From Verrucomicrobiales bacterium (GTDB lineage Bacteria; Verrucomicrobiota; Verrucomicrobiia; Verrucomicrobiales; DEV007): a DNA stretch of 64,000 nt. Positions within the stretch are counted from its first letter, which is position 1, and every line of letters begins with the position of its first letter. The translations under genes were made by a program, and so were the position numbers. The stretch is taken from the NCBI GenBank assembly GCA_029213025.1, contig JARGOZ010000003.1:1-64000 (forward strand). Direction: 5' to 3'. The notes below the pieces were generated by a model. That model had not been told where the DNA came from and made no database searches. It worked only from the letters and a program-made list of their open reading frames with translations. This document shows, piece by piece, positions 1-64,000 of the stretch.

Positions 1-1
1 T

Positions 2-160
2 GGAGCGGTATTGGGAACCGGAGCTTTTGTGAACCAAATCTTCGAGCGGGAGCGAGCGCGGTTCGGACCGAATCGCAAGTCGGGTGCGCGCAAGATGCGC
101 GGAGCGGACTGGGGAGAGTTGCGGGTGTTACGGGATCTGCGGGTGGATGTGATCACGTAG
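2..160 (+). CDS. C-terminal fragment of a REP-associated (Y1-type) transposase
   Basis: An open frame enters from the left edge and ends at TAG 158-160, giving the last 52 residues of a protein. The segment contains GAVLGTGAFVNQIF, then RFGPNRKSGARKMRG and a final LRDLRVDV. This is the familiar C-terminal tail of the Y1_Tnp-type REP-associated tyrosine transposases common in Verrucomicrobiota. The catalytic HUH and Tyr motifs lie outside the window, so completeness cannot be judged. Such enzymes are associated with REP hairpins; REP-like hairpins occur at 7208-7244 and 20267-20595. The family call is from recollection of the tail, not from catalytic residues. Confidence 0.65.
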   Translation, partial: GAVLGTGAFVNQIFERERARFGPNRKSGARKMRGADWGELRVLRDLRVDVIT

Positions 161-374
161 AAAGCCTGGCAGGCTTCCCGGGCACTGGAAAAGTCGGCAG
201 CAAGTTCATTCGATAAAGTCTTGTCACCGCGCGCGATCCCCGGCACAATGCCTGGAACTAATCACTCTGTAATTCTTAACGCCATTGCCAAAAATAATCG
301 CTCTGGCATCGAAGCTGCTATCCGATTAGAGGAACATTTTCCAATAATTATAGTCCTCCGCACGTCAAATACAC

Positions 375-1466
375 ATGCCTAAAGTTCGCCTCGCAGGAAC
401 CGTCCGTGGAGAAAAGGACCCGAACCGGGAAATTCGCGCATCGTTGATTTACAGTCTTTTCAGCAAAGGCTGGGACATCAATAATTCCAACGGTAATCAG
501 CAGATTTCTCTGTCCAACATTGAGAGTAAGATCATTGAATCCGATGCCTTCGTGTTCACTCCCGGAGCTACTCTGGAAGACCTTTTCAAGGCGGTGTCCA
601 TTTTCGTCGGCTACCAGACTCTCGATGCCAATCTGGCCGCCAAACCGACCGTTGTGCTCAATTCCGACGGCTCGTGGGATCCGTTTTTTGCGCTTCTGAA
701 GCATCTCAAAGAGATGGGAACTGTTAAGCAGGATTACACCGATTATCTTTTGCTCGCCGACGGCCCGGATGAAGTCCTCGCCACATTAGCCAGTCGCAGG
801 CGGGAGGGTTCCCCGGAAGTCAAACGCCTCGTGGTGACTGATCCGGTGAAATCGTACGATTTGCCTCTTCCCATTGATCACGAGGCGAATATATGTGTTT
901 TCTGTTCCGCTTCGATTAACAAAACGCCGTATTTGTCCGATGGCTACAATTTCGGAAAAATGCTCGCGGAAAACCATCTCGGCTGTGTTTCAGGTGCGGG
1001 AAATTCCGGCATCATGGGCGAAGTGGTTAGCGGCAGCGTTGATGCAGGCGGTTGGTCCGGAGGATCGAATGTGCCCCACATTATCGAACTCGAAGGGCTG
1101 CCGGAAGGACTCTCCAGTTTCTGGCTGAGACCGGATATTTACACCCGTATGGAAGTGATGATCGAGAAATCCGACGCATTTGTCATCTTCCCCGGTGGGG
1201 CCGGTACTGTGCAGGAAATGCTCGCCCTGATGATCTTCAAACATCAGGGAAATCTCGCCATGAAAGACAAACCGGTGGTGGTTTACAACCGGCGCGACGA
1301 AGAGGGAGCCCGTTTTTGGACACCGTTAATCAAGATGCTTTCCTCCTGGTGTAACGACAATGAATTTGCTGTCGTGGAAGAACTCGACGAAATCATCCCG
1401 ACGGCACGGAAACTGATGTCTGCCGACCGGACCGCGATATCGACGCCGCAATGCGTTGAGGCTTGA
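375..1466 (+). CDS. Tandem LOG-family (lysine-decarboxylase-like) nucleotide-binding protein
   Basis: The protein has 363 residues and contains two LOG-like Rossmann halves. The C-terminal half (about 173-363) is canonical: it starts ICVFCSAS, has GAGNSGIMGEV, and carries the signature PGGAGTVQEM near residue 273. The N-terminal half (about 1-170) keeps the fold pattern but has a degenerate version of the signature, PGATLEDLFKA near residue 64. Classical LOG proteins are about 180-220 residues and release cytokinin bases from nucleoside monophosphates; some bind other nucleotides. I infer that one half is catalytic and the other structural or regulatory. ATG at 375 is the first start in an uninterrupted frame. 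The gene stands alone, 130 bp upstream of uvrA in the same direction. Confidence 0.8.
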   Translation: MPKVRLAGTVRGEKDPNREIRASLIYSLFSKGWDINNSNGNQQISLSNIESKIIESDAFVFTPGATLEDLFKAVSIFVGYQTLDANLAAKPTVVLNSDGSWDPFFALLKHLKEMGTVKQDYTDYLLLADGPDEVLATLASRRREGSPEVKRLVVTDPVKSYDLPLPIDHEANICVFCSASINKTPYLSDGYNFGKMLAENHLGCVSGAGNSGIMGEVVSGSVDAGGWSGGSNVPHIIELEGLPEGLSSFWLRPDIYTRMEVMIEKSDAFVIFPGGAGTVQEMLALMIFKHQGNLAMKDKPVVVYNRRDEEGARFWTPLIKMLSSWCNDNEFAVVEELDEIIPTARKLMSADRTAISTPQCVEA

Positions 1467-1504
1467 TTTCGCCTGACATTTTCATGTTTTCGGCTCCCGG
1501 AAGC

Positions 1505-1555
1505 GGGAATACAGCGGACTCACGGATAATTTCCGATTTTCCCGCTGTAATTCCC
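1505..1555. repeat. Imperfect inverted repeat between the LOG gene and uvrA
   Basis: GGGAATACAGCGG at 1505-1517 is matched by CCGCTGTAATTCCC at about 1542-1555, with one bulged base and a loop of roughly 24 nt. There is no T-run, so it is not an obvious intrinsic terminator. It sits about 40 bp before the uvrA start and could be an operator or a leader hairpin. No LexA-like box was recognised. Confidence 0.4.
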
Positions 1556-1596
1556 ACAACGAAGCGTAATCTCTCCGACACACACGCAAGCATACC

Positions 1597-4500
1597 ATGT
1601 CGGTTGATCGTTCTATTTCTTCCATCCGGGTTCGCGGGGCCCGCCAAAACAACCTGAAAGGAATCGATGTCGAAATTCCTCTCGGAAAATTGACTGTCGT
1701 AACGGGAGCATCCGGCTCCGGTAAATCCTCGCTCGCGTTCCAAACGCTCTACGCTGAGGGCCAGCGCCGTTATGTCGAAACATTTTCCCCGTACACGCGG
1801 CAGTTTTTCGACCGGATGGATAAACCGAAAGTCGATTCCATCGACGGGATCCCCCCGGCCATCGCAATCGAGCAGCAAAATGCCGTGAAATCGACCCGCT
1901 CCACCGTGGGTACGATCACCGAAGTAAATGACTATCTGAAACTGCTCTTTCCCCGGGTCTGCCAGGGCTTCGATCCAATCTCGGGAGAGGAAATCAAGCC
2001 GGAAACCCCGGAATCCATCTTCCGAAAATCAAAGGACCGCTTCGGAAAAGATGCCGGAGTGATGATTCTTTTCTCCATAGCCGTGCCGAAGGATTCCTCG
2101 AAAGAGGAGTTGTTCGATTTCCTTCAACAACAGGGCTACCTCCGGGTGGTAATTTTCGGAAAAGTCTACCGGACTGATGACCCGGCTGAATACAAAAGGA
2201 AAACCATCCCCGCCTCCGTGGATATCGTGCAGGACCGGCTGAAGCTAAATCGCCGGGCCCGGTTTCTGGAAGCGGTGGAACGCGCACTCTATCTGGGTCG
2301 CGGCCAGATCGCAATCGCCGATCCGGATATCGAAGACAGAATGTCGCTCGCCACAGGCTGGAGTAACCCCGAGACCGGCGTGGTCCTGCCTGAACCCATT
2401 CCCAATCTTTTTTCCTTTAACCATCCCGCCGGTGCCTGCCCGGAGTGCCGTGGTTTTGGCCGCGTCATTGGTATAGATATTGATAAATCTCTACCCGATA
2501 AATCCCTGTCCATCGCCGAAGGTGTAGTTCGCCCCTTCCAGGGGGAAGCCCACTACGAGTGCCAGGATGATTTAGAACGCTGCGCCCGTGCGAAGGGCAT
2601 CAGCCTTGTTACTCCTTTTGATGAGCTCACCGATGAGGAGCGGAAATGGATCATCGAAGGTGATATCAAAAACGAAGAGGAAGCGTGGGATCAGGGACTC
2701 TGGTATGGTATCCGTGGATTTTTCCGCTGGCTCGAAGCCCGCAGCTACAAAATGCATGTCCGCATTTTGCTTAGCCGATACCGTAGCTACACCACCTGTG
2801 ATGAGTGCAACGGTACCCGCCTGAAGCCGGAAGCTCTCTACTTTACAGTAAACGAAAAGACTCTGCCTGATCTCTGGCAAATGCCGATCGATGAACTACT
2901 TGAATTTATCGAATCAATTCAGCTGCCGGCTAAGGACCGTGCGGCCGAAACCATCTATAATGATATTCGAAACCGTCTTTTCTATCTCACCGAGGTAGGT
3001 CTCAGCTATCTGAATCTGGACCGGCCGACCCGGACACTTTCAGGCGGGGAAATTGAACGGGTAAACCTCACTACTTGTCTCGGCGCCAACCTGACCGGAA
3101 CTCTGTTTGTGCTCGATGAACCTACGGTAGGCCTCCACCCGCGCGATGTTCACAAGCTGATCGGAGTCATGCAACGGTTGCGCGATCTGGGCAATACACT
3201 TGTGGTGGTGGAGCACGAGGAATCGGTTATTCGAGCGGCTGACCGATTGATTGATATAGGGCCGGGTCGCGGGGAAACCGGAGGCGAGTTGGTATACTCC
3301 GGAGTTGGCTGTGGAGCGGGTAATCTCGCAGCAAAAGCGTTAAAAAAGAACCCCGACTCGCTTACACTCCAGTATTTGGCGGGTGATAAAAATATACCTG
3401 TCCGGGAGTCGAACCGGAAACCGAAAGAATGGCTGGAAATCAAAAGGGCCAGCCAGCACAATCTGAAAAAGATCGATGTAAAGATTCCCCTCGGGGTCTT
3501 TTGCTGTGTCAGCGGCGTTTCCGGATCCGGAAAGTCTACATTAATTCACTCCGTGCTCTATGAAAATGCAGCACGCAAACTGGGCCTGGGCGGCGACGAA
3601 CAACCCGGCGCCTGTCGCGACATCACCAATGTTTCCAAACTGGAAAACATCGTGATGGTCGACCAGTCCCCGCTCGCCAAAACGCCCCGCTCCACACCCG
3701 CTGTCTATACCGGCATTTTTGAAAATATACGAAAGCTTTTCGCCGAGTCGATGGACGGGAAAAGTCGGGCCGTTACTCCCGGGTATTTCTCTTTCAACAG
3801 CGGCCACGGACGTTGCGAGCGCTGTCTCGGAACCGGTTACGAGAAAGTAGAGATGCAATTTCTCTCCGACCTGTTTGTGACCTGCCCGGAATGCGAAGGA
3901 AAGCGCTATACACCCGATGCGCTGGAGATCAATTTCGAAGGAAAAAACATCCACGAAGCTCTTTCCATGACGGTCACTACCGCCCTCGGCTTTTTTGACA
4001 CCGTGGACGACCGGAAAGCAACCCGCATCGTGCAAGGCCTGCAACTGCTGGCCGATGTAGGCCTCGGCTATCTACGCCTCGGTCAGCCGTTAACTACCTT
4101 GTCCGGCGGCGAAAGCCAACGCCTCAAACTGGTCGGACATTTGATCGAGAAAAACACCGGCTCAAAAAAGAAAACGGCACAGAAAAAATCGACTCTCCTT
4201 ATCTTCGATGAGCCCACTACCGGACTTCATTTTGATGATGTAAAAATGTTACTCGCCGTGTTCGACCGGCTGGTGGAATCGGGTGATTCTGTAGTAGTCA
4301 TCGAGCACAATCTCGATGTGATAAAATCGGCCGACTATGTTATCGAGCTGGGCCCCCAGGCAGGTGTCAATGGTGGCGAGGTCGTTTTCACCGGCACACC
4401 GAAAAAGCTGGCGGCTCATGCTACTTCGGAAACCGGTCGCTATCTCGCGGAGTATTTCTATAAGTCCGGTAAATCGAAAAAGCCCGTGGTGAAAGAAGCG

Positions 4501-7197
4501 GCCCATTCAACAGGGTACAGTCCGGAACTTAAGAGGGTACAGTCTGCAACTCAACAGGGTACAATCACCCTGACCGGAGCCCGCGAGAACAATTTGAAAA
4601 ATTTTGACCTGACGATTCCCCGAGATAAATTCGTAGTCATCACCGGGCTTTCCGGATCGGGAAAATCCACCCTCGCTTTTGATATACTTTTCGCCGAAGG
4701 CCAGCGCCGGTTCCTTGACAGCATGTCGACCTACGCCCGCCAGTTCGTCGAGCAAATGGAGCGACCCGATGTCGACTCGGTTACCGGGCTCCCGCCAACG
4801 GTGGCAATCGAACAAAGGATTTCCCGGGGCGGTGGAAAATCCACTGTCGCCACCGTAACCGAAGTATGGCACTTCCTCCGCCTTCTCTATAGTAAAGTAG
4901 GGATTCAGTATTCTCCCGATACCGGCAACCGGGTGCAGGAACAGAGTATAACCGCCATCGTTACCCAGCTGCGAAAGGAGGCAAAAAAGTCAAAGAAACC
5001 GATTTTCCTGATGGCTCCCCTCATCAAGGGTCGCAAGGGTTTCCATACCGAAGTGGCGGAGTGGGCAGGTCGTCAGGGTTTCGAAACCCTGTTTGTCGAT
5101 GGAGAATTCAAGAAAGTCGAAGGCTTTCAGCGGCTGGCTAGATTCAAAGAACATTTCATCGATGTAGTGGTAGAGGAAATCGATCACCGGGCAAAGATTG
5201 ATGAAATCAGAGAAGCGCTGGAAACCGCACTGAAACTCGGACGGGGCACGGCCCGATTCATCGATCACAAAGGCAAAGTTCAGGTTGTTTCGACCCAGCG
5301 TTGCGATCCCGACACGGGACGGTCTTTCGAAGAACTGGATCCCCGTCTCTTCTCCTACAATTCACCGCATGGTTTCTGCCCGAACTGCCGGGGCTACGGA
5401 ACGATCGAAAAACACCCGGCGATGTCCGACGACAAACACGCCGAATCCCAGCTCGATGCCGAGTTGCGCGAAGAATACCGGCGCAGCAAAAACCGCGGCG
5501 AACAAGTCCCCTGCCCGGAGTGTGAAGGCGCCCGCCTCAACGAGGTCGCCCGCCATGTCCGGGTAGGTGATTTAGGTGTACACGAAATAGCCGCCATGAG
5601 TGTCCGCGAAGCAGGTGCCTTTGTAGAGAAACTGCAGTTTACAGGCAGCGAATCGATCATCGCCCGCGATATCATTCCGGAGATCTCCCAGCGTCTTCAT
5701 TTCATGGAAGAGGTAGGCCTTAGCTACCTGCAGCTGGATCGCTCTGCCACGACACTCAGTGGCGGGGAAAGCCAGCGCATTCGTCTCGCTGCACAACTGG
5801 GCTCCAATTTGCGAGGTGTGCTCTATGTACTCGATGAGCCCACCATCGGCCTGCACCCTCGCGACAACGATGCCCTGCTCGACACCCTGACAAACTTGCG
5901 CAACAAAGGCAACTCTCTCGTCGTGGTGGAGCATGATGACGAGACTATCCTCCGTTCCGACTACCTTATCGACCTCGGCCCGGGAGCCGGTGAGCTCGGC
6001 GGCGAAATCGTCTGGCAGGGAACGCCGGATAAACTGCAGAAGTTAACCTCCACACAAACCGACCGTTCCCCTACGGCGCGGATTCTGTCTCAAAACATCA
6101 GTCACCCGATCAACGGCAAACGCCGGACCCTGCCCGCCGCCGGAAGTAAAGAAAGCTGGATCAAAATCGAAGGCGCCAGTGCCAATAACCTGAAAAACAT
6201 CAACGTCCGGATACCAATCGGACGCTTAACGGTAATCGCAGGAATCAGCGGTAGTGGAAAGAGTAGCTTCATGCGCGGAGTATTGAAACCCGCTGTCAAT
6301 TCGGTTCTGAAGAAAGGCCGCAAGGACTACACTCCACCGGTGAAGAAGTGGAAATCAGTGAAAGGTGCTGAACATATCGAAGCCATCTACGAAGTCGACC
6401 AAAGCCCCATCGGTAAAACGAGCCGGTCCACTCCGGCGACCTACGTAAAAGTCTTCGACGAAATCCGCAAAGTATTTGCCCAGCTCCCCGAATCAAGAGC
6501 CAGAGGCTACACCGCGAGCCGCTTTTCTTTCAATACCGAAGGCGGTCGCTGCGAACCCTGCAAAGGCAACGGCAACATCAAACTGGAAATGAACTTTCTC
6601 CCCACCAGCTATGTCGAGTGTGACGAGTGCCGGGGCCGCCGGTATAACAGTGCGACTCTGGAAGTGCTGTACAACGGAAAATCCATAGCAGACGTCATGG
6701 AGATGTCGATCAGTGAAGCGGCTGAATTTTTCAAAAGTCACAGCAAAATCCACCGGACGCTAAATCTCATGACGGAAACCGGTTTGAGCTACCTGCGCCT
6801 CGGTCAGGCCAGCCCGACATTGAGCGGAGGCGAGGCACAAAGAATCAAACTGGTCACCGAGTTGACCAAAGGAATCGGCCGCGCCAACAATGCGAGACTG
6901 AGACAAAACCGGGCACCGAAAAGCAATCTCTATCTTATCGAGGAACCCAGTATAGGTCTACACGGTGAAGATGTGATCCGGCTCATCAATATCATGCACT
7001 ACCTCGTGGATGATGGCCACACTGTGGTAGTCATCGAGCACAATCTCGAGATCATGGCGGAGGCCGACTATCTCATCGAGATCGGCCCCGAAGCAGGAGA
7101 TGAAGGCGGCAAAGTAGTAGGGGCCGGAAAACCGGAAAGAGTGATCCAGGCGAAAGAAAGCCGTACCGGCAAATATTTAGCGAAGCTAATCGGCTGA
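1597..7197 (+). CDS. uvrA: Double-length excinuclease ABC subunit A (UvrA)
   Basis: At 1866 residues this is twice the usual 940 and consists of two head-to-tail UvrA units. Four Walker A motifs are visible: GASGSGKSS near residue 38, GVSGSGKST near 640, GLSGSGKST near 1017 and GISGSGKSS near 1549. Each ABC module has an LSGGE or LSGGES signature. Zinc-binding CxxC pairs typical of UvrA are present (CPEC, CDEC, CERC, CPNC, CEPC and others). UvrA recognises damaged DNA as a dimer and loads UvrB in nucleotide excision repair; a fused form is known from Chlamydia, so this one may act as an intramolecular dimer. Residues about 971-990, at the junction of the two halves, are encoded by a 22-bp-period repeat found elsewhere only between genes. 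No uvrB or uvrC is in the window. ATG 1597 precedes a conserved N-terminus. Confidence 0.93.
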   Translation: MSVDRSISSIRVRGARQNNLKGIDVEIPLGKLTVVTGASGSGKSSLAFQTLYAEGQRRYVETFSPYTRQFFDRMDKPKVDSIDGIPPAIAIEQQNAVKSTRSTVGTITEVNDYLKLLFPRVCQGFDPISGEEIKPETPESIFRKSKDRFGKDAGVMILFSIAVPKDSSKEELFDFLQQQGYLRVVIFGKVYRTDDPAEYKRKTIPASVDIVQDRLKLNRRARFLEAVERALYLGRGQIAIADPDIEDRMSLATGWSNPETGVVLPEPIPNLFSFNHPAGACPECRGFGRVIGIDIDKSLPDKSLSIAEGVVRPFQGEAHYECQDDLERCARAKGISLVTPFDELTDEERKWIIEGDIKNEEEAWDQGLWYGIRGFFRWLEARSYKMHVRILLSRYRSYTTCDECNGTRLKPEALYFTVNEKTLPDLWQMPIDELLEFIESIQLPAKDRAAETIYNDIRNRLFYLTEVGLSYLNLDRPTRTLSGGEIERVNLTTCLGANLTGTLFVLDEPTVGLHPRDVHKLIGVMQRLRDLGNTLVVVEHEESVIRAADRLIDIGPGRGETGGELVYSGVGCGAGNLAAKALKKNPDSLTLQYLAGDKNIPVRESNRKPKEWLEIKRASQHNLKKIDVKIPLGVFCCVSGVSGSGKSTLIHSVLYENAARKLGLGGDEQPGACRDITNVSKLENIVMVDQSPLAKTPRSTPAVYTGIFENIRKLFAESMDGKSRAVTPGYFSFNSGHGRCERCLGTGYEKVEMQFLSDLFVTCPECEGKRYTPDALEINFEGKNIHEALSMTVTTALGFFDTVDDRKATRIVQGLQLLADVGLGYLRLGQPLTTLSGGESQRLKLVGHLIEKNTGSKKKTAQKKSTLLIFDEPTTGLHFDDVKMLLAVFDRLVESGDSVVVIEHNLDVIKSADYVIELGPQAGVNGGEVVFTGTPKKLAAHATSETGRYLAEYFYKSGKSKKPVVKEAAHSTGYSPELKRVQSATQQGTITLTGARENNLKNFDLTIPRDKFVVITGLSGSGKSTLAFDILFAEGQRRFLDSMSTYARQFVEQMERPDVDSVTGLPPTVAIEQRISRGGGKSTVATVTEVWHFLRLLYSKVGIQYSPDTGNRVQEQSITAIVTQLRKEAKKSKKPIFLMAPLIKGRKGFHTEVAEWAGRQGFETLFVDGEFKKVEGFQRLARFKEHFIDVVVEEIDHRAKIDEIREALETALKLGRGTARFIDHKGKVQVVSTQRCDPDTGRSFEELDPRLFSYNSPHGFCPNCRGYGTIEKHPAMSDDKHAESQLDAELREEYRRSKNRGEQVPCPECEGARLNEVARHVRVGDLGVHEIAAMSVREAGAFVEKLQFTGSESIIARDIIPEISQRLHFMEEVGLSYLQLDRSATTLSGGESQRIRLAAQLGSNLRGVLYVLDEPTIGLHPRDNDALLDTLTNLRNKGNSLVVVEHDDETILRSDYLIDLGPGAGELGGEIVWQGTPDKLQKLTSTQTDRSPTARILSQNISHPINGKRRTLPAAGSKESWIKIEGASANNLKNINVRIPIGRLTVIAGISGSGKSSFMRGVLKPAVNSVLKKGRKDYTPPVKKWKSVKGAEHIEAIYEVDQSPIGKTSRSTPATYVKVFDEIRKVFAQLPESRARGYTASRFSFNTEGGRCEPCKGNGNIKLEMNFLPTSYVECDECRGRRYNSATLEVLYNGKSIADVMEMSISEAAEFFKSHSKIHRTLNLMTETGLSYLRLGQASPTLSGGEAQRIKLVTELTKGIGRANNARLRQNRAPKSNLYLIEEPSIGLHGEDVIRLINIMHYLVDDGHTVVVIEHNLEIMAEADYLIEIGPEAGDEGGKVVGAGKPERVIQAKESRTGKYLAKLIG
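4503..4565 (+). repeat. 22-bp-period repeat array (3 units) inside uvrA
   Basis: The cores AACAGGGTAC at 4509, AAGAGGGTAC at 4531 and AACAGGGTAC at 4553 are exactly 22 bp apart, each followed by a variable AGTCCGGAACTT-like spacer. The same units occur in intergenic arrays at 20591-20670, 48744-48824 and 63804-63857. Three units make 66 bp, a multiple of three, so the uvrA frame stays open. The encoded peptide begins HSTGYSPELKRVQ and links the two UvrA halves. Confidence 0.85.
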
Positions 7198-7207
7198 CGT
7201 CACTTGC

Positions 7208-7244
7208 TGCAATACACGGCGACTGAAAGTCGCCGGTATATGCA
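7208..7244. repeat. REP-like hairpin between convergent uvrA and ilvN
   Basis: CGGCGACT and AGTCGCCG (7217-7235) form a perfect 8-bp stem around a GAA loop, extended by TGCA/ATAC pairs outside. There is no adjacent T-run. The short CGACT/AGTCG stem recurs at about 20267-20286, which suggests a dispersed REP-like element. Its position at a convergent junction would also let it act as a transcript-end hairpin. Confidence 0.55.
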
Positions 7245-7255
7245 GGGGGCAGAAA

Positions 7256-7801
7256 TTACGTATCCTGCTCACCACGGGCCATCACAACCTTACCGGTGCG
7301 AACCGTTTCGATGATGTCGTAGTTAACAAGCAGGCGAATCGCAGCGTCCACTTTGTCGCTGGCACCTTCGATGCGGACCACCATTGAGGTCTCGGTAAGA
7401 TCAACGGTTTTCCCTCCGAAATGCTCAACAATCTGAAGCAACTCAGTGCGTCTTTCCGTGCTGTCCAGTTTCACTTTGATCAGCACAAGTTCCCGGACCA
7501 CCGCCTCAGAAGAGGTGTGCTCGGAACAGTGGATCACATCGACCAGTTTATTACACTGTTTAACAATCTGATCGAGGCCCGCAGGGTCTCCGCTGATTCC
7601 CAGAGTCAATCTGGAAAACGCCGGGTCACGTCCCTGGGAAACAACCAGCGAATCGATATTGTAGGCACGCCGTGCGAACACCTGACAAATCCGCATCAGG
7701 ACACCGGGCTGGTTGGTCACATACATACTCAGAGTATGACCGTCTATAATATCTACCTTAGGGGCAGGTTTCTTATCTGCTGTAGTAATGGAATGAGCCA
7801 T
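7256..7801 (-). CDS. ilvN: Acetolactate synthase small (regulatory) subunit
   Basis: This 181-residue protein has an N-terminal ACT domain, about residues 22-95, with HTLSMYVTNQPGVLMRIC and the RAYNIDSL segment typical of IlvH/IlvN. A C-terminal domain of the small-subunit family follows (VRELVLIKV onward). It binds branched-chain amino acids, mainly valine in known cases, and activates and feedback-inhibits the catalytic subunit. It lies 38 bp downstream of ilvB on the same strand, so the two are very probably cotranscribed. Length is normal for the family. The symbol ilvH would be equally acceptable. Confidence 0.93.
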   Translation of the reverse strand: MAHSITTADKKPAPKVDIIDGHTLSMYVTNQPGVLMRICQVFARRAYNIDSLVVSQGRDPAFSRLTLGISGDPAGLDQIVKQCNKLVDVIHCSEHTSSEAVVRELVLIKVKLDSTERRTELLQIVEHFGGKTVDLTETSMVVRIEGASDKVDAAIRLLVNYDIIETVRTGKVVMARGEQDT

Positions 7802-7839
7802 TGGATAAATTGGTTAAAAACTATAGATCACTTTGTTGA

Positions 7840-9576
7840 TTAGGTAGAGCCTACCGGCTTTTCCATTTTGTATTTCGGTGGCTCTGTCAACATGTCTTCC
7901 AGAGCTGCACCCGCCGGAATCATAGGGAAAACATTATCCGCTTTAACACACTCGGCGTTGATTAGAACAGGGCCGTCATTGTACTCGAGTGCTTCCTGAA
8001 GCTTCTTGCCAACATCCGCCGGTCGTTTGATATTGATACCTTTCGCTCCATATGCTTCGGCCAGCTTTACGAAATCCGGATTGCCTTCCAGGTCGACACC
8101 GCTTTCCCGGTTGTCGAAAAACAACTCCTGCCACTGACGAACCATACCGAGGTAGTGGTTGTTCAGAACGAGAATCTTAACCGGCAGCTTATGGATCACA
8201 GCTGTAGCCAGTTCGCACAGTGTCATCTGAAATCCACCGTCACCACAAACAGCAATGACTGTTTGATCCGGGCAGGCAAACTGCGCACCTATCGCGGCAG
8301 GAAATCCGAAGCCCATGGTTCCGGCCCCACCGGAACTGATCCACTTAAATGACTCGCTGTTTTTGTAAAACTGAGCCGCCCACATCTGGTGCTGACCCAC
8401 ATCAGTCGTCACGATCGCATCACCATTTGTCAGCTCGTAAATTTCATCAAGCACCTGCTGCATACGGAGACCACCCTGCTTTTTGTAAGCGAGAGGGTAT
8501 TTTCTCTTGTAGCCGTCCATCGTTTCAATCCAGGAATCGTGCTTCTGTGTCTCGACCTGCTTGTTCAGAAGGGTCAAAACCGCTTTGGCATCACCAATGA
8601 TCTCGATATCCGGACGAATCATCTTGTTCATCTCGGACGGATCGATATCGATGTGGATAATTTTTGCCTGAGCCCCGAATTTGTCGGCCTGGCCGATAAT
8701 CCGGTCATCAAAACGTGATCCGATATTTACAATCAGGTCACATTCGACAATGGCTTTATTTGCATAGGCTGTTCCATGCATACCCAGCATACCAAGTGCA
8801 AGATGGTGATCTTCCGGGAACACCCCTTTGCCCAAAAGAGTTGAGGTAACCGGTGAGTTCATCTTCACAGCCAGCTCCATCAGTTCCTTTTCCGCTCCGG
8901 CAATCATCGCTCCGTGACCGGCAAGAATAACCGGCTTTTTGGAAGCGTTGATCAGGAGAGCGGCCTGCTCAACCGGATCAGGATCGATAATATATGACTT
9001 CTCCGGAGTATAACCCGGCAGATCCATAGGAGCATCCAAATCGCCGGTAAAAGGGCTTTGACTGATATTTTTCGGGACATCAACCAAAACCGGTCCGGGA
9101 CGACCGGTTGTCGCAATATGGTACGCCTCCCTTGCAATACGGGGCAGATCGTTGGTTTCACGAACCAGGTAGTTGTGTTTCACAACCGGAATGGTGATTC
9201 CGAAAATATCCGCTTCCTGAAACGCATCCAGACCCAGCATCCAGGTAACCTGTTGGCCGGTAACGATGATCATCGGGATCGAATCCATTTGTGCCGTCAT
9301 GATCCCGGTAATGGTATTACCAGCGCCAGGGCCGGAGGTCACAAGAACCACGGCCGGTTTCCCGGTCGCTCTGGCATATCCGTCAGCCATGTGAGTGGCG
9401 CCCTGTTCGTGGCGGGTGAGGACGAATTTGATCTTTGAATTGACTGTTTCCAATGCATCGAAGATCGGAAGAGCTGCGCCTCCCGAATATCCAAAAACAT
9501 ATTCGATCCCCAAATCGTCGAGGGTTTTGATGAGAGCCTGCGCTCCATCCATTTCCGGTTGCTGATTACTGGCCAT
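7840..9576 (-). CDS. ilvB: Acetolactate synthase large (catalytic) subunit
   Basis: The 578-residue protein is a ThDP-dependent enzyme that condenses pyruvate to acetolactate, or pyruvate plus 2-oxobutyrate to acetohydroxybutyrate, the first common step of valine/leucine/isoleucine synthesis. The N-terminal PYR domain contains the catalytic glutamate in TRHEQGA (E57) and SGPGAGNT. The central FAD-binding domain follows, and the C-terminal PP domain has the ThDP/Mg motif CGDGGFQMT ending in NNHYLGMV. Length is normal. The ATG at 9576 has no strong Shine-Dalgarno sequence. The roughly 200 bp upstream are AT-rich; I see no peptide-coding attenuator rich in Leu, Val or Ile codons there. Confidence 0.96.
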   Translation of the reverse strand: MASNQQPEMDGAQALIKTLDDLGIEYVFGYSGGAALPIFDALETVNSKIKFVLTRHEQGATHMADGYARATGKPAVVLVTSGPGAGNTITGIMTAQMDSIPMIIVTGQQVTWMLGLDAFQEADIFGITIPVVKHNYLVRETNDLPRIAREAYHIATTGRPGPVLVDVPKNISQSPFTGDLDAPMDLPGYTPEKSYIIDPDPVEQAALLINASKKPVILAGHGAMIAGAEKELMELAVKMNSPVTSTLLGKGVFPEDHHLALGMLGMHGTAYANKAIVECDLIVNIGSRFDDRIIGQADKFGAQAKIIHIDIDPSEMNKMIRPDIEIIGDAKAVLTLLNKQVETQKHDSWIETMDGYKRKYPLAYKKQGGLRMQQVLDEIYELTNGDAIVTTDVGQHQMWAAQFYKNSESFKWISSGGAGTMGFGFPAAIGAQFACPDQTVIAVCGDGGFQMTLCELATAVIHKLPVKILVLNNHYLGMVRQWQELFFDNRESGVDLEGNPDFVKLAEAYGAKGINIKRPADVGKKLQEALEYNDGPVLINAECVKADNVFPMIPAGAALEDMLTEPPKYKMEKPVGST

Positions 9577-9778
9577 AGTTCAAAAATAGGAAAATTTCGC
9601 TAAAGATCGTCTTTTTGAATATTTTCGCAATAGGAAAATTAACATTTTTGCACAAACATTCGAAATTTGCCTACGGAACAATATCGAAAATCCACTTTAC
9701 GAAGCAAAGCACGACAAGCGATTCGCAAACATTAAATAAAAATCGACACAATCGGTATGAAGCAGATCATTTCGACAC

Positions 9779-9813
9779 AAAAAAACCGCCTTCCACGAGG
9801 GAAGGCGGTTTTG
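9779..9813 (-). terminator. Rho-independent terminator after the outer-membrane protein gene
   Basis: CCGCCTTCC (9786-9794) pairs with GGAAGGCGG (9800-9808) around a five-base loop. It is flanked by A/T pairs and followed on the minus strand by seven T. It lies about 27 bp past the stop of the minus-strand gene ending at 9841. The + strand side has only four T, so activity should be mainly leftward. Confidence 0.88.
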
Positions 9814-9840
9814 AAAAATAAATCGTTTTGAACAAACAGT

Positions 9841-10779
9841 TTAGAAGGAAACTTCGAGACGAACTCCGCCGTGCAGTGTGTCGTTACCGCCGCTGTCGGT
9901 GATATTTGCACTGGAAGCACGCACTCCGTCAGCAAGCCAGCTGTCAGGCGTTCCATTGTATCCGATATAAGGAGAAAGAATCGCACAGTTACCTACGGCC
10001 ATTGGCATTGTCGCTTCGAGGAAGTAATTGTTCCAACCGGACGAATTACCGCCGGACTCCTGATTGGCATTCTTACCACGAGCCGTTGAGGTCCAAACAT
10101 TGTCCGTGTAGACAACGCCGCCACTAACAATAACCGAAACGCAATCAGTGATGCAGAACTCTTTATCCAACATTACGGTGTGGATCCATGCGCCGTTGTC
10201 GTTGTTGCCCTGATTGTCGAGCGAGCTAAACGGAATCTGAGCGGAAGGAGTGTTGAAATCGTAGGCCCGGGTATAAGTCAAACCAACTCCACAAAAGAGA
10301 TCTCTTTCGACGATAAAGCTAACCTGGCCATGGGAATCGCCATTTGCCCCTGCCGGTCCACGCCAGTTCGGGTAAAAATAGTGATCGTAGCGCAAGCCGA
10401 AATCAAATCCACACATGCTCGGCAGTGAAACCGCTGCGAATAAATCTGTCTGGTCTCCACCTGCATTATTAGGTCCGCCCAAAATGTTTCCAGGATTGTC
10501 TGAATCCAGAGAGGTCACATGTTGAAAGCCGATCGTCACAGGAACAATACAACCATCAATCGTGTAACTGGCTTTCAGCGCAACGGCATCGTGAGCGTAA
10601 CGAACACCACGAAAGAAATAATCAGACATATAGGAGATACCGATCGTGCCGGGAAGATCTTCGCAACAATCAATCGGGCATTTGTCGCACTGCGCAGGCG
10701 GTGGACAGTAAGAACCGGCAATAGCGCCGTTCATGGCAACTACTCCAAAGAGTGAGACAAGTAAAATTTTCAGTTTCAT
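9841..10779 (-). CDS. Secreted outer-membrane beta-barrel protein, TIGR02001-like
   Basis: The start at 10779 gives 312 residues beginning MKLKILLVSLFG, a good signal peptide cleaved after about AIAG. A longer frame to 10857 has no signal peptide at its start. The mature N-terminus is cysteine-rich (CPPPAQCDKC then CC). The segment GTIGISYMSDYFFRGVRY resembles the 'SDYxFRG' start of the TIGR02001 family of predicted outer-membrane proteins. Alternating hydrophobic strands continue to a final VRLEVSF, and the terminal Phe is the usual BAM recognition residue. A promoter is visible at 10853-10882 and a strong terminator follows. Substrate is unknown; this could be a porin or a structural barrel. 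Confidence 0.7.
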   Translation of the reverse strand: MKLKILLVSLFGVVAMNGAIAGSYCPPPAQCDKCPIDCCEDLPGTIGISYMSDYFFRGVRYAHDAVALKASYTIDGCIVPVTIGFQHVTSLDSDNPGNILGGPNNAGGDQTDLFAAVSLPSMCGFDFGLRYDHYFYPNWRGPAGANGDSHGQVSFIVERDLFCGVGLTYTRAYDFNTPSAQIPFSSLDNQGNNDNGAWIHTVMLDKEFCITDCVSVIVSGGVVYTDNVWTSTARGKNANQESGGNSSGWNNYFLEATMPMAVGNCAILSPYIGYNGTPDSWLADGVRASSANITDSGGNDTLHGGVRLEVSF

Positions 10780-10803
10780 GTTTGTATTCGAGTTTTGGTT
10801 ACG

Positions 10804-10844
10804 ATGCAATCTGCAAGGGATCAGCCACATAAGGCGGATTGCAT
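10804..10844. repeat. Inverted repeat in the 5' leader of the outer-membrane protein gene
   Basis: ATGCAATC at 10804-10811 and GATTGCAT at 10837-10844 are perfect inverted copies 25 bp apart, between the proposed promoter and the start codon. It could be a leader hairpin or a dimeric operator. No known regulator is assigned. Confidence 0.4.
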
Positions 10845-10852
10845 GAAAGGCG

Positions 10853-10882
10853 ATCATAGAAGAGCAATCGAGGATCGCGCAA
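10853..10882 (-). promoter_or_regulatory. Probable sigma-70-type promoter for the outer-membrane protein gene
   Basis: On the minus strand TTGCGC (10882-10877) is followed after 18 bp by TATGAT (10858-10853), about 75 bp before the ATG at 10779. The match to TTGACA/TATAAT is good at -10 and moderate at -35. This divergent region also precedes guaD, for which no clear box was seen. Confidence 0.45.
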
Positions 10883-10981
10883 CAAAATTATTAACTTTTT
10901 CTATTATTTTTTTATCTCGATTGTAGACAACCTGAGACGAACACCTCTTGAACGTCCTGTCCCGCCCGCCATAGTAGGACC

Positions 10982-11452
10982 ATGCACTCTGAGGAATTTA
11001 TGCGCGAGGCAATCCGCTTGTCGGTGGAGAATGTCGAATCCGGGAAAGGGGGACCTTTTGGCGCTGTGATTGTCCGGAATTCGGAAATTATCGCCCGGGG
11101 CGCTAATCAGGTCACTTCGACCAATGATCCCACCGCCCATGCGGAGGTCGTCGCTATCCGGGAAGCCTGCAAAATAATCGAAAACTTTCAACTGACCGGC
11201 TGCGAAATCTACTGCAGCTGCGAACCTTGTCCCATGTGTTTCGGGGCGATCTACTGGGCCCGGCTGGATGCGATTTATTTCGGAAATTCAAAGCACGACG
11301 CCGCCGAAATTCAGTTTGATGACCACTTTATCTACGAGGAAATCGAGAAACCCTTTTCGGAACGCAAAACCTTCACACGCCAGATTCTTCGCGAGGAAGC
11401 CCTGACCGCTTTTCAAAAGTGGGCTTCAAATGAGCAGAAAGTGGAATATTAA
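10982..11452 (+). CDS. guaD: Guanine deaminase, cytidine/deoxycytidylate deaminase fold
   Basis: The 156-residue protein has the zinc-dependent deaminase signature HAEVVAIREA with PCPMCFGAIYWAR. The C-terminal stretch FDDHFIYEEIEKP followed by SERK matches Bacillus-type GuaD rather than TadA. It should convert guanine to xanthine, which the xanthine dehydrogenase encoded immediately downstream would oxidise; the 6-bp gap to the next gene supports one operon. No signal peptide is seen, so it is cytosolic. A tRNA adenosine deaminase was considered but the C-terminal motif and the neighbours argue against it. Confidence 0.88.
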   Translation: MHSEEFMREAIRLSVENVESGKGGPFGAVIVRNSEIIARGANQVTSTNDPTAHAEVVAIREACKIIENFQLTGCEIYCSCEPCPMCFGAIYWARLDAIYFGNSKHDAAEIQFDDHFIYEEIEKPFSERKTFTRQILREEALTAFQKWASNEQKVEY

Positions 11453-11458
11453 ACAGCA

Positions 11459-11941
11459 ATGCACGAATTGGTTCTCAATGATCGGATCGTCCGCACGGAT
11501 CTGCCCTCCGGCACGACGCTTCTTGATTTCGTTCGCTATGAGCAACATCTCAAAGGAACAAAAATCGGGTGTCGCGAAGGAGACTGCGGAGCCTGTACGG
11601 TTCTGCTGGGAACCCTCTGCAAAGACGGGGCGGTCCGCTATCAGTCGGTCACGTCCTGCATCTCTCCACTGGGAAATGCGTTCGGAAAACACGTCGTCAC
11701 TATCGACGGCCTGGCTTTGGACAAAACTTTGTCGGTCGTCCAGGGCGCTCTCGTGGCGGAGGGCGGAACGCAGTGTGGTTTCTGCACACCGGGTTTCGCC
11801 GTCTCACTAACCGGTTACTGCCTTTCCTGTCCCCGCCCCGATGAAGATAGCGCGATCGCTTCGATCGACGGAAATATCTGCCGCTGCACCGGTTACAAAT
11901 CAATTGAGCGGAGCGCCCGCAGGGTGGTCGACGCTTTGTAG
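11459..11941 (+). CDS. xdhA: Xanthine dehydrogenase [2Fe-2S] subunit or domain
   Basis: The 160-residue protein has an N-terminal ferredoxin-like [2Fe-2S] motif, CREGDCGACTVLLG, and the second cluster motif CGFCTPGF ... CRCTGYKSI of molybdenum hydroxylases. It passes electrons from the molybdenum centre to FAD. The frame ends in TAG at 11939-11941, but the same frame continues without another stop straight into the FAD-domain gene, through HAASLADLVEQGFIPPYF. That resembles the linker of proteins in which both domains are fused. The TAG may therefore be a recent nonsense mutation, a readthrough site or a genuine gene split. Confidence 0.88.
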   Translation: MHELVLNDRIVRTDLPSGTTLLDFVRYEQHLKGTKIGCREGDCGACTVLLGTLCKDGAVRYQSVTSCISPLGNAFGKHVVTIDGLALDKTLSVVQGALVAEGGTQCGFCTPGFAVSLTGYCLSCPRPDEDSAIASIDGNICRCTGYKSIERSARRVVDAL

Positions 11942-11965
11942 CACGCCGCCAGTCTTGCGGATTTA

Positions 11966-12853
11966 GTGGAGCAGGGATTTATCCCGCCGTATTTTCTTGA
12001 TGTTCCGGAATTACTGGCTTCACTCCCAAAACAGAAGAGTCCGAAAACGGGTTATCGCGGCGTCGTCGGAGGGGGAACCGATTTATATGTACAGAGACCG
12101 GAAAAGCTGACCCGGACCGAGGTGCAGCTTGTTTCTGACAAAGTAAAGCTCAACGGAATTCGAATCAAAGGCAAGAACTGTCGCATCGGGGCCTCTTCCA
12201 CCGTCACTGATCTCCTCGAGTCGGAGGATATGAACCGAATCTTCCCGAATCTAAAACAACATCTCAAGCTCGTTTCCTCCACCCAGATCCGTAATATGGG
12301 CACCGTGGCCGGCAATCTGGCGAATGCCTCACCGATCGGTGATCTCACAGTTTTCCTGCTCGCTTTGAATGCCTCCGTCACCCTGAAAGGGAAAAACAAA
12401 CACAACCTCCCGCTGCGCGAATTTTATCTCGGCTACAAAAAGCTGAACAAAGACCCCGATGATATTATCAAATCCATCGAGTTTCCCCTGCCCGGGAAAG
12501 CAACCCGGTTCAATTTTGAAAAAGTATGCAAAAGAACCCATCTCGACATCGCCAGTGTGAACAGTGCGATCCAAATTTCCGAAACTGAAGGCAGAATTCG
12601 ATCCGTGTCGCTGGCCGCAGGTGGAATCGGACCGATCCCAGCTTATCTCGCCGGAACCTGCCAATTCCTGAAGGGCAAAAAACTCTCTGCCAAAACGGTC
12701 AAATCCGCAGCCAAAATGCTCACCGGCGAAATCTCCCCGATCAGCGATGCGAGAGGTAGTGCCTCATATAAATCCCTACTTCTCCGCCAACTGTTTTTTG
12801 CCCATTTCCTCGAACTTTTCCCCGATCAATTCGACCTCCCGGATTTCCTATGA
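11966..12853 (+). CDS. Xanthine dehydrogenase FAD-binding subunit or domain
   Basis: The frame has 295 residues with the FAD-binding motifs VVGGGTDLYVQ near the N-terminus and IRNMGTVAGNLANASP, followed by the CO-dehydrogenase-flavoprotein C-terminal domain. It mediates electron transfer to NAD+ in xanthine dehydrogenase. The only plausible start just after the upstream TAG is GTG 11966, with little Shine-Dalgarno support. It shares the reading frame of xdhA with only the TAG between them. The end overlaps the start of the next gene by ATGA (12850-12853), indicating translational coupling. Confidence 0.85.
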   Translation: MEQGFIPPYFLDVPELLASLPKQKSPKTGYRGVVGGGTDLYVQRPEKLTRTEVQLVSDKVKLNGIRIKGKNCRIGASSTVTDLLESEDMNRIFPNLKQHLKLVSSTQIRNMGTVAGNLANASPIGDLTVFLLALNASVTLKGKNKHNLPLREFYLGYKKLNKDPDDIIKSIEFPLPGKATRFNFEKVCKRTHLDIASVNSAIQISETEGRIRSVSLAAGGIGPIPAYLAGTCQFLKGKKLSAKTVKSAAKMLTGEISPISDARGSASYKSLLLRQLFFAHFLELFPDQFDLPDFL

Positions 12854-15081
12854 AAAATGTAGATGCCGCAGGCCACGTTACCGGGAAATCACTCTATCTC
12901 GACGATCTGCCGGTCATCGAACGGACACTGCATGCCGCAGTGATTGATTCGCCCTGCGCCCGGGGGAAAATTACCGCGCTCCATCTCGACGAGTCGCGCG
13001 CCGCACCCGGAGTCGTCGCCTTACTCACCTGTCGCGACATTCCCGGGGAAAACGAAGTCGGCGGAATCGTGCATGACGAACCCCTCTTCGCGGTCGACGA
13101 GGTGGATTTCTGTGGCCAACCGATCGCACTCGTTGTGGCGGAAACGGAGGCTCAGGCCCGGCATGCCTGTTCTCTGGCAAAAATTGGAATCGCTCCTGAA
13201 ACTCCCCTGCTCGATCCCAGAGAGGCAATACAGAAAGGAGAATTGATCGTTCCGCCCCGAACCTTCGAACTGGGCGATACGCAAGCCGGATTTTCCTCCT
13301 CAACACACATTTTCGAAGGCGTTGCGGAAACCGGAGGGCAGGAGCATCTCTATATAGAAACCCAGGGAGCTTATGCGGTTCCGATGGAGAGTGGCCACAT
13401 CCGTATTTCCTCATCCACTCAGGGGCCAACAGCCGTTCAGCGAACTGCGGCCAGAGTGCTCGGGGTTCCCATGCACCTCATTGAAGTTGATGTAACCCGC
13501 CTGGGAGGCGGCTTTGGCGGGAAAGAGGATCAAGCGTCCCACTGGGCCGTCATGGCCGCGCTCGCCGCCCGCAAACTTCGACGACCGGTGAAACTGGTCC
13601 TGCATCGAATGGATGATATGCGGATGACCGGAAAACGCCATCCCTACACATCCGACTTCAAAATCGGGCTCGACGAAAACTACAAAATCACCGCGTTCGA
13701 AGCGGACTACTACCAGAACGCAGGAGCGGCGGCTGATCTCTCCCCTGCGGTATTGGAACGAACTCTTTTCCACGCAACCAACAGCTACTACATACCGAAT
13801 TTCAGAGCGACCGCCTACAGTTGCCGGACCAATCTTCCCCCGAATACAGCTTTTCGCGGCTTCGGAGGTCCTCAGGGAATGTTTGTCATCGAGGCAGCCA
13901 TCGCCAAAGCCGCTATAGCATTGGGCGTCCCGGCCGCAACCATTCAGGAAGCCAACCTGATCAACAACGGCGACGAATTTCCCTACGGACAAATTGCCAA
14001 ACAAGCCAATGCCCGCCGCGCCTGGAAAACAGCGGACACGGTTTACTGCGCAGAGAAAATCGAAGCAGAGATTAGCCGGTATAACGAAGCTCATACAACT
14101 ACCAAAAAGGGATTTGCCCGGATGCCGGTTTGCTTCGGAATTTCGTTTACCAAAACCCCAATGAATCAGGCTCGTGCACTCGTCCATATCTATCAGGACG
14201 GTAGCGTTGGAGTCAGTACCGGGGCCGTGGAAATGGGCCAGGGCGTCAATACAAAAATGGTTGCTGTAGCCGCGCAAACTCTCTCGATCAATCCCGGCCG
14301 AATCAAACTGGAAACCACCAATACGACTCGCGTCGCCAATACGTCCCCCTCGGCCGCAAGCGCCACCGCCGACCTGAACGGAAAGGCTCTGGAAAAAGCT
14401 TGTATCGCTCTCAAAAACAGACTCGCCAAAGAATTCGACGGCATCGAAATTCGCAACGAAGAGATTTGGCTCAATGGCAAAAAGACAAGTCAAACCTGGC
14501 AGGAAATGATCGAGACGGCATACCTCAACCGGGTCAGCCTCAGTGAATCCGCGCACTATGCCACGCCGCTAATCCACTATGATAAAACCAAAGAAAAGGG
14601 CCACCCTTTTGCCTACCATGTCTACGGAACGGCTCTTGTTACTGTCACAGTGGATTGTGTTCGCGGCAGCTATGAATTTGACTCGGTAAAAATCGCCCAT
14701 GACTTTGGCGACCCGCTCTGCGATCAAATTGATCGCGGACAAATCGAAGGCGGACTGGTTCAGGGTCTTGGCTGGATGACTATGGAGGAAGTACTCTACA
14801 ACCCGGAGGGAAAACTTCTCTCCAATGCACTGTCCACCTACAAAATTCCGGATATCTACTCCGCACCAAAGACTATAGAAATCACTCCTCTCGAAGTAAG
14901 CGGTCCCAAACCCGCCATAAAGAAATCGAAAGCGGTCGGCGAACCTCCTTTGATGTATGGCCTCGGAGGCTTTTTCGCGATCCAGAATGCGATCCGGGCC
15001 TTTAACCCGGACTACACACCGCAATTTACCGCGCCGATGACTCCGGAACGTGTCCTGCTGGCACTATATGAAAAAGAGTAA
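12850..15081 (+). CDS. xdhB: Xanthine dehydrogenase molybdopterin-binding subunit
   Basis: The 743-residue protein has the family's molybdopterin motifs in order: GGGFGGKEDQA, TAFRGFGGPQG and GAVEMGQGVNTKM. Near residue 698 comes KAVGEPPLMYG, whose Glu is the catalytic base. It hydroxylates hypoxanthine and xanthine to urate, if the substrate is purine as the linked guaD suggests. Length is normal for a stand-alone large subunit. It overlaps the FAD gene by 4 bp and the next gene begins in the base after its stop. A different aldehyde or purine substrate cannot be excluded from sequence alone. Confidence 0.92.
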   Translation: MKNVDAAGHVTGKSLYLDDLPVIERTLHAAVIDSPCARGKITALHLDESRAAPGVVALLTCRDIPGENEVGGIVHDEPLFAVDEVDFCGQPIALVVAETEAQARHACSLAKIGIAPETPLLDPREAIQKGELIVPPRTFELGDTQAGFSSSTHIFEGVAETGGQEHLYIETQGAYAVPMESGHIRISSSTQGPTAVQRTAARVLGVPMHLIEVDVTRLGGGFGGKEDQASHWAVMAALAARKLRRPVKLVLHRMDDMRMTGKRHPYTSDFKIGLDENYKITAFEADYYQNAGAAADLSPAVLERTLFHATNSYYIPNFRATAYSCRTNLPPNTAFRGFGGPQGMFVIEAAIAKAAIALGVPAATIQEANLINNGDEFPYGQIAKQANARRAWKTADTVYCAEKIEAEISRYNEAHTTTKKGFARMPVCFGISFTKTPMNQARALVHIYQDGSVGVSTGAVEMGQGVNTKMVAVAAQTLSINPGRIKLETTNTTRVANTSPSAASATADLNGKALEKACIALKNRLAKEFDGIEIRNEEIWLNGKKTSQTWQEMIETAYLNRVSLSESAHYATPLIHYDKTKEKGHPFAYHVYGTALVTVTVDCVRGSYEFDSVKIAHDFGDPLCDQIDRGQIEGGLVQGLGWMTMEEVLYNPEGKLLSNALSTYKIPDIYSAPKTIEITPLEVSGPKPAIKKSKAVGEPPLMYGLGGFFAIQNAIRAFNPDYTPQFTAPMTPERVLLALYEKE

Positions 15082-15984
15082 ATGGACGTCTGGCAATTTA
15101 TCCGCGAATCCCCCGAACCCGTAGCCCTCCTTTATGTAGCAGACAGCAAAGGGAGCAGCCCCGGTAGAAAAGGGTTTAAAATGGCGATTCGTCCGGATGG
15201 AGAAATGGCCGGCTCCATCGGGGGCGGCGTCATGGAGCAGAAGCTGGTTAAATGGGCAGTCAACCGTCTCGTTTCAGGAGATCATCATACCGCGATCCGT
15301 CGGCAAATTCACCGGCCCGGCGAAGACCGCGACAGCTCCGGCCTGATTTGTTCCGGCGAACAAACGGTAGTATTTACTGTAGTTCACCGGTCCGACTTTA
15401 CTTTTCAGGGTTTCTTCACCCTTACCGAGCAAGGCGCAGCCGAATCAATTGCGAAACCGCAAGGGAATTTTCTCGCGGTGGAACCGTTTTCTCCGGAAGA
15501 AACGATCTATATTATCGGCGGCGGTCATGTCGGACTCGCGCTGTCCCGGACTATGTCTCGGTTGGATTTCCGGGTCGAAATTTTCGACGACCGGGCGGAA
15601 CTGAATACAATCCAAAGCAATACCTACGCAGATAAGATTCATCCCGAAGATCTCGCCGAATCCCTGCCTGGCATTCCGGAAGGTAATCACAGCTGGATCG
15701 CAGCGGTTACCTTCGGTATCGTGATCGACCGGATCGTGTTGGAGACCCTCCGGAATCGAAAATATCGCTACTTTGGTGTAATGGGAAGTGACGCAAAAAT
15801 CCGCCAACTGAAACAGGAGTTCGGCCCGCTTCCCGGTATAACTGCGCCGATCGGACTATCTATTCACAGCCAAACCCCCGAAGAAATCGCAGTCAGCATT
15901 GCGGCACAAATCATTGCGGAAAAAAATCAGAACAACTCGATGAGCGAAACCAGTGATTTCGCCACAGTCCGGCTGAGACCGTAG
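15082..15984 (+). CDS. xdhC: XdhC/CoxI-family molybdenum cofactor insertion factor
   Basis: The 300-residue protein begins directly after the xdhB stop. The N-terminal XdhC/CoxI domain contains DSKGSSPGRKG and SIGGGVMEQKL. The C-terminal half is a Rossmann domain with YIIGGGHVGLALS near residue 136. XdhC binds sulfurated molybdenum cofactor and inserts it into the dehydrogenase, which fits its place as last gene of the operon. Its final 58 bp overlap the convergent gene 15927-16343, so one transcript is partly antisense to the other. Confidence 0.9.
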   Translation: MDVWQFIRESPEPVALLYVADSKGSSPGRKGFKMAIRPDGEMAGSIGGGVMEQKLVKWAVNRLVSGDHHTAIRRQIHRPGEDRDSSGLICSGEQTVVFTVVHRSDFTFQGFFTLTEQGAAESIAKPQGNFLAVEPFSPEETIYIIGGGHVGLALSRTMSRLDFRVEIFDDRAELNTIQSNTYADKIHPEDLAESLPGIPEGNHSWIAAVTFGIVIDRIVLETLRNRKYRYFGVMGSDAKIRQLKQEFGPLPGITAPIGLSIHSQTPEEIAVSIAAQIIAEKNQNNSMSETSDFATVRLRP

Positions 15985-16343
15985 CTTGTGAGACCGAACC
16001 AGAGAATCAATGCAGTTCCGGTGAGGAAGGAAATTCCGGCCCATTTGAAAAGATCGTTTCCAGCGGCTTTTTGTAATTTACACCCGATAAACAACAACCC
16101 TCCCAAAACCGCAACAGCTGATAAGGCCGGAAACTGAACCCACAGCGCGGTGAATGATAAATGCATCCGCAAGGGAAACGACAATTCACTGTCGAGAGAT
16201 GTAATCACTGTTGACGCTTTCGCTGTCTTATAGTGCAACAAAATGATCAGCAATACCCCGACACCAATCTGGACTGCCGATCCAAATTTCAATACCGCAG
16301 GCGGTAAAAACATCTCTTTGTCAAAATCTGTGTCGCGCTCCAT
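15927..16343 (-). CDS. Hypothetical four-helix membrane protein
   Basis: I do not recognise a family. The 138 residues show a short acidic N-terminus, then hydrophobic segments at about 16-40, 60-85, 90-100 and 110-135, so three or four membrane helices. It overlaps the end of xdhC on the opposite strand. It could be an independent small membrane protein or part of the downstream permease transcription unit, which runs the same way 75 bp upstream of the permease stop. Continuous hydrophobic pattern and a good ATG support coding. Confidence 0.55.
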   Translation of the reverse strand: MERDTDFDKEMFLPPAVLKFGSAVQIGVGVLLIILLHYKTAKASTVITSLDSELSFPLRMHLSFTALWVQFPALSAVAVLGGLLFIGCKLQKAAGNDLFKWAGISFLTGTALILWFGLTSYGLSRTVAKSLVSLIELF

Positions 16344-16418
16344 AACTTAAAATTATGGAAATTATAACGCATTTTGACAGAGAGTTCACCTGGGTTTTCA
16401 AAAATTCGGGCTTTTCTA

Positions 16419-18110
16419 CTATTTCACAAAGAGACTCAGGATCAGGATCAGTCCGAAACTTACCAGAGAAATCGCGGTAGAAACCAGCGTCCAAGTTTTC
16501 AGGGTCTGTTTCTCGGTCATGCCCATATAGCGGGAAATCATCCAGAATCCGGAATCGTTTACATGGGAAAATCCGGTCGCACCCGCCGCGATCGCTACCG
16601 TGATCAACGCCAGCATCGGTTGGCTCAAATCCTCGGTAAATCCGGCCATCAATCCTGCCGCGGTGAGCATCGCCACCGTGGCGGATCCCTGGGCGATGCG
16701 GACCAGCGTCGCAAAAATGTAGGCCAGAGCCACAATCGGAATGCCGCTGGTGCCAAACACATCAGCCAGCGCATCGGCGATACCGGTGGAAATCAGCACA
16801 CCTTTGAAAACGCCGCCCGCTCCGGTAATCAAAATGATGATCCCGGCTGGACCCAGCGCCCTCGTGCACAGTTCCAGAATCTCCTCTTTGGTACCGCCCC
16901 GCCTGGTTCCGAGAAACCAGATCGCCAGCAAGGTCGAGCCAAGCAGGGCAATTACCGGATGGCCGAGGAAATGGATAATCTGCATCAGCGGAGAACTGGT
17001 CGCCAGAGCTGCAGCAAGTGCCGTTTTCCTCGCGCTGTTAGACATGGGCTCAAGTCCGGAAGCGATGATCTGCTCGACAATCGTGGAGGCGAGAATCATA
17101 CCGATAGGCAGGGCGATCAGCAGCAAAATCAAACCCACAGGCGGCAAACTTGCTTCTTCCGTCTCAGTTTCTGCAACATGGTCCGGCAAGGGAACATCGA
17201 CAAATTTTGCCACTTTCGAACACAGCCACGGACCGCATATCAGAGCAGTCGGCAAACCCACCACCACGCCGAAAGCAATCACCCACCCGAGGTTGACCCC
17301 GAGGATATAACCTACCGCAACGGGACCAGGTGTCGGGGGGACAAAGGCATGAGTCACCGCCATTCCCGCCACCAGCGGCAGGCCGAAAGTCAGTAGCGAT
17401 TTTTTTGTATCCCTCGCCAGGGCGTAAAGAAGCGGCGCAAGAATAACCAGCGCCACATCGAGGAAAACCGGGATCGAGATGATAAATCCGGTCAACAACA
17501 TCGCCCACGGTGCCTTCTTTTCGCCGAACAACCGGAGGGTTGATTTCGCCAGAGACTGCGTGCCGCCGGAATGCTCCAGCAACGCGCCGAAGATTGCCCC
17601 CACCCCGATGATTGTGGCGATAAATCCCAGTGCGCTGCCCATACCGTTTACCACGGTGCCGCCGATTTGGGTCAAACTGATGGCGTACGGATTTGTCAGA
17701 CTGCCGCCTTTGGCAAAAGGTCCCGGAACCAATCCGCTTCCATCAAAAACGAGGGTATTGGCATCCGGCACGGCGACCACTTTGCGCCGACCGTTGTACA
17801 CTCCGGGTTCCACTCCCGAGATGGCGACCATAGAACCCAATTCGCGACCATGACCCGGAACAGTTAGGATGATTTTTTCATTCTCCACCGCGGCATTGGT
17901 TATGCCGACCGGCTCTGCTTTTCCATTTACGAAAACAGCCCCTAATGCGACGACAATCGATGCCACCAGCAAAGCGATAAATGCCTGCCATTTGAAGCGC
18001 AGAATCATCACCAGCAGAACGATGATTCCGAAGGCAAGCAGGGCAATCAACGATCCCACAGGGAGAGGCGATTGCGCGATAACAGAATGAAAAGAGGTAG
18101 CAAAGGGCAT
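16419..18110 (-). CDS. GntP-family (gluconate-type) proton symporter with a soluble insertion
   Basis: The 563-residue protein has about 12 hydrophobic segments and GntP-family features: VFLDVALVILAPL, THAFVPPTPGPVAVG, and near the C-terminus GSATVAMLTAAGLM and FSHVNDSGFW. Family members import gluconate or related sugar acids with protons. Usual length is about 440-450; the extra 100 residues lie after the second helix, about 65-150, in a hydrophilic beta-rich segment containing a GVEPGVYNGRRKV stretch. The insertion may be a periplasmic domain. No sugar-acid catabolic genes are adjacent, so the substrate is unassigned. Confidence 0.85.
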   Translation of the reverse strand: MPFATSFHSVIAQSPLPVGSLIALLAFGIIVLLVMILRFKWQAFIALLVASIVVALGAVFVNGKAEPVGITNAAVENEKIILTVPGHGRELGSMVAISGVEPGVYNGRRKVVAVPDANTLVFDGSGLVPGPFAKGGSLTNPYAISLTQIGGTVVNGMGSALGFIATIIGVGAIFGALLEHSGGTQSLAKSTLRLFGEKKAPWAMLLTGFIISIPVFLDVALVILAPLLYALARDTKKSLLTFGLPLVAGMAVTHAFVPPTPGPVAVGYILGVNLGWVIAFGVVVGLPTALICGPWLCSKVAKFVDVPLPDHVAETETEEASLPPVGLILLLIALPIGMILASTIVEQIIASGLEPMSNSARKTALAAALATSSPLMQIIHFLGHPVIALLGSTLLAIWFLGTRRGGTKEEILELCTRALGPAGIIILITGAGGVFKGVLISTGIADALADVFGTSGIPIVALAYIFATLVRIAQGSATVAMLTAAGLMAGFTEDLSQPMLALITVAIAAGATGFSHVNDSGFWMISRYMGMTEKQTLKTWTLVSTAISLVSFGLILILSLFVK

Positions 18111-18232
18111 CGGTATTTTACTGGTTACTGGACAATTGGACTGAAACTGACAAATTCACGAACCCCTGTAAACCACAAAAACCGGTGTTTCATGTTCGGA
18201 AATACGCCGAATTTCGCTTACAGTTTTCCACC

Positions 18233-19159
18233 ATGACAGCTCCCCGATTCATTTCCCGACCAAAGAAAGTTACCGTCATCATCAATCCCGCGGCAGGGAA
18301 ACCCAAGCCGATACTCCATCTGCTCAATGAACAACTTGCGGACATCGACTGGAAAGTGGAAGTGACCCGGAAACAGGGCGACGCAAACGAGTTTACCAGG
18401 CGGGCGGTAGCAGAGAGTTCGGAGATCATACTCTCCTACGGTGGCGACGGAACGCTCATGGAAATCGTGGACGGAGTAGTCGGCACTGACGTTCCGGTTC
18501 TGATTCTGCAGGGCGGTACGGGTAATCTGGTTGCCTCCGAGTTGGGAATTCCCCATCAGATTGAGGCTGCGCTGGAAATCATCAAAACACCGCAGGTCAA
18601 ACTTGTCCCTGTCGATCTCGGTGTGGTGAATGATTCCTTTCATTTCATTCTTCGCTGCGGTTGCGGACTTGAGGCTGAGACTCTGATCCGAACAGAGAGT
18701 GGTGCCAAATCCCAACTCGGTAAACTGGCTTACGTCCAGGGGCTTTTCAAAGCCCTCGCCGAACAGGAGACGATAAAATTTCGCATCTGGCTGAACGACG
18801 ATCCGGAGCCGATCATTACCAGCGGAGTTACTCTGACGATTGCCAATGCCGGTCGAATTGGATGGGGTGAATTGAAAGTGACACCAAATGCGCGAATCGA
18901 TGACGGTCTGTTCGACGTGTGCCTTATCAAAAAGACAGCCCTGCAGTCCGCTGTGGAATTTGTCCGTATCGCCCAGAATCTCGCCAGGAGCGAGCATGGT
19001 TTTACCTCCGACGCCACTGTGCAATATCAGCAGGCTTATAAAGTACGGGTCGAAACCGATCATCCCGTGACCTTCCAGGCCGACGGCGATATTGTTGGCG
19101 AAACACCATTTCAGGTTTCCATGGCGAAAACGCCCCTCTGGGTAGCGGTGCCAGGATAA
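18233..19159 (+). CDS. Diacylglycerol kinase-like lipid kinase (YegS/DgkB type)
   Basis: ATG 18233 gives 308 residues starting with MTAPRF and quickly entering VTVIINPAAGK, the DAGK catalytic N-terminus. A GTG-initiated form from 18185 adds 16 unlikely residues. The glycine-rich nucleotide site YGGDGTLMEIV follows, with GGTGNLVASELG. The C-terminal half is the usual beta-sandwich ending in FQADGDIVGETPF. The family phosphorylates diacylglycerol, sphingoid bases or related lipids at the inner membrane. It is divergent from the GntP gene and converges on the hsp20 pair. Confidence 0.85.
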   Translation: MTAPRFISRPKKVTVIINPAAGKPKPILHLLNEQLADIDWKVEVTRKQGDANEFTRRAVAESSEIILSYGGDGTLMEIVDGVVGTDVPVLILQGGTGNLVASELGIPHQIEAALEIIKTPQVKLVPVDLGVVNDSFHFILRCGCGLEAETLIRTESGAKSQLGKLAYVQGLFKALAEQETIKFRIWLNDDPEPIITSGVTLTIANAGRIGWGELKVTPNARIDDGLFDVCLIKKTALQSAVEFVRIAQNLARSEHGFTSDATVQYQQAYKVRVETDHPVTFQADGDIVGETPFQVSMAKTPLWVAVPG

Positions 19160-19190
19160 AAAAAACGGCCCCCCGTTGCCGGGGAGCCGC
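19157..19190 (-). terminator. Intrinsic terminator of the hsp20 pair
   Basis: On the minus strand CGGCTCCCCGG, a short loop and CGGGG-GGCCG form a GC-rich hairpin (19166-19189) with one mismatch. It is followed by eight T formed by the A-run at 19158-19165. It overlaps the stop codon of the convergent lipid kinase. No T-run exists in the rightward direction. Confidence 0.8.
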
Positions 19191-19219
19191 CGATTGAATG
19201 GTTGACGATGACGGATGGT

Positions 19220-19618
19220 TTAGGAGACCGGGATCTGACGGGGTTTTGCCTCGTCCTTGAGAGGTAGCCTCACAAGCAGCTCACCGTTTTCGAGTTTAGC
19301 CTCGATTTTTGTGTCATCCACTTCCGGACCTACATCCAGTTTGAGTTGGTATTCCCGGTCCGAATCAGACCCGCTAAGCCGTTTCCAGCTTTCCGGGTAG
19401 TGCATCTTGCGATGCCCCGTCACTGTGAGAATTTCGTTTTCGATCGAAATGTTCACGTCTGATTTTTCCACGCCCGGCATAGACACCCGGACTTCCCAGT
19501 GATCATCGCTGTATTCCGAGGAATAGCGGGGTCTGTAGCGATCCACCGGCCGGGCCGGAGCATCGACGGCAATCGTGGTTTCTTCGTTTTTTGGAATAAT
19601 TTCGTTATCTGTGCTCAT
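19220..19618 (-). CDS. Hsp20/alpha-crystallin family small heat-shock protein
   Basis: The 132-residue protein has a hydrophilic N-terminal arm followed by an alpha-crystallin domain (about 35-120): WEVRVSMPGVEKSDVNIS, then ENEILTVTG and LENGELLVRLPL. It ends with RQIPVS, an I-x-V tail of the sort that docks in the beta4-beta8 groove. It is an ATP-independent holdase for unfolding proteins. It lies 28 bp downstream of a second hsp20 gene, and a terminator follows. The two paralogues are only distantly alike, so they probably form mixed or distinct oligomers. Confidence 0.9.
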   Translation of the reverse strand: MSTDNEIIPKNEETTIAVDAPARPVDRYRPRYSSEYSDDHWEVRVSMPGVEKSDVNISIENEILTVTGHRKMHYPESWKRLSGSDSDREYQLKLDVGPEVDDTKIEAKLENGELLVRLPLKDEAKPRQIPVS

Positions 19619-19646
19619 TTTTCGTAATTGGTTAGGGTTGTCAAAG

Positions 19647-20042
19647 TTAGGAGATTTTGATGTTAACCGGTTTTTTCTCGGGAGCTTTCGGCAGAGTCAA
19701 AGTGAGGACTCCATCGGCAAGTACCGCGTTGATTCCATCGGCTTCGATGCCATCCGGAACTCGCATCGTTCTTTCGAAGCGGACTTTCTCCCCGTTTTCG
19801 TCTTTCCGGCTGGAGGTGAACAAGAGGGTTACCAGATCTGCTTCGTATTCGATATCGAGGTCCTCTTTCGCGACTCCGGGCAGATCAACTCTGGCGTAGT
19901 AGTTGGAGTCATCCTCGAACCACTCGACAGAAGAAGTCCGCTTTCTGGAGAGTTCAAAAAGAGGTGCAAAAGCCTCGAACGGATCCCCTCCGAAAAATGA
20001 ATCGAAGGCCGACATTGGGTGTTTGTAATTGAGTGTATTCAT
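19647..20042 (-). CDS. Hsp20/alpha-crystallin family small heat-shock protein
   Basis: ATG 20042 gives 131 residues starting MNTLNYKHPMSAFDSFFGG; the frame continues upstream to 20117 with a cysteine-rich, unlikely extension. The alpha-crystallin domain includes YYARVDLPGVAKEDLDI, FERTMRVPDGI and LADGVLTLTLPK, with a C-terminal VNIKIS (I-x-I) tail. It is the first gene of a two-gene chaperone operon. Upstream lies the repeat field of 20140-20682. I found neither a CIRCE element nor a clear sigma-32 promoter. Confidence 0.9.
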   Translation of the reverse strand: MNTLNYKHPMSAFDSFFGGDPFEAFAPLFELSRKRTSSVEWFEDDSNYYARVDLPGVAKEDLDIEYEADLVTLLFTSSRKDENGEKVRFERTMRVPDGIEADGINAVLADGVLTLTLPKAPEKKPVNIKIS

Positions 20043-20266
20043 AGCTTTCAATGTGTTGTTTTTGTTTGCAAGAAACAATGAGCATACGCTGTGCCACAGA
20101 ATACATAACGAATACAATCCGCTATTGATAAATCACTTGTGAAATTTTCAATAATTCCCAACACATCCAATTTGAGTAAAATTGGCACACGAAACACTTT
20201 GTATAGAGACAAAAGTTCGGGACAATATGTCACTCCTGAAATGGCTATGCTCGGCGCCAAAAATCC

Positions 20267-20286
20267 GCGACTCAAAGTCGCCGGAT
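20267..20286. repeat. REP-like short hairpin
   Basis: CGACT-CAA-AGTCG within CGCGACTCAAAGTCGCCGG is the same type of stem as at 7217-7235. It stands just left of the 102-bp repeat block. Confidence 0.5.
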
Positions 20287-20327
20287 CGAGTTCTTGCGAG
20301 ATCTCAACCGTACTCTGTCAAGTCCGG

Positions 20328-20595
20328 CGAGAAGAAGAGCGCGGAGCGTCAAGGAGCCGCGACAATCCTGTCGCCTGCGAGGCCCATCCGCCAATGCCGT
20401 TGACGACAGGATTGTCGTCATTCCTTGGGCGAAAAGAAGAGCGCGAAGCTTCAAGGAGGCGCGACAATCCTGTCGCCTGCGAAGCCCATCGGCCAATGCC
20501 GTTGACGACAGGATTGTCGTCGGTCCTTGAGCGAAAAGAAGAGCACGCAGCTTCAAGGAGCCGCGACAATCCTGTCGCCTGCGAAGCCTATCAGC
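20328..20595. repeat. 102-bp tandem repeat made of paired REP hairpins (BIME-like)
   Basis: Units start near 20328, 20430 and 20532, with identical landmarks at 20361, 20463 and 20565, so the period is exactly 102 bp over about 2.6 copies. Each full unit holds CGACAATCCTGTCG and, about 30 bp on, its reverse complement CGACAGGATTGTCG. Each of these is itself a short hairpin (CGACA/TGTCG). This is the layout of a bacterial interspersed mosaic element. The remaining sequence of the unit includes an AAGAAGAGCGCG run and a CCAATGCCGTTG segment. Open frames crossing it have no protein character. Confidence 0.85.
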
Positions 20596-20670
20596 CTGTC
20601 AGGTCCGCAACTGTTCCCTGTTGAGTCCGCAACTGTACCCTGTTAAGTCCACCACCGTACCCTGTTGAAT
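20591..20670. repeat. 22-bp-period repeat array (3 clear units plus 1 degenerate)
   Basis: The cores GTTCCCTGTT at 20613, GTACCCTGTT at 20635 and GTACCCTGTT at 20657 are 22 bp apart, preceded by a degenerate unit at 20591. Spacers are GAGTCCGCAACT and AAGTCCACCACC. The array begins where the 102-bp repeat ends and stops 12 bp before the end of the TIR/STAND gene. Confidence 0.85.
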
Positions 20671-20682
20671 GTGGTTTCGGGC

Positions 20683-23600
20683 TTACCGGTTCACCACGAT
20701 AACAGTCCGGCCGGGATTGCTTCGTTTGAAATCCATTTTCGGAAAAAGACTACCTTTCCCGACGGCCTGAAGGGCGCTCGATGCAACGCCCATATTTACC
20801 AGCGACTGCACCACTACCTCGGCTCTTTTTCGGGACAGCTGCAGGTTTTCCATCGATGAACGACCGTCATAGCTGTGATTTTCGATGGCAAAACTTCCGC
20901 CTTCCTTCGCGATCGCCCCGACTGCTTTGGACAATTCGATCATTTGCTCCCGGTTCCAGTCACCGGTGAGTTTCACTCCGGTCGGTTCAAAATCGAAATA
21001 GATATCGATCGCGCCGGGACCACTGCCGATGAGACGGGGCAAGATTTCGACGGATTTCAAAGGGAAGTCCTTAACCTGTTTTTTTTTCGGTTCCGGTTCA
21101 GGATTCCAGGCCGGAAAGTTTTCATTCAACCAGTCTTCGTCCGCGCGGGATAAACGATTTTCCTGTTTCATTTTCCGGGTTTGCACGAAGGCGGCCTCGA
21201 AATAGCGATTCGCTGACTGGATCTGATTGATGCTCCGGCAAAAATTACCCAGACGCAGACAGGATGACCAAAACTCCCTCTCAAATTCAGGATTGCCCGG
21301 CTCCAGAGAAAGCATTTTTTCCACGATGTGGAGATCCTGCTCGTAATGGAAAATTGCTTTATCATTTTCCCCGAGGCTGGCACATGCGTCGCCCAGCTTG
21401 CGACTGGAGATTCTCAGATCAAGAAGATAGTCGGAGTTTTCCGCAGCCCGGTCGTTGAGCTCCTGACAGACGGAAAAGGCTTTTTGCAGGTGCGGAATCG
21501 CCGCCGATACCGATCCCGATTCCAGCAGTAAGTCCCCGGTATTCATTTCCAGCACAGCGAGTTGCTGCAATCGCGAAGTCCGGTCCGGATAGTCATCCGC
21601 GAGGCGGGGACTCGCTTCGAGAGCTCTCCGGTAATAATTCAGAGCGTCCTCATTCTGCCCTTTTCTCAGGAAAAAATCGCCCAGCTTTTGACAGGCAATC
21701 AGCAAAGACCGAACCGCTTCCGGGCTGGCGGATTCGCTTTGCGCATTCCCCACAGCGAGTTCGTGCGCCTTTTGAAAATCATCGAGAGCCGCGTCGAAAT
21801 TCCCCTGCTCCAACTTCAGGTCGCCACTGGTTTGGAGGTGAGCAATCAGAGAATTCGGATTTGCTCGCTTCACTTTTTCGCCCCCGGCGGAGTAGTATTG
21901 CCGGAGTGGCTCCAATACGGTCTTTTTCGACGCCACCGGAAGATGATCCCAGACCCGGTCGCGGATTTGGACACTGATCTCATCAATCACTTCTTCCGCT
22001 TCCTGCCGTTCCGTTTCCACTTCGGCGAGCGCCCACTTTGCTTTTTTAGATTTTACAAATCCCAGAACCGCCCCGGCGATAGCGGCGAGGCACAGTGTCG
22101 TTACGAAGCCCAACAGGATGAGCTGGAAACGGTTGCCTCCACTACGCTCGACCTTCTCGTGTAAATCGGACACAGGGAGCGGCGGCACCGGAGCCTCGGG
22201 AGCCGCTGTCAGCTCTTCAAATACCGGGATTGAAGCCTCTTCCGGAATACTGACGATGGCCTCATAGGCTTCCTGAGTAAAGGTTTTGCCATCGCGACGC
22301 TGCCATAATTCGTCGAGCAGATGTTGCAACTCTGAACCGGTTTCAGCCGTAAACCCGATCCGGTCAATGAGGCCGGGCTCGAAATGGTAACCCGCTTTTT
22401 CAGCCGGCTTTATCATGCAGTCGAGAATCGCCTCGTCCCCCATCGGCTCCAGAGTATAACCGTTCTGAAAGTAACCAGCGAGACAAGGGTGGGCCAGAGC
22501 CGGGTCGCAATTTTCGGTGCGCACGGTGAAAACGACAGTGCAGGCCGTTGTCTCAGCGGCATCGAGAAGGCTTTCGATAAAAAGAGCGGGATCAGACTCG
22601 TCGATGTGATTATCCGCCTGGGTATAGAGTTCCTCCCACTGATCGACGAAAATCAGAACCCGACTGCTGTCTTGATTTTCACTGAGGATATCTTCAATCA
22701 GTTGAGGAACGGTCACCTCACGCCGGCGGAGAAGATCTGCTGCACGATTCAGATCAGCCGCCTGCTGGGCGGGTGACACATCGCTGGACGGAGGCGAAAG
22801 AACTTCAGCCAACTGCAACAGCGGAGCCGCGAGAGGTCGAAGTGAGAGAATTTCCCATCCGCCTTTTCGCAAAGCGGGCAGCAAACCGGCGGCAACAAGA
22901 GATGACTTGCCGATACCTTCCGGACCGATCACCGGCACCACAGAACAACTTCTGCCGGCAACGAGTTCGACTAATTCTGCGGCTTCTCTTTCCCGCCCGA
23001 AATAGAATGTGGCATCCTCTTCCCGAAAGGGTCGTAGACCGCGATAGGGACTGATCTGATCCCGCGGATCTTCCACTACTCCGACAGGGTCAATTCCTTC
23101 GAGTGCAGCTTTAAGTCGCGCCAAAGAACGTTGGTCGCGAGGATCCGACCGGAGATCGAGCCAGGTATCGAGCGGGAGAAGATCCATCGGCGAATCACTG
23201 TGATTCGGCAACAGAACCGGAACCACCGGAAAACCGGGAGCACCCGACCGCAGAGCAAAAGCGGCCAGTTTTTCGATCTGCTGGGTTTTCCCCAATTTAT
23301 CCGGACCGGGAAGGAACACAACCGAGCGGCACTCGGCGAAAGCTTGCTCCGCAGTTTTTTCCGTCGCCTCCCCTTCTCCGGGGTTGGATTCATCCAGAAA
23401 AACCGTCTTGCCCTCGCTACGCAGATAACCGGCTATAATTCGGGCGTATTCGAGATCCCGCTTGTCGTGGCTGATGAAGACATCTGTGCCATCGGCTGCC
23501 GGTTTGGAGAGTGGCACAACCGGGCCGGGAAACGACTTCTCCGGCACCGGATCTGTAACCTGAAAAAGTATATTTTTGCGCGACGGCATCTTTTTCGGCT

Positions 23601-24345
23601 TTGGTTCCGGCCCGGGAGGGATCGGGGCGGTTTCCGGTTCAGGAGGCAGAAACGCTTGCGGAGAGACCGGATCGTCTTCGCCAGCCTCTTTATCCGGGCC
23701 CGGAGGCAAAGGTTCGTCGGGAATGTCCTCTGTTTCCGGTTCCAGAGAATCCGGTTCGTCTTCACTTTCGGCCTCCGGTTCCGGTTCTGTCACTGGCGGA
23801 GCCTCTTCTTGTTTGTTGTGTACCTCTTCGGATTCCGGTTCCACCGCTTCGTCTTCAGCCTCCTCTATTGGCGAAGCCTCTTCTTCTTCTTCGATTTCCT
23901 CCTCTTCGGATTCCGGCTCTGCCGCTTCGTCTTTGCTCTCCGCTTCGGGCTCATCTATCGACGGTGCTTCTTCCTCGTCAACGATACTTTCCTCTTCGGA
24001 TTCCGGTTCAGCGGCTTCGTTTTCCGGCTCATCTTCTTTCGCTTCGTCAGCCGGATTTCCGGGAACAAGGAAAGGCACATGGCAGGCGGGACAGGGCGCC
24101 TCTATACCGACATCCTCGGGACCAACCTCCAGGGTGACATCACAGTTGGGGCAATTGATGGTAAATTCTGCCGGCTGCTCTTCTTCCGGCTCGGGCGGAG
24201 CCGGGGGCGGAGTAATGGCATCGGGTGCGATTTCGTCCGGCAATTTGAGGTGGGAACCACAACCGCCACATTTCACGGTCTTTCCCGCGAGATTCGGAGT
24301 GAGCCTGAGCGCAGCCTCACATTTTGGACATTTCAACAAGCTCAT
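20683..24345 (-). CDS. Zinc-ribbon, TIR, STAND NTPase, TPR and OmpA-domain fusion protein
   Basis: The protein has 1220 residues. Two zinc-ribbon segments open it (CPKC ... CGGC at 6-29 and CPNC ... CPAC at 64-90). A strongly acidic Glu/Pro linker (about 97-250) follows. A TIR-like domain (about 287-420) starts DVFISHDKRDLEYA; a candidate catalytic Glu lies in KTQQIEKLA near 358. An nSTAND1-type NTPase begins YRGLRPFREEDATFYFGRE, with Walker A GPEGIGKSSL (474-483) and Walker B VLIFVDQWEEL (563-573). Next come one transmembrane helix (about 741-764), TPR-like repeats (about 820-1060) and an OmpA-like domain (about 1100-1220, SRKRAEVVVQSL). TIR-STAND proteins often act in anti-phage defence by NAD+ cleavage. 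The membrane anchor puts the TPR/OmpA part outside if the N-terminus is cytoplasmic, so an envelope-sensing receptor is inferred. It is monocistronic. Confidence 0.82.
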   Translation of the reverse strand: MSLLKCPKCEAALRLTPNLAGKTVKCGGCGSHLKLPDEIAPDAITPPPAPPEPEEEQPAEFTINCPNCDVTLEVGPEDVGIEAPCPACHVPFLVPGNPADEAKEDEPENEAAEPESEEESIVDEEEAPSIDEPEAESKDEAAEPESEEEEIEEEEEASPIEEAEDEAVEPESEEVHNKQEEAPPVTEPEPEAESEDEPDSLEPETEDIPDEPLPPGPDKEAGEDDPVSPQAFLPPEPETAPIPPGPEPKPKKMPSRKNILFQVTDPVPEKSFPGPVVPLSKPAADGTDVFISHDKRDLEYARIIAGYLRSEGKTVFLDESNPGEGEATEKTAEQAFAECRSVVFLPGPDKLGKTQQIEKLAAFALRSGAPGFPVVPVLLPNHSDSPMDLLPLDTWLDLRSDPRDQRSLARLKAALEGIDPVGVVEDPRDQISPYRGLRPFREEDATFYFGREREAAELVELVAGRSCSVVPVIGPEGIGKSSLVAAGLLPALRKGGWEILSLRPLAAPLLQLAEVLSPPSSDVSPAQQAADLNRAADLLRRREVTVPQLIEDILSENQDSSRVLIFVDQWEELYTQADNHIDESDPALFIESLLDAAETTACTVVFTVRTENCDPALAHPCLAGYFQNGYTLEPMGDEAILDCMIKPAEKAGYHFEPGLIDRIGFTAETGSELQHLLDELWQRRDGKTFTQEAYEAIVSIPEEASIPVFEELTAAPEAPVPPLPVSDLHEKVERSGGNRFQLILLGFVTTLCLAAIAGAVLGFVKSKKAKWALAEVETERQEAEEVIDEISVQIRDRVWDHLPVASKKTVLEPLRQYYSAGGEKVKRANPNSLIAHLQTSGDLKLEQGNFDAALDDFQKAHELAVGNAQSESASPEAVRSLLIACQKLGDFFLRKGQNEDALNYYRRALEASPRLADDYPDRTSRLQQLAVLEMNTGDLLLESGSVSAAIPHLQKAFSVCQELNDRAAENSDYLLDLRISSRKLGDACASLGENDKAIFHYEQDLHIVEKMLSLEPGNPEFEREFWSSCLRLGNFCRSINQIQSANRYFEAAFVQTRKMKQENRLSRADEDWLNENFPAWNPEPEPKKKQVKDFPLKSVEILPRLIGSGPGAIDIYFDFEPTGVKLTGDWNREQMIELSKAVGAIAKEGGSFAIENHSYDGRSSMENLQLSRKRAEVVVQSLVNMGVASSALQAVGKGSLFPKMDFKRSNPGRTVIVVNR

Positions 24346-24546
24346 AAAAGAAGCGGAAAGCGGAATATTCGGTCAAGTGGCAGCCCCCGAATGAATACTT
24401 AACAATTTTTCAAAACGATTGAGCACCGGTCAATGTTAAAAAACATTTCGAAAATCTCTGAAATCCCCTTCTCATCCCACTTTTCCCTTGCTTATAACCT
24501 CGCCAGGCTATGTTGCGGATCGAATTTTTACAAATATAGAAATCCA

Positions 24547-26130
24547 ATGAGCGACGAATCGAAGAAAGACTCCGAATTAATGAAAAAAATCGTGAGCCTC
24601 TGCAAAAGCCGGGGGTTCATTTTTCAGTCTGCGGAAATCTACGGCGGCCTCAACGGATGCTGGGATTACGGCCCGCTCGGAGCAGAATTGAAGCGCAACC
24701 TGAAAGAGGTCTGGTGGCGACGAAATGTCCAGGAACGCGATGATATCGTGGGCATGGACGGATCAATCCTCACCCACCAGGAAGTCTTGAAAGCGTCCGG
24801 TCACGTCGGCGGATTCTCCGATCCTATGTGCGACTGCCTGTTGAGCAAAGCCAGACTGCGGGCCGATCAAATCCCGGAGCAGTCCGGAACGGTCTACAGC
24901 TACACCGGTGCGTCCCACGAAGAAAGCGGCTGGTCGGTGAACAAACCGTATTCTGTACTGCTCACCGAAGGTCAGGACCCTAACAAAGCGAAGAAAACAG
25001 CCCGGCTTTATTACTCCCAGTTTCTAACCGATAAGCAGATCTCTCCAAAAAAACTGGAGTTGACCGACGAAAGTACGCAGCAAGTCGAAAACGTAACCAA
25101 CTTCAATCCGGAGAACGGTTCGCTTCTTACCGAGGCACGTCAGTTTGACCTCATGTTCAAAACCCACATGGGAGCGTCCGCCGTCGACAACGATCCGGCC
25201 GCGGTCGCCTACCTGCGCCCGGAGACAGCTCAATCGATTTTTGTGCAATTCAAGAACGTGCTCGAAACCAACCGGATGAAACTGCCCTTCGGTATCGCGC
25301 AGATTGGTAAATCGTTTCGCAACGAGATCAATCCCCGGAATTTCACCTTCCGCTCCCGCGAGTTCGAGCAAATGGAGATCGAGTTTTTCTGCTATCCGGA
25401 GGACGGAATGAAGCTGACTGACGAGTGGCTCGAAAACCGTCTTTGTTTCTACGAAGATATCGGTATTCCCCGCGAACATCTCCACATCCTCGATGTACCG
25501 GATGGCGAGCGGGCTCACTATTCGAAGAAGACTTATGATATCGAATACGAATTTCCTTTCGGAATTCAGGAACTCGAAGGTGTCGCCTACCGGACCGATC
25601 ACGACCTGAAAGCCCACCAGGAAAGCAGCGGCAAGTCACTGGAGTATTTCGATGATCAGAAAAAAGAGAAAATCATCGCTCACGTCGTGGAACCCAGCGC
25701 GGGTTGCGACCGGACGGTGCTCGCCCTGATTTGTGAAGCTTTCGACGAAGAAACGATCACCGACGACAAAGGAAAACAGGAAATCCGTACCGTGATGCGC
25801 TTCGATCCGAAGATCGCGCCGATCAAGGCAGCTATTTTACCGCTTTTGAAGAACAAGCCTGAGCTGGTGGAAAAAGCCCGCGAGATCCAGAAAATCCTGC
25901 AACCGGTTATGACCGTGTCCTACGATGACGGTGGCGCAATCGGCAGACGCTATCGTCGCCAGGATGAAGTGGGAACACCATTCTGTATCACAGTCGATTT
26001 CGAAACAATCGGCGAAGAGGGATCGGAAGACCTTAAAGATACCGTGACAATTCGTGAGCGTGACTCGATGGAGCAAACCAGAATGCCGATCTCAGAACTT
26101 CTCCAGTTTCTGATCGCCAAAATTCATTAG
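24547..26130 (+). CDS. glyQS: Glycyl-tRNA synthetase, homodimeric (archaeal/eukaryotic-like) type
   Basis: ATG 24547 gives 527 residues starting MSDESKKDSELMKKIVSLC; the frame from 24433 adds 38 residues without family support. Class II features include the N-terminal FQSAEIYGGLNGCWDYGPLG, motif 2 region KSFRNEINPRNFTFRSREFEQMEIEFF, and motif 3 region EPSAGCDRTVLALI. The C-terminal anticodon-binding domain contains DDGGAIGRRYRRQDEVGTP. It charges tRNA-Gly with glycine. It is divergent from the TIR/STAND gene and monocistronic. No T-box leader was seen upstream. Confidence 0.96.
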   Translation: MSDESKKDSELMKKIVSLCKSRGFIFQSAEIYGGLNGCWDYGPLGAELKRNLKEVWWRRNVQERDDIVGMDGSILTHQEVLKASGHVGGFSDPMCDCLLSKARLRADQIPEQSGTVYSYTGASHEESGWSVNKPYSVLLTEGQDPNKAKKTARLYYSQFLTDKQISPKKLELTDESTQQVENVTNFNPENGSLLTEARQFDLMFKTHMGASAVDNDPAAVAYLRPETAQSIFVQFKNVLETNRMKLPFGIAQIGKSFRNEINPRNFTFRSREFEQMEIEFFCYPEDGMKLTDEWLENRLCFYEDIGIPREHLHILDVPDGERAHYSKKTYDIEYEFPFGIQELEGVAYRTDHDLKAHQESSGKSLEYFDDQKKEKIIAHVVEPSAGCDRTVLALICEAFDEETITDDKGKQEIRTVMRFDPKIAPIKAAILPLLKNKPELVEKAREIQKILQPVMTVSYDDGGAIGRRYRRQDEVGTPFCITVDFETIGEEGSEDLKDTVTIRERDSMEQTRMPISELLQFLIAKIH

Positions 26131-26174
26131 CAATCTGACCTGTCGAGGCTAATCCCCCATCAACACCATCCTTC

Positions 26175-26220
26175 TAAATTCTCGTTCAATCTATACCAGG
26201 ACGGCTGATTGAGAATTTTA
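26175..26220. terminator. Possible hairpin between convergent glyQS and lipoprotein gene
   Basis: TAAATTCTCGTTCAATC and GATTGAGAATTTTA form an imperfect stem (CAATC/GATTG plus AAATTCT/AGAATTT) around a loop of about 14 bases. The stem is AT-rich and the following T-run is poor, so function as a bidirectional terminator is uncertain. Confidence 0.35.
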
Positions 26221-26221
26221 C

Positions 26222-26719
26222 TCAGCCAGCCTCGGGATAAACCACTGCGAGTTGATTCGCCTGATCGAAAAAGAGGATTCTTTGATCCTTTTCGCCGATC
26301 AGAGCGACAGTCGCATTCGGAGTAATCTTGAATTGATTGGCCAGTGCCGAATCCGGTGCCCAGTCTTCTTCAGACCACGAACCCTCCAAAAGTTGCTGTG
26401 CCTGAGAGATCGACTGGATCCGGTAGACTCGCTTGCCGTTTTTCGGATTGGCATAAAACCCATGTTCCAGAGCCTCTTCTACCGGCTTAAGTGTCCACTT
26501 ATCCAATCCGGAATAACAGACACCAAAAAGAGCAAACAACTCCGTATCGTGCCGGGAAGCACGGGAAGCCAGGTGATTGGTAAAATCGGGACGAACCTCT
26601 CCGAAGTGCGTAGTGGGGAACAATGCCGCTGAAGGAGAAGTATCTTCGTCAGGGACGCATCCTGCCAACACAGCGAGCAGGCAGACACTGCTGACTTTTA
26701 CCAACCCGTTTACCTTCAT
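26222..26719 (-). CDS. Small lipoprotein of unknown function
   Basis: ATG 26719 gives 165 residues with a lipoprotein signal: MKVNGLVK, a hydrophobic core and the lipobox LAGC near residue 21. An ATG 18 bp upstream (26737) is in frame, but GAGAGG lies just before the inner ATG, so I prefer 26719. The mature part contains FALFGVCYSGLDKWTLKPV and a predicted mixed alpha/beta pattern; no family is recognised. The protein should be anchored at the inner or outer membrane. A perfect 16-bp palindrome lies about 55 bp upstream. The gene converges with glyQS. Confidence 0.65.
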   Translation of the reverse strand: MKVNGLVKVSSVCLLAVLAGCVPDEDTSPSAALFPTTHFGEVRPDFTNHLASRASRHDTELFALFGVCYSGLDKWTLKPVEEALEHGFYANPKNGKRVYRIQSISQAQQLLEGSWSEEDWAPDSALANQFKITPNATVALIGEKDQRILFFDQANQLAVVYPEAG

Positions 26720-26773
26720 AATCCTCTCATTTTTCAACGTAATCAGACGAGGGGAAAATCAATTCGTCAAGAA

Positions 26774-26789
26774 AAGATTAATTAATCTT
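26774..26789. promoter_or_regulatory. Perfect 16-bp palindrome upstream of the lipoprotein gene
   Basis: AAGATTAATTAATCTT is its own reverse complement and lies in AT-rich DNA about 55 bp before the start at 26719. It could be a dimeric-regulator operator for the lipoprotein gene. No regulator can be named. Confidence 0.4.
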
Positions 26790-26913
26790 AAACTTATTTG
26801 CGTCTCTGTGGGAAAAAAGTCGGGAAAGTGGAAATTCGCCTCTCAGACAGCTTGACTATTCCTCCCCATAAGACAAATTACCGTCCTTCGATTACATCGA
26901 CGCGCTTAAATAC

Positions 26914-27003
26914 GGTTGGGTGGCAGAGTGGTCGAATGCGCTTCTTTGCTAAAGAAGTGAACCTTAACGGGTTCCGTGGGTTCGAATCCCACCCCGACCG
27001 CCA
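26914..27003 (+). tRNA. tRNA-Ser (anticodon GCT), CCA encoded
   Basis: The acceptor stem GGTTGGG pairs with CCCGACC (one G-T pair), followed by discriminator G and encoded CCA at 27001-27003. The anticodon stem-loop is CTTCT-TTGCTAA-AGAAG, giving anticodon GCT for AGC/AGT codons. The long variable arm AACC/GGTT is diagnostic of class II serine tRNAs. The T arm is GTGGG-TTCGAAT-CCCAC. A TTGACT box at 26852 is a possible -35, but the matching -10 is weak. The truA-derived fragment starts 28 bp downstream. Confidence 0.97.
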
Positions 27004-27030
27004 TTTTTCTTTCGTATTTCGCTCGAGCAG

Positions 27031-27160
27031 GGCATCGAGGCAATCCTGGTAGATGCTATCGCTCAACTTTGCGGTGAGGAGACTACGGTCGTGGCGAGCG
27101 GTCGAACCGATGCCGGGGTTCATGCCAGCGGTCCAGTCGCACATTTCACTCTGGAATCCC
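27031..27160 (+). pseudogene. Internal truA fragment (130-bp direct duplication of 43864-43993)
   Basis: This stretch aligns without gaps to 43864-43993 in the intact truA, with 8 differences in 130 bp. It encodes GIEAILVDAIAQLCGEET and the catalytic-Asp motif GRTDAGVHASG. It has neither the start nor the rest of the gene. Five of the eight differences are synonymous in the truA frame (GGT/GGC, TGT/TGC, GGC/GGT, GTC/GTT, AGT/AGC). The others change Gly to Ala and Gln to Pro. This pattern suggests divergence while still part of a working gene, so it may have arrived from another strain's truA. It marks the left edge of the island. Confidence 0.88.
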
Positions 27161-27186
27161 TCCCTCCGGGACCTGCCAGGCAGGGA

Positions 27187-27312
27187 AACCGGTATCAGTT
27201 TTTCAAAGAACCGATCCAGATCGACGGCTACTACTTCGAGCCCTCCGGGAAACCGGGATTGGGGTATGAATATGATGAGAAATTCGTTGTGAGCCGGAAA
27301 AGATTGGCGTGA
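27187..27312 (+). pseudogene. Possible C-terminal remnant of an enolase-superfamily gene
   Basis: The frame reads NRYQFFKEPIQIDGYYFEP then GKPGLGYEYDEKFV and stops at 27312. The 'DGYY-x-P-x-G-PGLG' ending is like the C-terminus of mandelate racemase/muconate-lactonizing-type proteins. It joins in frame to the truA fragment, so it is a junction of broken genes rather than a real gene. Family assignment is tentative. Confidence 0.35.
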
Positions 27313-27700
27313 ATCATACCATTTATCCCACTACCAGCTGGACTGATCAGATACTGGAGCAAGGTGAAAAAGCAGGCGGTAGTCTCAGCAACTATATACA
27401 TGCTTTGGTGAAGAGCCGGTTTTCCGGACAAAGTGATGATCTTGTTGGTAGCCGTGCGCTTCCAGCCGCCGGACATGTGGAGCCACAACCAATGCCCGGG
27501 ACTGCCCGGCGGCTGGAAGTACGCCGCTACCGGAAAAAAGTCAGCGACTTCCGACTGTACCTTGTACGCTCAAGCACTGTATAGGGTACTCTTTTGGCAG
27601 CGTAGCAGAGGTAACGAATCAGCCTAAAAGTAACTAAAAATCACAGATATGGGGTCGGGTGAAGATTCATAGAAAAACAAACATCTCTTTTCATCGATCT
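27313..27700. other. Gene-free stretch at the left end of the island
   Basis: About 390 bp without a credible gene. A short frame containing DQILEQGEKAGGSLSNYIH has no recognised family or start signals. The only strong structure is the inverted repeat at 27456-27524. The restriction endonuclease gene ends at 27701 facing this stretch, and no clear intrinsic terminator was seen. Confidence 0.5.
27456..27524. repeat. Long inverted repeat (REP-like)
   Basis: GCGCTTCCAGCCGCCGG at 27456-27472 is matched by CCGGCGGCTGGAAG at 27506-27519, continuing ACGC after one inserted base. That gives at least 14 perfect pairs with a 33-bp loop. It lies in the gene-free stretch and could be a transposable-element end or a dispersed repeat. 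Confidence 0.6.
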
Positions 27701-28876
27701 TCAGGCGGCAATAGTTTCAAGGACCGATGCGAGGTCGATGTTCCATGCTTCATCAACCCTCACTAAATTGCTCAGCTTGCCTTCGCAATGCTTATGTGGC
27801 TTTAGCGTTGAAGTAGGGCAAAACGAGAACTCCCACTTTTCAGTGCGAGGGTGGAGGCATGCTGCCAATATTTGAAAATCACTGCGCGAGTAAAACCTCG
27901 TGCATGGATCGTTTTTTGACGCTCTCGTTTTCTGAAAATCCACTTTGGTTGTGCCGTCAGCAAGTGGGATTCGAAGGGCATTTTTGCATTCGATAAATAT
28001 AGGGGCCGATTCTTGATAGATGACTTCGAAATCAGGCTTACCATCTTCTTCAATTTGTCTGAAGTTATCGATACCGGGAGTCAATTGAATCAAATTCCCC
28101 AGATGTTTCTCAGCAACCCATCCTCGAACGGCCATCTTTAATCGAGGTGCGGCTTGAATCATGTTTAGAATTTCATCTTCAGAAATTTCAAATTCCAGAG
28201 CCAAATCATGTATCAGTGTTTTTGGTGGCTCGTTACCGACTATCAATCCGCTCTCCGATGGAAAATTACCCGAGTAACTATCCAGATTTTCAGCGAGCAA
28301 ATAGCGATGACCTTGATCCAATCCGCTTGCCGCCTGTTCGAATCTTACATAGTCGAAAAATCGATCAGATTTTCCGCCTACCATAACTTCGATCGGTTCA
28401 TCACCTCTCCTATCCCGCTCCCAGAAATGCCATCCATGATCAAGGATTTGCTCAACCTCTTTTCGCTTGAATTCGATCGATATAAAGAATTTGGTCCATT
28501 CGTGAATCAGTGGGTCAATACCGACAAAGATCTCGCGTTCCAAATCAATCCCCACGATTAGCGTTGTGTAAAGCTGGTAAGGATCCTGCCAGATTTGATG
28601 GATCTCCGATGTTTTCGGCCCATACTTTATCTGAAACCGATGCTCATCTTCGGGGCGATTCTTCGTTAGTTTTGAGTTGGCGGTGAAAGGGTATATAATG
28701 ACTCCGTATTTACAGCTGTCCGGACCCTCGAAGGTAATTCGGAAAGGAGCTTTACCGGAATCAGATGACGCCAGAATTCGACAACCAGATTCTCCAAGTG
28801 AACGAAGGATGAAATCCAACATCCTCTGCTTTCCGTCTTTGCCTCCCTTCTGAACGGAATACTCCCGGTAGTTCAT
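27701..28876 (-). CDS. Predicted type II restriction endonuclease (PD-(D/E)xK)
   Basis: The 391-residue protein has a C-terminal nuclease-like core: DGKPDFEVIYQ followed by APIFIECKNALR, fitting the PD...(D/E)xK pattern of type II enzymes (about residues 285-305). The N-terminal 250 residues (GKAPFRITFEGP, HEWTKFFISIEF and others) look like a target-recognition or effector domain that I cannot place. The start overlaps the methyltransferase stop as ATGA (28873-28876), so the two are translationally coupled, as in restriction-modification pairs. It should cleave DNA lacking the partner's cytosine methylation. Specificity is unknown. Confidence 0.75.
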   Translation of the reverse strand: MNYREYSVQKGGKDGKQRMLDFILRSLGESGCRILASSDSGKAPFRITFEGPDSCKYGVIIYPFTANSKLTKNRPEDEHRFQIKYGPKTSEIHQIWQDPYQLYTTLIVGIDLEREIFVGIDPLIHEWTKFFISIEFKRKEVEQILDHGWHFWERDRRGDEPIEVMVGGKSDRFFDYVRFEQAASGLDQGHRYLLAENLDSYSGNFPSESGLIVGNEPPKTLIHDLALEFEISEDEILNMIQAAPRLKMAVRGWVAEKHLGNLIQLTPGIDNFRQIEEDGKPDFEVIYQESAPIFIECKNALRIPLADGTTKVDFQKTRASKNDPCTRFYSRSDFQILAACLHPRTEKWEFSFCPTSTLKPHKHCEGKLSNLVRVDEAWNIDLASVLETIAA

Positions 28877-30102
28877 GAGTTGGCGAGGCTCTGCACTTTC
28901 AATGCTCCTGGACCTTTACCGGTCCCTGGATGATCGGCATGCGCCCCCTCTAAATGTAAATATTTATCCAGGACATCTTCTATCGGTTCCGGAGGAGGAC
29001 AGTCACTTCTCTTCGCCGGGATGAGCGAAGGTGTCATATTCTCGTATTTCGATTCACCAAAAAGCCTTGCTCTCATTTTCAACGCAATGAATTCAGCCAG
29101 TCCGGAAGGGACTGCGTTTCCTATTTGTTTCTGAGCCTCTGAGCGGCAGCCCAACACCTTGTAGTCGGCTGGAAACGTCTGGATCGCTAGCATTTCTTCC
29201 GCAGATAAATGTCTATTTTGCCAATGGAACGGACCTGTGGCCGGTCCGGGTTGGGCAGTAATGGTCCATGATGGTTTATTCTTTGCAACTTTGAGCAGGA
29301 AATTCCAAAAGCGGCGACGCCAGCCGAACAAAGGTAATCCTTCGCCTCTATCTGTATGGTATAGATAGTTGGTACCTTCGGGAATCGATGAAAGTAAATC
29401 TGCCCATTTACCTTTCAATTCGAGATTTTCGCTGCTCTCGTTAAGATGTCCGATCGCGTCCCAAACTGTAGTGAGTGGTTGCATGTCGTTTGCAAACAGG
29501 TCGGCGTCATTCACGTCGCCATGGGTTTGTTCGAGTTTGCCAATTTTCCTGCCATCACGATGCCCTATAATAAACACCCGCTCTCGAAGCTGAGGAACCC
29601 CGAAATTGACAGCATTAAGCCGAAAGTACTCAGGGTCGTAATTTGTGCCCCGCTTTTGATTGATTTCGCCTATCCTTTCAAAAATGTAATCCAGTCCTTC
29701 CGATTTATTTTTGTAAGAAATCCCTGCAACATTCTCGATAAGGAAACTTTCAGGACAGGAAGTTTCCAGAATTCTGAAGTAGGCGTCCAATGTTGCAGCT
29801 CTTGGGTCTTCGAGCCTCTTTGAATCACCAGTTGCCCAGAAACCGGACTTCGAGAATGGCTGGCAGGGCGGCCCCCCGATTAACACGTCAACCTCTCCCG
29901 CTCGCAACTCTCCTGTTTTCAATATTTCAGATGACGCGTAATTATGAATGTCGCAATTAATGACCGGCCAATCCCTGTTGTGGCGAAGTGTCTCAGCGCA
30001 TCGCCTGTCGAATTCAAGGGCCACGCGAGTCTCAAATCCAGCCGCCTCGAAGCCTAAATCAAGGCCTCCAGCACCCGTAAATAGGCTGACAACACTTCTC
30101 AT
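28873..30102 (-). CDS. DNA (cytosine-5)-methyltransferase of a restriction-modification system
   Basis: The 409-residue protein has C5-methyltransferase motifs in order: I (LFTGAGGLDLGFEAAG), IV with the catalytic Cys (GGPPCQPFSKSG), VI (ENVAG), VIII (GVPQLRERVFIIG) and X (QIGNAVPSGLAE). It transfers a methyl group from SAM to C5 of cytosine in a target site and protects host DNA from the coupled endonuclease. It is divergent from the TOTE-type gene across an 83-bp AT-rich region that must hold both promoters. The target-recognition region lies between motifs VIII and X; its specificity cannot be read from sequence. Confidence 0.94.
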   Translation of the reverse strand: MRSVVSLFTGAGGLDLGFEAAGFETRVALEFDRRCAETLRHNRDWPVINCDIHNYASSEILKTGELRAGEVDVLIGGPPCQPFSKSGFWATGDSKRLEDPRAATLDAYFRILETSCPESFLIENVAGISYKNKSEGLDYIFERIGEINQKRGTNYDPEYFRLNAVNFGVPQLRERVFIIGHRDGRKIGKLEQTHGDVNDADLFANDMQPLTTVWDAIGHLNESSENLELKGKWADLLSSIPEGTNYLYHTDRGEGLPLFGWRRRFWNFLLKVAKNKPSWTITAQPGPATGPFHWQNRHLSAEEMLAIQTFPADYKVLGCRSEAQKQIGNAVPSGLAEFIALKMRARLFGESKYENMTPSLIPAKRSDCPPPEPIEDVLDKYLHLEGAHADHPGTGKGPGALKVQSLANS

Positions 30103-30185
30103 CGCGTTATTTTGAACAGTTTCGTCCCCAAGTCAACATTACTCAAAGTCTATTTTAAATTTGAGAACCATTAAAGACCTCACCG

Positions 30186-33071
30186 TTGCTCATTTTCGGA
30201 TTGAATCAACCCTGCAGATGCCCCCTCAACCAATCCTGTTGCGCGAAACCAATTCAAACGCCAGTCTTGCTCATCGAAACCACGCAACAATCGTCGCCTG
30301 CGGAAAAGATCGCCCTATTCCGATCCTTATTTCGAGGCCGCGAAGACGTTTTTCCGCAGCGATTTGAAAGCCGGAAAACCGGCAGATGCGGATACTCTCC
30401 TGCATGCCACAATGAGTGGGTGCGCGGGATTTGTGAGAAACCGAAAGTGAAGTGCTCGAACTGCGCGCACCAAAAGTATATCTCTGTGTCAGACGAGATA
30501 GTGGAATGGCATCTGACGGGTAGAGATCAATTCGGGAAACCGTTCGTGATGGGGGTCTATCCAATGCTTCCCGATGAGTCTACCTGGTTTCTTGCCGTCG
30601 ATTTCGATGGTAAACAATGGCAGACAGATACTCTCGCTTTTTTGGATTCGTGTGCCCAATTCGATGTGCCCGCTTACCTGGAGCGTTCACGCTCTGGCAA
30701 TGGTGGCCATGTATGGATCTTCTTCAATCAGCCGGTATCCGCTGCGCTGGCACGAAGAATGGGCTCGTTTCTCCTGACGCATACTATGGATTCGCGCCCG
30801 GAGCTTGGCTTTGCTTCTTATGATCGCCTATTTCCCAACCAGGATACTTTGCCGAAGGGCGGCTTTGGGAATCTGATTGCCGTTCCGCTACAGAAATTGG
30901 CAAGGGACCAGAACAACAGTGTATTTGTCGATCCGAAATTTGCAGCCTATCCGGACCAATGGGAATTTCTATCTTCGGTTGATAAAATGACCCTTTCATC
31001 GATTGAGCTGGTTGCCGCGGAGGCTGAAAAGAGAGGCGGCGTGCTGGGTGTAAAGACCGTTTCCTCTGAAGAAGAAGAATTTTCACTGGCTCCATGGTCA
31101 GCACCGCCATCAAGACAAATATTAAATGCGATTGCTTCGGAGGAACGCCCAATTTCTCTTGAATTGGTTTCGGGAGACGGAATCTATATCGAGAAAAAAG
31201 TTCTTTCTCCCAAACTTCGCAATCGAATCATCCGGTTGGCAGCCTTTCAAAACCCCGAGTTCTACGAAGCCCAGGCAATGCGTTTGCCTACTTACGATAA
31301 ACCCCGGATCATCAATTGCACTGAGGATTCAGGTCAATACCTGACCTTACCCAGAGGCTGCGAAGATTCACTCAAAGCGCTTTTTTCGGAATTGGATATA
31401 TGTTTAAGTAATCGTGATGAACGCCACTCTGGAGAAAAGATCGACTGTCAGTTTCAGGGCGAACTTCGTCCAGAACAACAAAAAGGTTCCAACGCGCTGC
31501 TAAAACATGACACAGGTGTTCTTGCTGCCACTACAGCTTTCGGAAAAACCGTTCTCGCCGCCTGGATGATCGCTCAACGCGGAGTGAACACGCTCATTCT
31601 CGTTCACCGAAAACAGTTGATGGATCAATGGGTAACACGGCTCACCGAATTCCTTGATATAGAAGAGAACCAAATCGGACGATTAGGTGGTGGCAGAAGA
31701 AAGCTGAAAGGCAAAATCGACATAGCCATCATTCAGAGCCTGGTTCGAAAAGGAGAAGTAGATGATCGAATAGCAGACTATGGGTATATCATAGTCGACG
31801 AGTGTCATCACATTTCCGCTCGAAGTTTTGAACTCGCAGTTTCCCGTGCAAAGGCAAAATACATTACCGGGCTGTCGGCGACGGTGATTAGGAAAGATGG
31901 CCAGCATCCGATCATATTTATGCAATGCGGCCCTGTCCGGTATCGCGTTGATGCTTTGGATGAAGCAAAAGAGCGCGAATTCAGCCAGAATGTAATCGTG
32001 CGCCCGACAACGTTTCAGGGCTTTTTGACTGAAGAATCAACCGATGACCTTCGATTCGATTTCATCAAACTTTGCGAAGAAATTGTAAATAATCCAACCC
32101 GGAATCAACAGATCGTCTCAGACATCACCAATGCGTGGCAAAATAAGCGAAACTGTCTCGTTTTAACCGAACGCACCGATCACCTTGCTATACTGGCAGA
32201 TCACCTTGAGGTGCTTAAAATACCGACAATTACGCTGCGGGGAGGCTTATCCAAACGTGAATTGGCTGGCGCTGTCGAGTCGATCGAATCAGATCAACAG
32301 CGCAACGTTATACTGGCGACCGGCGGTTTTGTTGGTGAGGGGTTCGACCATTCCAGCCTGGACACTTTATTCATCACTATGCCGGTATCCTGGAGAGGAA
32401 CAATTGCCCAATATGCCGGTCGCCTACATCGGAATCATGAAGGCAAAACCGAAGTCATCATTTATGACTTCGCAGATTTTGAAGTGCCCATGCTCGCCCG
32501 GATGTTTGACAAGCGCCAGCGAGGCTACGAAGCGGTTGGTTACACAGTAACCATCCCTGCTCACGCCCTGCCGGGTTGGCCGTCCGAAGTCCCATTACCA
32601 TTCGATTCGCAATGGAAACAGGAATATATCGATAGTGCGAGACGACTGATTCGAGATGGACTTGATGTTGAAATAGCCAGGCTGTTTTCGGCCGCAGCCA
32701 CAATGCCTCACGATGCAGAAGGGAAAGATCGAGCCCGGAGTGCCAGCGAGGCTTTTCTATACCAGGTTTTAGAACGACGTGTAGAAACCAAAGGGCACTT
32801 CGAACTTAACGGAACGCTTCCGATTCCTTTCGGGTCCAATTCAGAAATGGAGGTTGATTTTCTGTCCCGCGCCCATCGAATTGCAATCGAACTTGATGGC
32901 AGCCAACACCTGACACCGGAAGCGTACAGGACTGATCGCTATAAAGATGTGTTGCTACAAGAAAATGGCTATTTCGTTTTGCGTTTTTTAGCAGGAGATA
33001 TCGGCAGATACCTTGATCGCGTGCTCGATCGTATTGACCTGACACTGTTGAGAAGACAGGAAAAGCAATGA
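30186..33071 (+). CDS. TOTE-type conflict protein: AEP primase, SF2 helicase, DUF559 nuclease
   Basis: Up to 961 residues. An archaeo-eukaryotic-primase-like domain of the TOTE type covers about 45-270: GYSPACHNEWVRGICEKPK, catalytic-type FLAVDFDGKQW, then SGNGGHVWIFF. An SF2 helicase follows, with Walker A TAFGKT, DECHH, TGLSATV and a QYAGRLHRN motif VI. The last 90 residues are a DUF559-like nuclease (EVDFLSRAHRIAIELDG). TOTE proteins are predicted DNA-targeting conflict systems. No ATG is in frame near the N-terminus. TTG 30186 opens the frame, and an ATG at 30217 lies in another frame, so the start is uncertain and a 5' frameshift or truncation is possible. It is divergent from the methyltransferase and may extend that system. 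Confidence 0.8.
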   Translation: MLIFGLNQPCRCPLNQSCCAKPIQTPVLLIETTQQSSPAEKIALFRSLFRGREDVFPQRFESRKTGRCGYSPACHNEWVRGICEKPKVKCSNCAHQKYISVSDEIVEWHLTGRDQFGKPFVMGVYPMLPDESTWFLAVDFDGKQWQTDTLAFLDSCAQFDVPAYLERSRSGNGGHVWIFFNQPVSAALARRMGSFLLTHTMDSRPELGFASYDRLFPNQDTLPKGGFGNLIAVPLQKLARDQNNSVFVDPKFAAYPDQWEFLSSVDKMTLSSIELVAAEAEKRGGVLGVKTVSSEEEEFSLAPWSAPPSRQILNAIASEERPISLELVSGDGIYIEKKVLSPKLRNRIIRLAAFQNPEFYEAQAMRLPTYDKPRIINCTEDSGQYLTLPRGCEDSLKALFSELDICLSNRDERHSGEKIDCQFQGELRPEQQKGSNALLKHDTGVLAATTAFGKTVLAAWMIAQRGVNTLILVHRKQLMDQWVTRLTEFLDIEENQIGRLGGGRRKLKGKIDIAIIQSLVRKGEVDDRIADYGYIIVDECHHISARSFELAVSRAKAKYITGLSATVIRKDGQHPIIFMQCGPVRYRVDALDEAKEREFSQNVIVRPTTFQGFLTEESTDDLRFDFIKLCEEIVNNPTRNQQIVSDITNAWQNKRNCLVLTERTDHLAILADHLEVLKIPTITLRGGLSKRELAGAVESIESDQQRNVILATGGFVGEGFDHSSLDTLFITMPVSWRGTIAQYAGRLHRNHEGKTEVIIYDFADFEVPMLARMFDKRQRGYEAVGYTVTIPAHALPGWPSEVPLPFDSQWKQEYIDSARRLIRDGLDVEIARLFSAAATMPHDAEGKDRARSASEAFLYQVLERRVETKGHFELNGTLPIPFGSNSEMEVDFLSRAHRIAIELDGSQHLTPEAYRTDRYKDVLLQENGYFVLRFLAGDIGRYLDRVLDRIDLTLLRRQEKQ

Positions 33072-33170
33072 ACAATCATTTTAAAATGGAGCCATCTCCC
33101 GGGGACAGGTTAACAATCAATCAGCAAAAATCAGCCGCTCAACTGCAGATTGCAAGTGTCCCGTAAAAAT

Positions 33171-33211
33171 CTACTAGACACACAGTAGATAAACTACTAG
33201 ACTGGCAGTAG
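33171..33211. promoter_or_regulatory. Two BlaI-type operators before the repressor gene
   Basis: CTACT-N8-AGTAG occurs at 33171-33188 and again at 33194-33211, 23 bp apart. The right arm of the second copy touches the ATG at 33212. These fit the TACTA/TAGTA-type dyads bound by BlaI/MecI dimers. Two sites on similar faces of the DNA suggest cooperative autorepression that also hides the ribosome start region. Confidence 0.8.
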
Positions 33212-33601
33212 ATGAAGCCCGATCAACCGTCTGACCTCGAATTACAAATCCTGTCAGCCCTGTGGCGACTCGAGCCCGTCCCGGTTCGCAAACTCCTCGA
33301 AGAATTGCCCGATGGCAAAAAACGGGCTTACACCACGGTGCTCTCCGCCCTTCAGGTGATGGAAAAGAAAAAGCTCGTGACCCGGGAGCGGGATGGAAAG
33401 ACGGATCAATGGTCCTCGGCGGTCACTCAGAGTGAAATCCTCGGCAGCCAGGTCGACCGACTCGTGGATCATGGATTCAACGGGCGCCCCAGTTCGTTAT
33501 TACAATGCCTACTCGATCGAAAAATCGAGCCCGATGAACTGGATGCGATCAACGAGCTTCTGGAGGCATATCGGAAACAATCACCCACTGAACCCAAATG
33601 A
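33212..33601 (+). CDS. blaI: BlaI/MecI-family transcriptional repressor
   Basis: The 129-residue protein has the penicillinase-repressor winged helix: SDLELQILSALW at the N-terminus, YTTVLSALQVMEKKKLV as recognition helix and wing, and a C-terminal dimerisation helix rich in Leu/Glu. Length is typical. The gene overlaps the sensor gene by ATGA (33598-33601), and two matching operators precede it. In the family, proteolysis triggered by the sensor inactivates the repressor and opens the operon. No beta-lactamase gene is nearby, so the induced target may be the pair itself or unlinked genes. Confidence 0.93.
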   Translation: MKPDQPSDLELQILSALWRLEPVPVRKLLEELPDGKKRAYTTVLSALQVMEKKKLVTRERDGKTDQWSSAVTQSEILGSQVDRLVDHGFNGRPSSLLQCLLDRKIEPDELDAINELLEAYRKQSPTEPK

Positions 33602-36600
33602 GCACAGTATTGGAATGGTTCGACACGCCCGCGTGGCAGACCCTCGTTCGCTCCTTTGGGCATTCCCTCTGGGCCGGCACCGTGATCGCATTGCTTGCCG
33701 TCATTTTGGTTTGGTCGATCCCCGCAAAGTGGGCAAACCTCCGTTACCTCCTCGCACTGTCGGCGCAACTACTCATTCCATTGCTTACCGTTGTGGTTTG
33801 GGCCCTGCTTTTTCACTCTGGCAAAGTTTCCCGACCATCGACAAACAACTATTTGCCAAGTCCGGTGGTAGCGACGCCCGCCCCAACTACAGAAAACGTC
33901 ATCCAGTCCCCGGGAATTACCCAAACCATAGCCGATAATATAGCAGAACCTTTTCACTGGTCACCACTGGTGTGTTTGTCATGGATCTCCGGCACCCTTT
34001 TCTTTCTCACGATACTTTTTCGCGACGCCCGCTCCGCCGCCGATTTGGTTAGAAAAAGATCCAGCACGGAGAGTCGAATAGAGTTTCTCGAGCCTTTGCT
34101 CAGCGAACTGAAACTAAAGATTGGCATCAGCTCAGAGGTCTCACTCCGAACCTGCGGGCAGATCATCCACCCCGCAGTGACGGGATTTTTAAAGCGGGTC
34201 ATTTTGATCCCGGCTAATCTACCGGAGAATACCTCGACAAAAATGTGGAGGGTGATTCTCGCTCACGAACTGGCCCACATAAAGCGATATGACTACCAGG
34301 TAAATTTGATTCAGCGGGTCTGCGAATCGATCCTGTTTTTCAACCCTGCGGTGTGGTTTCTCGGAAATCTCGCCCGGGAGGAAAGAGAGGCCGCCTGCGA
34401 CTCACTGGCGAGCCGTGCCGTTTCCGATCAACGGGAAACCTATGTCGAAGGTGTCGCCGAGTGGATTAAAATGACCGCCGGAACAACCGGCAGAACTCCC
34501 ACGCCGCTTATGTCAATGGCCGGGCAACGACCGTCTGGAATCTCCGCCCGGATGAAGCGCATCCTGTTCCCGACTCACCGACCGGCACCTACGATCAACC
34601 TCTCATCGGTTTTGGTATCGATCCTCCTGGTCGGTTTTGCCGTCTGGTCGATTCACAGCGTTTCGATCCGCGCCGCTGACATACTCACAGGTAAAGAACG
34701 CGCCCGAATCAGTTCATCTCTTCGCGCCGAAACCCCACCCGCGATAAAACGGACGGATCCGTACGAACTGAAAATCAATATCCGGGACGAGCAGGGCCAA
34801 CCATTTGAAAAGGCATTTCTCGACAAGCTGGTATTGTCTCTCAATGTGTCCCACGAGAACAGCGCCCTTTCGACCAATTTGTCGAACCATCAGAATTTCA
34901 CCCGGAAAATCGAAGGCGGTGTCAGTCAAATCCGCTATTTCTCACCGGAATGGGTTCCGGTCTCGAGCCCCTGGATGGCTCCTGAACCAGAGGAAAACGA
35001 AATGGAACACACCATTACCCTCAAAAAAGGAACGGACAGTTATCTAAAGATTCTGAATGAAGCAGGAGCGCCGATAGGCAACCTGGATTTCAATCTGGTA
35101 TTCAACGGCCGCGGACATCATCAGAAGGTGACCAGCAATACCGATGGCACCGTGACTCTACAACTCGATGAACCGGCAGAATTCACCCTTTACCTATATG
35201 ATAAAAACTATGCCTGGTGCGATATTGATTCCATAAAGGTGCGCCCCGGGGAAACCACTCCGGTGACGATACCAAATAACGCTCCTTTTACGCTGACGAT
35301 TCTGGACGAGACCACCGGAAAACCGGTCGCTGATGCAGAGATCCGAAAAGCCAGAGAATTCGATTATGCCCACCGCCCTCTCGGCACTACCGATCGTGAC
35401 GGGCGAGTCATCATCCATCAAATGACGCGAAACGAAATCCGGGATTTGTGCGTCATCAGCCCCGAAGGACACCGTGCCTTCCTCACCGATCTTTCGCCCT
35501 ATCATGGAGAGAACCAAACCAGACAGATCCCGGCTCCAAGACGGTTAAGCGGCACACTGGACTTAACTCAATTGACTGGCGTGGAGCCGGATGCCTCCGG
35601 TCGTTACCCGCTAAAGATCAACGGCGGGACTTCATGGGAAAAAGGTCATACCAACGGATGGAGACAAAGCGCACTGACAGATCCAGCAGCAAACGGAACG
35701 GCCAAATTCCGAATCGAAAACCTCTGGCCCGGCAGACTGACCCTTTCAGCTGGAAATGCCGAGTGGCGAACTCCGGATATCGACTCGGCAACAGAACCCG
35801 TGGTATTTTCGGCATCGACGCCGAAAACCATACTACCCAACCAGCGGGAAAAGCTTGGTGAACGGGATATCGTAATCGACTTCAAGGCACCTCAAGGAAC
35901 CGAGCCTTGGGATGGAGACGTCAAAGTGTCGACCTACGGAATCGACGGATGGGAACATACGAAACAAAGAGTAGTGGCAGGAAAAATGATATTCCGTGAT
36001 GCACCGATCTATTTTCCGCTCACCATTGAAATCAGCCCGGAATGGTCCGACGGCTTCTGGTTTCAAGAAAAGCGAATCTATATTTCGAAGCGCAACGAAA
36101 TCCCTTCAGAAAACGAAGCGATCCAAGCTGAGATACCGGTAGTGGAAGCCGGAGGCATCAAAGGAAAAATCCTGGAGAGCGATGGCACCCCGGCGAGCGA
36201 TCTTTTGATCTCAGTCCGACATGTTCCGGGTGAAGGGGAAAATAAACTACGCAGTCTCCCCCCGATCAAAAACAGTTCCCAATCGAACGACCAGATCAGT
36301 GAATTCTTCGCCGCTCCACTTCCTCTGGGCTACTGGTATCGACTCCACATTTATAGAAAAAATACGCGAATCGCCAGCGATCCCATCTTCATCGGCCGGG
36401 AGAAACCGTTTCTCGAGACGACTCTGCAATTCACTGAGGGAGTATCCGTAACAGGCCGTGTCATCGACTCCGCAGGAAAACCTGTCGCAGGGGAAACCGT
36501 GCAATTGATCTACACAGCTCCGGAAGGCGGAATCTTTTCCAATGAGGGAATCGAGACCCATTTTGATGGAGCCTTTCAGTTCGAAAGAGTCAACCTGGAT

Positions 36601-36699
36601 ATTCCGGGCAGTTACTATCTGAAATTTGGTGGAGATGAAAGCGGATATCACATCCCCGTAACTGCTCATAAACATTCAAAACTGATTTTGAAACGGTAG
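33598..36699 (+). CDS. BlaR1/MecR1-like M56 metalloprotease sensor with carboxypeptidase-regulatory-like extension
   Basis: This 1033-residue protein has an N-terminal M56 peptidase with membrane helices at about 18-40, 44-65, 125-145 and 338-360. The zinc motif HELAH lies near 223-227, with a downstream EREAACDSLA supplying the third ligand. BlaR1 proteins end in a penicillin-binding sensor domain. Here the roughly 650 periplasmic residues are instead several beta-sandwich modules of the carboxypeptidase-regulatory or prealbumin-like kind (TILDETTGKPVADAEIRKA, GRVIDSAGKPVAGETVQLI). The ligand sensed is therefore probably not a beta-lactam. The pair should work as sensor protease and repressor. 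Confidence 0.85.
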   Translation: MSTVLEWFDTPAWQTLVRSFGHSLWAGTVIALLAVILVWSIPAKWANLRYLLALSAQLLIPLLTVVVWALLFHSGKVSRPSTNNYLPSPVVATPAPTTENVIQSPGITQTIADNIAEPFHWSPLVCLSWISGTLFFLTILFRDARSAADLVRKRSSTESRIEFLEPLLSELKLKIGISSEVSLRTCGQIIHPAVTGFLKRVILIPANLPENTSTKMWRVILAHELAHIKRYDYQVNLIQRVCESILFFNPAVWFLGNLAREEREAACDSLASRAVSDQRETYVEGVAEWIKMTAGTTGRTPTPLMSMAGQRPSGISARMKRILFPTHRPAPTINLSSVLVSILLVGFAVWSIHSVSIRAADILTGKERARISSSLRAETPPAIKRTDPYELKINIRDEQGQPFEKAFLDKLVLSLNVSHENSALSTNLSNHQNFTRKIEGGVSQIRYFSPEWVPVSSPWMAPEPEENEMEHTITLKKGTDSYLKILNEAGAPIGNLDFNLVFNGRGHHQKVTSNTDGTVTLQLDEPAEFTLYLYDKNYAWCDIDSIKVRPGETTPVTIPNNAPFTLTILDETTGKPVADAEIRKAREFDYAHRPLGTTDRDGRVIIHQMTRNEIRDLCVISPEGHRAFLTDLSPYHGENQTRQIPAPRRLSGTLDLTQLTGVEPDASGRYPLKINGGTSWEKGHTNGWRQSALTDPAANGTAKFRIENLWPGRLTLSAGNAEWRTPDIDSATEPVVFSASTPKTILPNQREKLGERDIVIDFKAPQGTEPWDGDVKVSTYGIDGWEHTKQRVVAGKMIFRDAPIYFPLTIEISPEWSDGFWFQEKRIYISKRNEIPSENEAIQAEIPVVEAGGIKGKILESDGTPASDLLISVRHVPGEGENKLRSLPPIKNSSQSNDQISEFFAAPLPLGYWYRLHIYRKNTRIASDPIFIGREKPFLETTLQFTEGVSVTGRVIDSAGKPVAGETVQLIYTAPEGGIFSNEGIETHFDGAFQFERVNLDIPGSYYLKFGGDESGYHIPVTAHKHSKLILKR

Positions 36700-36728
36700 A
36701 GCAGCATCAATCTTTCGTTACTTTCGTT

Positions 36729-36759
36729 GGACAGATCGGCTGTCCCCAGTGTGAACGCT
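36729..36759 (+). repeat. Hairpin-forming direct repeat, copy 1
   Basis: GGACAGATCGGCTGTCCCC followed by AGTGTGAACGCT. GGACAG and CTGTCC are inverted copies around a 5-base loop. Further copies lie at 36784-36814 and 43475-43505, all in the same orientation. Confidence 0.8.
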
Positions 36760-36783
36760 GACTTTCACCTCATGAAGTATCGT

Positions 36784-36814
36784 GGACAGATAGGCTGTCC
36801 CCAGTGAGAACGCT
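36784..36814 (+). repeat. Hairpin-forming direct repeat, copy 2
   Basis: GGACAGATAGGCTGTCCCC followed by AGTGAGAACGCT, two differences from copy 1. Its last base is part of the stop codon of the 1800-residue NTPase, so the element abuts the sigma/NTPase module exactly. Confidence 0.8.
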
Positions 36815-39800
36815 TACGCAAACTGGTCTTGGATCTTTAGTGCCAGGGAGTATTGCAGGCTGCACAGAGTTCGAAGAACATGATGAAAAGTAGTTGCGGC
36901 ATTTGGGTTACCTTCTAAGTCATCTCGGTTTTCCAATGATATTACTTCGATTAATTTCAAAGCCCCATGATTCGACCTATTGCCGTATTTCCAATAATTT
37001 ATATGCATATCTATGACTTTATCTTTCATCACTCCAAGTAAATCGATTCTCGAGTCACTCGCTACTGGTCCGGCAAGAAAATGTAAAACCTCGTCAATCT
37101 GGTCATCAGACAGTTCACCGGTGACGTAATTTTTGTATTCCGGGACGATGCCCTCAAAAAAGACTTGGTAGGACTCGTCAAGATGGGTAGCACTAATTCG
37201 GTCGCCGTGAAAAAACAGCATTTGAGTAAATTCCTTTTTATGATAATCCGCAGATAAAGAGTAAAAACTAGATTTAAAAAAACGGTCGATCAAAATCTTC
37301 CAACACCGGATTAGAACTAACTGATCATCGTGCGATTGAGCCCCATATTTTAATAGATCTGAAAGAAATGTGTATGTGTGGGAGCTTCCACCTTTGCCAA
37401 TTTTTAATAGATTATCCCACGTTTTCAGCAACCTCTCTTGATCGAAAGATCTAATCGTTCTTAGAGCTTCTCTTCCCAAAATAAAGCGGTCGGAAGGATA
37501 ACAGTCCCAATGCTCTTCCAAATATGCTTTTTCTGGGAAAACGCTCGATAAAGAATCGACTAATAGACCATCTATGAAAGAAATTTCATGGACATCGCGA
37601 TCGTCTTCGGATCCCGAGAATAGTAAGGGATTCGCTGCGGAGATGAAGAGATCAAAATCGAACCAATAACTTGCCCTGTTGAGGGTGTGTTTGTTTTGGT
37701 CAACGCTTTCTTTAGCTGGTATCTCAATATTCCATTCCGAGGGATAGTTGTCCTCCCATAGATTCGACCATTTCTCTTCAAGGACCCTGTCCTCAGTTTC
37801 GGAGTCTAATTCACCACATTTTGAACAATTCTGCCGAATTTGGGAGAATTTAAGTGCAAATGTAAGTAATGGATAATAGTCATCTCCGATGACTTCCCGT
37901 AATACCCAGAACTCTTGAAAAAGGGTCTGAACTGTAAAGTTTCTAGCCCTCCGTGCAAACGCAACACATAGTTGGCGAATATCCTGGTTGTCCGGTTCGA
38001 TTGTAATCATCCAAGGAATAGCGATCGCCAAAAAATGTTCACCGTCGTGATGCGCGTCATCGCGACCATAGTGCCGGCATATCGGTGGGGATTCTATCAA
38101 TTCCCAAAATGCTTTCTTTATGTCTTTACAAATCGAATCGTTTTCAATCAACACTTTGTGGCCAAGCTTCAAACAAACCGCCACTAAAGCTGATTTTGCA
38201 TGGCGAGGATCCCGCAAAGCCGATTCAAAGCTGCCGATTGAAGTTGGGATTTCCCATTCGGTTACTTCTTCAATTTTTTCAGCTATGTTTTTTACCTCTT
38301 CCAAAGTCAATGCACGGCCATCGGTGATGAGATTCCTGCCCCACATAGGTATTTGAATTTTCTGCTGCTGCTGAGAATTCTCAGCAATTGCGTCTTTATT
38401 GACTAATTCATCCGGGAATTCGCACCACCAATACTCACCACCTTTAGAATCTGTTTTTGATTTCCAATTTTTCTTCTCAAATTGAAATGACAGACGCTTC
38501 ATCTCGATTTTCTTGGCTCCCGAAGTTGACTCACTAAGGTCCTGGTAATGAGTGGTCAGATCTCTGAATAGCGCATTAAATATTGAATCTTGAGCACCTA
38601 CTCGCATCAGGAATTCGGATAGACGAATATTTCGATTCTCACGATTCAACCAACTATTTCGTGCCTTGTATGTGTGTTCGTTATCACGATAATCATACAA
38701 TTCAGGCACGGAATGCTCAATCACCGCTGCCAGATCAAAATCAAAGATGTTTGGATCAAAAAGTAATGGTTTAAGGGCGTCGCAAAAAAGTCGCGGGCAA
38801 CTCTTGCCTACACATACTAGAACACCAGCCAGTGCTGTCGACTCGCCCTTTGAGAAAATCTTGGAAACGATGGGATTGATAGATTTATCATCTTCGCTCT
38901 GAACTATAAGCCACTGCTCCAGTGCCATTAAAGCACAAGAAACTATGTCAACTGTGTTCAGGTTATCTCTATTCCATGAGTAGGTATGGCTCCACCCCTT
39001 CCAATCGACCTGTTCGCTCCCGATTTTAAGGGTAATGGTCGAGGGATTTGGGACGGAGTGTGGCCACCAATCGTATAATCGGTCAGTTGCAAAATTTGTA
39101 AGTGCCACAATCATTTCGAGAGCAGGTTCCCAATCTGACTCAAGAAATTGATAGAACGAAGCTTTAGTCCAAAATGGAGGACTAAAATCGAACCCTGAAA
39201 ATGTAAATCCGTGATGATCCGCCATCGTCGTGTCTCGAAATTCAGAAGAACTATCAGTAAATTCGCGTTTGGGCCACTCGATCAAGAAAGCCAAAGTTGC
39301 CTCGCAAGCCGCTTCCGGAGCAACTTTGAAAAGTTCAATTGAATGCTTACTTGTAAGATATTCCTTGGCGAACTCTCTTGAAATTGCATGCTTTGGTCCG
39401 AGATCCCAACTTGCAATTGGGAAGACTATTTCGGGTTGCCTACTGAAAAATGAATTACCTCTTTCGTATTTTCCTACCCATTTTTCATCGATCTGACCCG
39501 GTGTTTGAGACGATATAGCCTTTCGTCCGGACGCTATAAGGACGAGATCAGAAATCTCGTTAGGGTATTCCGAACTAGCCAATAAGCAAGCTCTGTATAT
39601 CGCTGAATGGTGAGAACGGCTAATTTCACCTGTGATTTCTTTATCAAGCTCTTTCGCGCAATTGTCTACCAAGACTTTTGCGAATCCAGTCCAGATTTCG
39701 CAAATTCGCTCACCAAATATTTCTGCAGAATCGTCGTGAGTAAAAGCACTTGCGAAAATTACCCCAAAATTTGCTAATTCTACTGGAATGTCTTGAACAA

Positions 39801-42216
39801 CAAGCTTGTTTTCCTGTTCTAAAAACTGTGCAACCCCGAGCCAATGCAGGATTTTGGGAAACTTGGCTTCAGGGAAGTCAAGTTCGTTTTCATTCATGTT
39901 AAACTTTTCACATATTACAAGATACTGAGGGTTTACTACAGTAGCTACGGCTTGAATTCTCTGCAATAACCTCTCGAGCAATCTGCATTTTTCGTTTACA
40001 AGTGAATCACGAAGCACTTCCAATTTATCAAGTTGCTCGTCGGCGAATATCAATGCGTCGAGCCAAAGATCCAAGTATACTGCTGACTCAGTATCTGATT
40101 TTAGCCGTAAACTGAATTGTTCAACATTTTGTAACCAATTATCCACATCATCTCGAAGCTCAGTTTCGGCATATAGTTTTATTGACCTCATCCATGCTGG
40201 GCAATCACTTTTGCCTTGAATAAGATTGATCGGTCGCTCTTCGGATCGTATCGAAAGATAACGGCTCCAATCACTTAGCAAATCGTGTGAAAATTCGATT
40301 CGTCCTTCCGGATTCTTTCGTAAAATCCGGCTTTCAACTAACTCTTCCCCTTGAACCTCTTTACCAATGAAAAAGTTTTCCGTCAGAGACTTGGTGCGTA
40401 TATTTGCCAATTCAATCCCTACCTCTTTAGCAAGATTTGCCGCTGGGGACATTGTTTTGCCGCGCATAACTTGGTCTTTCCACCACCATTCAGCAATCTC
40501 AGCCTCATTGGTCAACGACGTGCCTGTTCCTGGATTTCCTGAAACGACAACGTCGAGGATTTTTACATTGGATAAGAGGCTTTTGATTTTGGGATCATAG
40601 GCCAATCTCCGTATATCGGGATGAGTGGAAGCTACTGTTTCAAAATCAATTTCGGAGAGTTCTCCAACCTGTATATTTTCTAAAGAGCGGAGAGGGCATT
40701 GTTTTAGAAGAGGGTGCACCGAACGTTTCCAATCAGCTTCACTACTTTGTTGAGTAATGAAAACGATCTTCCACGGGTTGGACTCTGAGTTTGTTGCTTT
40801 AAATAGTATCTTACCAATGTTGCTCAGCACGCTATCGTTATAAAAATCGTCTAATCCATCAATGACAATCAGGCCTTCGGGGTTGCTGCTTCGCTCGAGA
40901 ACCTCTCCCAAATTCGGAACCTTCGCGTAGAGATCCATAAAACGGTCGGCGGTGAGCCAAAGAACCGGTGTATTTGCTTGGATGAACTGGTCAGCAATCC
41001 ATTTTACTAATGCACTTTTCCCGGTGCCTGATTGTCCAAAGATCCGCACCACTTCGGCTGAATTAAGAACGGATTCTATGTTTGATTTATCTGTTGCTCG
41101 ATCTAAGCGGAGGCCACCGAAAAGAAAATTATCTATTACCTCAATATTTTCGTTTGTGTGATCGTTGATCGTTGCCCATAAAGGTTCGTCGAATACATAG
41201 TTTTCGAGTAAATGTTCTTTCCGGATTTTCTCGATTAACTCGCTCCGTGAACAGCTTCCTCCTTCTCTTATTTCCCGCGCAATATTTAATAATGTCGTCC
41301 ACAGACTATCTATATTTGCATCAGTCCGGTGTGAGTTTTTAAGTACGTTACGGCAATTCTCTTTGGCAGATCTTAGGCTGGTAGAATTATTCCTCTCAAA
41401 GTCGAAGTCACAGAAGTAGAATTTTTTGAGGAGATCGCCAGGTTTCGCGGAGGCCTTTAAATTCGGAGAGGCAAAGGAGTTCAACACCTTTTGATATTTA
41501 TTATGAGGATTATCGGAATCGAGTTCATCACTGGTTTTAATGCGGCTTTGCCGAAGAAGTGAGTTAAGAGTCTCTGACGTTCCTTGAGCTATGGGACTAG
41601 AAAATAGAGCCACGAATAGGTTTGATTTTGAGGTGAACTGCTTCTTTTCGTCGGCTTTCCAAGCGGTCTCGTTTATATCGCCTTTCAATCCATTTTCAGT
41701 TACTGTCTTAAAACTCTTGATAGACACTCCAGTTTCAGAAAACTGTTGATCCTTTATAAAACTTAATACCAAGTCTCCAAAAGGCTCCCAGGATTCGTCC
41801 TGCCGCTTTAAATGGACAACTTTTCCGAGGTCATTTATCGAATCTCTTCCAGATAATATCTCGGTAAAAATATAAGCAACGACATGATCCTCAAAATCAA
41901 AACCCATTCCACTTGTTGATTTTAGGCTTGGAGTATTCTTCTTTGTCTTTGGCGGTACCGAGGGTCGCAATAATTCAGACGGATCAACCAGCGGATTGGG
42001 CACGGCTGGCGCTGCGATTTCCACGATTTCGTCGTTACCCGCTTTTCTTGTGTCGAGAGCGTTTTTGAGCAATGCGTCAGTTGTGAGATACTTAGCTGCA
42101 ATTTCGCGCGCGGCCGTGTTATCTCTAAGCATGGTATTTAATTCTGTCCGTTCGCTCTCGGTGAACTCCGGATCAGAAGACTTTTGTAGTAGATCTTCAA
42201 GTCGAGTTGTATTCAT
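36814..42216 (-). CDS. Anti-sigma-like N-terminus, predicted nuclease and STAND-type NTPase, giant protein
   Basis: The protein has 1800 residues. Residues 1-55 (LEDLL ... TESERTELNTMLRD ... YLTTDALL) look like the N-terminus of FecR-type anti-sigma partners found beside ECF sigma factors in this phylum. Residues about 105-170 (GFDFEDHVVAYIF, a D in FGDLVLS near 148 and SIKSFK near 165) resemble the Cap4/Mrr-like nuclease domain of large defence ATPases. A P-loop NTPase follows, with Walker A FGQSGTGKSALVK (about 393-405), Walker B GLIVIDGLDDF (about 448-458), and a winged-helix end IEFSHDLLSDWSRYL. The remaining roughly 1150 residues are mainly helical without recognised repeats, the usual place of the sensor in Avs/STAND receptors. 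ATG overlaps the sigma stop by one base (TAATG). The DNA is visibly AT-richer than the flanks. Confidence 0.7.
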   Translation of the reverse strand: MNTTRLEDLLQKSSDPEFTESERTELNTMLRDNTAAREIAAKYLTTDALLKNALDTRKAGNDEIVEIAAPAVPNPLVDPSELLRPSVPPKTKKNTPSLKSTSGMGFDFEDHVVAYIFTEILSGRDSINDLGKVVHLKRQDESWEPFGDLVLSFIKDQQFSETGVSIKSFKTVTENGLKGDINETAWKADEKKQFTSKSNLFVALFSSPIAQGTSETLNSLLRQSRIKTSDELDSDNPHNKYQKVLNSFASPNLKASAKPGDLLKKFYFCDFDFERNNSTSLRSAKENCRNVLKNSHRTDANIDSLWTTLLNIAREIREGGSCSRSELIEKIRKEHLLENYVFDEPLWATINDHTNENIEVIDNFLFGGLRLDRATDKSNIESVLNSAEVVRIFGQSGTGKSALVKWIADQFIQANTPVLWLTADRFMDLYAKVPNLGEVLERSSNPEGLIVIDGLDDFYNDSVLSNIGKILFKATNSESNPWKIVFITQQSSEADWKRSVHPLLKQCPLRSLENIQVGELSEIDFETVASTHPDIRRLAYDPKIKSLLSNVKILDVVVSGNPGTGTSLTNEAEIAEWWWKDQVMRGKTMSPAANLAKEVGIELANIRTKSLTENFFIGKEVQGEELVESRILRKNPEGRIEFSHDLLSDWSRYLSIRSEERPINLIQGKSDCPAWMRSIKLYAETELRDDVDNWLQNVEQFSLRLKSDTESAVYLDLWLDALIFADEQLDKLEVLRDSLVNEKCRLLERLLQRIQAVATVVNPQYLVICEKFNMNENELDFPEAKFPKILHWLGVAQFLEQENKLVVQDIPVELANFGVIFASAFTHDDSAEIFGERICEIWTGFAKVLVDNCAKELDKEITGEISRSHHSAIYRACLLASSEYPNEISDLVLIASGRKAISSQTPGQIDEKWVGKYERGNSFFSRQPEIVFPIASWDLGPKHAISREFAKEYLTSKHSIELFKVAPEAACEATLAFLIEWPKREFTDSSSEFRDTTMADHHGFTFSGFDFSPPFWTKASFYQFLESDWEPALEMIVALTNFATDRLYDWWPHSVPNPSTITLKIGSEQVDWKGWSHTYSWNRDNLNTVDIVSCALMALEQWLIVQSEDDKSINPIVSKIFSKGESTALAGVLVCVGKSCPRLFCDALKPLLFDPNIFDFDLAAVIEHSVPELYDYRDNEHTYKARNSWLNRENRNIRLSEFLMRVGAQDSIFNALFRDLTTHYQDLSESTSGAKKIEMKRLSFQFEKKNWKSKTDSKGGEYWWCEFPDELVNKDAIAENSQQQQKIQIPMWGRNLITDGRALTLEEVKNIAEKIEEVTEWEIPTSIGSFESALRDPRHAKSALVAVCLKLGHKVLIENDSICKDIKKAFWELIESPPICRHYGRDDAHHDGEHFLAIAIPWMITIEPDNQDIRQLCVAFARRARNFTVQTLFQEFWVLREVIGDDYYPLLTFALKFSQIRQNCSKCGELDSETEDRVLEEKWSNLWEDNYPSEWNIEIPAKESVDQNKHTLNRASYWFDFDLFISAANPLLFSGSEDDRDVHEISFIDGLLVDSLSSVFPEKAYLEEHWDCYPSDRFILGREALRTIRSFDQERLLKTWDNLLKIGKGGSSHTYTFLSDLLKYGAQSHDDQLVLIRCWKILIDRFFKSSFYSLSADYHKKEFTQMLFFHGDRISATHLDESYQVFFEGIVPEYKNYVTGELSDDQIDEVLHFLAGPVASDSRIDLLGVMKDKVIDMHINYWKYGNRSNHGALKLIEVISLENRDDLEGNPNAATTFHHVLRTLCSLQYSLALKIQDQFA

Positions 42217-42758
42217 TACTTTTGTGCCTCCTTTGCAAGTTCCAATTTAATGCATTCGGCTAAACTATTTCTGAGTCGTTTGAGCTGCATTTTAACGGCG
42301 CTAAGACCACGGTTTTCGGCTTCTGATATTTCATGAATCGTTTTCCCATCAGCGTAAAAGTCAGTTAATACTCGTTGGTTTTTGGGACTGACTTTGTCGA
42401 GGCAAGTCTCCAAGGCGTTTAAACAGTCCGGATTCGAAGTTACGATTTGCGCCGAAGCATCGACCATTTTCTCTGCAATATCGGAATCAAACAGCATCCG
42501 CTCCTTCTCCCGATTCCGGTCTCTTATGACTCCCTTAATTTCGAATTTTGCAACAGCAGTTGCCCAAACGAGAAATGGAGTTTCTCGACCCCAAGTTTCG
42601 GATTTTTTCCATAAAGTGAGATTAGTCCGCTGCAAAGCTTCATCAGCATCACGTCCCCGACCGAGCGAAGCAGTACAAACGCAGCGGAGAGCATTTTGAG
42701 ATTCGGTCAATGCCTTCACGAAATGGTCTTCAGGCGCGTCTGTGGGAAAGTCTGGCAT
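42216..42758 (-). CDS. ECF-type sigma-70 family RNA polymerase sigma factor
   Basis: The 180-residue protein has sigma region 2 (LRCVCTASLGRGRDADEALQ, then NLTLWKKSE and FLVWATAVAKFEI) and region 4 helix-turn-helix (KVSPKNQRVLTDFY, KTIHEISEAENRGLSAVKMQ). It resembles the Rhodopirellula/Verrucomicrobium subgroup (TIGR02989), whose genes usually precede a FecR-like membrane anti-sigma gene. Here the downstream, translationally coupled partner is the STAND NTPase. Its target promoters are not identified; the roughly 50 bp upstream show no convincing repeated box. Autoregulation of the pair is the simplest guess. Confidence 0.88.
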   Translation of the reverse strand: MPDFPTDAPEDHFVKALTESQNALRCVCTASLGRGRDADEALQRTNLTLWKKSETWGRETPFLVWATAVAKFEIKGVIRDRNREKERMLFDSDIAEKMVDASAQIVTSNPDCLNALETCLDKVSPKNQRVLTDFYADGKTIHEISEAENRGLSAVKMQLKRLRNSLAECIKLELAKEAQK

Positions 42759-42797
42759 GTCTGTTCAAGAATTAACTCCACTAAATCGTAGTTTTGG

Positions 42798-43475
42798 TCA
42801 CATTTTTCTTTCAAAATTGTTGAAAATTTGGCTTCGATAAGTAATTCTCGATGATTTTTCTTCGTTGGGATACGAATAGTGCTCGATTGAATTGCCGTGA
42901 TTGTTTAGATGCGTGGTGTACCAATTGCCCAGTGTCTTGTGACCCGGCTGGCCATAACCCGGCAGCTTGACGTAGTTGCCGATAAAGTTCATTTTTGCAT
43001 TCTTGGCCGCCAGCATCACGATAGGCTGTTCGATGCCGTTGCAGTGGTGGTGGGCTTCGCCGTTCTCGGCCTGGTAGGTGATGACGGTGTTGTATAACAT
43101 GGTGCCGTCGCCCTTCGGGCGTGGCTTTGAACGCCTCGACCATGGCGGTCATCAGGCGAATGTGGTGCATCCGAATATAGGCGCGAACTTCATCGGCGGA
43201 CTTGCCGGCGTGGCCCAGGTTGTGAAGGTTCAGGATACTGCCTTCGTCCAGTTGCGGGAAGCCGGTGTAGGCAGTCCCGAGTGTATCGAGGGTGAAGAGT
43301 GCGGAGTTAGTAGGTCCGGCCCGCATGGCGCTGACGAGAATCTTTGTGAAGGCTACCTGCTTTTCTTTGGTGGTGCGACCGCTTGCGAAATCGGCTTCGT
43401 TGACGTTGGGAATATTGTTGAGTATCTGATCGGAGATTGCGTTGATCTGGCGATCACGATCTTTGATGTCGTTAG
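42798..43475 (-). pseudogene. Decayed DUF1552 gene fragment (5'-truncated, frameshifted)
   Basis: Two overlapping minus-strand frames make up one protein-like sequence. The upstream part runs from DIKDRDRQINAI through RMHHIRLMTAMVEAFKATPEG. The downstream part continues in another frame as MLYNTVITYQAENGEAHHH to NFIGNYVKLPGYGQPGHKTLGNW. The break is at about 43110-43113, where one extra C in CGCCCTT would restore the frame if removed. The order matches the C-terminal half of DUF1552 proteins of planctomycetes and verrucomicrobia. The 5' end stops at the hairpin repeat copy 3. Sequencing error at the C-run is possible, but truncation remains. Confidence 0.75.
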
Positions 43476-43505
43476 GCAGATAAGCTGTCCCCAGTGAGAA
43501 AACGC
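43475..43505 (+). repeat. Hairpin-forming direct repeat, copy 3
   Basis: GGCAGATAAGCTGTCCCC followed by AGTGAGAAAACGCC, similar to copies at 36729 and 36784 and in the same orientation. It truncates the DUF1552 pseudogene and bounds the sigma/NTPase module on its upstream side. Confidence 0.75.
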
Positions 43506-43764
43506 CAGTAAGAAAACGCAATGAACTATGTTTGGGGATGGTGCAGTGATGATATTCCAAATTCCCATGCTCATCCCTGAGGAAACGGTCAAAGCCTTTC
43601 GATGAACTACCGGGAAAAAAGGATTTTGCCTTCGCCTAATTTTTTGCGCTCTTTTCAAGGAAATTTCAATTCTGTCAATTACCGTGAGAGAACGGACTGC
43701 GGAACCGGTCCCGGATCGGGAATTACACCTGGCATCTTTGTTTTCTATCGATAAACTTTCGCTC

Positions 43765-44607
43765 ATGGCCTCCAAATACGCCATCCTGATCGCATATGAC
43801 GGATCCGAATTCTGCGGATGGCAGGCCCAGCGCGGCGTTGGCCAATACGAAAATCGCAAGCGGGGTATCGAGGCAATCCTGGTAGATGCTATCGCTCAAC
43901 TTTGTGGCGAGGAGACTACGGTCGTGGGGAGCGGTCGAACCGATGCCGGGGTCCATGCCAGTGGTCAGGTCGCACATTTCACTCTGGAATCCCCCCGCGA
44001 CTCGGAGAAAAACTTTCTGAACGGACTCAACAACCTCCTACCGGAGTCGATCAGGATTCACCGGCTCGGCCACGTTCCGGATTCGTTCAACGCCAAGTTC
44101 ACCGTGCGCAAACAATACAGCTACTATTTCCAGTCCGGGCCGGCCAACCTGCCGCATCTGCGGGCCTACTCGATGTGGAATCGCTACGACCTCGATGAAG
44201 ACCTGATGCAGGAGGCGCTGCAACACCTCATCGGCGAGCATGACTTCCTGCCTTTCTGCGGTGGTGGAGCGAAGGTTTCCTCTACGGTTCGGAAAATCCA
44301 TGAAGCGGAAATCACCCGGGAAGCGATCCCCCGGCCCGGTTGTTTTGACTCCTCCCGCCACCATCTTCTACGGATGCGAATCTGTGGTTCCGGGTTTCTC
44401 AAATACATGGTTCGCAGTATCGCCGGCACATTGAAACAAATCGGTGAAGGCCGCCGCGCCCCTAATGACATGGCTGAAATTCTGGAGAGCAAAGATCGCG
44501 GCCAGGTGGGACCAACCGCACCGGCCGGCGGACTGTGGCTGGACCGGGTCTGGTACCGGAAGCAGAGCGGAATCGATTTTCTGGACCAGATCGATGCGGG
44601 CCGGTGA
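43765..44607 (+). CDS. truA: tRNA pseudouridine synthase A
   Basis: ATG 43765 gives 280 residues starting MASKYAILIAYDGSEFCGWQ, the standard TruA opening; the frame from 43684 adds an unlikely N-terminus. The catalytic Asp lies in SGRTDAGVHASGQVAHF. Other TruA landmarks are KQYSYYF, HDFLPFCG, FLKYMVRSIAG and PTAPAGGLWLDRVWY. It converts U38-U40 in the tRNA anticodon arm to pseudouridine. The gene is intact even though 130 bp of it are duplicated at 27031-27160. It is convergent with the next gene, with only 8 bp between stops. Confidence 0.95.
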   Translation: MASKYAILIAYDGSEFCGWQAQRGVGQYENRKRGIEAILVDAIAQLCGEETTVVGSGRTDAGVHASGQVAHFTLESPRDSEKNFLNGLNNLLPESIRIHRLGHVPDSFNAKFTVRKQYSYYFQSGPANLPHLRAYSMWNRYDLDEDLMQEALQHLIGEHDFLPFCGGGAKVSSTVRKIHEAEITREAIPRPGCFDSSRHHLLRMRICGSGFLKYMVRSIAGTLKQIGEGRRAPNDMAEILESKDRGQVGPTAPAGGLWLDRVWYRKQSGIDFLDQIDAGR

Positions 44608-44615
44608 ACCACGTC

Positions 44616-46487
44616 TCAACTCTCGGCGATTACCTCGGCTTCCCGTTCGATACTGGCTTCCAGATTGGGACTCGTAACGGAGGATTTCGGATAGGCAACG
44701 GGGGCTGCCGGATAGAGACCTTTTTCGACCCGGATTGCGGCGAGACGGAAATCGTCCGCCGCATTTTCCAGTTCTGTTTTTTCCATACCTGTCGCAGAGG
44801 AGGCCATTTCGTGAACTTTTTTCTCCAGCTCTTCAAAGTAGGTAATTTGATCCGCCACTTCCTGCTTCGCAGATTCGTTCAGGGGGATTCTGCGATACCC
44901 ACAGTCGACTTCCTCAAACATCGGATTCATCCGGAAATCCAACGGTTTCACCCGCCACGGCGAACGGTCAAACAACTGCTCATATTCGCAAACAAAAGCA
45001 TCCGCCACCAGCTCTGAGCAAAAGTAGGCATCCGCCACATTAAAGATTTTTTCGGCCATAGGGCTCTCCAGCCAGCCACTCAACATAGGCGGCACCAGGG
45101 CACAGAGAGAATAAAACGTGACGCCCCATGTATCATACCCACAGCCCTCACCGTCTTTTCGTCTACAGAAATCCACTACCTTATCCAGGGTGGCGGCATC
45201 GATATATTTCGGACGCAGCACCATGAGATAATAGCCGTTGTCAAAATAACTCTTTTCAAAGCAGAGTTGTCTTTCGCGCTCGGTGAATGCTTCGATCTGC
45301 TCTTCGGTAAACGTTTTCCGGTTCCCCGCTGCGTCGAAATTGAACTCGCGTTTCTCTGCTTCCGAAAACGTCTTGATTGCCACCCCGTCTGATCCATCGA
45401 CTTTTTCGTAGATCACTTTTTCCCCGGTCAACATATCGATTTCCTGAACGCCTTTGCCGTTGCTCTGGGCTTCGACAATATTCCTCGCCGGGGCACCGGG
45501 CTTGTCTTTTTCGTCAGCGCGACAACCTGCGTAGATAAAAGCGTGGCTCCAGAAACGATAATCTTCATCGCTGGAAAGTATGTTGGATGCCTGAATCGGA
45601 GGTGAGTTCTTCCACGAAGGTTTACCGGAAAGCAACACATCACCAACCTTCAGTTTGCTGAAGTCCAGTTCGGAATGATAGACCGGGGTATCGACGTTGC
45701 GGAATTTCTTCCTGTTCACCCGGTCTTCCGCTTTACCCTTTTGCTTTACCATCTGAATCGTCGGTATGATCTGAAAGCACACCGGATAAATATTCATGAT
45801 CAGGAAATTGTAGAAGTTCCCGGCTTCCCCTAAAAAATCGGAGTAGGGAATATCCCGCTTCTTATTCAGGTAAAAGGCCATGCCGGCCAGGATGAAAGGG
45901 AACAGCAACGTGACCAGTAGAGATAACGCTGTCGCTGAGATAAGATTGAGGGCTGTCTTGACCAATACACTCTTGCGGATCGTCTTGATCCCACCCCAGA
46001 CCACTGCGATCAGACCCAGCAGGCTGGAGGCAATAAACCACATTTTCGAAAAGGCGCCGGGCCTCTCCCAGAGAACCAGCAGCATGAAGTGATTTACTCC
46101 GATTGCGAATGCCAGACCGGCGGTCAGGGGAATCAGATAACTGAGTGGCCCCCGGGCGAAGCCGAATATCATGATCAGCAGTCCGAGAGGAACGGTAATC
46201 AGAAAGATTTTCAGCCAAATCGCTTTATCTTTCTGAGCCGGATCAATCAGATACTCCACCACGGTAGCGAACTTCTCTCCAAAACTCCCTTTCAACGGAG
46301 GTAGGGGTTGGCTCGCGGAAGAGTCAATAATGCCGGATTGACTCCCCCATTGGGTTTGCGAGGTATAGGCCTGAAAGGCCATCCCCAGCGGGATCAAGTT
46401 TAGTAACACTGCCAAACCCGTGATTCGCAATGCGAACGGGATCGACCTGATTTTTCTGGCTCTGTTGAGCTCCTCCAGTCCTTTCAT
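44616..46487 (-). CDS. Membrane protein with permuted papain-fold (YiiX/NlpC-P60-like) domain
   Basis: The 623-residue protein has about six membrane helices in its first 250 residues. A soluble C-terminal half carries the permuted papain-like order: LKVGDVLLSGKPSW, then FWSHAFIYAG with the His, and near residue 500 DAYFCSELVADAF with the Cys. In this superfamily (YiiX, NlpC/P60 relatives) His comes before Cys. Members cleave peptides, amides or lipid esters. It lies 80 bp downstream of a second protein with the same fold (46567-47919), on the same strand. Substrate is unknown; cell-wall or lipid targets are plausible. Confidence 0.7.
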   Translation of the reverse strand: MKGLEELNRARKIRSIPFALRITGLAVLLNLIPLGMAFQAYTSQTQWGSQSGIIDSSASQPLPPLKGSFGEKFATVVEYLIDPAQKDKAIWLKIFLITVPLGLLIMIFGFARGPLSYLIPLTAGLAFAIGVNHFMLLVLWERPGAFSKMWFIASSLLGLIAVVWGGIKTIRKSVLVKTALNLISATALSLLVTLLFPFILAGMAFYLNKKRDIPYSDFLGEAGNFYNFLIMNIYPVCFQIIPTIQMVKQKGKAEDRVNRKKFRNVDTPVYHSELDFSKLKVGDVLLSGKPSWKNSPPIQASNILSSDEDYRFWSHAFIYAGCRADEKDKPGAPARNIVEAQSNGKGVQEIDMLTGEKVIYEKVDGSDGVAIKTFSEAEKREFNFDAAGNRKTFTEEQIEAFTERERQLCFEKSYFDNGYYLMVLRPKYIDAATLDKVVDFCRRKDGEGCGYDTWGVTFYSLCALVPPMLSGWLESPMAEKIFNVADAYFCSELVADAFVCEYEQLFDRSPWRVKPLDFRMNPMFEEVDCGYRRIPLNESAKQEVADQITYFEELEKKVHEMASSATGMEKTELENAADDFRLAAIRVEKGLYPAAPVAYPKSSVTSPNLEASIEREAEVIAES

Positions 46488-46566
46488 AATATATAGATTT
46501 CAAAAAAATGCGAGAACGGAGGAGGATATCGCATCCGGAAAACCGGGAATGTCTGGCAATCCCGGT

Positions 46567-47919
46567 TTACTCCAGAGGCGTCGGAGTTTCCGTCGATTCC
46601 GCAGCTACAGGTTCAGCCTGCGGGCGGAAAGAAACGGTACCTACATAATCGAACTTCCGGGTGCCGGAAGGTAGATTGGCAAGCATGAAAAAGGAAGTAG
46701 GTGCGTAGTTGGATTTAATACCACGGTTCAGACCCGCTATCGCAGAGGACGCTTCATTCTGGGTAGCATAGAAAGCACGGAGCCCCGGCAGTTTGGTGGC
46801 TCTGAACATATTTCCCGCCATCGCATGACCGGTCGACAGATGACCTTCGGTTTCCGCCGGGTTGGTAATTTTCGTCAGCAGGACATTTTCGAGAAGAAAT
46901 TTCCGGCGGGCCGCATCATCACTACCGAAGATGCTGCGCAGCTGCACATCGGGTCCCTGCATTAATCCCGGGTTGCTCAGCGGAGCATCGGTTATGCCGG
47001 GAAGCGGATCGAAAACCGGATTGATCTTCGAAGTCAACCAGGCGGTTGGGTCTTTTCCGGAACCGGGAGGAAACTGACTGCTCAGCTCCGAAGGTGCGAT
47101 GTCGCGAAGCGCAAGAATCGCCCAAACCAGTTCCGAACAATACAAGCTTACCGACATGTTCCCCTCCGGATAAGTAGCGGTTTTCGCGAGGTCCAGAGGC
47201 AGGTTTCCGCTGGCCGGAGCTTTCAAGTTCCGGTCTTTATACGGAGTGCCGTAATCGGTGAAAAAAGTGATCCTGTCATGATCCGATCCGAGAATTTTCA
47301 GCGACCACGCTTTCACATTTTTCTTCTGGGAAGCCGACAACTTCGGTCGCAGAATGTGGAACAGATCCAGAGCAGCGTAGTGATGCTCATAGTCCAACCG
47401 CGAGCTGTAGCTCAGCGGACTCTCCACAGTTTTTACATACTTCTTTCCGCCGGCAGATTCGATAGTGGCAATCGCGGTGTGACTGATACCGAGTTGTATA
47501 TTGCAGTAGCCGTTGAATTTGTACCATTCCGGGCGGAAGGACAAAAGAATATCACAGTCCTGAATGGCTCCTGAATCAGCAAGAATCCGGGCTACTTCAT
47601 CCGTTGATTGAATCTCTTTCGGCAGACGAATCACCCGAAGTTGGGCATCGGGGTAATCCGGGTGAGACTGGATTTCGACAGCGCCTCCCGCCACTTTGGT
47701 GATCGCACTGACTTTGGGAATTGCCTTTGAGGTCGAATACTCCGATTCCACATTATGACTGAGAAATTGCACCGGAGCCGGGAAGTCCAGCCCAACTGTT
47801 TTCTCGACTTTGCCACCTCCGAAGTCCTTCTTCCAGCAACCTGCCAGAACTACAAAAGACAAGATCAGCACTGTCCACCCTACTGTTTTCGGGCTGAGTT
47901 TATTAAGCGATAGTTTCAT
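46567..47919 (-). CDS. Lipoprotein with permuted papain-fold (YiiX-like) domain
   Basis: ATG 47919, preceded by AGGAAAG at good spacing, gives 450 residues; a frame to 47946 exists but lacks such support. The N-terminal lipoprotein signal ends in VVLAGC. The domain has DCDILLSFRPEWYKF, then GISHTAIATIES (His) and SVSLYCSELVWAIL (Cys), the same His-before-Cys order as the downstream gene product. The C-terminal 130 residues have no recognised domain. Being lipidated, it should face the periplasm. The shared fold and direction suggest an operon whose products act on the same extracytoplasmic substrate. Confidence 0.68.
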   Translation of the reverse strand: MKLSLNKLSPKTVGWTVLILSFVVLAGCWKKDFGGGKVEKTVGLDFPAPVQFLSHNVESEYSTSKAIPKVSAITKVAGGAVEIQSHPDYPDAQLRVIRLPKEIQSTDEVARILADSGAIQDCDILLSFRPEWYKFNGYCNIQLGISHTAIATIESAGGKKYVKTVESPLSYSSRLDYEHHYAALDLFHILRPKLSASQKKNVKAWSLKILGSDHDRITFFTDYGTPYKDRNLKAPASGNLPLDLAKTATYPEGNMSVSLYCSELVWAILALRDIAPSELSSQFPPGSGKDPTAWLTSKINPVFDPLPGITDAPLSNPGLMQGPDVQLRSIFGSDDAARRKFLLENVLLTKITNPAETEGHLSTGHAMAGNMFRATKLPGLRAFYATQNEASSAIAGLNRGIKSNYAPTSFFMLANLPSGTRKFDYVGTVSFRPQAEPVAAESTETPTPLE

Positions 47920-47942
47920 AAAAAAGCTTTCCTGAACAAATA

Positions 47943-48668
47943 TCAATTTCTAACCGCAGAAAACGAAACGACGGCTTTCCCGGATTGATCGACAGACATT
48001 TCCAGAACCTGATTCTCATCGGAGCCTTTCGTGGCTGCCGCCTGATTCGCTCCCAGCAACGTGGTCAAGCCGTGAATCCTCACTTTCTCAACATTGCCCT
48101 TTTTGTCTTCGGTAAAGGATACTCTGGGATGCCCGTAATCCGGAGTTCTCACACGCCCGCCGGTGCCATAATTGAGCTCCTGTGCCAGTTCACCGGCCTG
48201 GGAATTTTTCAGCGGTTCACGGTAATCAAAAATGTATTCGAGCAGCTCGGAGACCACTGCAATCTTATCTGATTTCGGCGGCAGAGCGTCCCCGGAACTC
48301 AGTGACCGGCTGATATCGAAAACTTTGTGATAAAAGCCACCGTCGCCGGTTTGTCCCATTTCATGTTTCTCGACCACGGTCACAATCATGAATTTGCCGT
48401 CGTCCGCTTTCCGGCAAAAGTTGTACGTATTAATAAAGGTCTGAGCGGCTCCGTCCTGGAATTCTTCACTGCGCGCGAGGTAAACATCACCTGAGGTCTT
48501 CGGGAACTGGCCGGATTCCATCAGCGGCAAATTTCGAAACAGAGCAAGAGTGGCCGAAAGCTCCCACCCGGCGGGAATTTCTTTTTCTTTCATATCTGAG
48601 GCATTAATTTGGAAGGGAGAGCCTGCGAGAAGCAGAGCCATGGAGAAATAGACGAACTTGGGACTCAT
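47943..48668 (-). CDS. Secreted protein of unknown function
   Basis: ATG 48668 gives 241 residues starting MSPKFVYFSMALLLAG with a signal peptide cleaved near INAS. The frame continues upstream to 48746 into a cysteine-rich stretch and the 22-bp repeat array, which I reject as coding. The mature protein has GWELSATLALFRNLPL and a regular alpha/beta pattern without a recognised family. The stop lies 23 bp before the YiiX-like lipoprotein start, so all three genes probably form one transcript. Confidence 0.6.
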   Translation of the reverse strand: MSPKFVYFSMALLLAGSPFQINASDMKEKEIPAGWELSATLALFRNLPLMESGQFPKTSGDVYLARSEEFQDGAAQTFINTYNFCRKADDGKFMIVTVVEKHEMGQTGDGGFYHKVFDISRSLSSGDALPPKSDKIAVVSELLEYIFDYREPLKNSQAGELAQELNYGTGGRVRTPDYGHPRVSFTEDKKGNVEKVRIHGLTTLLGANQAAATKGSDENQVLEMSVDQSGKAVVSFSAVRN

Positions 48669-48743
48669 AACACTCACTGTACGTTTGATTAATCGATTGA
48701 AAACAGCTTTTTTTTCGGCGCAATTCCTACACGCACAGCGATT

Positions 48744-48824
48744 CAACCCTGTTAGGTCGAAGATTGTACCCTGTTAAGTCCGCGATTGTACCCTGTTGAA
48801 TCACGGATTGTACCCTGTTGAATT
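48744..48824. repeat. 22-bp-period repeat array (4 units)
   Basis: The cores CAACCCTGTT at 48744 (variant) and GTACCCTGTT at 48766, 48788 and 48810 are 22 bp apart. Spacers are AAGTCCGCGATT and GAATCACGGATT. The array fills most of the gap between the esterase gene stop (48847) and the next minus-strand gene. Confidence 0.88.
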
Positions 48825-48846
48825 CCATCAACAGACGGAATTTCGT

Positions 48847-50778
48847 CTATTCTGCTCCGGCTTCGAAAAAAGCCCAGATCGTATCCACGGCATCGAAGTC
48901 CTGGCATGTTTTGCCGATAATTCTTTCGGGAAGGTATTGAACGCCACCCGGCAAAGTGTGGCCGCCGCCAATGACTTTATAGAGCACAACGGAGCCTTTT
49001 TTGTCGGCACTTTGCCAGACTGTTTTCTCGACCGTGCACCCATCGCCGGGAGCCTTGTCGGGAAGTTTTTCGGTGACAGGCTCCACCTGCTCAAGGCCGT
49101 TGTGAACGATCCATTTTTGAATCGCAACATCGGTGGAACTGCATTCGCCCCGGTTGAAATCCCGCTTCTTTATCTTTGGAAAAAAGTTAGGTGTGACCGG
49201 TCCGCCGGTATAGGGAACAAAAGGATCTTCGGTACCGTTCATATAGAGAATTCGAACCGGACGTACCGGATCAAAGGTCCGTTTTCCATTCGTATAGGGA
49301 GCGGGCATCGTGGCAATCACCACCCCGGCAGCCGCAAACCGGTCCGCCGCCTCAATAACCATACGCTGACTGAAAAAGCCGCCGTTTGATGCCCCCGTGA
49401 CAAAAACCTTTGCCGGATCAACCGGGAGATCCGACTTCACTTTTTCCAGTAGAGCGAGCACAAAAGCCACATCGTCGACTTCCGCCTCCTGTTCGGCGAA
49501 TTTCGGCGAATCCCGGCCGTCGCCCCAGTGCTTATTCAGTCCTTCCGGATAGACGACGATAAAACCTTCCTGATCTGCTTTTGGAGTCCAGCCCATTTTC
49601 GAAGCCACCTCAGCCGTTCCACCTCCGCCGTGAAAACAGAATACCAGCGGCACCGGAGTTTTGCTGTCCGCTACACGATTCGGTATATGGATTCGGTAAG
49701 CCCGCTCGCGGTCCTGGTGGGAAAAAGTATAGCGGACCCCGGTCGCATTTACCTGGCGGTTTCGATCGTTTTTCTGCGCGGAAGAGATTTTCTGCGCGGA
49801 AGAGATTTTCTGCGCGGAAGAGATTTTCTGCGCGGAAGAGTTTTTCTGCGCGGAAGAGGTACCTTGAGAGAACAAATTCTCTATCCATTTATCTACTACA
49901 GCAGTGGCCGGATACGAAGGGTCGCCCATTCGTTTGTTGATTTCGGCATGCCCCTGCAGACCTTTGCCGGGGAAGTCCCGAACCTCCACAGCGGTTCCGG
50001 CTTCCTTCAACGCAGCTGCGAGAGCGTTTGACTGGGTTTTCGCATCTTCTCTCTCGACATGTAGCAGTAAAAACGCCGGAGCATTGGGTGCCGCCGCCTG
50101 CAGCGTCGGTGACAGCGATGCCCGTCGTTCCGCATCAGTTCCGAAAGCTTCGAGGTAGGTATCCTTCATCAAGCGGCCGGCCTGGCCGATTTGATTTGCT
50201 ACATGATAAGCTGCGCCGTCGATGGGAATCACTCCGCTGAGCGCTGTCTCCGACAGCCCGGCATCTTTCAACCATTTCGGATCTGTTCCCGCCAAAGCCA
50301 CCAGATGAGCCCCGGCACTGTGTCCCATCAACACAATCCGGCTTTTATCAAAACCGAGTTCGCCACTCCGCTCGACGAGGTGGGCGATCGCAGCAGCCAC
50401 ATCCGCCGCCTGATCTTCGACCGCATGATCCGGAACCAGCCGGTAGTTTACCGAGGCAAACGCATACCCCTGTTGCAAATAGTGTTGATCTTTCACGCCG
50501 ACCGAGGTCGCCTTGTCACCCCGCTTCCAGCCACCGCCGTGAACAAAGATCACCAGCGCCGAGCCCGGCTTGTCAGCTTTCCAGAAATCCAGTTTCTGCA
50601 GTTGGTGATCTCCATAGCTCAGTTCGACCGCTCTTTCACTCGCATTTGGCTGAGCCCGCTCCCCTCGGCGTTCTTCCATTCTCTCCCGAAGCTTTTCCCC
50701 TAACCGGTTTTGCGCATCAAGCGGGGCGCAGAAAAAAACACAGATCAAGGCTAACAGAAAATGGTTCACATTTGTCAT
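48847..50778 (-). CDS. Secreted two-domain esterase: alpha/beta hydrolase plus PHB-depolymerase-like domain
   Basis: ATG 50778 gives 643 residues with a signal peptide (FLLALICVFFCAPLDA). The longer frame starts with TTG at 50793. Domain 1 (about 55-295) is a BD-FAE/carboxylesterase type: oxyanion motif HGGGW, nucleophile GHSAGAH. A linker of five SSAQK(I/N) hexapeptides follows at about 307-336. Domain 2 (about 345-640) is of the poly(hydroxybutyrate)-depolymerase/LpqC esterase type: FHGGGGTAEV, GASNGGFFS and a late GGGHTLPGG. Both look catalytically complete. It probably removes acyl or feruloyl groups from polysaccharides, or degrades polyesters, outside the cytoplasm. Confidence 0.85.
   Translation of the reverse strand: MTNVNHFLLALICVFFCAPLDAQNRLGEKLRERMEERRGERAQPNASERAVELSYGDHQLQKLDFWKADKPGSALVIFVHGGGWKRGDKATSVGVKDQHYLQQGYAFASVNYRLVPDHAVEDQAADVAAAIAHLVERSGELGFDKSRIVLMGHSAGAHLVALAGTDPKWLKDAGLSETALSGVIPIDGAAYHVANQIGQAGRLMKDTYLEAFGTDAERRASLSPTLQAAAPNAPAFLLLHVEREDAKTQSNALAAALKEAGTAVEVRDFPGKGLQGHAEINKRMGDPSYPATAVVDKWIENLFSQGTSSAQKNSSAQKISSAQKISSAQKISSAQKNDRNRQVNATGVRYTFSHQDRERAYRIHIPNRVADSKTPVPLVFCFHGGGGTAEVASKMGWTPKADQEGFIVVYPEGLNKHWGDGRDSPKFAEQEAEVDDVAFVLALLEKVKSDLPVDPAKVFVTGASNGGFFSQRMVIEAADRFAAAGVVIATMPAPYTNGKRTFDPVRPVRILYMNGTEDPFVPYTGGPVTPNFFPKIKKRDFNRGECSSTDVAIQKWIVHNGLEQVEPVTEKLPDKAPGDGCTVEKTVWQSADKKGSVVLYKVIGGGHTLPGGVQYLPERIIGKTCQDFDAVDTIWAFFEAGAE
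49771..49858. repeat. 18-bp minisatellite (5 units) encoding the esterase linker
   Basis: TTTCTGCGCGGAAGAGAT repeats at 49771, 49789, 49807, 49825 and 49843, nearly identical. On the minus strand each unit encodes SSAQKI or SSAQKN. The 18-bp unit keeps frame whatever the copy number, so linker length can vary without loss of the protein. Confidence 0.92.
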
Positions 50779-50932
50779 GGTATGGAGAAACAACCCCTGC
50801 GGGTTGAAATGGTTTCGGGCAAAAGGCCTTTTCTCCAGTCAACTGATGTTGTTTCGATATCATTCATCATATAAACAGGAAAGCAGTAAAAAAACTTTCA
50901 CTTTCACCGTCTTGCCTCAAAATTGGCTTGTT

Positions 50933-51853
50933 ATGCGTGCCGTTGAAATTCTCTTTTGCTCTCTCGCTATCCTGCTCATTCCTACCGTGCAGGGCGAAAT
51001 TCGAACCTTCACAGATGACACCGGACGCCAGGTGGAAGCGGAACTCGTGGGTCTCCGGGGTGACAATGTGGTATTGAAACGAAACGGAAAACTCGCCCAA
51101 TGGCCGGTAAAGAAGCTGTCTGCGCAAGATCAGAACTACGTCAAAGTCTGGAAGAAAGTTTCACCGGCCACTCCTGAACTTGCCGTGCGGATTTGGGAAA
51201 GGGACGGCATAGGTGAACAGGGAGTCCTCAATTCAGAACGAATGGATTCCTCGATTCCCGGCAAAAACATTCCAATCCTGAAATCAACCGAAGAAAAAGG
51301 TTACTACAAACACTACGATGTCGATATTCACAACAACTCCGGAATCGATGCGTCAAACCTGATCGTTGCCTATGTGCTTTTCGTCATAGATCCCCAAAAT
51401 CAGGTAGTCGGTGAAAACGGTCGCGACTCGGTGGATATCATCCCGTCCGGAGAAAGGAAAACGATCAAAACTCAGGGAATCACTTACGTCCGAACGAAGA
51501 CAACTACGGCAACTTTTTCCACCAATATCCTCGGTAATCTGAGCGTAGGTTCTGCCACGGATCGAAGTAGAGAAAAATTCGGTGGTGCCTGGGTTCGAAT
51601 CTATAGTTTAGGAGGAGAGTTGGCAGGAGAAGCAAAGCAGTTTTCTCCCCTGTTGGAAAAATTGAATCCGGCCTGGACGGGCTACTCCGGAGAACAACAA
51701 ATTCTCACGCCGTCTTCCTTTTCCAAACTCGAAGAATTTTTCGGACCCTTGAAAAAGCTGATCGAAAGCCTTCCGGAGCCTCCTGCAAGTATACCGAAAC
51801 CACCCGGCAATTTTCCGTTTCCCCCGGGCGGCCCGCCAAAGCCACCCTTTTGA
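50933..51853 (+). CDS. Secreted SHD1-domain protein
   Basis: ATG 50933 gives 306 residues beginning MRAVEILFCSLAILLI with a signal peptide ending near VQG. The frame runs upstream to 50777 without a plausible start. An SHD1 (SLA1 homology 1) domain follows at once: RTFTDDTGRQVEAELVGL, VLKRNGKLAQWPVKKLSAQD. The middle (DVDIHNNSGIDASNLIVAY) is a beta-rich domain of unknown type. The end is proline/glycine-rich (PPASIPKPPGNFPF). SHD1 proteins are abundant in planctomycetes and verrucomicrobia and are thought to be extracytoplasmic binding proteins. It is divergent from the esterase gene. Confidence 0.7.
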   Translation: MRAVEILFCSLAILLIPTVQGEIRTFTDDTGRQVEAELVGLRGDNVVLKRNGKLAQWPVKKLSAQDQNYVKVWKKVSPATPELAVRIWERDGIGEQGVLNSERMDSSIPGKNIPILKSTEEKGYYKHYDVDIHNNSGIDASNLIVAYVLFVIDPQNQVVGENGRDSVDIIPSGERKTIKTQGITYVRTKTTTATFSTNILGNLSVGSATDRSREKFGGAWVRIYSLGGELAGEAKQFSPLLEKLNPAWTGYSGEQQILTPSSFSKLEEFFGPLKKLIESLPEPPASIPKPPGNFPFPPGGPPKPPF

Positions 51854-51915
51854 CATCCCCTTCCTCTGATCACGTCCTTGAAACAGGGCAAAGATCCGAT
51901 CAGGCTACCGAAGCC

Positions 51916-52860
51916 ATGAATCGAAGAAATCTTGTTGCCGGGACACTCGCCACTGCGGCTGTCGGAACTACTTTTGCGTCACCGGGTAAATCTCTGCCGG
52001 ACCGCAAATTCACCATTGATCTGACTCCGGGAGCGATTGGAGTCAAGGCGACACCCCGCGAAGTAATTGACCTGGCTGTAGCCCACAGTTTCGAATCGAT
52101 CCAACCGAACGCCACCTTCCTCGCGTCTTTGACTCCGGCGGAGAAAAAAGACCTGGCCGGCGAACTTCACGAAAAAGGTCTGGCCTGGGGTGCGGCCGGC
52201 CTGTCTGTAGATTTCCGCAAAGACGAAGCCACTTTTCGCGCCGGTATTAAAGAACTGCCCGGATTGGCCGCCGCGTTGCAGGAGGCCGGTGCGACCCGGG
52301 TGGGAACCTGGTTAAAGCCCTTTCATGATTCTCTCACTTACCTGGAGAATTTCCATCAGCACGTTGATCGACTCGGGGAGGTGACAAAAATACTCGCCGA
52401 CCATGGACTGCGCTTCGGCCTGGAATATGTCGGCACAAGAACCCTCTGGACCAGCTCCCGCTATTCCTTCATTCATACCATGGCCGAGGCCAAAGAACTG
52501 ATCGCGAAGATCGATCAACCTTCCCTGGGTTTTGTGCTCGACAGCTGGCACTGGTTCACGGCCGGAGAATCCGCAGAGGATATCCTAACCCTGAAAAACA
52601 GCGACGTCGTAGCCTGTGACCTGAATGACGCTCCGGCGGGAGTTGCGCTCGAAGAACAACTCGATAACAAACGGGAGCTACCCGCGGCTACCGGAGTCAT
52701 TGATATCAAAAGCTTTCTTCAGGCGCTGGTCACAATCGGCTACGATGGTCCGGCCCGTGCGGAACCCTTCAACCAACCGCTCCGCAATCTCGACGATGGC
52801 CCGGCTGCCGATGCCACCGCTAACGCGATTCGCAAAGCCATTTCACAGGCCGGTATATAA
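51916..52860 (+). CDS. Sugar phosphate isomerase/epimerase-type TIM-barrel protein, Tat-type signal
   Basis: ATG 51916 gives 314 residues with MNRRNLVAGTLATAAVG, a twin-arginine-like signal. A xylose-isomerase-like TIM barrel follows (RFGLEYVGTRT, LGFVLDSWHW with a metal-ligand-type Asp/His, VVACDLNDAP, ARAEPFNQPL). Family members isomerise or epimerise sugars using a divalent metal, and many exported ones in this phylum have no known substrate. The gene is followed after 12 bp by a PIG-L deacetylase gene, suggesting joint action on an amino sugar or glycoside. Start choice rests on the signal peptide; the ribosome site is weak. Confidence 0.78.
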   Translation: MNRRNLVAGTLATAAVGTTFASPGKSLPDRKFTIDLTPGAIGVKATPREVIDLAVAHSFESIQPNATFLASLTPAEKKDLAGELHEKGLAWGAAGLSVDFRKDEATFRAGIKELPGLAAALQEAGATRVGTWLKPFHDSLTYLENFHQHVDRLGEVTKILADHGLRFGLEYVGTRTLWTSSRYSFIHTMAEAKELIAKIDQPSLGFVLDSWHWFTAGESAEDILTLKNSDVVACDLNDAPAGVALEEQLDNKRELPAATGVIDIKSFLQALVTIGYDGPARAEPFNQPLRNLDDGPAADATANAIRKAISQAGI

Positions 52861-52872
52861 TTCATCCTGCAC

Positions 52873-53694
52873 ATGATGAACTCATCGATAAAGATCCTCG
52901 CCTTCGGTGCCCACCCGGATGATTGCGATATCTCTGCCGGAGGAACAGCGTTGCTGTGGGCCAAGGCGGGATGCAAAGTGAAATTCGTATCGGTCACCAA
53001 CGGCGAAGGTGGACATCACGAAATGTCCGGTGAAGAACTGGTGGCGAGAAGGACTGCGGAATCGCAGGCTGCAGCAAAAATAGCTGGTATCGAGTACCTC
53101 GTGATGGACAATCCCGACGGCCAACTTGTTCCCGGATTGGAACAACGCTGGAAAATGATGCGGGTGATCCGCGAATTCAAACCCGATTTGATTCTGACCC
53201 ATCGCCCTAATGACTATCATCCCGATCATCGCTACACCTCGCAGCTGGTTCAGGATTGTGCCTACCTTGTGGGAGTGCCCAATGTATGTCCGGACGTGCC
53301 GCCTCTACGCAGCGAACCGGTGATTGCCTACTTTCAGGATAATTTTCAAAAGCCCCACCCCTTCCACCCCGACGTAACTATAGATATTGATCCTGTCTAC
53401 GAGGAAAAAATTCAAATGCTGCACTGCCATCAATCCCAGTTTTACGAGTGGCTTCCCTGGATCGGGCGACACGATATTCCAGTGTCGAATGACCCGGAGG
53501 AGAGGCTCAAAAACCTGAGAAGATTTGCCCGCCCGTTTTCCGAACCCAAAGAGGAAGCACAAGAACTTCTCCGACAAAGGTATGGCGAAAAACACGGTAG
53601 TGGCGTGCAGCACGCGGAGTGCTTCGAAGGCTGTGAATACGGCGCCCCGCTGAATCAGGAAGCCATTCGCAGACTCTTTCCGCTACCGGAATAG
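52873..53694 (+). CDS. PIG-L/LmbE-family deacetylase
   Basis: The 273-residue protein has the zinc motif AHPDD (GAHPDDCDISAGGTALL) near the N-terminus, SVTNGEGGHHE, RTAESQAAAKIAG and the later ligand region HRPNDYHPDHRYTS. The family removes N-acetyl groups from amino-sugar conjugates, such as GlcNAc-inositol derivatives. There is no signal peptide, so it is cytoplasmic unless the start is wrong. It is 12 bp downstream of the TIM-barrel gene and probably in the same operon, with the small membrane protein gene 38 bp further on. Confidence 0.88.
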   Translation: MMNSSIKILAFGAHPDDCDISAGGTALLWAKAGCKVKFVSVTNGEGGHHEMSGEELVARRTAESQAAAKIAGIEYLVMDNPDGQLVPGLEQRWKMMRVIREFKPDLILTHRPNDYHPDHRYTSQLVQDCAYLVGVPNVCPDVPPLRSEPVIAYFQDNFQKPHPFHPDVTIDIDPVYEEKIQMLHCHQSQFYEWLPWIGRHDIPVSNDPEERLKNLRRFARPFSEPKEEAQELLRQRYGEKHGSGVQHAECFEGCEYGAPLNQEAIRRLFPLPE

Positions 53695-53732
53695 AGATTA
53701 TATAAAGAGAGAGAGAGCTGAATTATCCAAAG

Positions 53733-54062
53733 ATGCCGCCCATTAAGCCCAAACAACCGGAAACACACAAAGAGAATTGGATAGCTGCAATTTCGTGCGC
53801 CGTTTACGTTATTTCCCATCTGTTTCTGGTAGCGTGGTGGGGAAACAGTTCATGGGCCCCGTTGACCGAAGAAAGTTTCACCAGCTTGCTGGTTTTCGGG
53901 GCCATCCTTCCTCTTGCTTCCACGATCGGAACCATTGTTTTCTACCGGAAAAAACTGATAAACGGGACGGCGGTATTTTGGATAGGCGTGGCCATCTCTT
54001 TATGCCTGATCGCCGTATGGGCATACTTTTTCCTGGTTGCCTGGGCTACCGCTCAAATTTAG
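53733..54062 (+). CDS. Small three-helix membrane protein of unknown function
   Basis: The 109 residues start MPPIKPKQPETHKENW and contain hydrophobic segments at about 18-38, 47-66 and 80-105. No family is recognised. A GA-rich run (GAGAGAGAGAG near 53708) lies upstream and may supply a loose Shine-Dalgarno region. It follows the PIG-L gene in the same direction and may be the third gene of that operon. It converges with the DMT permease gene 23 bp away. Confidence 0.55.
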   Translation: MPPIKPKQPETHKENWIAAISCAVYVISHLFLVAWWGNSSWAPLTEESFTSLLVFGAILPLASTIGTIVFYRKKLINGTAVFWIGVAISLCLIAVWAYFFLVAWATAQI

Positions 54063-54084
54063 AATTTTTACATCCAATCCCAAA

Positions 54085-55008
54085 TCATCGTACCGGTCTG
54101 GCAGGTGCAGGCGACAACCTGGAAAGCAAAAAGATCCCGACTATCACTATCGAACCACCCAGGTAGATCCCGATACCCGGCGATTCCGCGCTGATAAATA
54201 AGGCGGACTGAATCACTCCGCAAAGCGGAATCAGAAAGCGATATCCGGCGAGAATGTTTACCGGGTAATGGCGCGTCAGACCATTCCACAAAGTAAATGC
54301 AGTGGCGGAAACGATGGAGAGGTAGAGTGTGATTCCGGCGACCCGCAAATCGTTAAAAGCAGTCACTTCAGCCATCGCAGGCAGCCCGAACAGCGTCAGG
54401 ACCACGCCACCGGCGAACAGGGAAAAACCGGTAGCTGTCGTGACATCGATAGTCTTTGACAAAGGTTGCAAAACAATCACTCCCAAAGTGCCGCTGAGTG
54501 ATGAACAGAGAAAGAGAAGCCCACCAACAAGAGGCCGGCCGGCCCCCGCGCCAGGAGCATAGACAGCGATACCTATACCAATGGCACACATAGCGAGAAT
54601 CGTATAATGCTTCACGGTTGGCGGGGGCGACTTCAAAAACAGCGGGGCAAGCAGGACCCACCAGAAAGATCCGGCCGATACCAACAGCGAACCAAGAATG
54701 CCGGATGAGATCGACAAAGCCAGATAGAAAAAGAGATACTGCCCCACGGTTTGAAACAGGGTGAACAAAGCCAGTAGCCGCCAGTCAGCATGACGGAGCC
54801 GCTGCCAGGGACGGGGCTTACTGATCAGCAAGAGAACCAGCAAGCCTGCGATGGTGAACCGGATCCCCGCAAACAGAAACCGGGTCGCCATTGATTCCAT
54901 TTCCCACACGCCGTAGACGAATTTGATCGCCGGAAACGCAGAACCCCAGAGGATCGAACAGATCAGAACGATACCGAGAATCCGGGCATGGGTCGAAGGC
55001 GATAACAT
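54085..55008 (-). CDS. EamA/DMT-family transporter
   Basis: The 307-residue protein has ten predicted helices arranged as two EamA repeats, starting RILGIVLICSILWGSAFPAIKF, the typical 'WGS-x-FPAIK' opening. The second repeat begins near GLLFLCSSLSGTLGVIV. Family members export metabolites such as amino acids or nucleosides. Length and topology are normal. Nothing adjacent suggests a substrate. It is divergent from the dipeptidase-like gene across a 226-bp region in which I see no further gene. Confidence 0.85.
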   Translation of the reverse strand: MLSPSTHARILGIVLICSILWGSAFPAIKFVYGVWEMESMATRFLFAGIRFTIAGLLVLLLISKPRPWQRLRHADWRLLALFTLFQTVGQYLFFYLALSISSGILGSLLVSAGSFWWVLLAPLFLKSPPPTVKHYTILAMCAIGIGIAVYAPGAGAGRPLVGGLLFLCSSLSGTLGVIVLQPLSKTIDVTTATGFSLFAGGVVLTLFGLPAMAEVTAFNDLRVAGITLYLSIVSATAFTLWNGLTRHYPVNILAGYRFLIPLCGVIQSALFISAESPGIGIYLGGSIVIVGIFLLSRLSPAPARPVR

Positions 55009-55234
55009 GGAGGCAAATTAAATCGGATGATCTCACCGGTTTGCCATCCTGCAAGAGTAAAACACGCCGGTTGGATAAACGTTCAGATCCATGCGGGAAA
55101 CTCAATTTGCAGTTCTGCCACGGAAGGAATACTCTGGACCGTGCCTACACTCGAAATCCAAATCCCGACCGATCAACACGCGTTCAATCGGGAACGTCGG
55201 GAGCAAATTACGGCTTCGATACTGGTGCTGTGAT

Positions 55235-56278
55235 ATGACACGTACGCTATTGATTTCCCTCCTCGCAAGTTGTGCCGCTCTCGTTCAGGCTCAGCAGATC
55301 GACATCGAAAAATTCTTTACTGAGAACTTCATCGTCGACGGCCTGACAAATTACTATGTCGCCAGTCATCCATCGGAAACCAGCGCGAATCCTTTTCCCG
55401 GCAAAGGCCAAGCCCCGGATTTCTCCACGATGAAAGCTGTAACCGGTCGCAATGCAGCTCCGGCGACAGTCAGCGGCCCCGCTTCCCTCGAATTACAGGT
55501 AAAGAGAGTCGAGCAGGGTATCTACAAAAACTTCCGGGTGATCCGCCGCTTTGATGATCTCAGAAAATGCCGTGCCGACGGATTTTACGGAGCACTTTTC
55601 TACAAACAACGCCCGTGGCCGATGGCTGGAACCCTGGATATTCTGGAGGACTGGAAAAAGAAAGGACTGGTTGTTTTTCAGATCGCTTACGGAAATTCCC
55701 ACCCGCCGCCACCCGGCGAAGAATTGGGGTTCGGTTGTAACGAAGACGGCGGACTTACTCCTCTGGGCAAAGAAGCCATTGCTGAATTGAATCGCCTCCA
55801 CATGCTGGTCGATATATCGCACTGTAACGATCAAACAACTATAGAAACCTGTGCCGCATCCAGTTCTCCCGTTGTTTCCACCCACGCCAATGTCTACCAG
55901 CTCACCCCGAACCGTCGCAACAAATCCGACGAAGCATTCCTTGCGATAGCGAAAACCGGAGGAGTCGCGGGAATCACTACCATTGGCTGGATGATAGAAA
56001 ACCCGAAAACAAAGACCAGAAGTATACAGGATTTCGGCGACCATCTCGATTATCTCAAAAATCTGATCGGGATCGATCACATTGCAGTATCATCTGATAC
56101 CTGGGTGAACGGCTGGCCGGAAAAAAGCGATCATTTCGCGTGCAAAGAACTTTCCGACCCGGCCCGCTGGAAACATGTCGCCGCTGAACTGGTTCGCCGC
56201 GGGTATACGGAAGAAGACCTCCGAAAAATCTTTTCTCTAAACTGGCTGCGGGTCTTTCGGGAGGTATTGGAACCTTGA
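55235..56278 (+). CDS. Secreted M19 (membrane dipeptidase)-family protein lacking the HxD zinc ligands
   Basis: ATG 55235 gives 347 residues with a signal peptide (LLISLLASCAALVQA). The M19 pattern is clear: FDDLRKCRADGFYGALFY, GGLTPLGKEAIAELNRLHMLVDISHCN, then STHANVYQLTPNRRNKSDE and DHLDYLKNLIGIDHIAVSSD. In active enzymes the N-terminal strand carries HxD (as in DGHND) for the binuclear zinc site; here it reads VDGLTNYY, so His and Asp are replaced by Leu and Asn. The later His residues remain. The protein may use one metal, act on another substrate, or be a non-catalytic relative. It is monocistronic. Confidence 0.82.
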   Translation: MTRTLLISLLASCAALVQAQQIDIEKFFTENFIVDGLTNYYVASHPSETSANPFPGKGQAPDFSTMKAVTGRNAAPATVSGPASLELQVKRVEQGIYKNFRVIRRFDDLRKCRADGFYGALFYKQRPWPMAGTLDILEDWKKKGLVVFQIAYGNSHPPPPGEELGFGCNEDGGLTPLGKEAIAELNRLHMLVDISHCNDQTTIETCAASSSPVVSTHANVYQLTPNRRNKSDEAFLAIAKTGGVAGITTIGWMIENPKTKTRSIQDFGDHLDYLKNLIGIDHIAVSSDTWVNGWPEKSDHFACKELSDPARWKHVAAELVRRGYTEEDLRKIFSLNWLRVFREVLEP

Positions 56279-56358
56279 ACAGGAACAGCTCTCCACAGTT
56301 GAGCTGCAAATCCCCGAATCTCTTCATGCGCCGATCAAATTCCGAAATATAGTGGAGC

Positions 56359-56769
56359 ATGGAATCTGCACCACCGCCTCACTCTCCCCTGCCTCCTTCG
56401 AACACGGCTTCCCCGGAAACGCCCGGAGTCATCCTCTGGTACAAGGTGTATCTCATCGTGATGTGCCTGATGTTTATCTGCGTGGCCGGACTCGGCGCAG
56501 CTTTGATGACGGGGCTTTTCCCGGTTACAGCAGAGGATCTTGACGGGATGCCGCCTCAGTTCATGGGCATAATCTATACCGGAATCGGTGTAGCTATATT
56601 GATTCCGTATGTCGTTGCCCTGTTCCTGCCCCGGAGACAGTGGACGTGGATATACCACCTCGTAATGATTTGTATCGGGATGACAGGGTGCACTATCATC
56701 GCATCAATCCCGCTGCTGATTTTCTGGATCAAGCCGGAAGTAAAAGACTATTACAAACGCCGGTTCTAA
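56359..56769 (+). CDS. Small membrane protein with proline-rich N-terminus
   Basis: The 136 residues open with a Pro/Ser-rich tail (MESAPPPHSPLPPS) and have three hydrophobic segments at about 26-50, 65-85 and 97-120. A short basic end (YYKRRF) follows. I do not recognise a family beyond the general type of small planctomycete/verrucomicrobial membrane proteins. It converges with the next gene with 7 bp between stops. Confidence 0.55.
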   Translation: MESAPPPHSPLPPSNTASPETPGVILWYKVYLIVMCLMFICVAGLGAALMTGLFPVTAEDLDGMPPQFMGIIYTGIGVAILIPYVVALFLPRRQWTWIYHLVMICIGMTGCTIIASIPLLIFWIKPEVKDYYKRRF

Positions 56770-56776
56770 ATCAAAG

Positions 56777-57313
56777 TCAGGCTGCGGCTGAATGAGTATA
56801 GTCCGGCCCGGCCACAATGGTCATAAGTTCATTCCAACTGATGTCACCAAAGCGGCTCCGGAAATGATCGCGTTGTTTTTGATCGAGTCCGGCCAGTTGT
56901 TTGTAGGTATAGATCCCGGCTTCGTTCAGTTTGCGGGCTCTTTCTTTATCCACTCCACTCAGAGCCGTAAGATCATCTGCAATCGATGGCCGCACCGGGT
57001 AGATCACACCCAGCTCCGCGTCGATTTCGACCTGATCAAATTCGCCTTTGAAAATGGAAATCCAGGTCGGCGGAGTGTAACTGAATTCCGCGTCGACACC
57101 TGTGGCAATCCCCAAACGCGTTTCGCGCTGCAGCCTGGCGATTTTGTTTTTCAGATCCGACCGCTCCCGCATCGCGAACTGCAGTTCATCTTCCCACTTG
57201 GCCCAGAAAACATAACCCTGCCAGAATCCCAGAGCTGTAAAAACCAAAGCAAAGGGCCAGAGAAACGCTGAATGGGTAAAAACAAAGACCAGTGTATTGA
57301 TATGATCGGTCAT
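56777..57313 (-). CDS. Membrane protein with helix-hairpin-helix domain, third gene of an arfABC-like operon
   Basis: The 178-residue protein has one strong transmembrane segment (about 14-35), a coiled-coil-like charged stretch (about 40-65) and a C-terminal helix-hairpin-helix-type domain (about 112-160: DDLTALSGVDKERARKLNEA, then YKQLAGLD). Such domains often appear in membrane proteins as protein-interaction modules. The start overlaps the preceding gene by ATGA (57310-57313). The order with the OmpA-domain gene and the 66-residue gene resembles ArfC in Mycobacterium, which has similar length; homology is not proven. Confidence 0.6.
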   Translation of the reverse strand: MTDHINTLVFVFTHSAFLWPFALVFTALGFWQGYVFWAKWEDELQFAMRERSDLKNKIARLQRETRLGIATGVDAEFSYTPPTWISIFKGEFDQVEIDAELGVIYPVRPSIADDLTALSGVDKERARKLNEAGIYTYKQLAGLDQKQRDHFRSRFGDISWNELMTIVAGPDYTHSAAA

Positions 57314-57510
57314 GACAATTTCTTCAATTCCTCTTTCATGCCCCGGCTTTCGGCCCTGACTTTTTCCACTTCATCTTTGTATTTTCCCCAGATAATCCAG
57401 GCGAGAAACAATCCGATCGCGATACATATCACAGCGAAAAGGAGGCTGGCGATGATTTGGTATCCCATATAGAAATAGTGAGACCCAGCTTCTTCCATAG
57501 TTTGATTCAT
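57310..57510 (-). CDS. 66-residue single-span membrane protein, second gene of an arfABC-like operon
   Basis: ATG 57510 (MNQTMEEAGSHYFYMGYQ) gives 66 residues with one transmembrane helix (about 17-40, ending LAWIIWG) and a charged C-terminal helix (KYKDEVEKVRAES). The frame continues upstream to 57726, but that extension overlaps the end of the OmpA-domain gene and has no membrane-protein character. It starts 25 bp after the OmpA-domain stop and overlaps the next start by 4 bp, so the three genes are tightly coupled. Confidence 0.65.
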   Translation of the reverse strand: MNQTMEEAGSHYFYMGYQIIASLLFAVICIAIGLFLAWIIWGKYKDEVEKVRAESRGMKEELKKLS

Positions 57511-57535
57511 CGTGTAAAATTGGTATATAATTTGA

Positions 57536-59689
57536 TTATGGAACGAGAATGACCTCCACTCTGCGATCGTTCTGGTTAGCGCCCCCTTTTGATTCACTTT
57601 CCCCCACTCCGATATATCGAATGGCGGAACGCTGCACTCCCTGAGCGGCGAGACTGTCCACCACACCCTGGGCGCGTTTCTCGCTAAGTTTTTTGTTCGC
57701 CTCCGGATCGCCTCTCGAATCAGCAAACCCTTTCACCAAAACGGTAGCGTCGCTGCCGATTTTAGCAGCGGTATTAACCGCGTCTTTGACCTGAGCCACT
57801 CCTTCCTTATTAATTTGGCTGCTGCCGGTTGCGTAGTAAACGACGAAAGAGGGAAAGTCCTCAGCGGGATCACTACCGGGAACCGGAGTTCCCTCCTTCA
57901 TTTGATCCTGGATTTGGATATCCTTCGGCATCACTTTAGAAAGCCGGGCGAGGAGGCGGTTGTGGTTGATATCACCTGCCGCATCGCCGGTAATGGCAAC
58001 TTCGTCTTCACCTACCGTGATTTCGCCTTCCTTAGCCAGACTGGAAAAATCTCCCAGAAAATCACCAAACCCGCGCAGCCAGGGAGCAGGCTTTACTTCC
58101 GGGGAAATCTCGATGTTGTCCTGCAGCTTCGCTTTGGGAAAAGATTTCGTCGCGCCGCGAACTACATGATTACGGCTTTCATTATCTGGCAATTCGCCGT
58201 CGAGTTGGATCCGGGGTGAAGAAAGAAACGCCTTCAATTTTGCCGCCTTTGTCGGTGTCACTTTCACCGGTTTAACCGGAGGTTTCACTACCGACATTTC
58301 GTCGATCAATTTACCGTCAGGGTAGAGTGCTCCGGCCATCGACAGATAGGTATCTTTCAGTGGCTGACCGGGAAGGCGTTGTTTCATCCGCAGCATCTCT
58401 TTGTTGATTTCGAGTTCGGCGTTGTTTGCATTGGTGCTGAAAAAATCCCTGAGCAGCGAAGGCAGCCCTTCGCCCCAGGAAGGCGCTACCAGAGTGATAT
58501 CAACTACCAGTTTATTATTGATCTTCCCACCTCCCAAAGCCGCTGCGACGGATCTTTCGATGGCTCGTTTCATGTCCTGATTCTGAACCTTCCCAGTCAA
58601 AGTGAGAGTTCCCTTGTCGAGAACAGCGAGGACCTCTGCGTGTTTATTTACTTCGACGGGAGGAGCTTTGGGCAATTCCACTTTTGGAATAACCGGCGGA
58701 GGGATGGGTAACTTGCCGGCAAAAAATCCACTACCGAGACTTTCCAGTTTGCTACGGGCGGCATCGGTGACTCCGCTGATCATGATCCCTTTTTTATTGA
58801 AACGAAGGTCTCCGGAAAAGTCCTCATCCATATTCTCAATGAAGTCCGGCAGGCGGAAACCCCACTCCGGCATTTTGACATTTGGCGACAGATCAATCCC
58901 GTCAAGAACTGTCAGATCGGGAAACTTCACCCCGGTAGCTCCGACGACCCGTTTCTTCGTCGACTCATCGGGAAGCCAGCCGGACAGGTGAAGATTTTTG
59001 CCATCCCGGCGCATCCCGAATTCAAATTCCGCAGCAGGTTCCACCGCCTTCTGCTCCCCCTCTTCGACGACCGGCGGACCGAGTTTGCGGGCTTTGGCGA
59101 GAAGATTATTCTTAGCAGCACCGGAAAACGGATTTCGCTGCACCCGGATCGACCTGGAATCCGCTTCGATCTGTCCGGATGTCGCTCCGGGGAAAAAGTC
59201 GCCCATAAACACATCAAACTGGTTCAGCCACGAAGCCCGGGCGATACCTGGTTTCACTTTCAACCGGTTCTCCACCTCGCCGATGTTCATTTTCGAAGCC
59301 GCTTCCTGAATTTTCGAACTGATTTCCAGTGTGGGCACGATCCCGTCCAACAACAGCTTCCCTCCGGAAAATTTCGCCAACACCCGGGGTGAATCCTTGA
59401 GATACCCGGCCATATCTTTGACCGTCAGATTATTGAAAATCCGGCCCGCAGGTCTGAGCTTGCGGGCCTGTTCCTCTGCGGCAAGGCGGGTTGCTATGTT
59501 GGGGACATTACCTTCCAGAAATCCATCGAGATATTGATACTGAATAGCAATCCCATCGAAATTTTCCGAGATCCCGGGCTGCACTGCTTCGGTGAGAATC
59601 AATTCGTTCGGCCCGGCATGTCGCCGACTTGAAAACCAGAGGTGCGCCAAAAGGGTGAACACCGCAAGAACTACGATCAAAGGTTTCAT
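57536..59689 (-). CDS. Multi-BON OmpA-family envelope protein, first gene of an arfABC-like operon
   Basis: The 717-residue protein has an N-terminal membrane anchor or signal (MKPLIVVLAVFTLLAH). Its body holds about six BON-like modules, each a strand of the form LxLxGxxP followed by a helix: LLLDGIVPTLEISSKIQEAA, LHLSGWLPDES, IMISGVTDAAR, LTLTGKVQNQD, IQLDGELPDNE, VAITGDAAGD. The last 115 residues are an OmpA domain (YYATGSSQINKEG, KGFADSRGDPEANKKLSEKRA) that should bind peptidoglycan. Mycobacterial ArfA/OmpATb also combines BON and OmpA domains and heads a similar three-gene operon. An envelope role is inferred. Confidence 0.78.
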   Translation of the reverse strand: MKPLIVVLAVFTLLAHLWFSSRRHAGPNELILTEAVQPGISENFDGIAIQYQYLDGFLEGNVPNIATRLAAEEQARKLRPAGRIFNNLTVKDMAGYLKDSPRVLAKFSGGKLLLDGIVPTLEISSKIQEAASKMNIGEVENRLKVKPGIARASWLNQFDVFMGDFFPGATSGQIEADSRSIRVQRNPFSGAAKNNLLAKARKLGPPVVEEGEQKAVEPAAEFEFGMRRDGKNLHLSGWLPDESTKKRVVGATGVKFPDLTVLDGIDLSPNVKMPEWGFRLPDFIENMDEDFSGDLRFNKKGIMISGVTDAARSKLESLGSGFFAGKLPIPPPVIPKVELPKAPPVEVNKHAEVLAVLDKGTLTLTGKVQNQDMKRAIERSVAAALGGGKINNKLVVDITLVAPSWGEGLPSLLRDFFSTNANNAELEINKEMLRMKQRLPGQPLKDTYLSMAGALYPDGKLIDEMSVVKPPVKPVKVTPTKAAKLKAFLSSPRIQLDGELPDNESRNHVVRGATKSFPKAKLQDNIEISPEVKPAPWLRGFGDFLGDFSSLAKEGEITVGEDEVAITGDAAGDINHNRLLARLSKVMPKDIQIQDQMKEGTPVPGSDPAEDFPSFVVYYATGSSQINKEGVAQVKDAVNTAAKIGSDATVLVKGFADSRGDPEANKKLSEKRAQGVVDSLAAQGVQRSAIRYIGVGESESKGGANQNDRRVEVILVP

Positions 59690-59792
59690 GTCTCGTCAAA
59701 CCATATCAATCGGCAGCAATTATGCGATATCAATCAAATATTTATAATATTCAGATCAATTCGCGAAAAATACGGGATTTGTGACCCAAATC

Positions 59793-61148
59793 CTACACCA
59801 ACTCGGGCAAAGCCTTGTACTCATCCACCAGGAAATGTGGTCGCCCGCCCAGATCTTTGATCGCTGTGGTGTGGGGATTGATGCCCATATTCTGGTACAT
59901 TGTGGCAAATACTTCTCCAAAATGAACCGGACGATCAGTGATTTCACCACCCTGACGATCCGTTGCGCCGATGACTTGCCCGGTTCGCATTCCGCCGCCG
60001 GCGAGCAAAGCTGTGCCGACGCGAGGCCAATGATCACGACCACCGGTATTGTTGATTTTCGGCGTTCTGCCAAATTCGCCCCAGGCAACTACGGTGACGT
60101 CGTCCGCCATGCCGCGTTCGTGAAGATCGTTAATTAACGCCGCGAGGCCCTGATCAAAAAGAGGTGCATGAGACAGCATTCCTTCCCGGTGCTTGCTATG
60201 GAAATCCCATCGACCAAAATTCAGTGTCACACAACGGGCACCCGCTTCGACCAGACGCCGGGCGAGAAGAAAATGCTCAAGATTGCGCGGCGCACCGTCT
60301 CCGACATTTTTTGCATCGCCTTTGCCATATCGCTCCCTGGTTTTCGCATCTTCTTTCGACAGGTCGAAGGCATCGGCCAGCTTGCTGGAAGTCAGCATTC
60401 CAAATGCCTGTTGATGGAAATCATCCAGCCCCTCCATAAGACCCGAACGATCCGATTCGCGACGAAAGTGATCAAAAGACTGCAACAGACCTTTTCTCTC
60501 ATTGAGGCGTCCGAGTGTAAGATGATCCAGCTTCATCTCATTGGCAGTCTCATTCATCGGCTTGAACGGGCCGTGCCCGAATCCGAGGAACCCCGGTTTA
60601 CCGGATGAACCGTAGGGCGGATGACCGGCCTTTGGTGCCAGACCGACAAACGGAGGAATGGCCGGATCACGGGAACCCATCAGCTTCGATGTGACCGCAC
60701 CAATCGAGGGCCAGCCTCCCGAAGGTTGTCCAATTTGATTCAGAGTTGAACCTACCTTGCCGGTATAACACATAAAAGAATCGTGACTGCCATTGGGCGC
60801 GCCGTAGAGAGAACGGATCGGAACGAGCTTATCCATAGATTTCGCCAGATTGGGCAACAACTCGCAAATCTCTATCCCCGGTACATTGGTTTTGATAGGC
60901 GAAAACTCACTGCGAATTCCGGAAGGGGCATCCATCTTCATATCGAAAGTTTCCTGGTGCGACGGAGCCCCGGCCATATAGACCATGATGATCGCTTTAT
61001 TCGAATTACGAAGCCCGGCATTTTGTTCCGCCCGTAGCAGTTGGGGCAGCCCGATGCCACCCATTCCGAGTGCACCGAGCTTCAAAACATCGCGCCGGGA
61101 TTTACCGTCACACAGGCGGGAGGAACTTGATCCTTCAATGGCTATCAT
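59793..61148 (-). CDS. DUF1501 protein with twin-arginine signal
   Basis: The 451-residue protein starts MIAIEGSSSSRL and has the Tat-like signal SRRDVLKLGALGMGG. The DUF1501 (sulfatase-like fold) pattern follows: AIIMVYMAGAPSHQETFDMK, PIRSLYGAPNGSHDSFMCYT, FGRWDFHSKHREGM, WGEFGRTPKINNTGGRDHWP. DUF1501 proteins are usually encoded beside planctomycete-type haem proteins, as here. The start overlaps the upstream gene's end by 14 bp, so the two are cotranslated. The biochemical role of the pair is unknown, with polysaccharide-related functions often proposed. Confidence 0.92.
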   Translation of the reverse strand: MIAIEGSSSSRLCDGKSRRDVLKLGALGMGGIGLPQLLRAEQNAGLRNSNKAIIMVYMAGAPSHQETFDMKMDAPSGIRSEFSPIKTNVPGIEICELLPNLAKSMDKLVPIRSLYGAPNGSHDSFMCYTGKVGSTLNQIGQPSGGWPSIGAVTSKLMGSRDPAIPPFVGLAPKAGHPPYGSSGKPGFLGFGHGPFKPMNETANEMKLDHLTLGRLNERKGLLQSFDHFRRESDRSGLMEGLDDFHQQAFGMLTSSKLADAFDLSKEDAKTRERYGKGDAKNVGDGAPRNLEHFLLARRLVEAGARCVTLNFGRWDFHSKHREGMLSHAPLFDQGLAALINDLHERGMADDVTVVAWGEFGRTPKINNTGGRDHWPRVGTALLAGGGMRTGQVIGATDRQGGEITDRPVHFGEVFATMYQNMGINPHTTAIKDLGGRPHFLVDEYKALPELV

Positions 61149-63801
61149 ATTCAGGTATAGGAAATTCGTGTAGTAACTTTTTCGCGGTCCGGTCCCAGAC
61201 CCGTAGAAAACTGTCTTCGCCGGCAGCGATAATGATATTCCCGTCGCCGCTGATTTCCGCCGTATGCAGAAAGGTTTTACCGGCTCCGGGCAGTGGTTGA
61301 TTGGATTGCTTCAGCGATTTATCCCCGCTCGCGGTAAGTAGAGATTCGGTCTCACCGATAAATGCCACCGAAGTCACATCTTTCTGAAAACCCTCTACTT
61401 TCGATTTTTGCTTTCCATCGGCAATATTCCAGATTTTCGCCTGCAAATCCGCACTGGCACTGGCGAGGGTCAAGCCGTCTGCATTCCAGTCCACATCGAG
61501 AACGTGGCTGGAGTGGCCTTCAAAAGTCTGAGTTTCCTCCAGAGTTTCTGTAGAAAAAGTCCTGACCAGCCGGTCGGTGCCACCGCTGACCAGTTGATCG
61601 CCCTCCGGTGAGAAAGCGAGCGAAGTGATCGAATCATCGTGAGCGTTCCGGTTGATATGCAGGCGTTCCCAGCTTGTCGTGTCCCAAACGCTGAGTTCCC
61701 CGCTGCGCGACGGGACACCACTACCGGCGATCAATTGATGTCCGTGTGGATGGAAAGCGAGAGCGGAAACCCGATCTGAAAAGACGGTCGCATCTTTCCC
61801 ATCACCCAGAGTTTTGGTAAGAGTCCAGCTTTCCCCGGCCAAAGTCTGCTGAGCAATTTTCCGTTTATCGGATAAGACGAAAACGCGGTGATCACCGGCA
61901 AACTCCACCTCGCCGGACGCCGAAGCGCAATCCTCAATCCAGGCCCCTGAACCGGCCGACCAGAGGCGAATCTCCCCGGATTTCAGAGAGGCGGCCAGCA
62001 TCGCTCCGTCCGGAGAAAAGGAACAACTCACAGCGGAAAACTGCTTACTTTCCTCCGCCTCCTTTTTCGTCAGAGCTTCGAGTTCCGCTTTCAGCGCTAC
62101 AACCAGGGCGTCGGCCTCTGCTACCGATGCGGAGGCTTCAACCTGCCGGGCAAAAGCTGCTCCGGCGAGTCGGGTGGCAGATTCACGATTGCGGTTTTGT
62201 GTAGTGTAGGTTTGCACGGCTGTTTTATACTCCGCTTCCGCTTTACTTAGTTGTTCCGGTTTTGCAGCCGGGGTTTGCCGGCGAACCGCCGTGAGAGCGA
62301 TTCGCTTCTTTTCCTTTTCCCTTGATGCTTTCGCAGCTTCCGTGCCGGACGATTTGGCTTTTTCCGATTCGGCTTTCCACAAATTTTCCTCAGCCTTAAT
62401 CTTTGCGCTCCAATACGTTTTGAGCCGGTTTGCTACCGTCACCTTTCTATTCAAAGCAGCGATTTCATTTTTGATGGTGTCGCTGCCACTTGCTTCCGCG
62501 ACTAATTTCCCGTCAGCTACATTCCATAGTTTGATCGATCCGGTCGCGCCCATAGTAGCGATTCGATCTTTCGATACGGCCAGATCTTTGATCGCACTGC
62601 CGTGAGCGATCTTTCGGACCTCAACCGGCTTCGCCTTGAGATCAGCCGGATTCAATTTCAAATGAAGCACGTTTCCATTTTGGTACCCGACCAGGAATTC
62701 GTTTTTCCCGTCGATTGCCGACAACGAGGATATAGCCACCGCTTCGAAGGAAAAATCATAGGAAGGCCCGGTTTCGGAAAACGCAGACAGGTCGGCACGG
62801 AACAGCCGTATGTTCCGATCATTACAGGCTGCGAGTATATGCTTCCCGCCATCTACACATGCGATTCCAGTCGCTACTGTTGGCAGGACGACTTTTGCGA
62901 CTGCCTTTGGATCCGTAAGACTGGCGCGAACTAGATTTTTCGTGGCATCAGCCGAGTAAAGAAAACGATTATCAGGCGAAAAACTCAACGCAGTAATTTC
63001 CCCCTTATGATTTTTTAGTACCTGCTGTGGTTTGGATGGATTTGCTATATCATAGATTGCTATTATTTTCCGGTTCGGTGAAACTTGAAAAGTCACGCCG
63101 TCATGAGCAAGCTCCATGGCAGTGCCGCCGATCGCTTTCGATCTCTGCCAAATCCTGGCGATTCGAAAACCTCCGGAAGCCAGCGTGCCGTCAGAATTAA
63201 ACGCCAGCGACTGAACGATATCCCGGTGCGCTGTGGGATATTCCAAATCCGGATCGACGAGACTTGCGGCGAATTTGCCGAGGCGCAGATCGTAGACATC
63301 CACCCTTTGCCCCCTGCCCACTGCAGCAAAGCGTCCATCCGGAGTCAGCGCGGACGTATAGACAGGTTGCGGGCCGGTGAGCAGAGACCAGGATTCCGGA
63401 GCCGGATTCGCCACCTTTTCCCCGCGAGCGCCTTCGTTGATCCAGCGCTTCAGTAGATCGAGTTCGCCATCGTTCAAGTCGCGGGCTTTTGCCTTGTTGT
63501 TCGGCGGCGGCATGACCGGCTCTTCAATATGCGCGGCGGTAGTATAGAGAAGAGATCCTTCCGCATCTTCCGGAAAAACGGCGGGCCCACTTTCGCCGCC
63601 TTTTATCATATCCTGTGGGGATTCGAGGATAAGGTCCGCTTTTGCTTTAGTGGAATTGTGACACGACAAACAATTGGCTTTCAAAACTGGATAGATATCG
63701 GTAGCAAAATCAACCGGCTTCGGTTTTTCACATACCCCCGAAGAAATAGAGAAACAAAAGACGACAAAAAGGACAGCGGCGGATGGATTCCAATAACTCA
63801 T
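61135..63801 (-). CDS. Planctomycete-type cytochrome c domain plus WD40 propeller protein
   Basis: The 888-residue protein has a signal peptide (AAVLFVVFCFSISSG), then a haem-c binding domain with the CxxCH motif CLSCH near residue 42 and a MPPPNNKAK segment. A WD40 array follows from about 140. It is interrupted around 455-575 by a long charged coiled-coil-like insertion (KAKSSGTEAAKASREKEKK), then resumes to the end (GHSSHVLDVDWNADGLTLAS). The start codon is built from the last unit of the 22-bp repeat array and has no Shine-Dalgarno sequence; no other Met lies near the signal peptide. It is coupled to the DUF1501 gene. Confidence 0.88.
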   Translation of the reverse strand: MSYWNPSAAVLFVVFCFSISSGVCEKPKPVDFATDIYPVLKANCLSCHNSTKAKADLILESPQDMIKGGESGPAVFPEDAEGSLLYTTAAHIEEPVMPPPNNKAKARDLNDGELDLLKRWINEGARGEKVANPAPESWSLLTGPQPVYTSALTPDGRFAAVGRGQRVDVYDLRLGKFAASLVDPDLEYPTAHRDIVQSLAFNSDGTLASGGFRIARIWQRSKAIGGTAMELAHDGVTFQVSPNRKIIAIYDIANPSKPQQVLKNHKGEITALSFSPDNRFLYSADATKNLVRASLTDPKAVAKVVLPTVATGIACVDGGKHILAACNDRNIRLFRADLSAFSETGPSYDFSFEAVAISSLSAIDGKNEFLVGYQNGNVLHLKLNPADLKAKPVEVRKIAHGSAIKDLAVSKDRIATMGATGSIKLWNVADGKLVAEASGSDTIKNEIAALNRKVTVANRLKTYWSAKIKAEENLWKAESEKAKSSGTEAAKASREKEKKRIALTAVRRQTPAAKPEQLSKAEAEYKTAVQTYTTQNRNRESATRLAGAAFARQVEASASVAEADALVVALKAELEALTKKEAEESKQFSAVSCSFSPDGAMLAASLKSGEIRLWSAGSGAWIEDCASASGEVEFAGDHRVFVLSDKRKIAQQTLAGESWTLTKTLGDGKDATVFSDRVSALAFHPHGHQLIAGSGVPSRSGELSVWDTTSWERLHINRNAHDDSITSLAFSPEGDQLVSGGTDRLVRTFSTETLEETQTFEGHSSHVLDVDWNADGLTLASASADLQAKIWNIADGKQKSKVEGFQKDVTSVAFIGETESLLTASGDKSLKQSNQPLPGAGKTFLHTAEISGDGNIIIAAGEDSFLRVWDRTAKKLLHEFPIPEYDSH

Positions 63802-63803
63802 TC

Positions 63804-63857
63804 AACAGGGTACAGTCCGGGACCTAACAGGGTACAGTCCGTGATTCAACAGGGTAC
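63804..63857. repeat. 22-bp-period repeat array (3 units) at the start of the haem-c/WD40 gene
   Basis: AACAGGGTAC occurs at 63804, 63826 and 63848, 22 bp apart. The minus-strand unit GTACCCTGTTGAATG supplies the ATG at 63801-63799. The array therefore occupies the whole translation-initiation region of that gene. Confidence 0.88.
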
Positions 63858-63891
63858 AATCGATTTTTGTTCACGAAGTTGTCCTCACTTT

Positions 63892-63999
63892 TCATTTTTT
63901 AGGAGCAGGTTTAACTTCCACCGTTAACGGCAGCGACCAGAGAGCTATCTTGGTGTTCTTCCCGGAACTCAGGGCATTTGCAGCCTTGTGTTTAGCAAT
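63892..63999 (-). CDS. C-terminal end of a further gene (cut by the window edge)
   Basis: A minus-strand frame enters from the right edge and stops at 63894-63892, giving 35 residues ending LWSLPLTVEVKPAPKK. The tail resembles the ends of large secreted planctomycete/verrucomicrobial proteins that precede haem-c/WD40 and DUF1501 genes. Identity cannot be decided from so little. It lies about 90 bp upstream of the WD40 gene on the same strand, with the repeat array between them. Confidence 0.55.
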   Translation of the reverse strand: MAKHKAANALSSGKNTKIALWSLPLTVEVKPAPKK

Positions 64000-64000
64000 A

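Follow-up and report, generated by a model that had tools for sequence, protein, structure and literature searches.

An ECF Sigma Factor Gene Coupled to an Avs4-Like STAND Nuclease with an N-Terminal Anti-Sigma Domain in a Verrucomicrobiales Bacterium

Introduction

Avs proteins are phage-sensing effectors, and their output consists of cell-killing enzymes. Can such a receptor also hold a sigma factor, and so act on transcription? The question is raised by two genes in a stretch of 64,000 nucleotides from a Verrucomicrobiales bacterium (hereafter the window), which is part of a 126-kb contig in an assembly of 7.9 Mb and 338 contigs. An ECF sigma factor gene and a giant gene are both present as open reading frames on the same strand (Table 1). 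They overlap in a TAATG, shared between the sigma stop and the giant start, as the original prediction for this locus had described. Analyses of sequence and predicted structure support a giant protein composed of an anti-sigma domain (ASD), a PD-(D/E)xK nuclease, a STAND NTPase, and a helical sensor, coupled to the ECF sigma factor.

Table 1. Features of the two-gene locus and of the neighboring genes (window positions)
Feature	Position	Strand	Basis or remark
ECF sigma factor gene (P0002), 180 aa	42216..42758	-	Sigma70_r2, Sigma70_r4_2, TIGR02989, nearest relatives
Giant gene (P0001), 1800 aa: ASD, nuclease, STAND NTPase, and sensor	36814..42216	-	
Predicted anti-sigma domain (ASD), residues 1-58, four predicted helices	42043..42216	-	Own-genome ASD HMM, shuffle test, structure prediction
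Disordered linker, residues 59-104	41905..42042	-	Low pLDDT; membrane helix at the same place in ordinary anti-sigma relatives
PD-(D/E)xK (Cap4-like) nuclease domain, residues 105-270	41407..41904	-	Conserved residues, predicted secondary structure, Foldseek Cap4
Walker A GQSGTGKS, residues 394-401	41014..41037	-	
STAND/NACHT-like NTPase, residues about 370-640	40297..41109	-	Pfam AAA, family nSTAND/NACHT matches, Foldseek
C-terminal helical sensor, residues 641-1800	36817..40296	-	Foldseek Avs4, NCBIfam Avs4
Likely sigma-autoregulated promoter, ATGTGACC-N16-GGAG	42776..42803	-	Element kept in five genus-mates
C5 cytosine methylase and methylase-associated X1 (MTaX1) partner	27701-30102	-	Likely restriction-type pair
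TOTE conflict-system primase-helicase with DUF559 nuclease domain	30186-33071	+	
MecI-type repressor overlapping 1033-aa BlaR1 peptidase with carboxypeptidase-regulatory domains	33212-36699	+	

The Sigma Factor and Its Relatives

The sigma protein matches Sigma70_r2 (2.8e-7) and Sigma70_r4_2 (5.9e-6), both above the Pfam cut-offs. Against TIGR02989 it gives E = 4.4e-31 and 108 bits; as the cut-off of 124.55 bits is not reached, it is not filed as a member, although it is clearly an ECF factor of the Rhodopirellula/Verrucomicrobium type and of the TIGR02989 group. There are 47 TIGR02989 matches in the same genome. For most of the best-scoring sigmas among them, the gene directly after encodes a protein with a short helical segment at its N-terminus and, beyond this, a membrane helix near residue 70-110; two further partners with an ASD and a membrane helix are found among other loci.

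The closest relatives of the window sigma are the sigma genes of five genus-mates (G663, G637, G608, G612, and G616), which adjoin ASD-TM-FecR genes. The ASD of the giant protein has its nearest relatives at the same five loci, all of the ASD-TM-FecR type (the sigma gene of G608 is partly masked). On these relationships, the predicted ASD is seen to have been co-inherited with its sigma. The window and the sigma/FecR locus of G663 share nothing else in synteny besides the sigma and the ASD.

An Anti-Sigma Domain without a Membrane Anchor

The Pfam FecR profile has no match in the giant protein, because ordinary anti-sigma proteins carry their FecR domain outside the ASD, further toward the C-terminus. 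An HMM was built from 16 ASDs at other loci of the same genome and searched in about 6000 sequences. It matches the giant protein at residues 1-56 only (E = 1.1e-7, the best of 6000 shuffles being 0.09), and as a control it recovers two held-out anti-sigma proteins with E = 1e-13. In a genus-mate, the gene for an anti-sigma protein (451 aa, Pfam FecR 7e-6) follows that of a sigma sharing about half of its residues with the window sigma; a Smith-Waterman alignment of the N-terminus of this anti-sigma protein with that of the giant protein scores 120, and 1000 shuffles give a mean of 30 and a maximum of 50. The FecR-like anti-sigma segment proposed at about residues 1-55 is thus borne out by the HMM and by the alignment, not by Pfam FecR. 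By homology with the ASDs of its own genome and genus, the segment of residues 1-56 is shown to be a genuine anti-sigma domain.

In the predicted structure there are helices at residues 3-12, 20-32, 34-43, and 46-58. The block mean pLDDT is 77-87 for residues 1-40 and 51-56 for residues 41-60, so that the first three helices are confident and the fourth less so. Class I anti-sigma domains consist of a three-helix bundle and a fourth helix on a linker (PMC7406223). In the linker of the giant protein, the block mean pLDDT falls to about 30 at residues 61-100, and disorder is predicted up to about residue 104. By KD-19, there is no membrane helix after the ASD: the maximum is 0.71 within residues 1-120 and 1.36 over the whole protein, against 1.6-3.0 among the ASD partners of the same genome. 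All the other ASD partners that were seen have a membrane helix after the domain, and the window pair is the only one without it. Hence, two features of the anti-sigma class are present, the N-terminal helical ASD and the gene placed directly downstream of an ECF sigma, and the third, the membrane helix-FecR domain, is not. Sequence and model together show a protein in which the membrane and FecR parts are absent and the predicted ASD leads, via a disordered linker, into a soluble protein.

The orthologous pairs are of the FecR type (with a FecR domain in L017), and in E. coli FecR, ECF activity depends on the first 59 residues (PMC7406223). If residues 1-58 were such a pro-sigma segment, the triggered receptor would activate the sigma instead of releasing it. 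This is very improbable, as the segment, with its four helices, looks like an ordinary class I anti-sigma domain and E. coli FecR belongs to a group described as unusual (PMC7406223).

Two other loci (L073 and L075) were considered as further giant ASD fusions and rejected; their sequence reads as ASD-TM-cytochrome/DUF1549-type proteins. In these, the ASD and its membrane helix are fused to apparent planctomycete-type cytochrome/DUF1549 parts, which constitutes another outlet of the same ASD family.

An Avs4-Like Receptor

The Cap4/Mrr-like nuclease pattern of the original prediction corresponds to GFDFED at residues 105-110, D148, and S165-I-K167. E109, D110, D148, S165, K167, and the Walker A motif, which lies at 394-401 as foreseen, are invariant in 12/12 aligned sequences, and the alignment of homologs also shows conservation of D453 and of HD at 644-645. 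Homologs devoid of the nuclease and P-loop motifs had been named as an observation that would speak against the proposal, and the motifs are kept. The predicted secondary structure of the nuclease domain follows the order alpha-beta-beta-beta-alpha-beta, which fits PD-(D/E)xK. The NTPase region matches Pfam AAA above the cut-off and nSTAND weakly, and members of the receptor family match nSTAND1, nSTAND5, and NACHT.

When a model of residues 1-700 is compared with known structures using Foldseek, the top PDB match is Avs4 (8dgf, E = 8.7e-14, TMq 0.28), followed, for this N-terminal half, by structures of Avs3, NOD2, NLRC4, NLRP3, and Cap4; the last agrees with the proposed nuclease type. Residues from about 640 to 1800 are predicted to be helical, in line with the roughly 1150 helical residues noticed at the outset. 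For the model of residues 640-1800 the top match is again Avs4 8dgf (E = 9e-18, TMq 0.50), and the next unrelated match has E = 4e-5. Avs4 is also the top family among those of NCBIfam/PADLOC. The match to the NCBIfam Avs4 family (NF041815) has 66.4 bits and E = 8e-19, is best at residues 949-1274, and misses the curated cut-off of 1500 bits. The giant protein is therefore a relative of Avs4, but by this cut-off not Avs4 itself, and as sequence identity to Avs4 is low, the ligand of Avs4 cannot be transferred to it. Conserved motifs and structural models show that the soluble receptor retains the nuclease, the NTPase, and an Avs4-like sensor.

Distribution of the Coupling

Homologs of the receptor are present in order-mates, on proteobacterial and cyanobacterial plasmids, and in other bacterial genomes. 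A scan of contigs with the single giant protein gives no relatives, and the same scan repeated with an alignment gives 13. The nuclease-bearing homologs start at STSGAGFxFED, which corresponds to the region of residue 100 in the window protein. Among about 30 homologs that have the STAND core, none has an ASD, and no ECF sigma was found by phmmer or HMM beside them in the flanks inspected, some of which are short or ended by contig ends. As homologs begin exactly at the nuclease and lack both the ASD and an ECF neighbor, the ASD and the sigma represent a matched addition. In one homolog (L014, 571-6090), a phosphorylase-superfamily domain (PNP_UDP_1, PF01048, 1.5e-14) occupies the place of the nuclease, and thus effectors are exchangeable on the receptor core. 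The genome of one order-mate carries on a single contig (G617:C44; L013, L018, and L106) two copies of the ASD-less receptor, about 7 kb apart.

No adjacency of a sigma and a STAND gene was found elsewhere among about 1,100 distinct genomes of the phylum (an estimate and not an exact count, as the searches overlapped), and the pair is a singleton. The original prediction had held that an adjacency unique to this genome would count against it, and within the sample this is what we find. Hence, the anatomy it proposed stands up to sequence analysis, structure prediction, and comparison with homologs, but within the sample the adjacency does not extend beyond this genome.

Another reading is an assembly chimera, in which a receptor gene of other origin has been joined to a sigma/anti-sigma locus; the assembly has 338 contigs and an estimated contamination of 4.5%. 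Yet the junction lies within a single frame of 1800 codons, free of stops, in the middle of the 126-kb contig; the sigma, the ASD, and the receptor all have a lowered GC content (0.41-0.46); and no contig of the genome ends in an orphan FecR half. From the GC content and the lack of this orphan half, misassembly is judged unlikely, indeed the least probable of all the readings considered here.

The Promoter Element

Upstream of the orthologous sigma gene, 5/5 genus-mates have the element ATGTAACC-N15/16-GGAG. In the window this element recurs, changed by a single transition, 17 bases ahead of the ATG of the sigma gene, and the surrounding DNA is unrelated. An equally good match occurs in 7/20000 random stretches of 100 bp, and the DNA upstream of 21 other sigma genes of the same genome shows 4-6 mismatches. 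The element is a likely candidate for an ECF-autoregulated promoter, as judged from this footprint in the sequence. In a search for a wider regulon, the strict pattern has three matches in the 7.9-Mb genome, two of them inside open frames; the only one at a gene start is that of the operon itself, and thus no wider regulon is visible.

Further upstream of the sigma, at 42798-43560 on the minus strand, lie what appear by eye to be the remains of a DUF1552-type gene, with a broken frame and no Pfam match. In L017 and L088, an intact gene resembling it seems to follow the orthologous sigma/FecR pair.

The kept promoter bears on the idea that the fusion is vestigial or accidental, i.e., that a sigma/anti-sigma operon took up a receptor gene, which kept the operon promoter and carries the ASD as a passenger. 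The pair is a singleton in a horizontally acquired island of lower GC (receptor 0.41-0.43, window 0.51), and the STAND core works elsewhere without an ASD, all of which fits. However, both the sigma and the ASD are intact and continue to fit their families at positions that are conserved among relatives, the promoter element has been kept amid unrelated DNA, and no remnant of the FecR half with >39% identity was found in the genome. An accidental fusion is therefore improbable, if less so than a pro-sigma segment.

Triggered Release or Constant Expression

The association of an ASD-bearing receptor with its matching sigma gene suggests an immune sensor that is also able to switch on genes. We see about an even chance that the pair is a hybrid in which the cytoplasmic clamp of a membrane-bound ECF anti-sigma factor has been joined to an Avs4-like STAND nuclease, so that the receptor sequesters the sigma and frees it when triggered. 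In a fuller version, which is plausible and held slightly less firmly, an NLR-like receptor would keep an ECF sigma stored on its own chain and let it go when a phage protein is sensed, with a DNA-cutting arm, a gene-activating arm, and positive feedback. At rest, the translationally coupled sigma would be bound by residues 1-58 of the receptor. Upon binding of a phage protein by the sensor (in Avs4, the portal), the receptor would assemble and activate its nuclease, and the sigma would be freed from the linker-tethered ASD by a conformational change, by crowding, or by proteolysis. The free sigma would then drive its own operon, giving positive feedback, and possibly other genes. One sensor would thus serve a nuclease arm and a transcriptional arm. 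Pfam reveals no protease domain in the sigma or in the giant protein, and the nearby BlaR1-type peptidase gene (33598-36699) has its own MecI-type repressor; another protease may be involved. As the ASD and the sensor are at opposite ends of the chain and the linker is flexible, the way in which triggering would be coupled to release is not obvious.

The strongest rival to triggered release requires binding only, and no release. The sigma would drive its own operon and the ASD of the receptor would titrate the sigma, keeping a dangerous nuclease receptor at a steady level; phage sensing as such would release no sigma, and expression would rise only when receptor is lost. The overlap of the genes and the single strict gene-start promoter match, the operon's own, are what one would expect from such a loop, and toxic defense proteins are commonly under tight expression control. 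Nevertheless, about 30 related receptors do without any sigma gene, and the sequence does not distinguish this arrangement from triggered release. We regard it as unlikely, though to be taken seriously. Triggered release is preferred because in the parent pairs a sensor part on the same polypeptide governs the ASD, and because there are known defense systems in which an ECF sigma is set free.

Related Systems

Avs4 (AVAST type 4; 8dgf, bound to the phage portal) shares with the giant protein the succession of a nuclease, a STAND NTPase, and a long helical sensor. Unlike Avs4, the giant protein also begins with an anti-sigma domain and has an ECF sigma gene coupled to it, and it scores 66 bits against the 1500 of NCBIfam. 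The pairs of ECF sigma and FecR-type membrane anti-sigma factor of Verrucomicrobiota and Planctomycetota (with TIGR02989 sigmas) have in common with the window pair the sigma family, the ASD, the gene overlap, and the promoter element, but the window pair lacks the membrane helix and the FecR domain, and its sensory part is a cytosolic immune receptor. MalT-type regulators are likewise STAND NTPases whose output is transcription, and the structure 8bob of a MalT system is among the Foldseek matches; they differ by having neither a nuclease nor a sigma factor. MalT binds DNA itself.

Sigma release in defense has precedents. In Craspase (type III-E CRISPR Csx29/Csx30/CASP-sigma), a defense sensor also controls the release of an ECF sigma from its inhibitor (PMC10028731), but there an RNA-guided protease cleaves a separate inhibitor, whereas in the window the inhibitor domain is within the STAND receptor and the pair has no protease. 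In the CalpL/CalpT/CalpS system of type III CRISPR, an infection signal frees a sigma factor (PMC12751052), with the difference that a cA4-activated Lon protease acts on a separate anti-sigma protein, CalpT. The EACC2-caspase systems with ECF sigma neighbors (PMC8195603) are likewise predicted to act in conflicts and have an ECF sigma coupled to them; they are caspase-centered and have neither an ASD fusion nor an Avs-like receptor.

Since Craspase and CalpL/T/S already have a releasable ECF sigma, the idea of a defense system with its own transcriptional response, at which the original prediction arrived, is not new. Its statement that the architecture is undescribed agrees with our search: no STAND/Avs protein with an anti-sigma domain was found in the open literature, a scope that leaves aside most subscription papers and preprints. 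What is new is the anti-sigma domain on an Avs-like receptor, found in one genome; the component families and defense-linked sigma release were already known. If triggered release is correct, we know of no earlier STAND immune receptor that acts as an anti-sigma factor. Bacteria would then wire one sensor to transcription, in parallel to the eukaryotic NLR-like receptors that feed gene expression, with a protease-free design beside the CRISPR-linked sigma systems. With its two genes and a candidate promoter, the pair is compact and amenable to work in a laboratory host.

The Surrounding Island

The locus lies in a defense island, whose other genes are given in Table 1. The region of lower GC follows a tRNA-Ser (26914-27003). 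A direct repeat of 138 nt (93%) is found at 27026-27163 and 43859-43996; it is a truA fragment, located by the tRNA-Ser and the intact truA gene. It brackets a lower-GC island of 16.8 kb that holds the defense genes, and it looks like the trace of the island insertion. A smaller, palindrome-like repeat, GGACAGATnGGCTGTCCCCAG, has exact copies at 36729-36749 and at 36784-36804, by the end of the giant gene, and a degenerate copy at 43474-43494, beyond the sigma. These copies, of which 0 are expected by chance, bracket the two-gene cassette.
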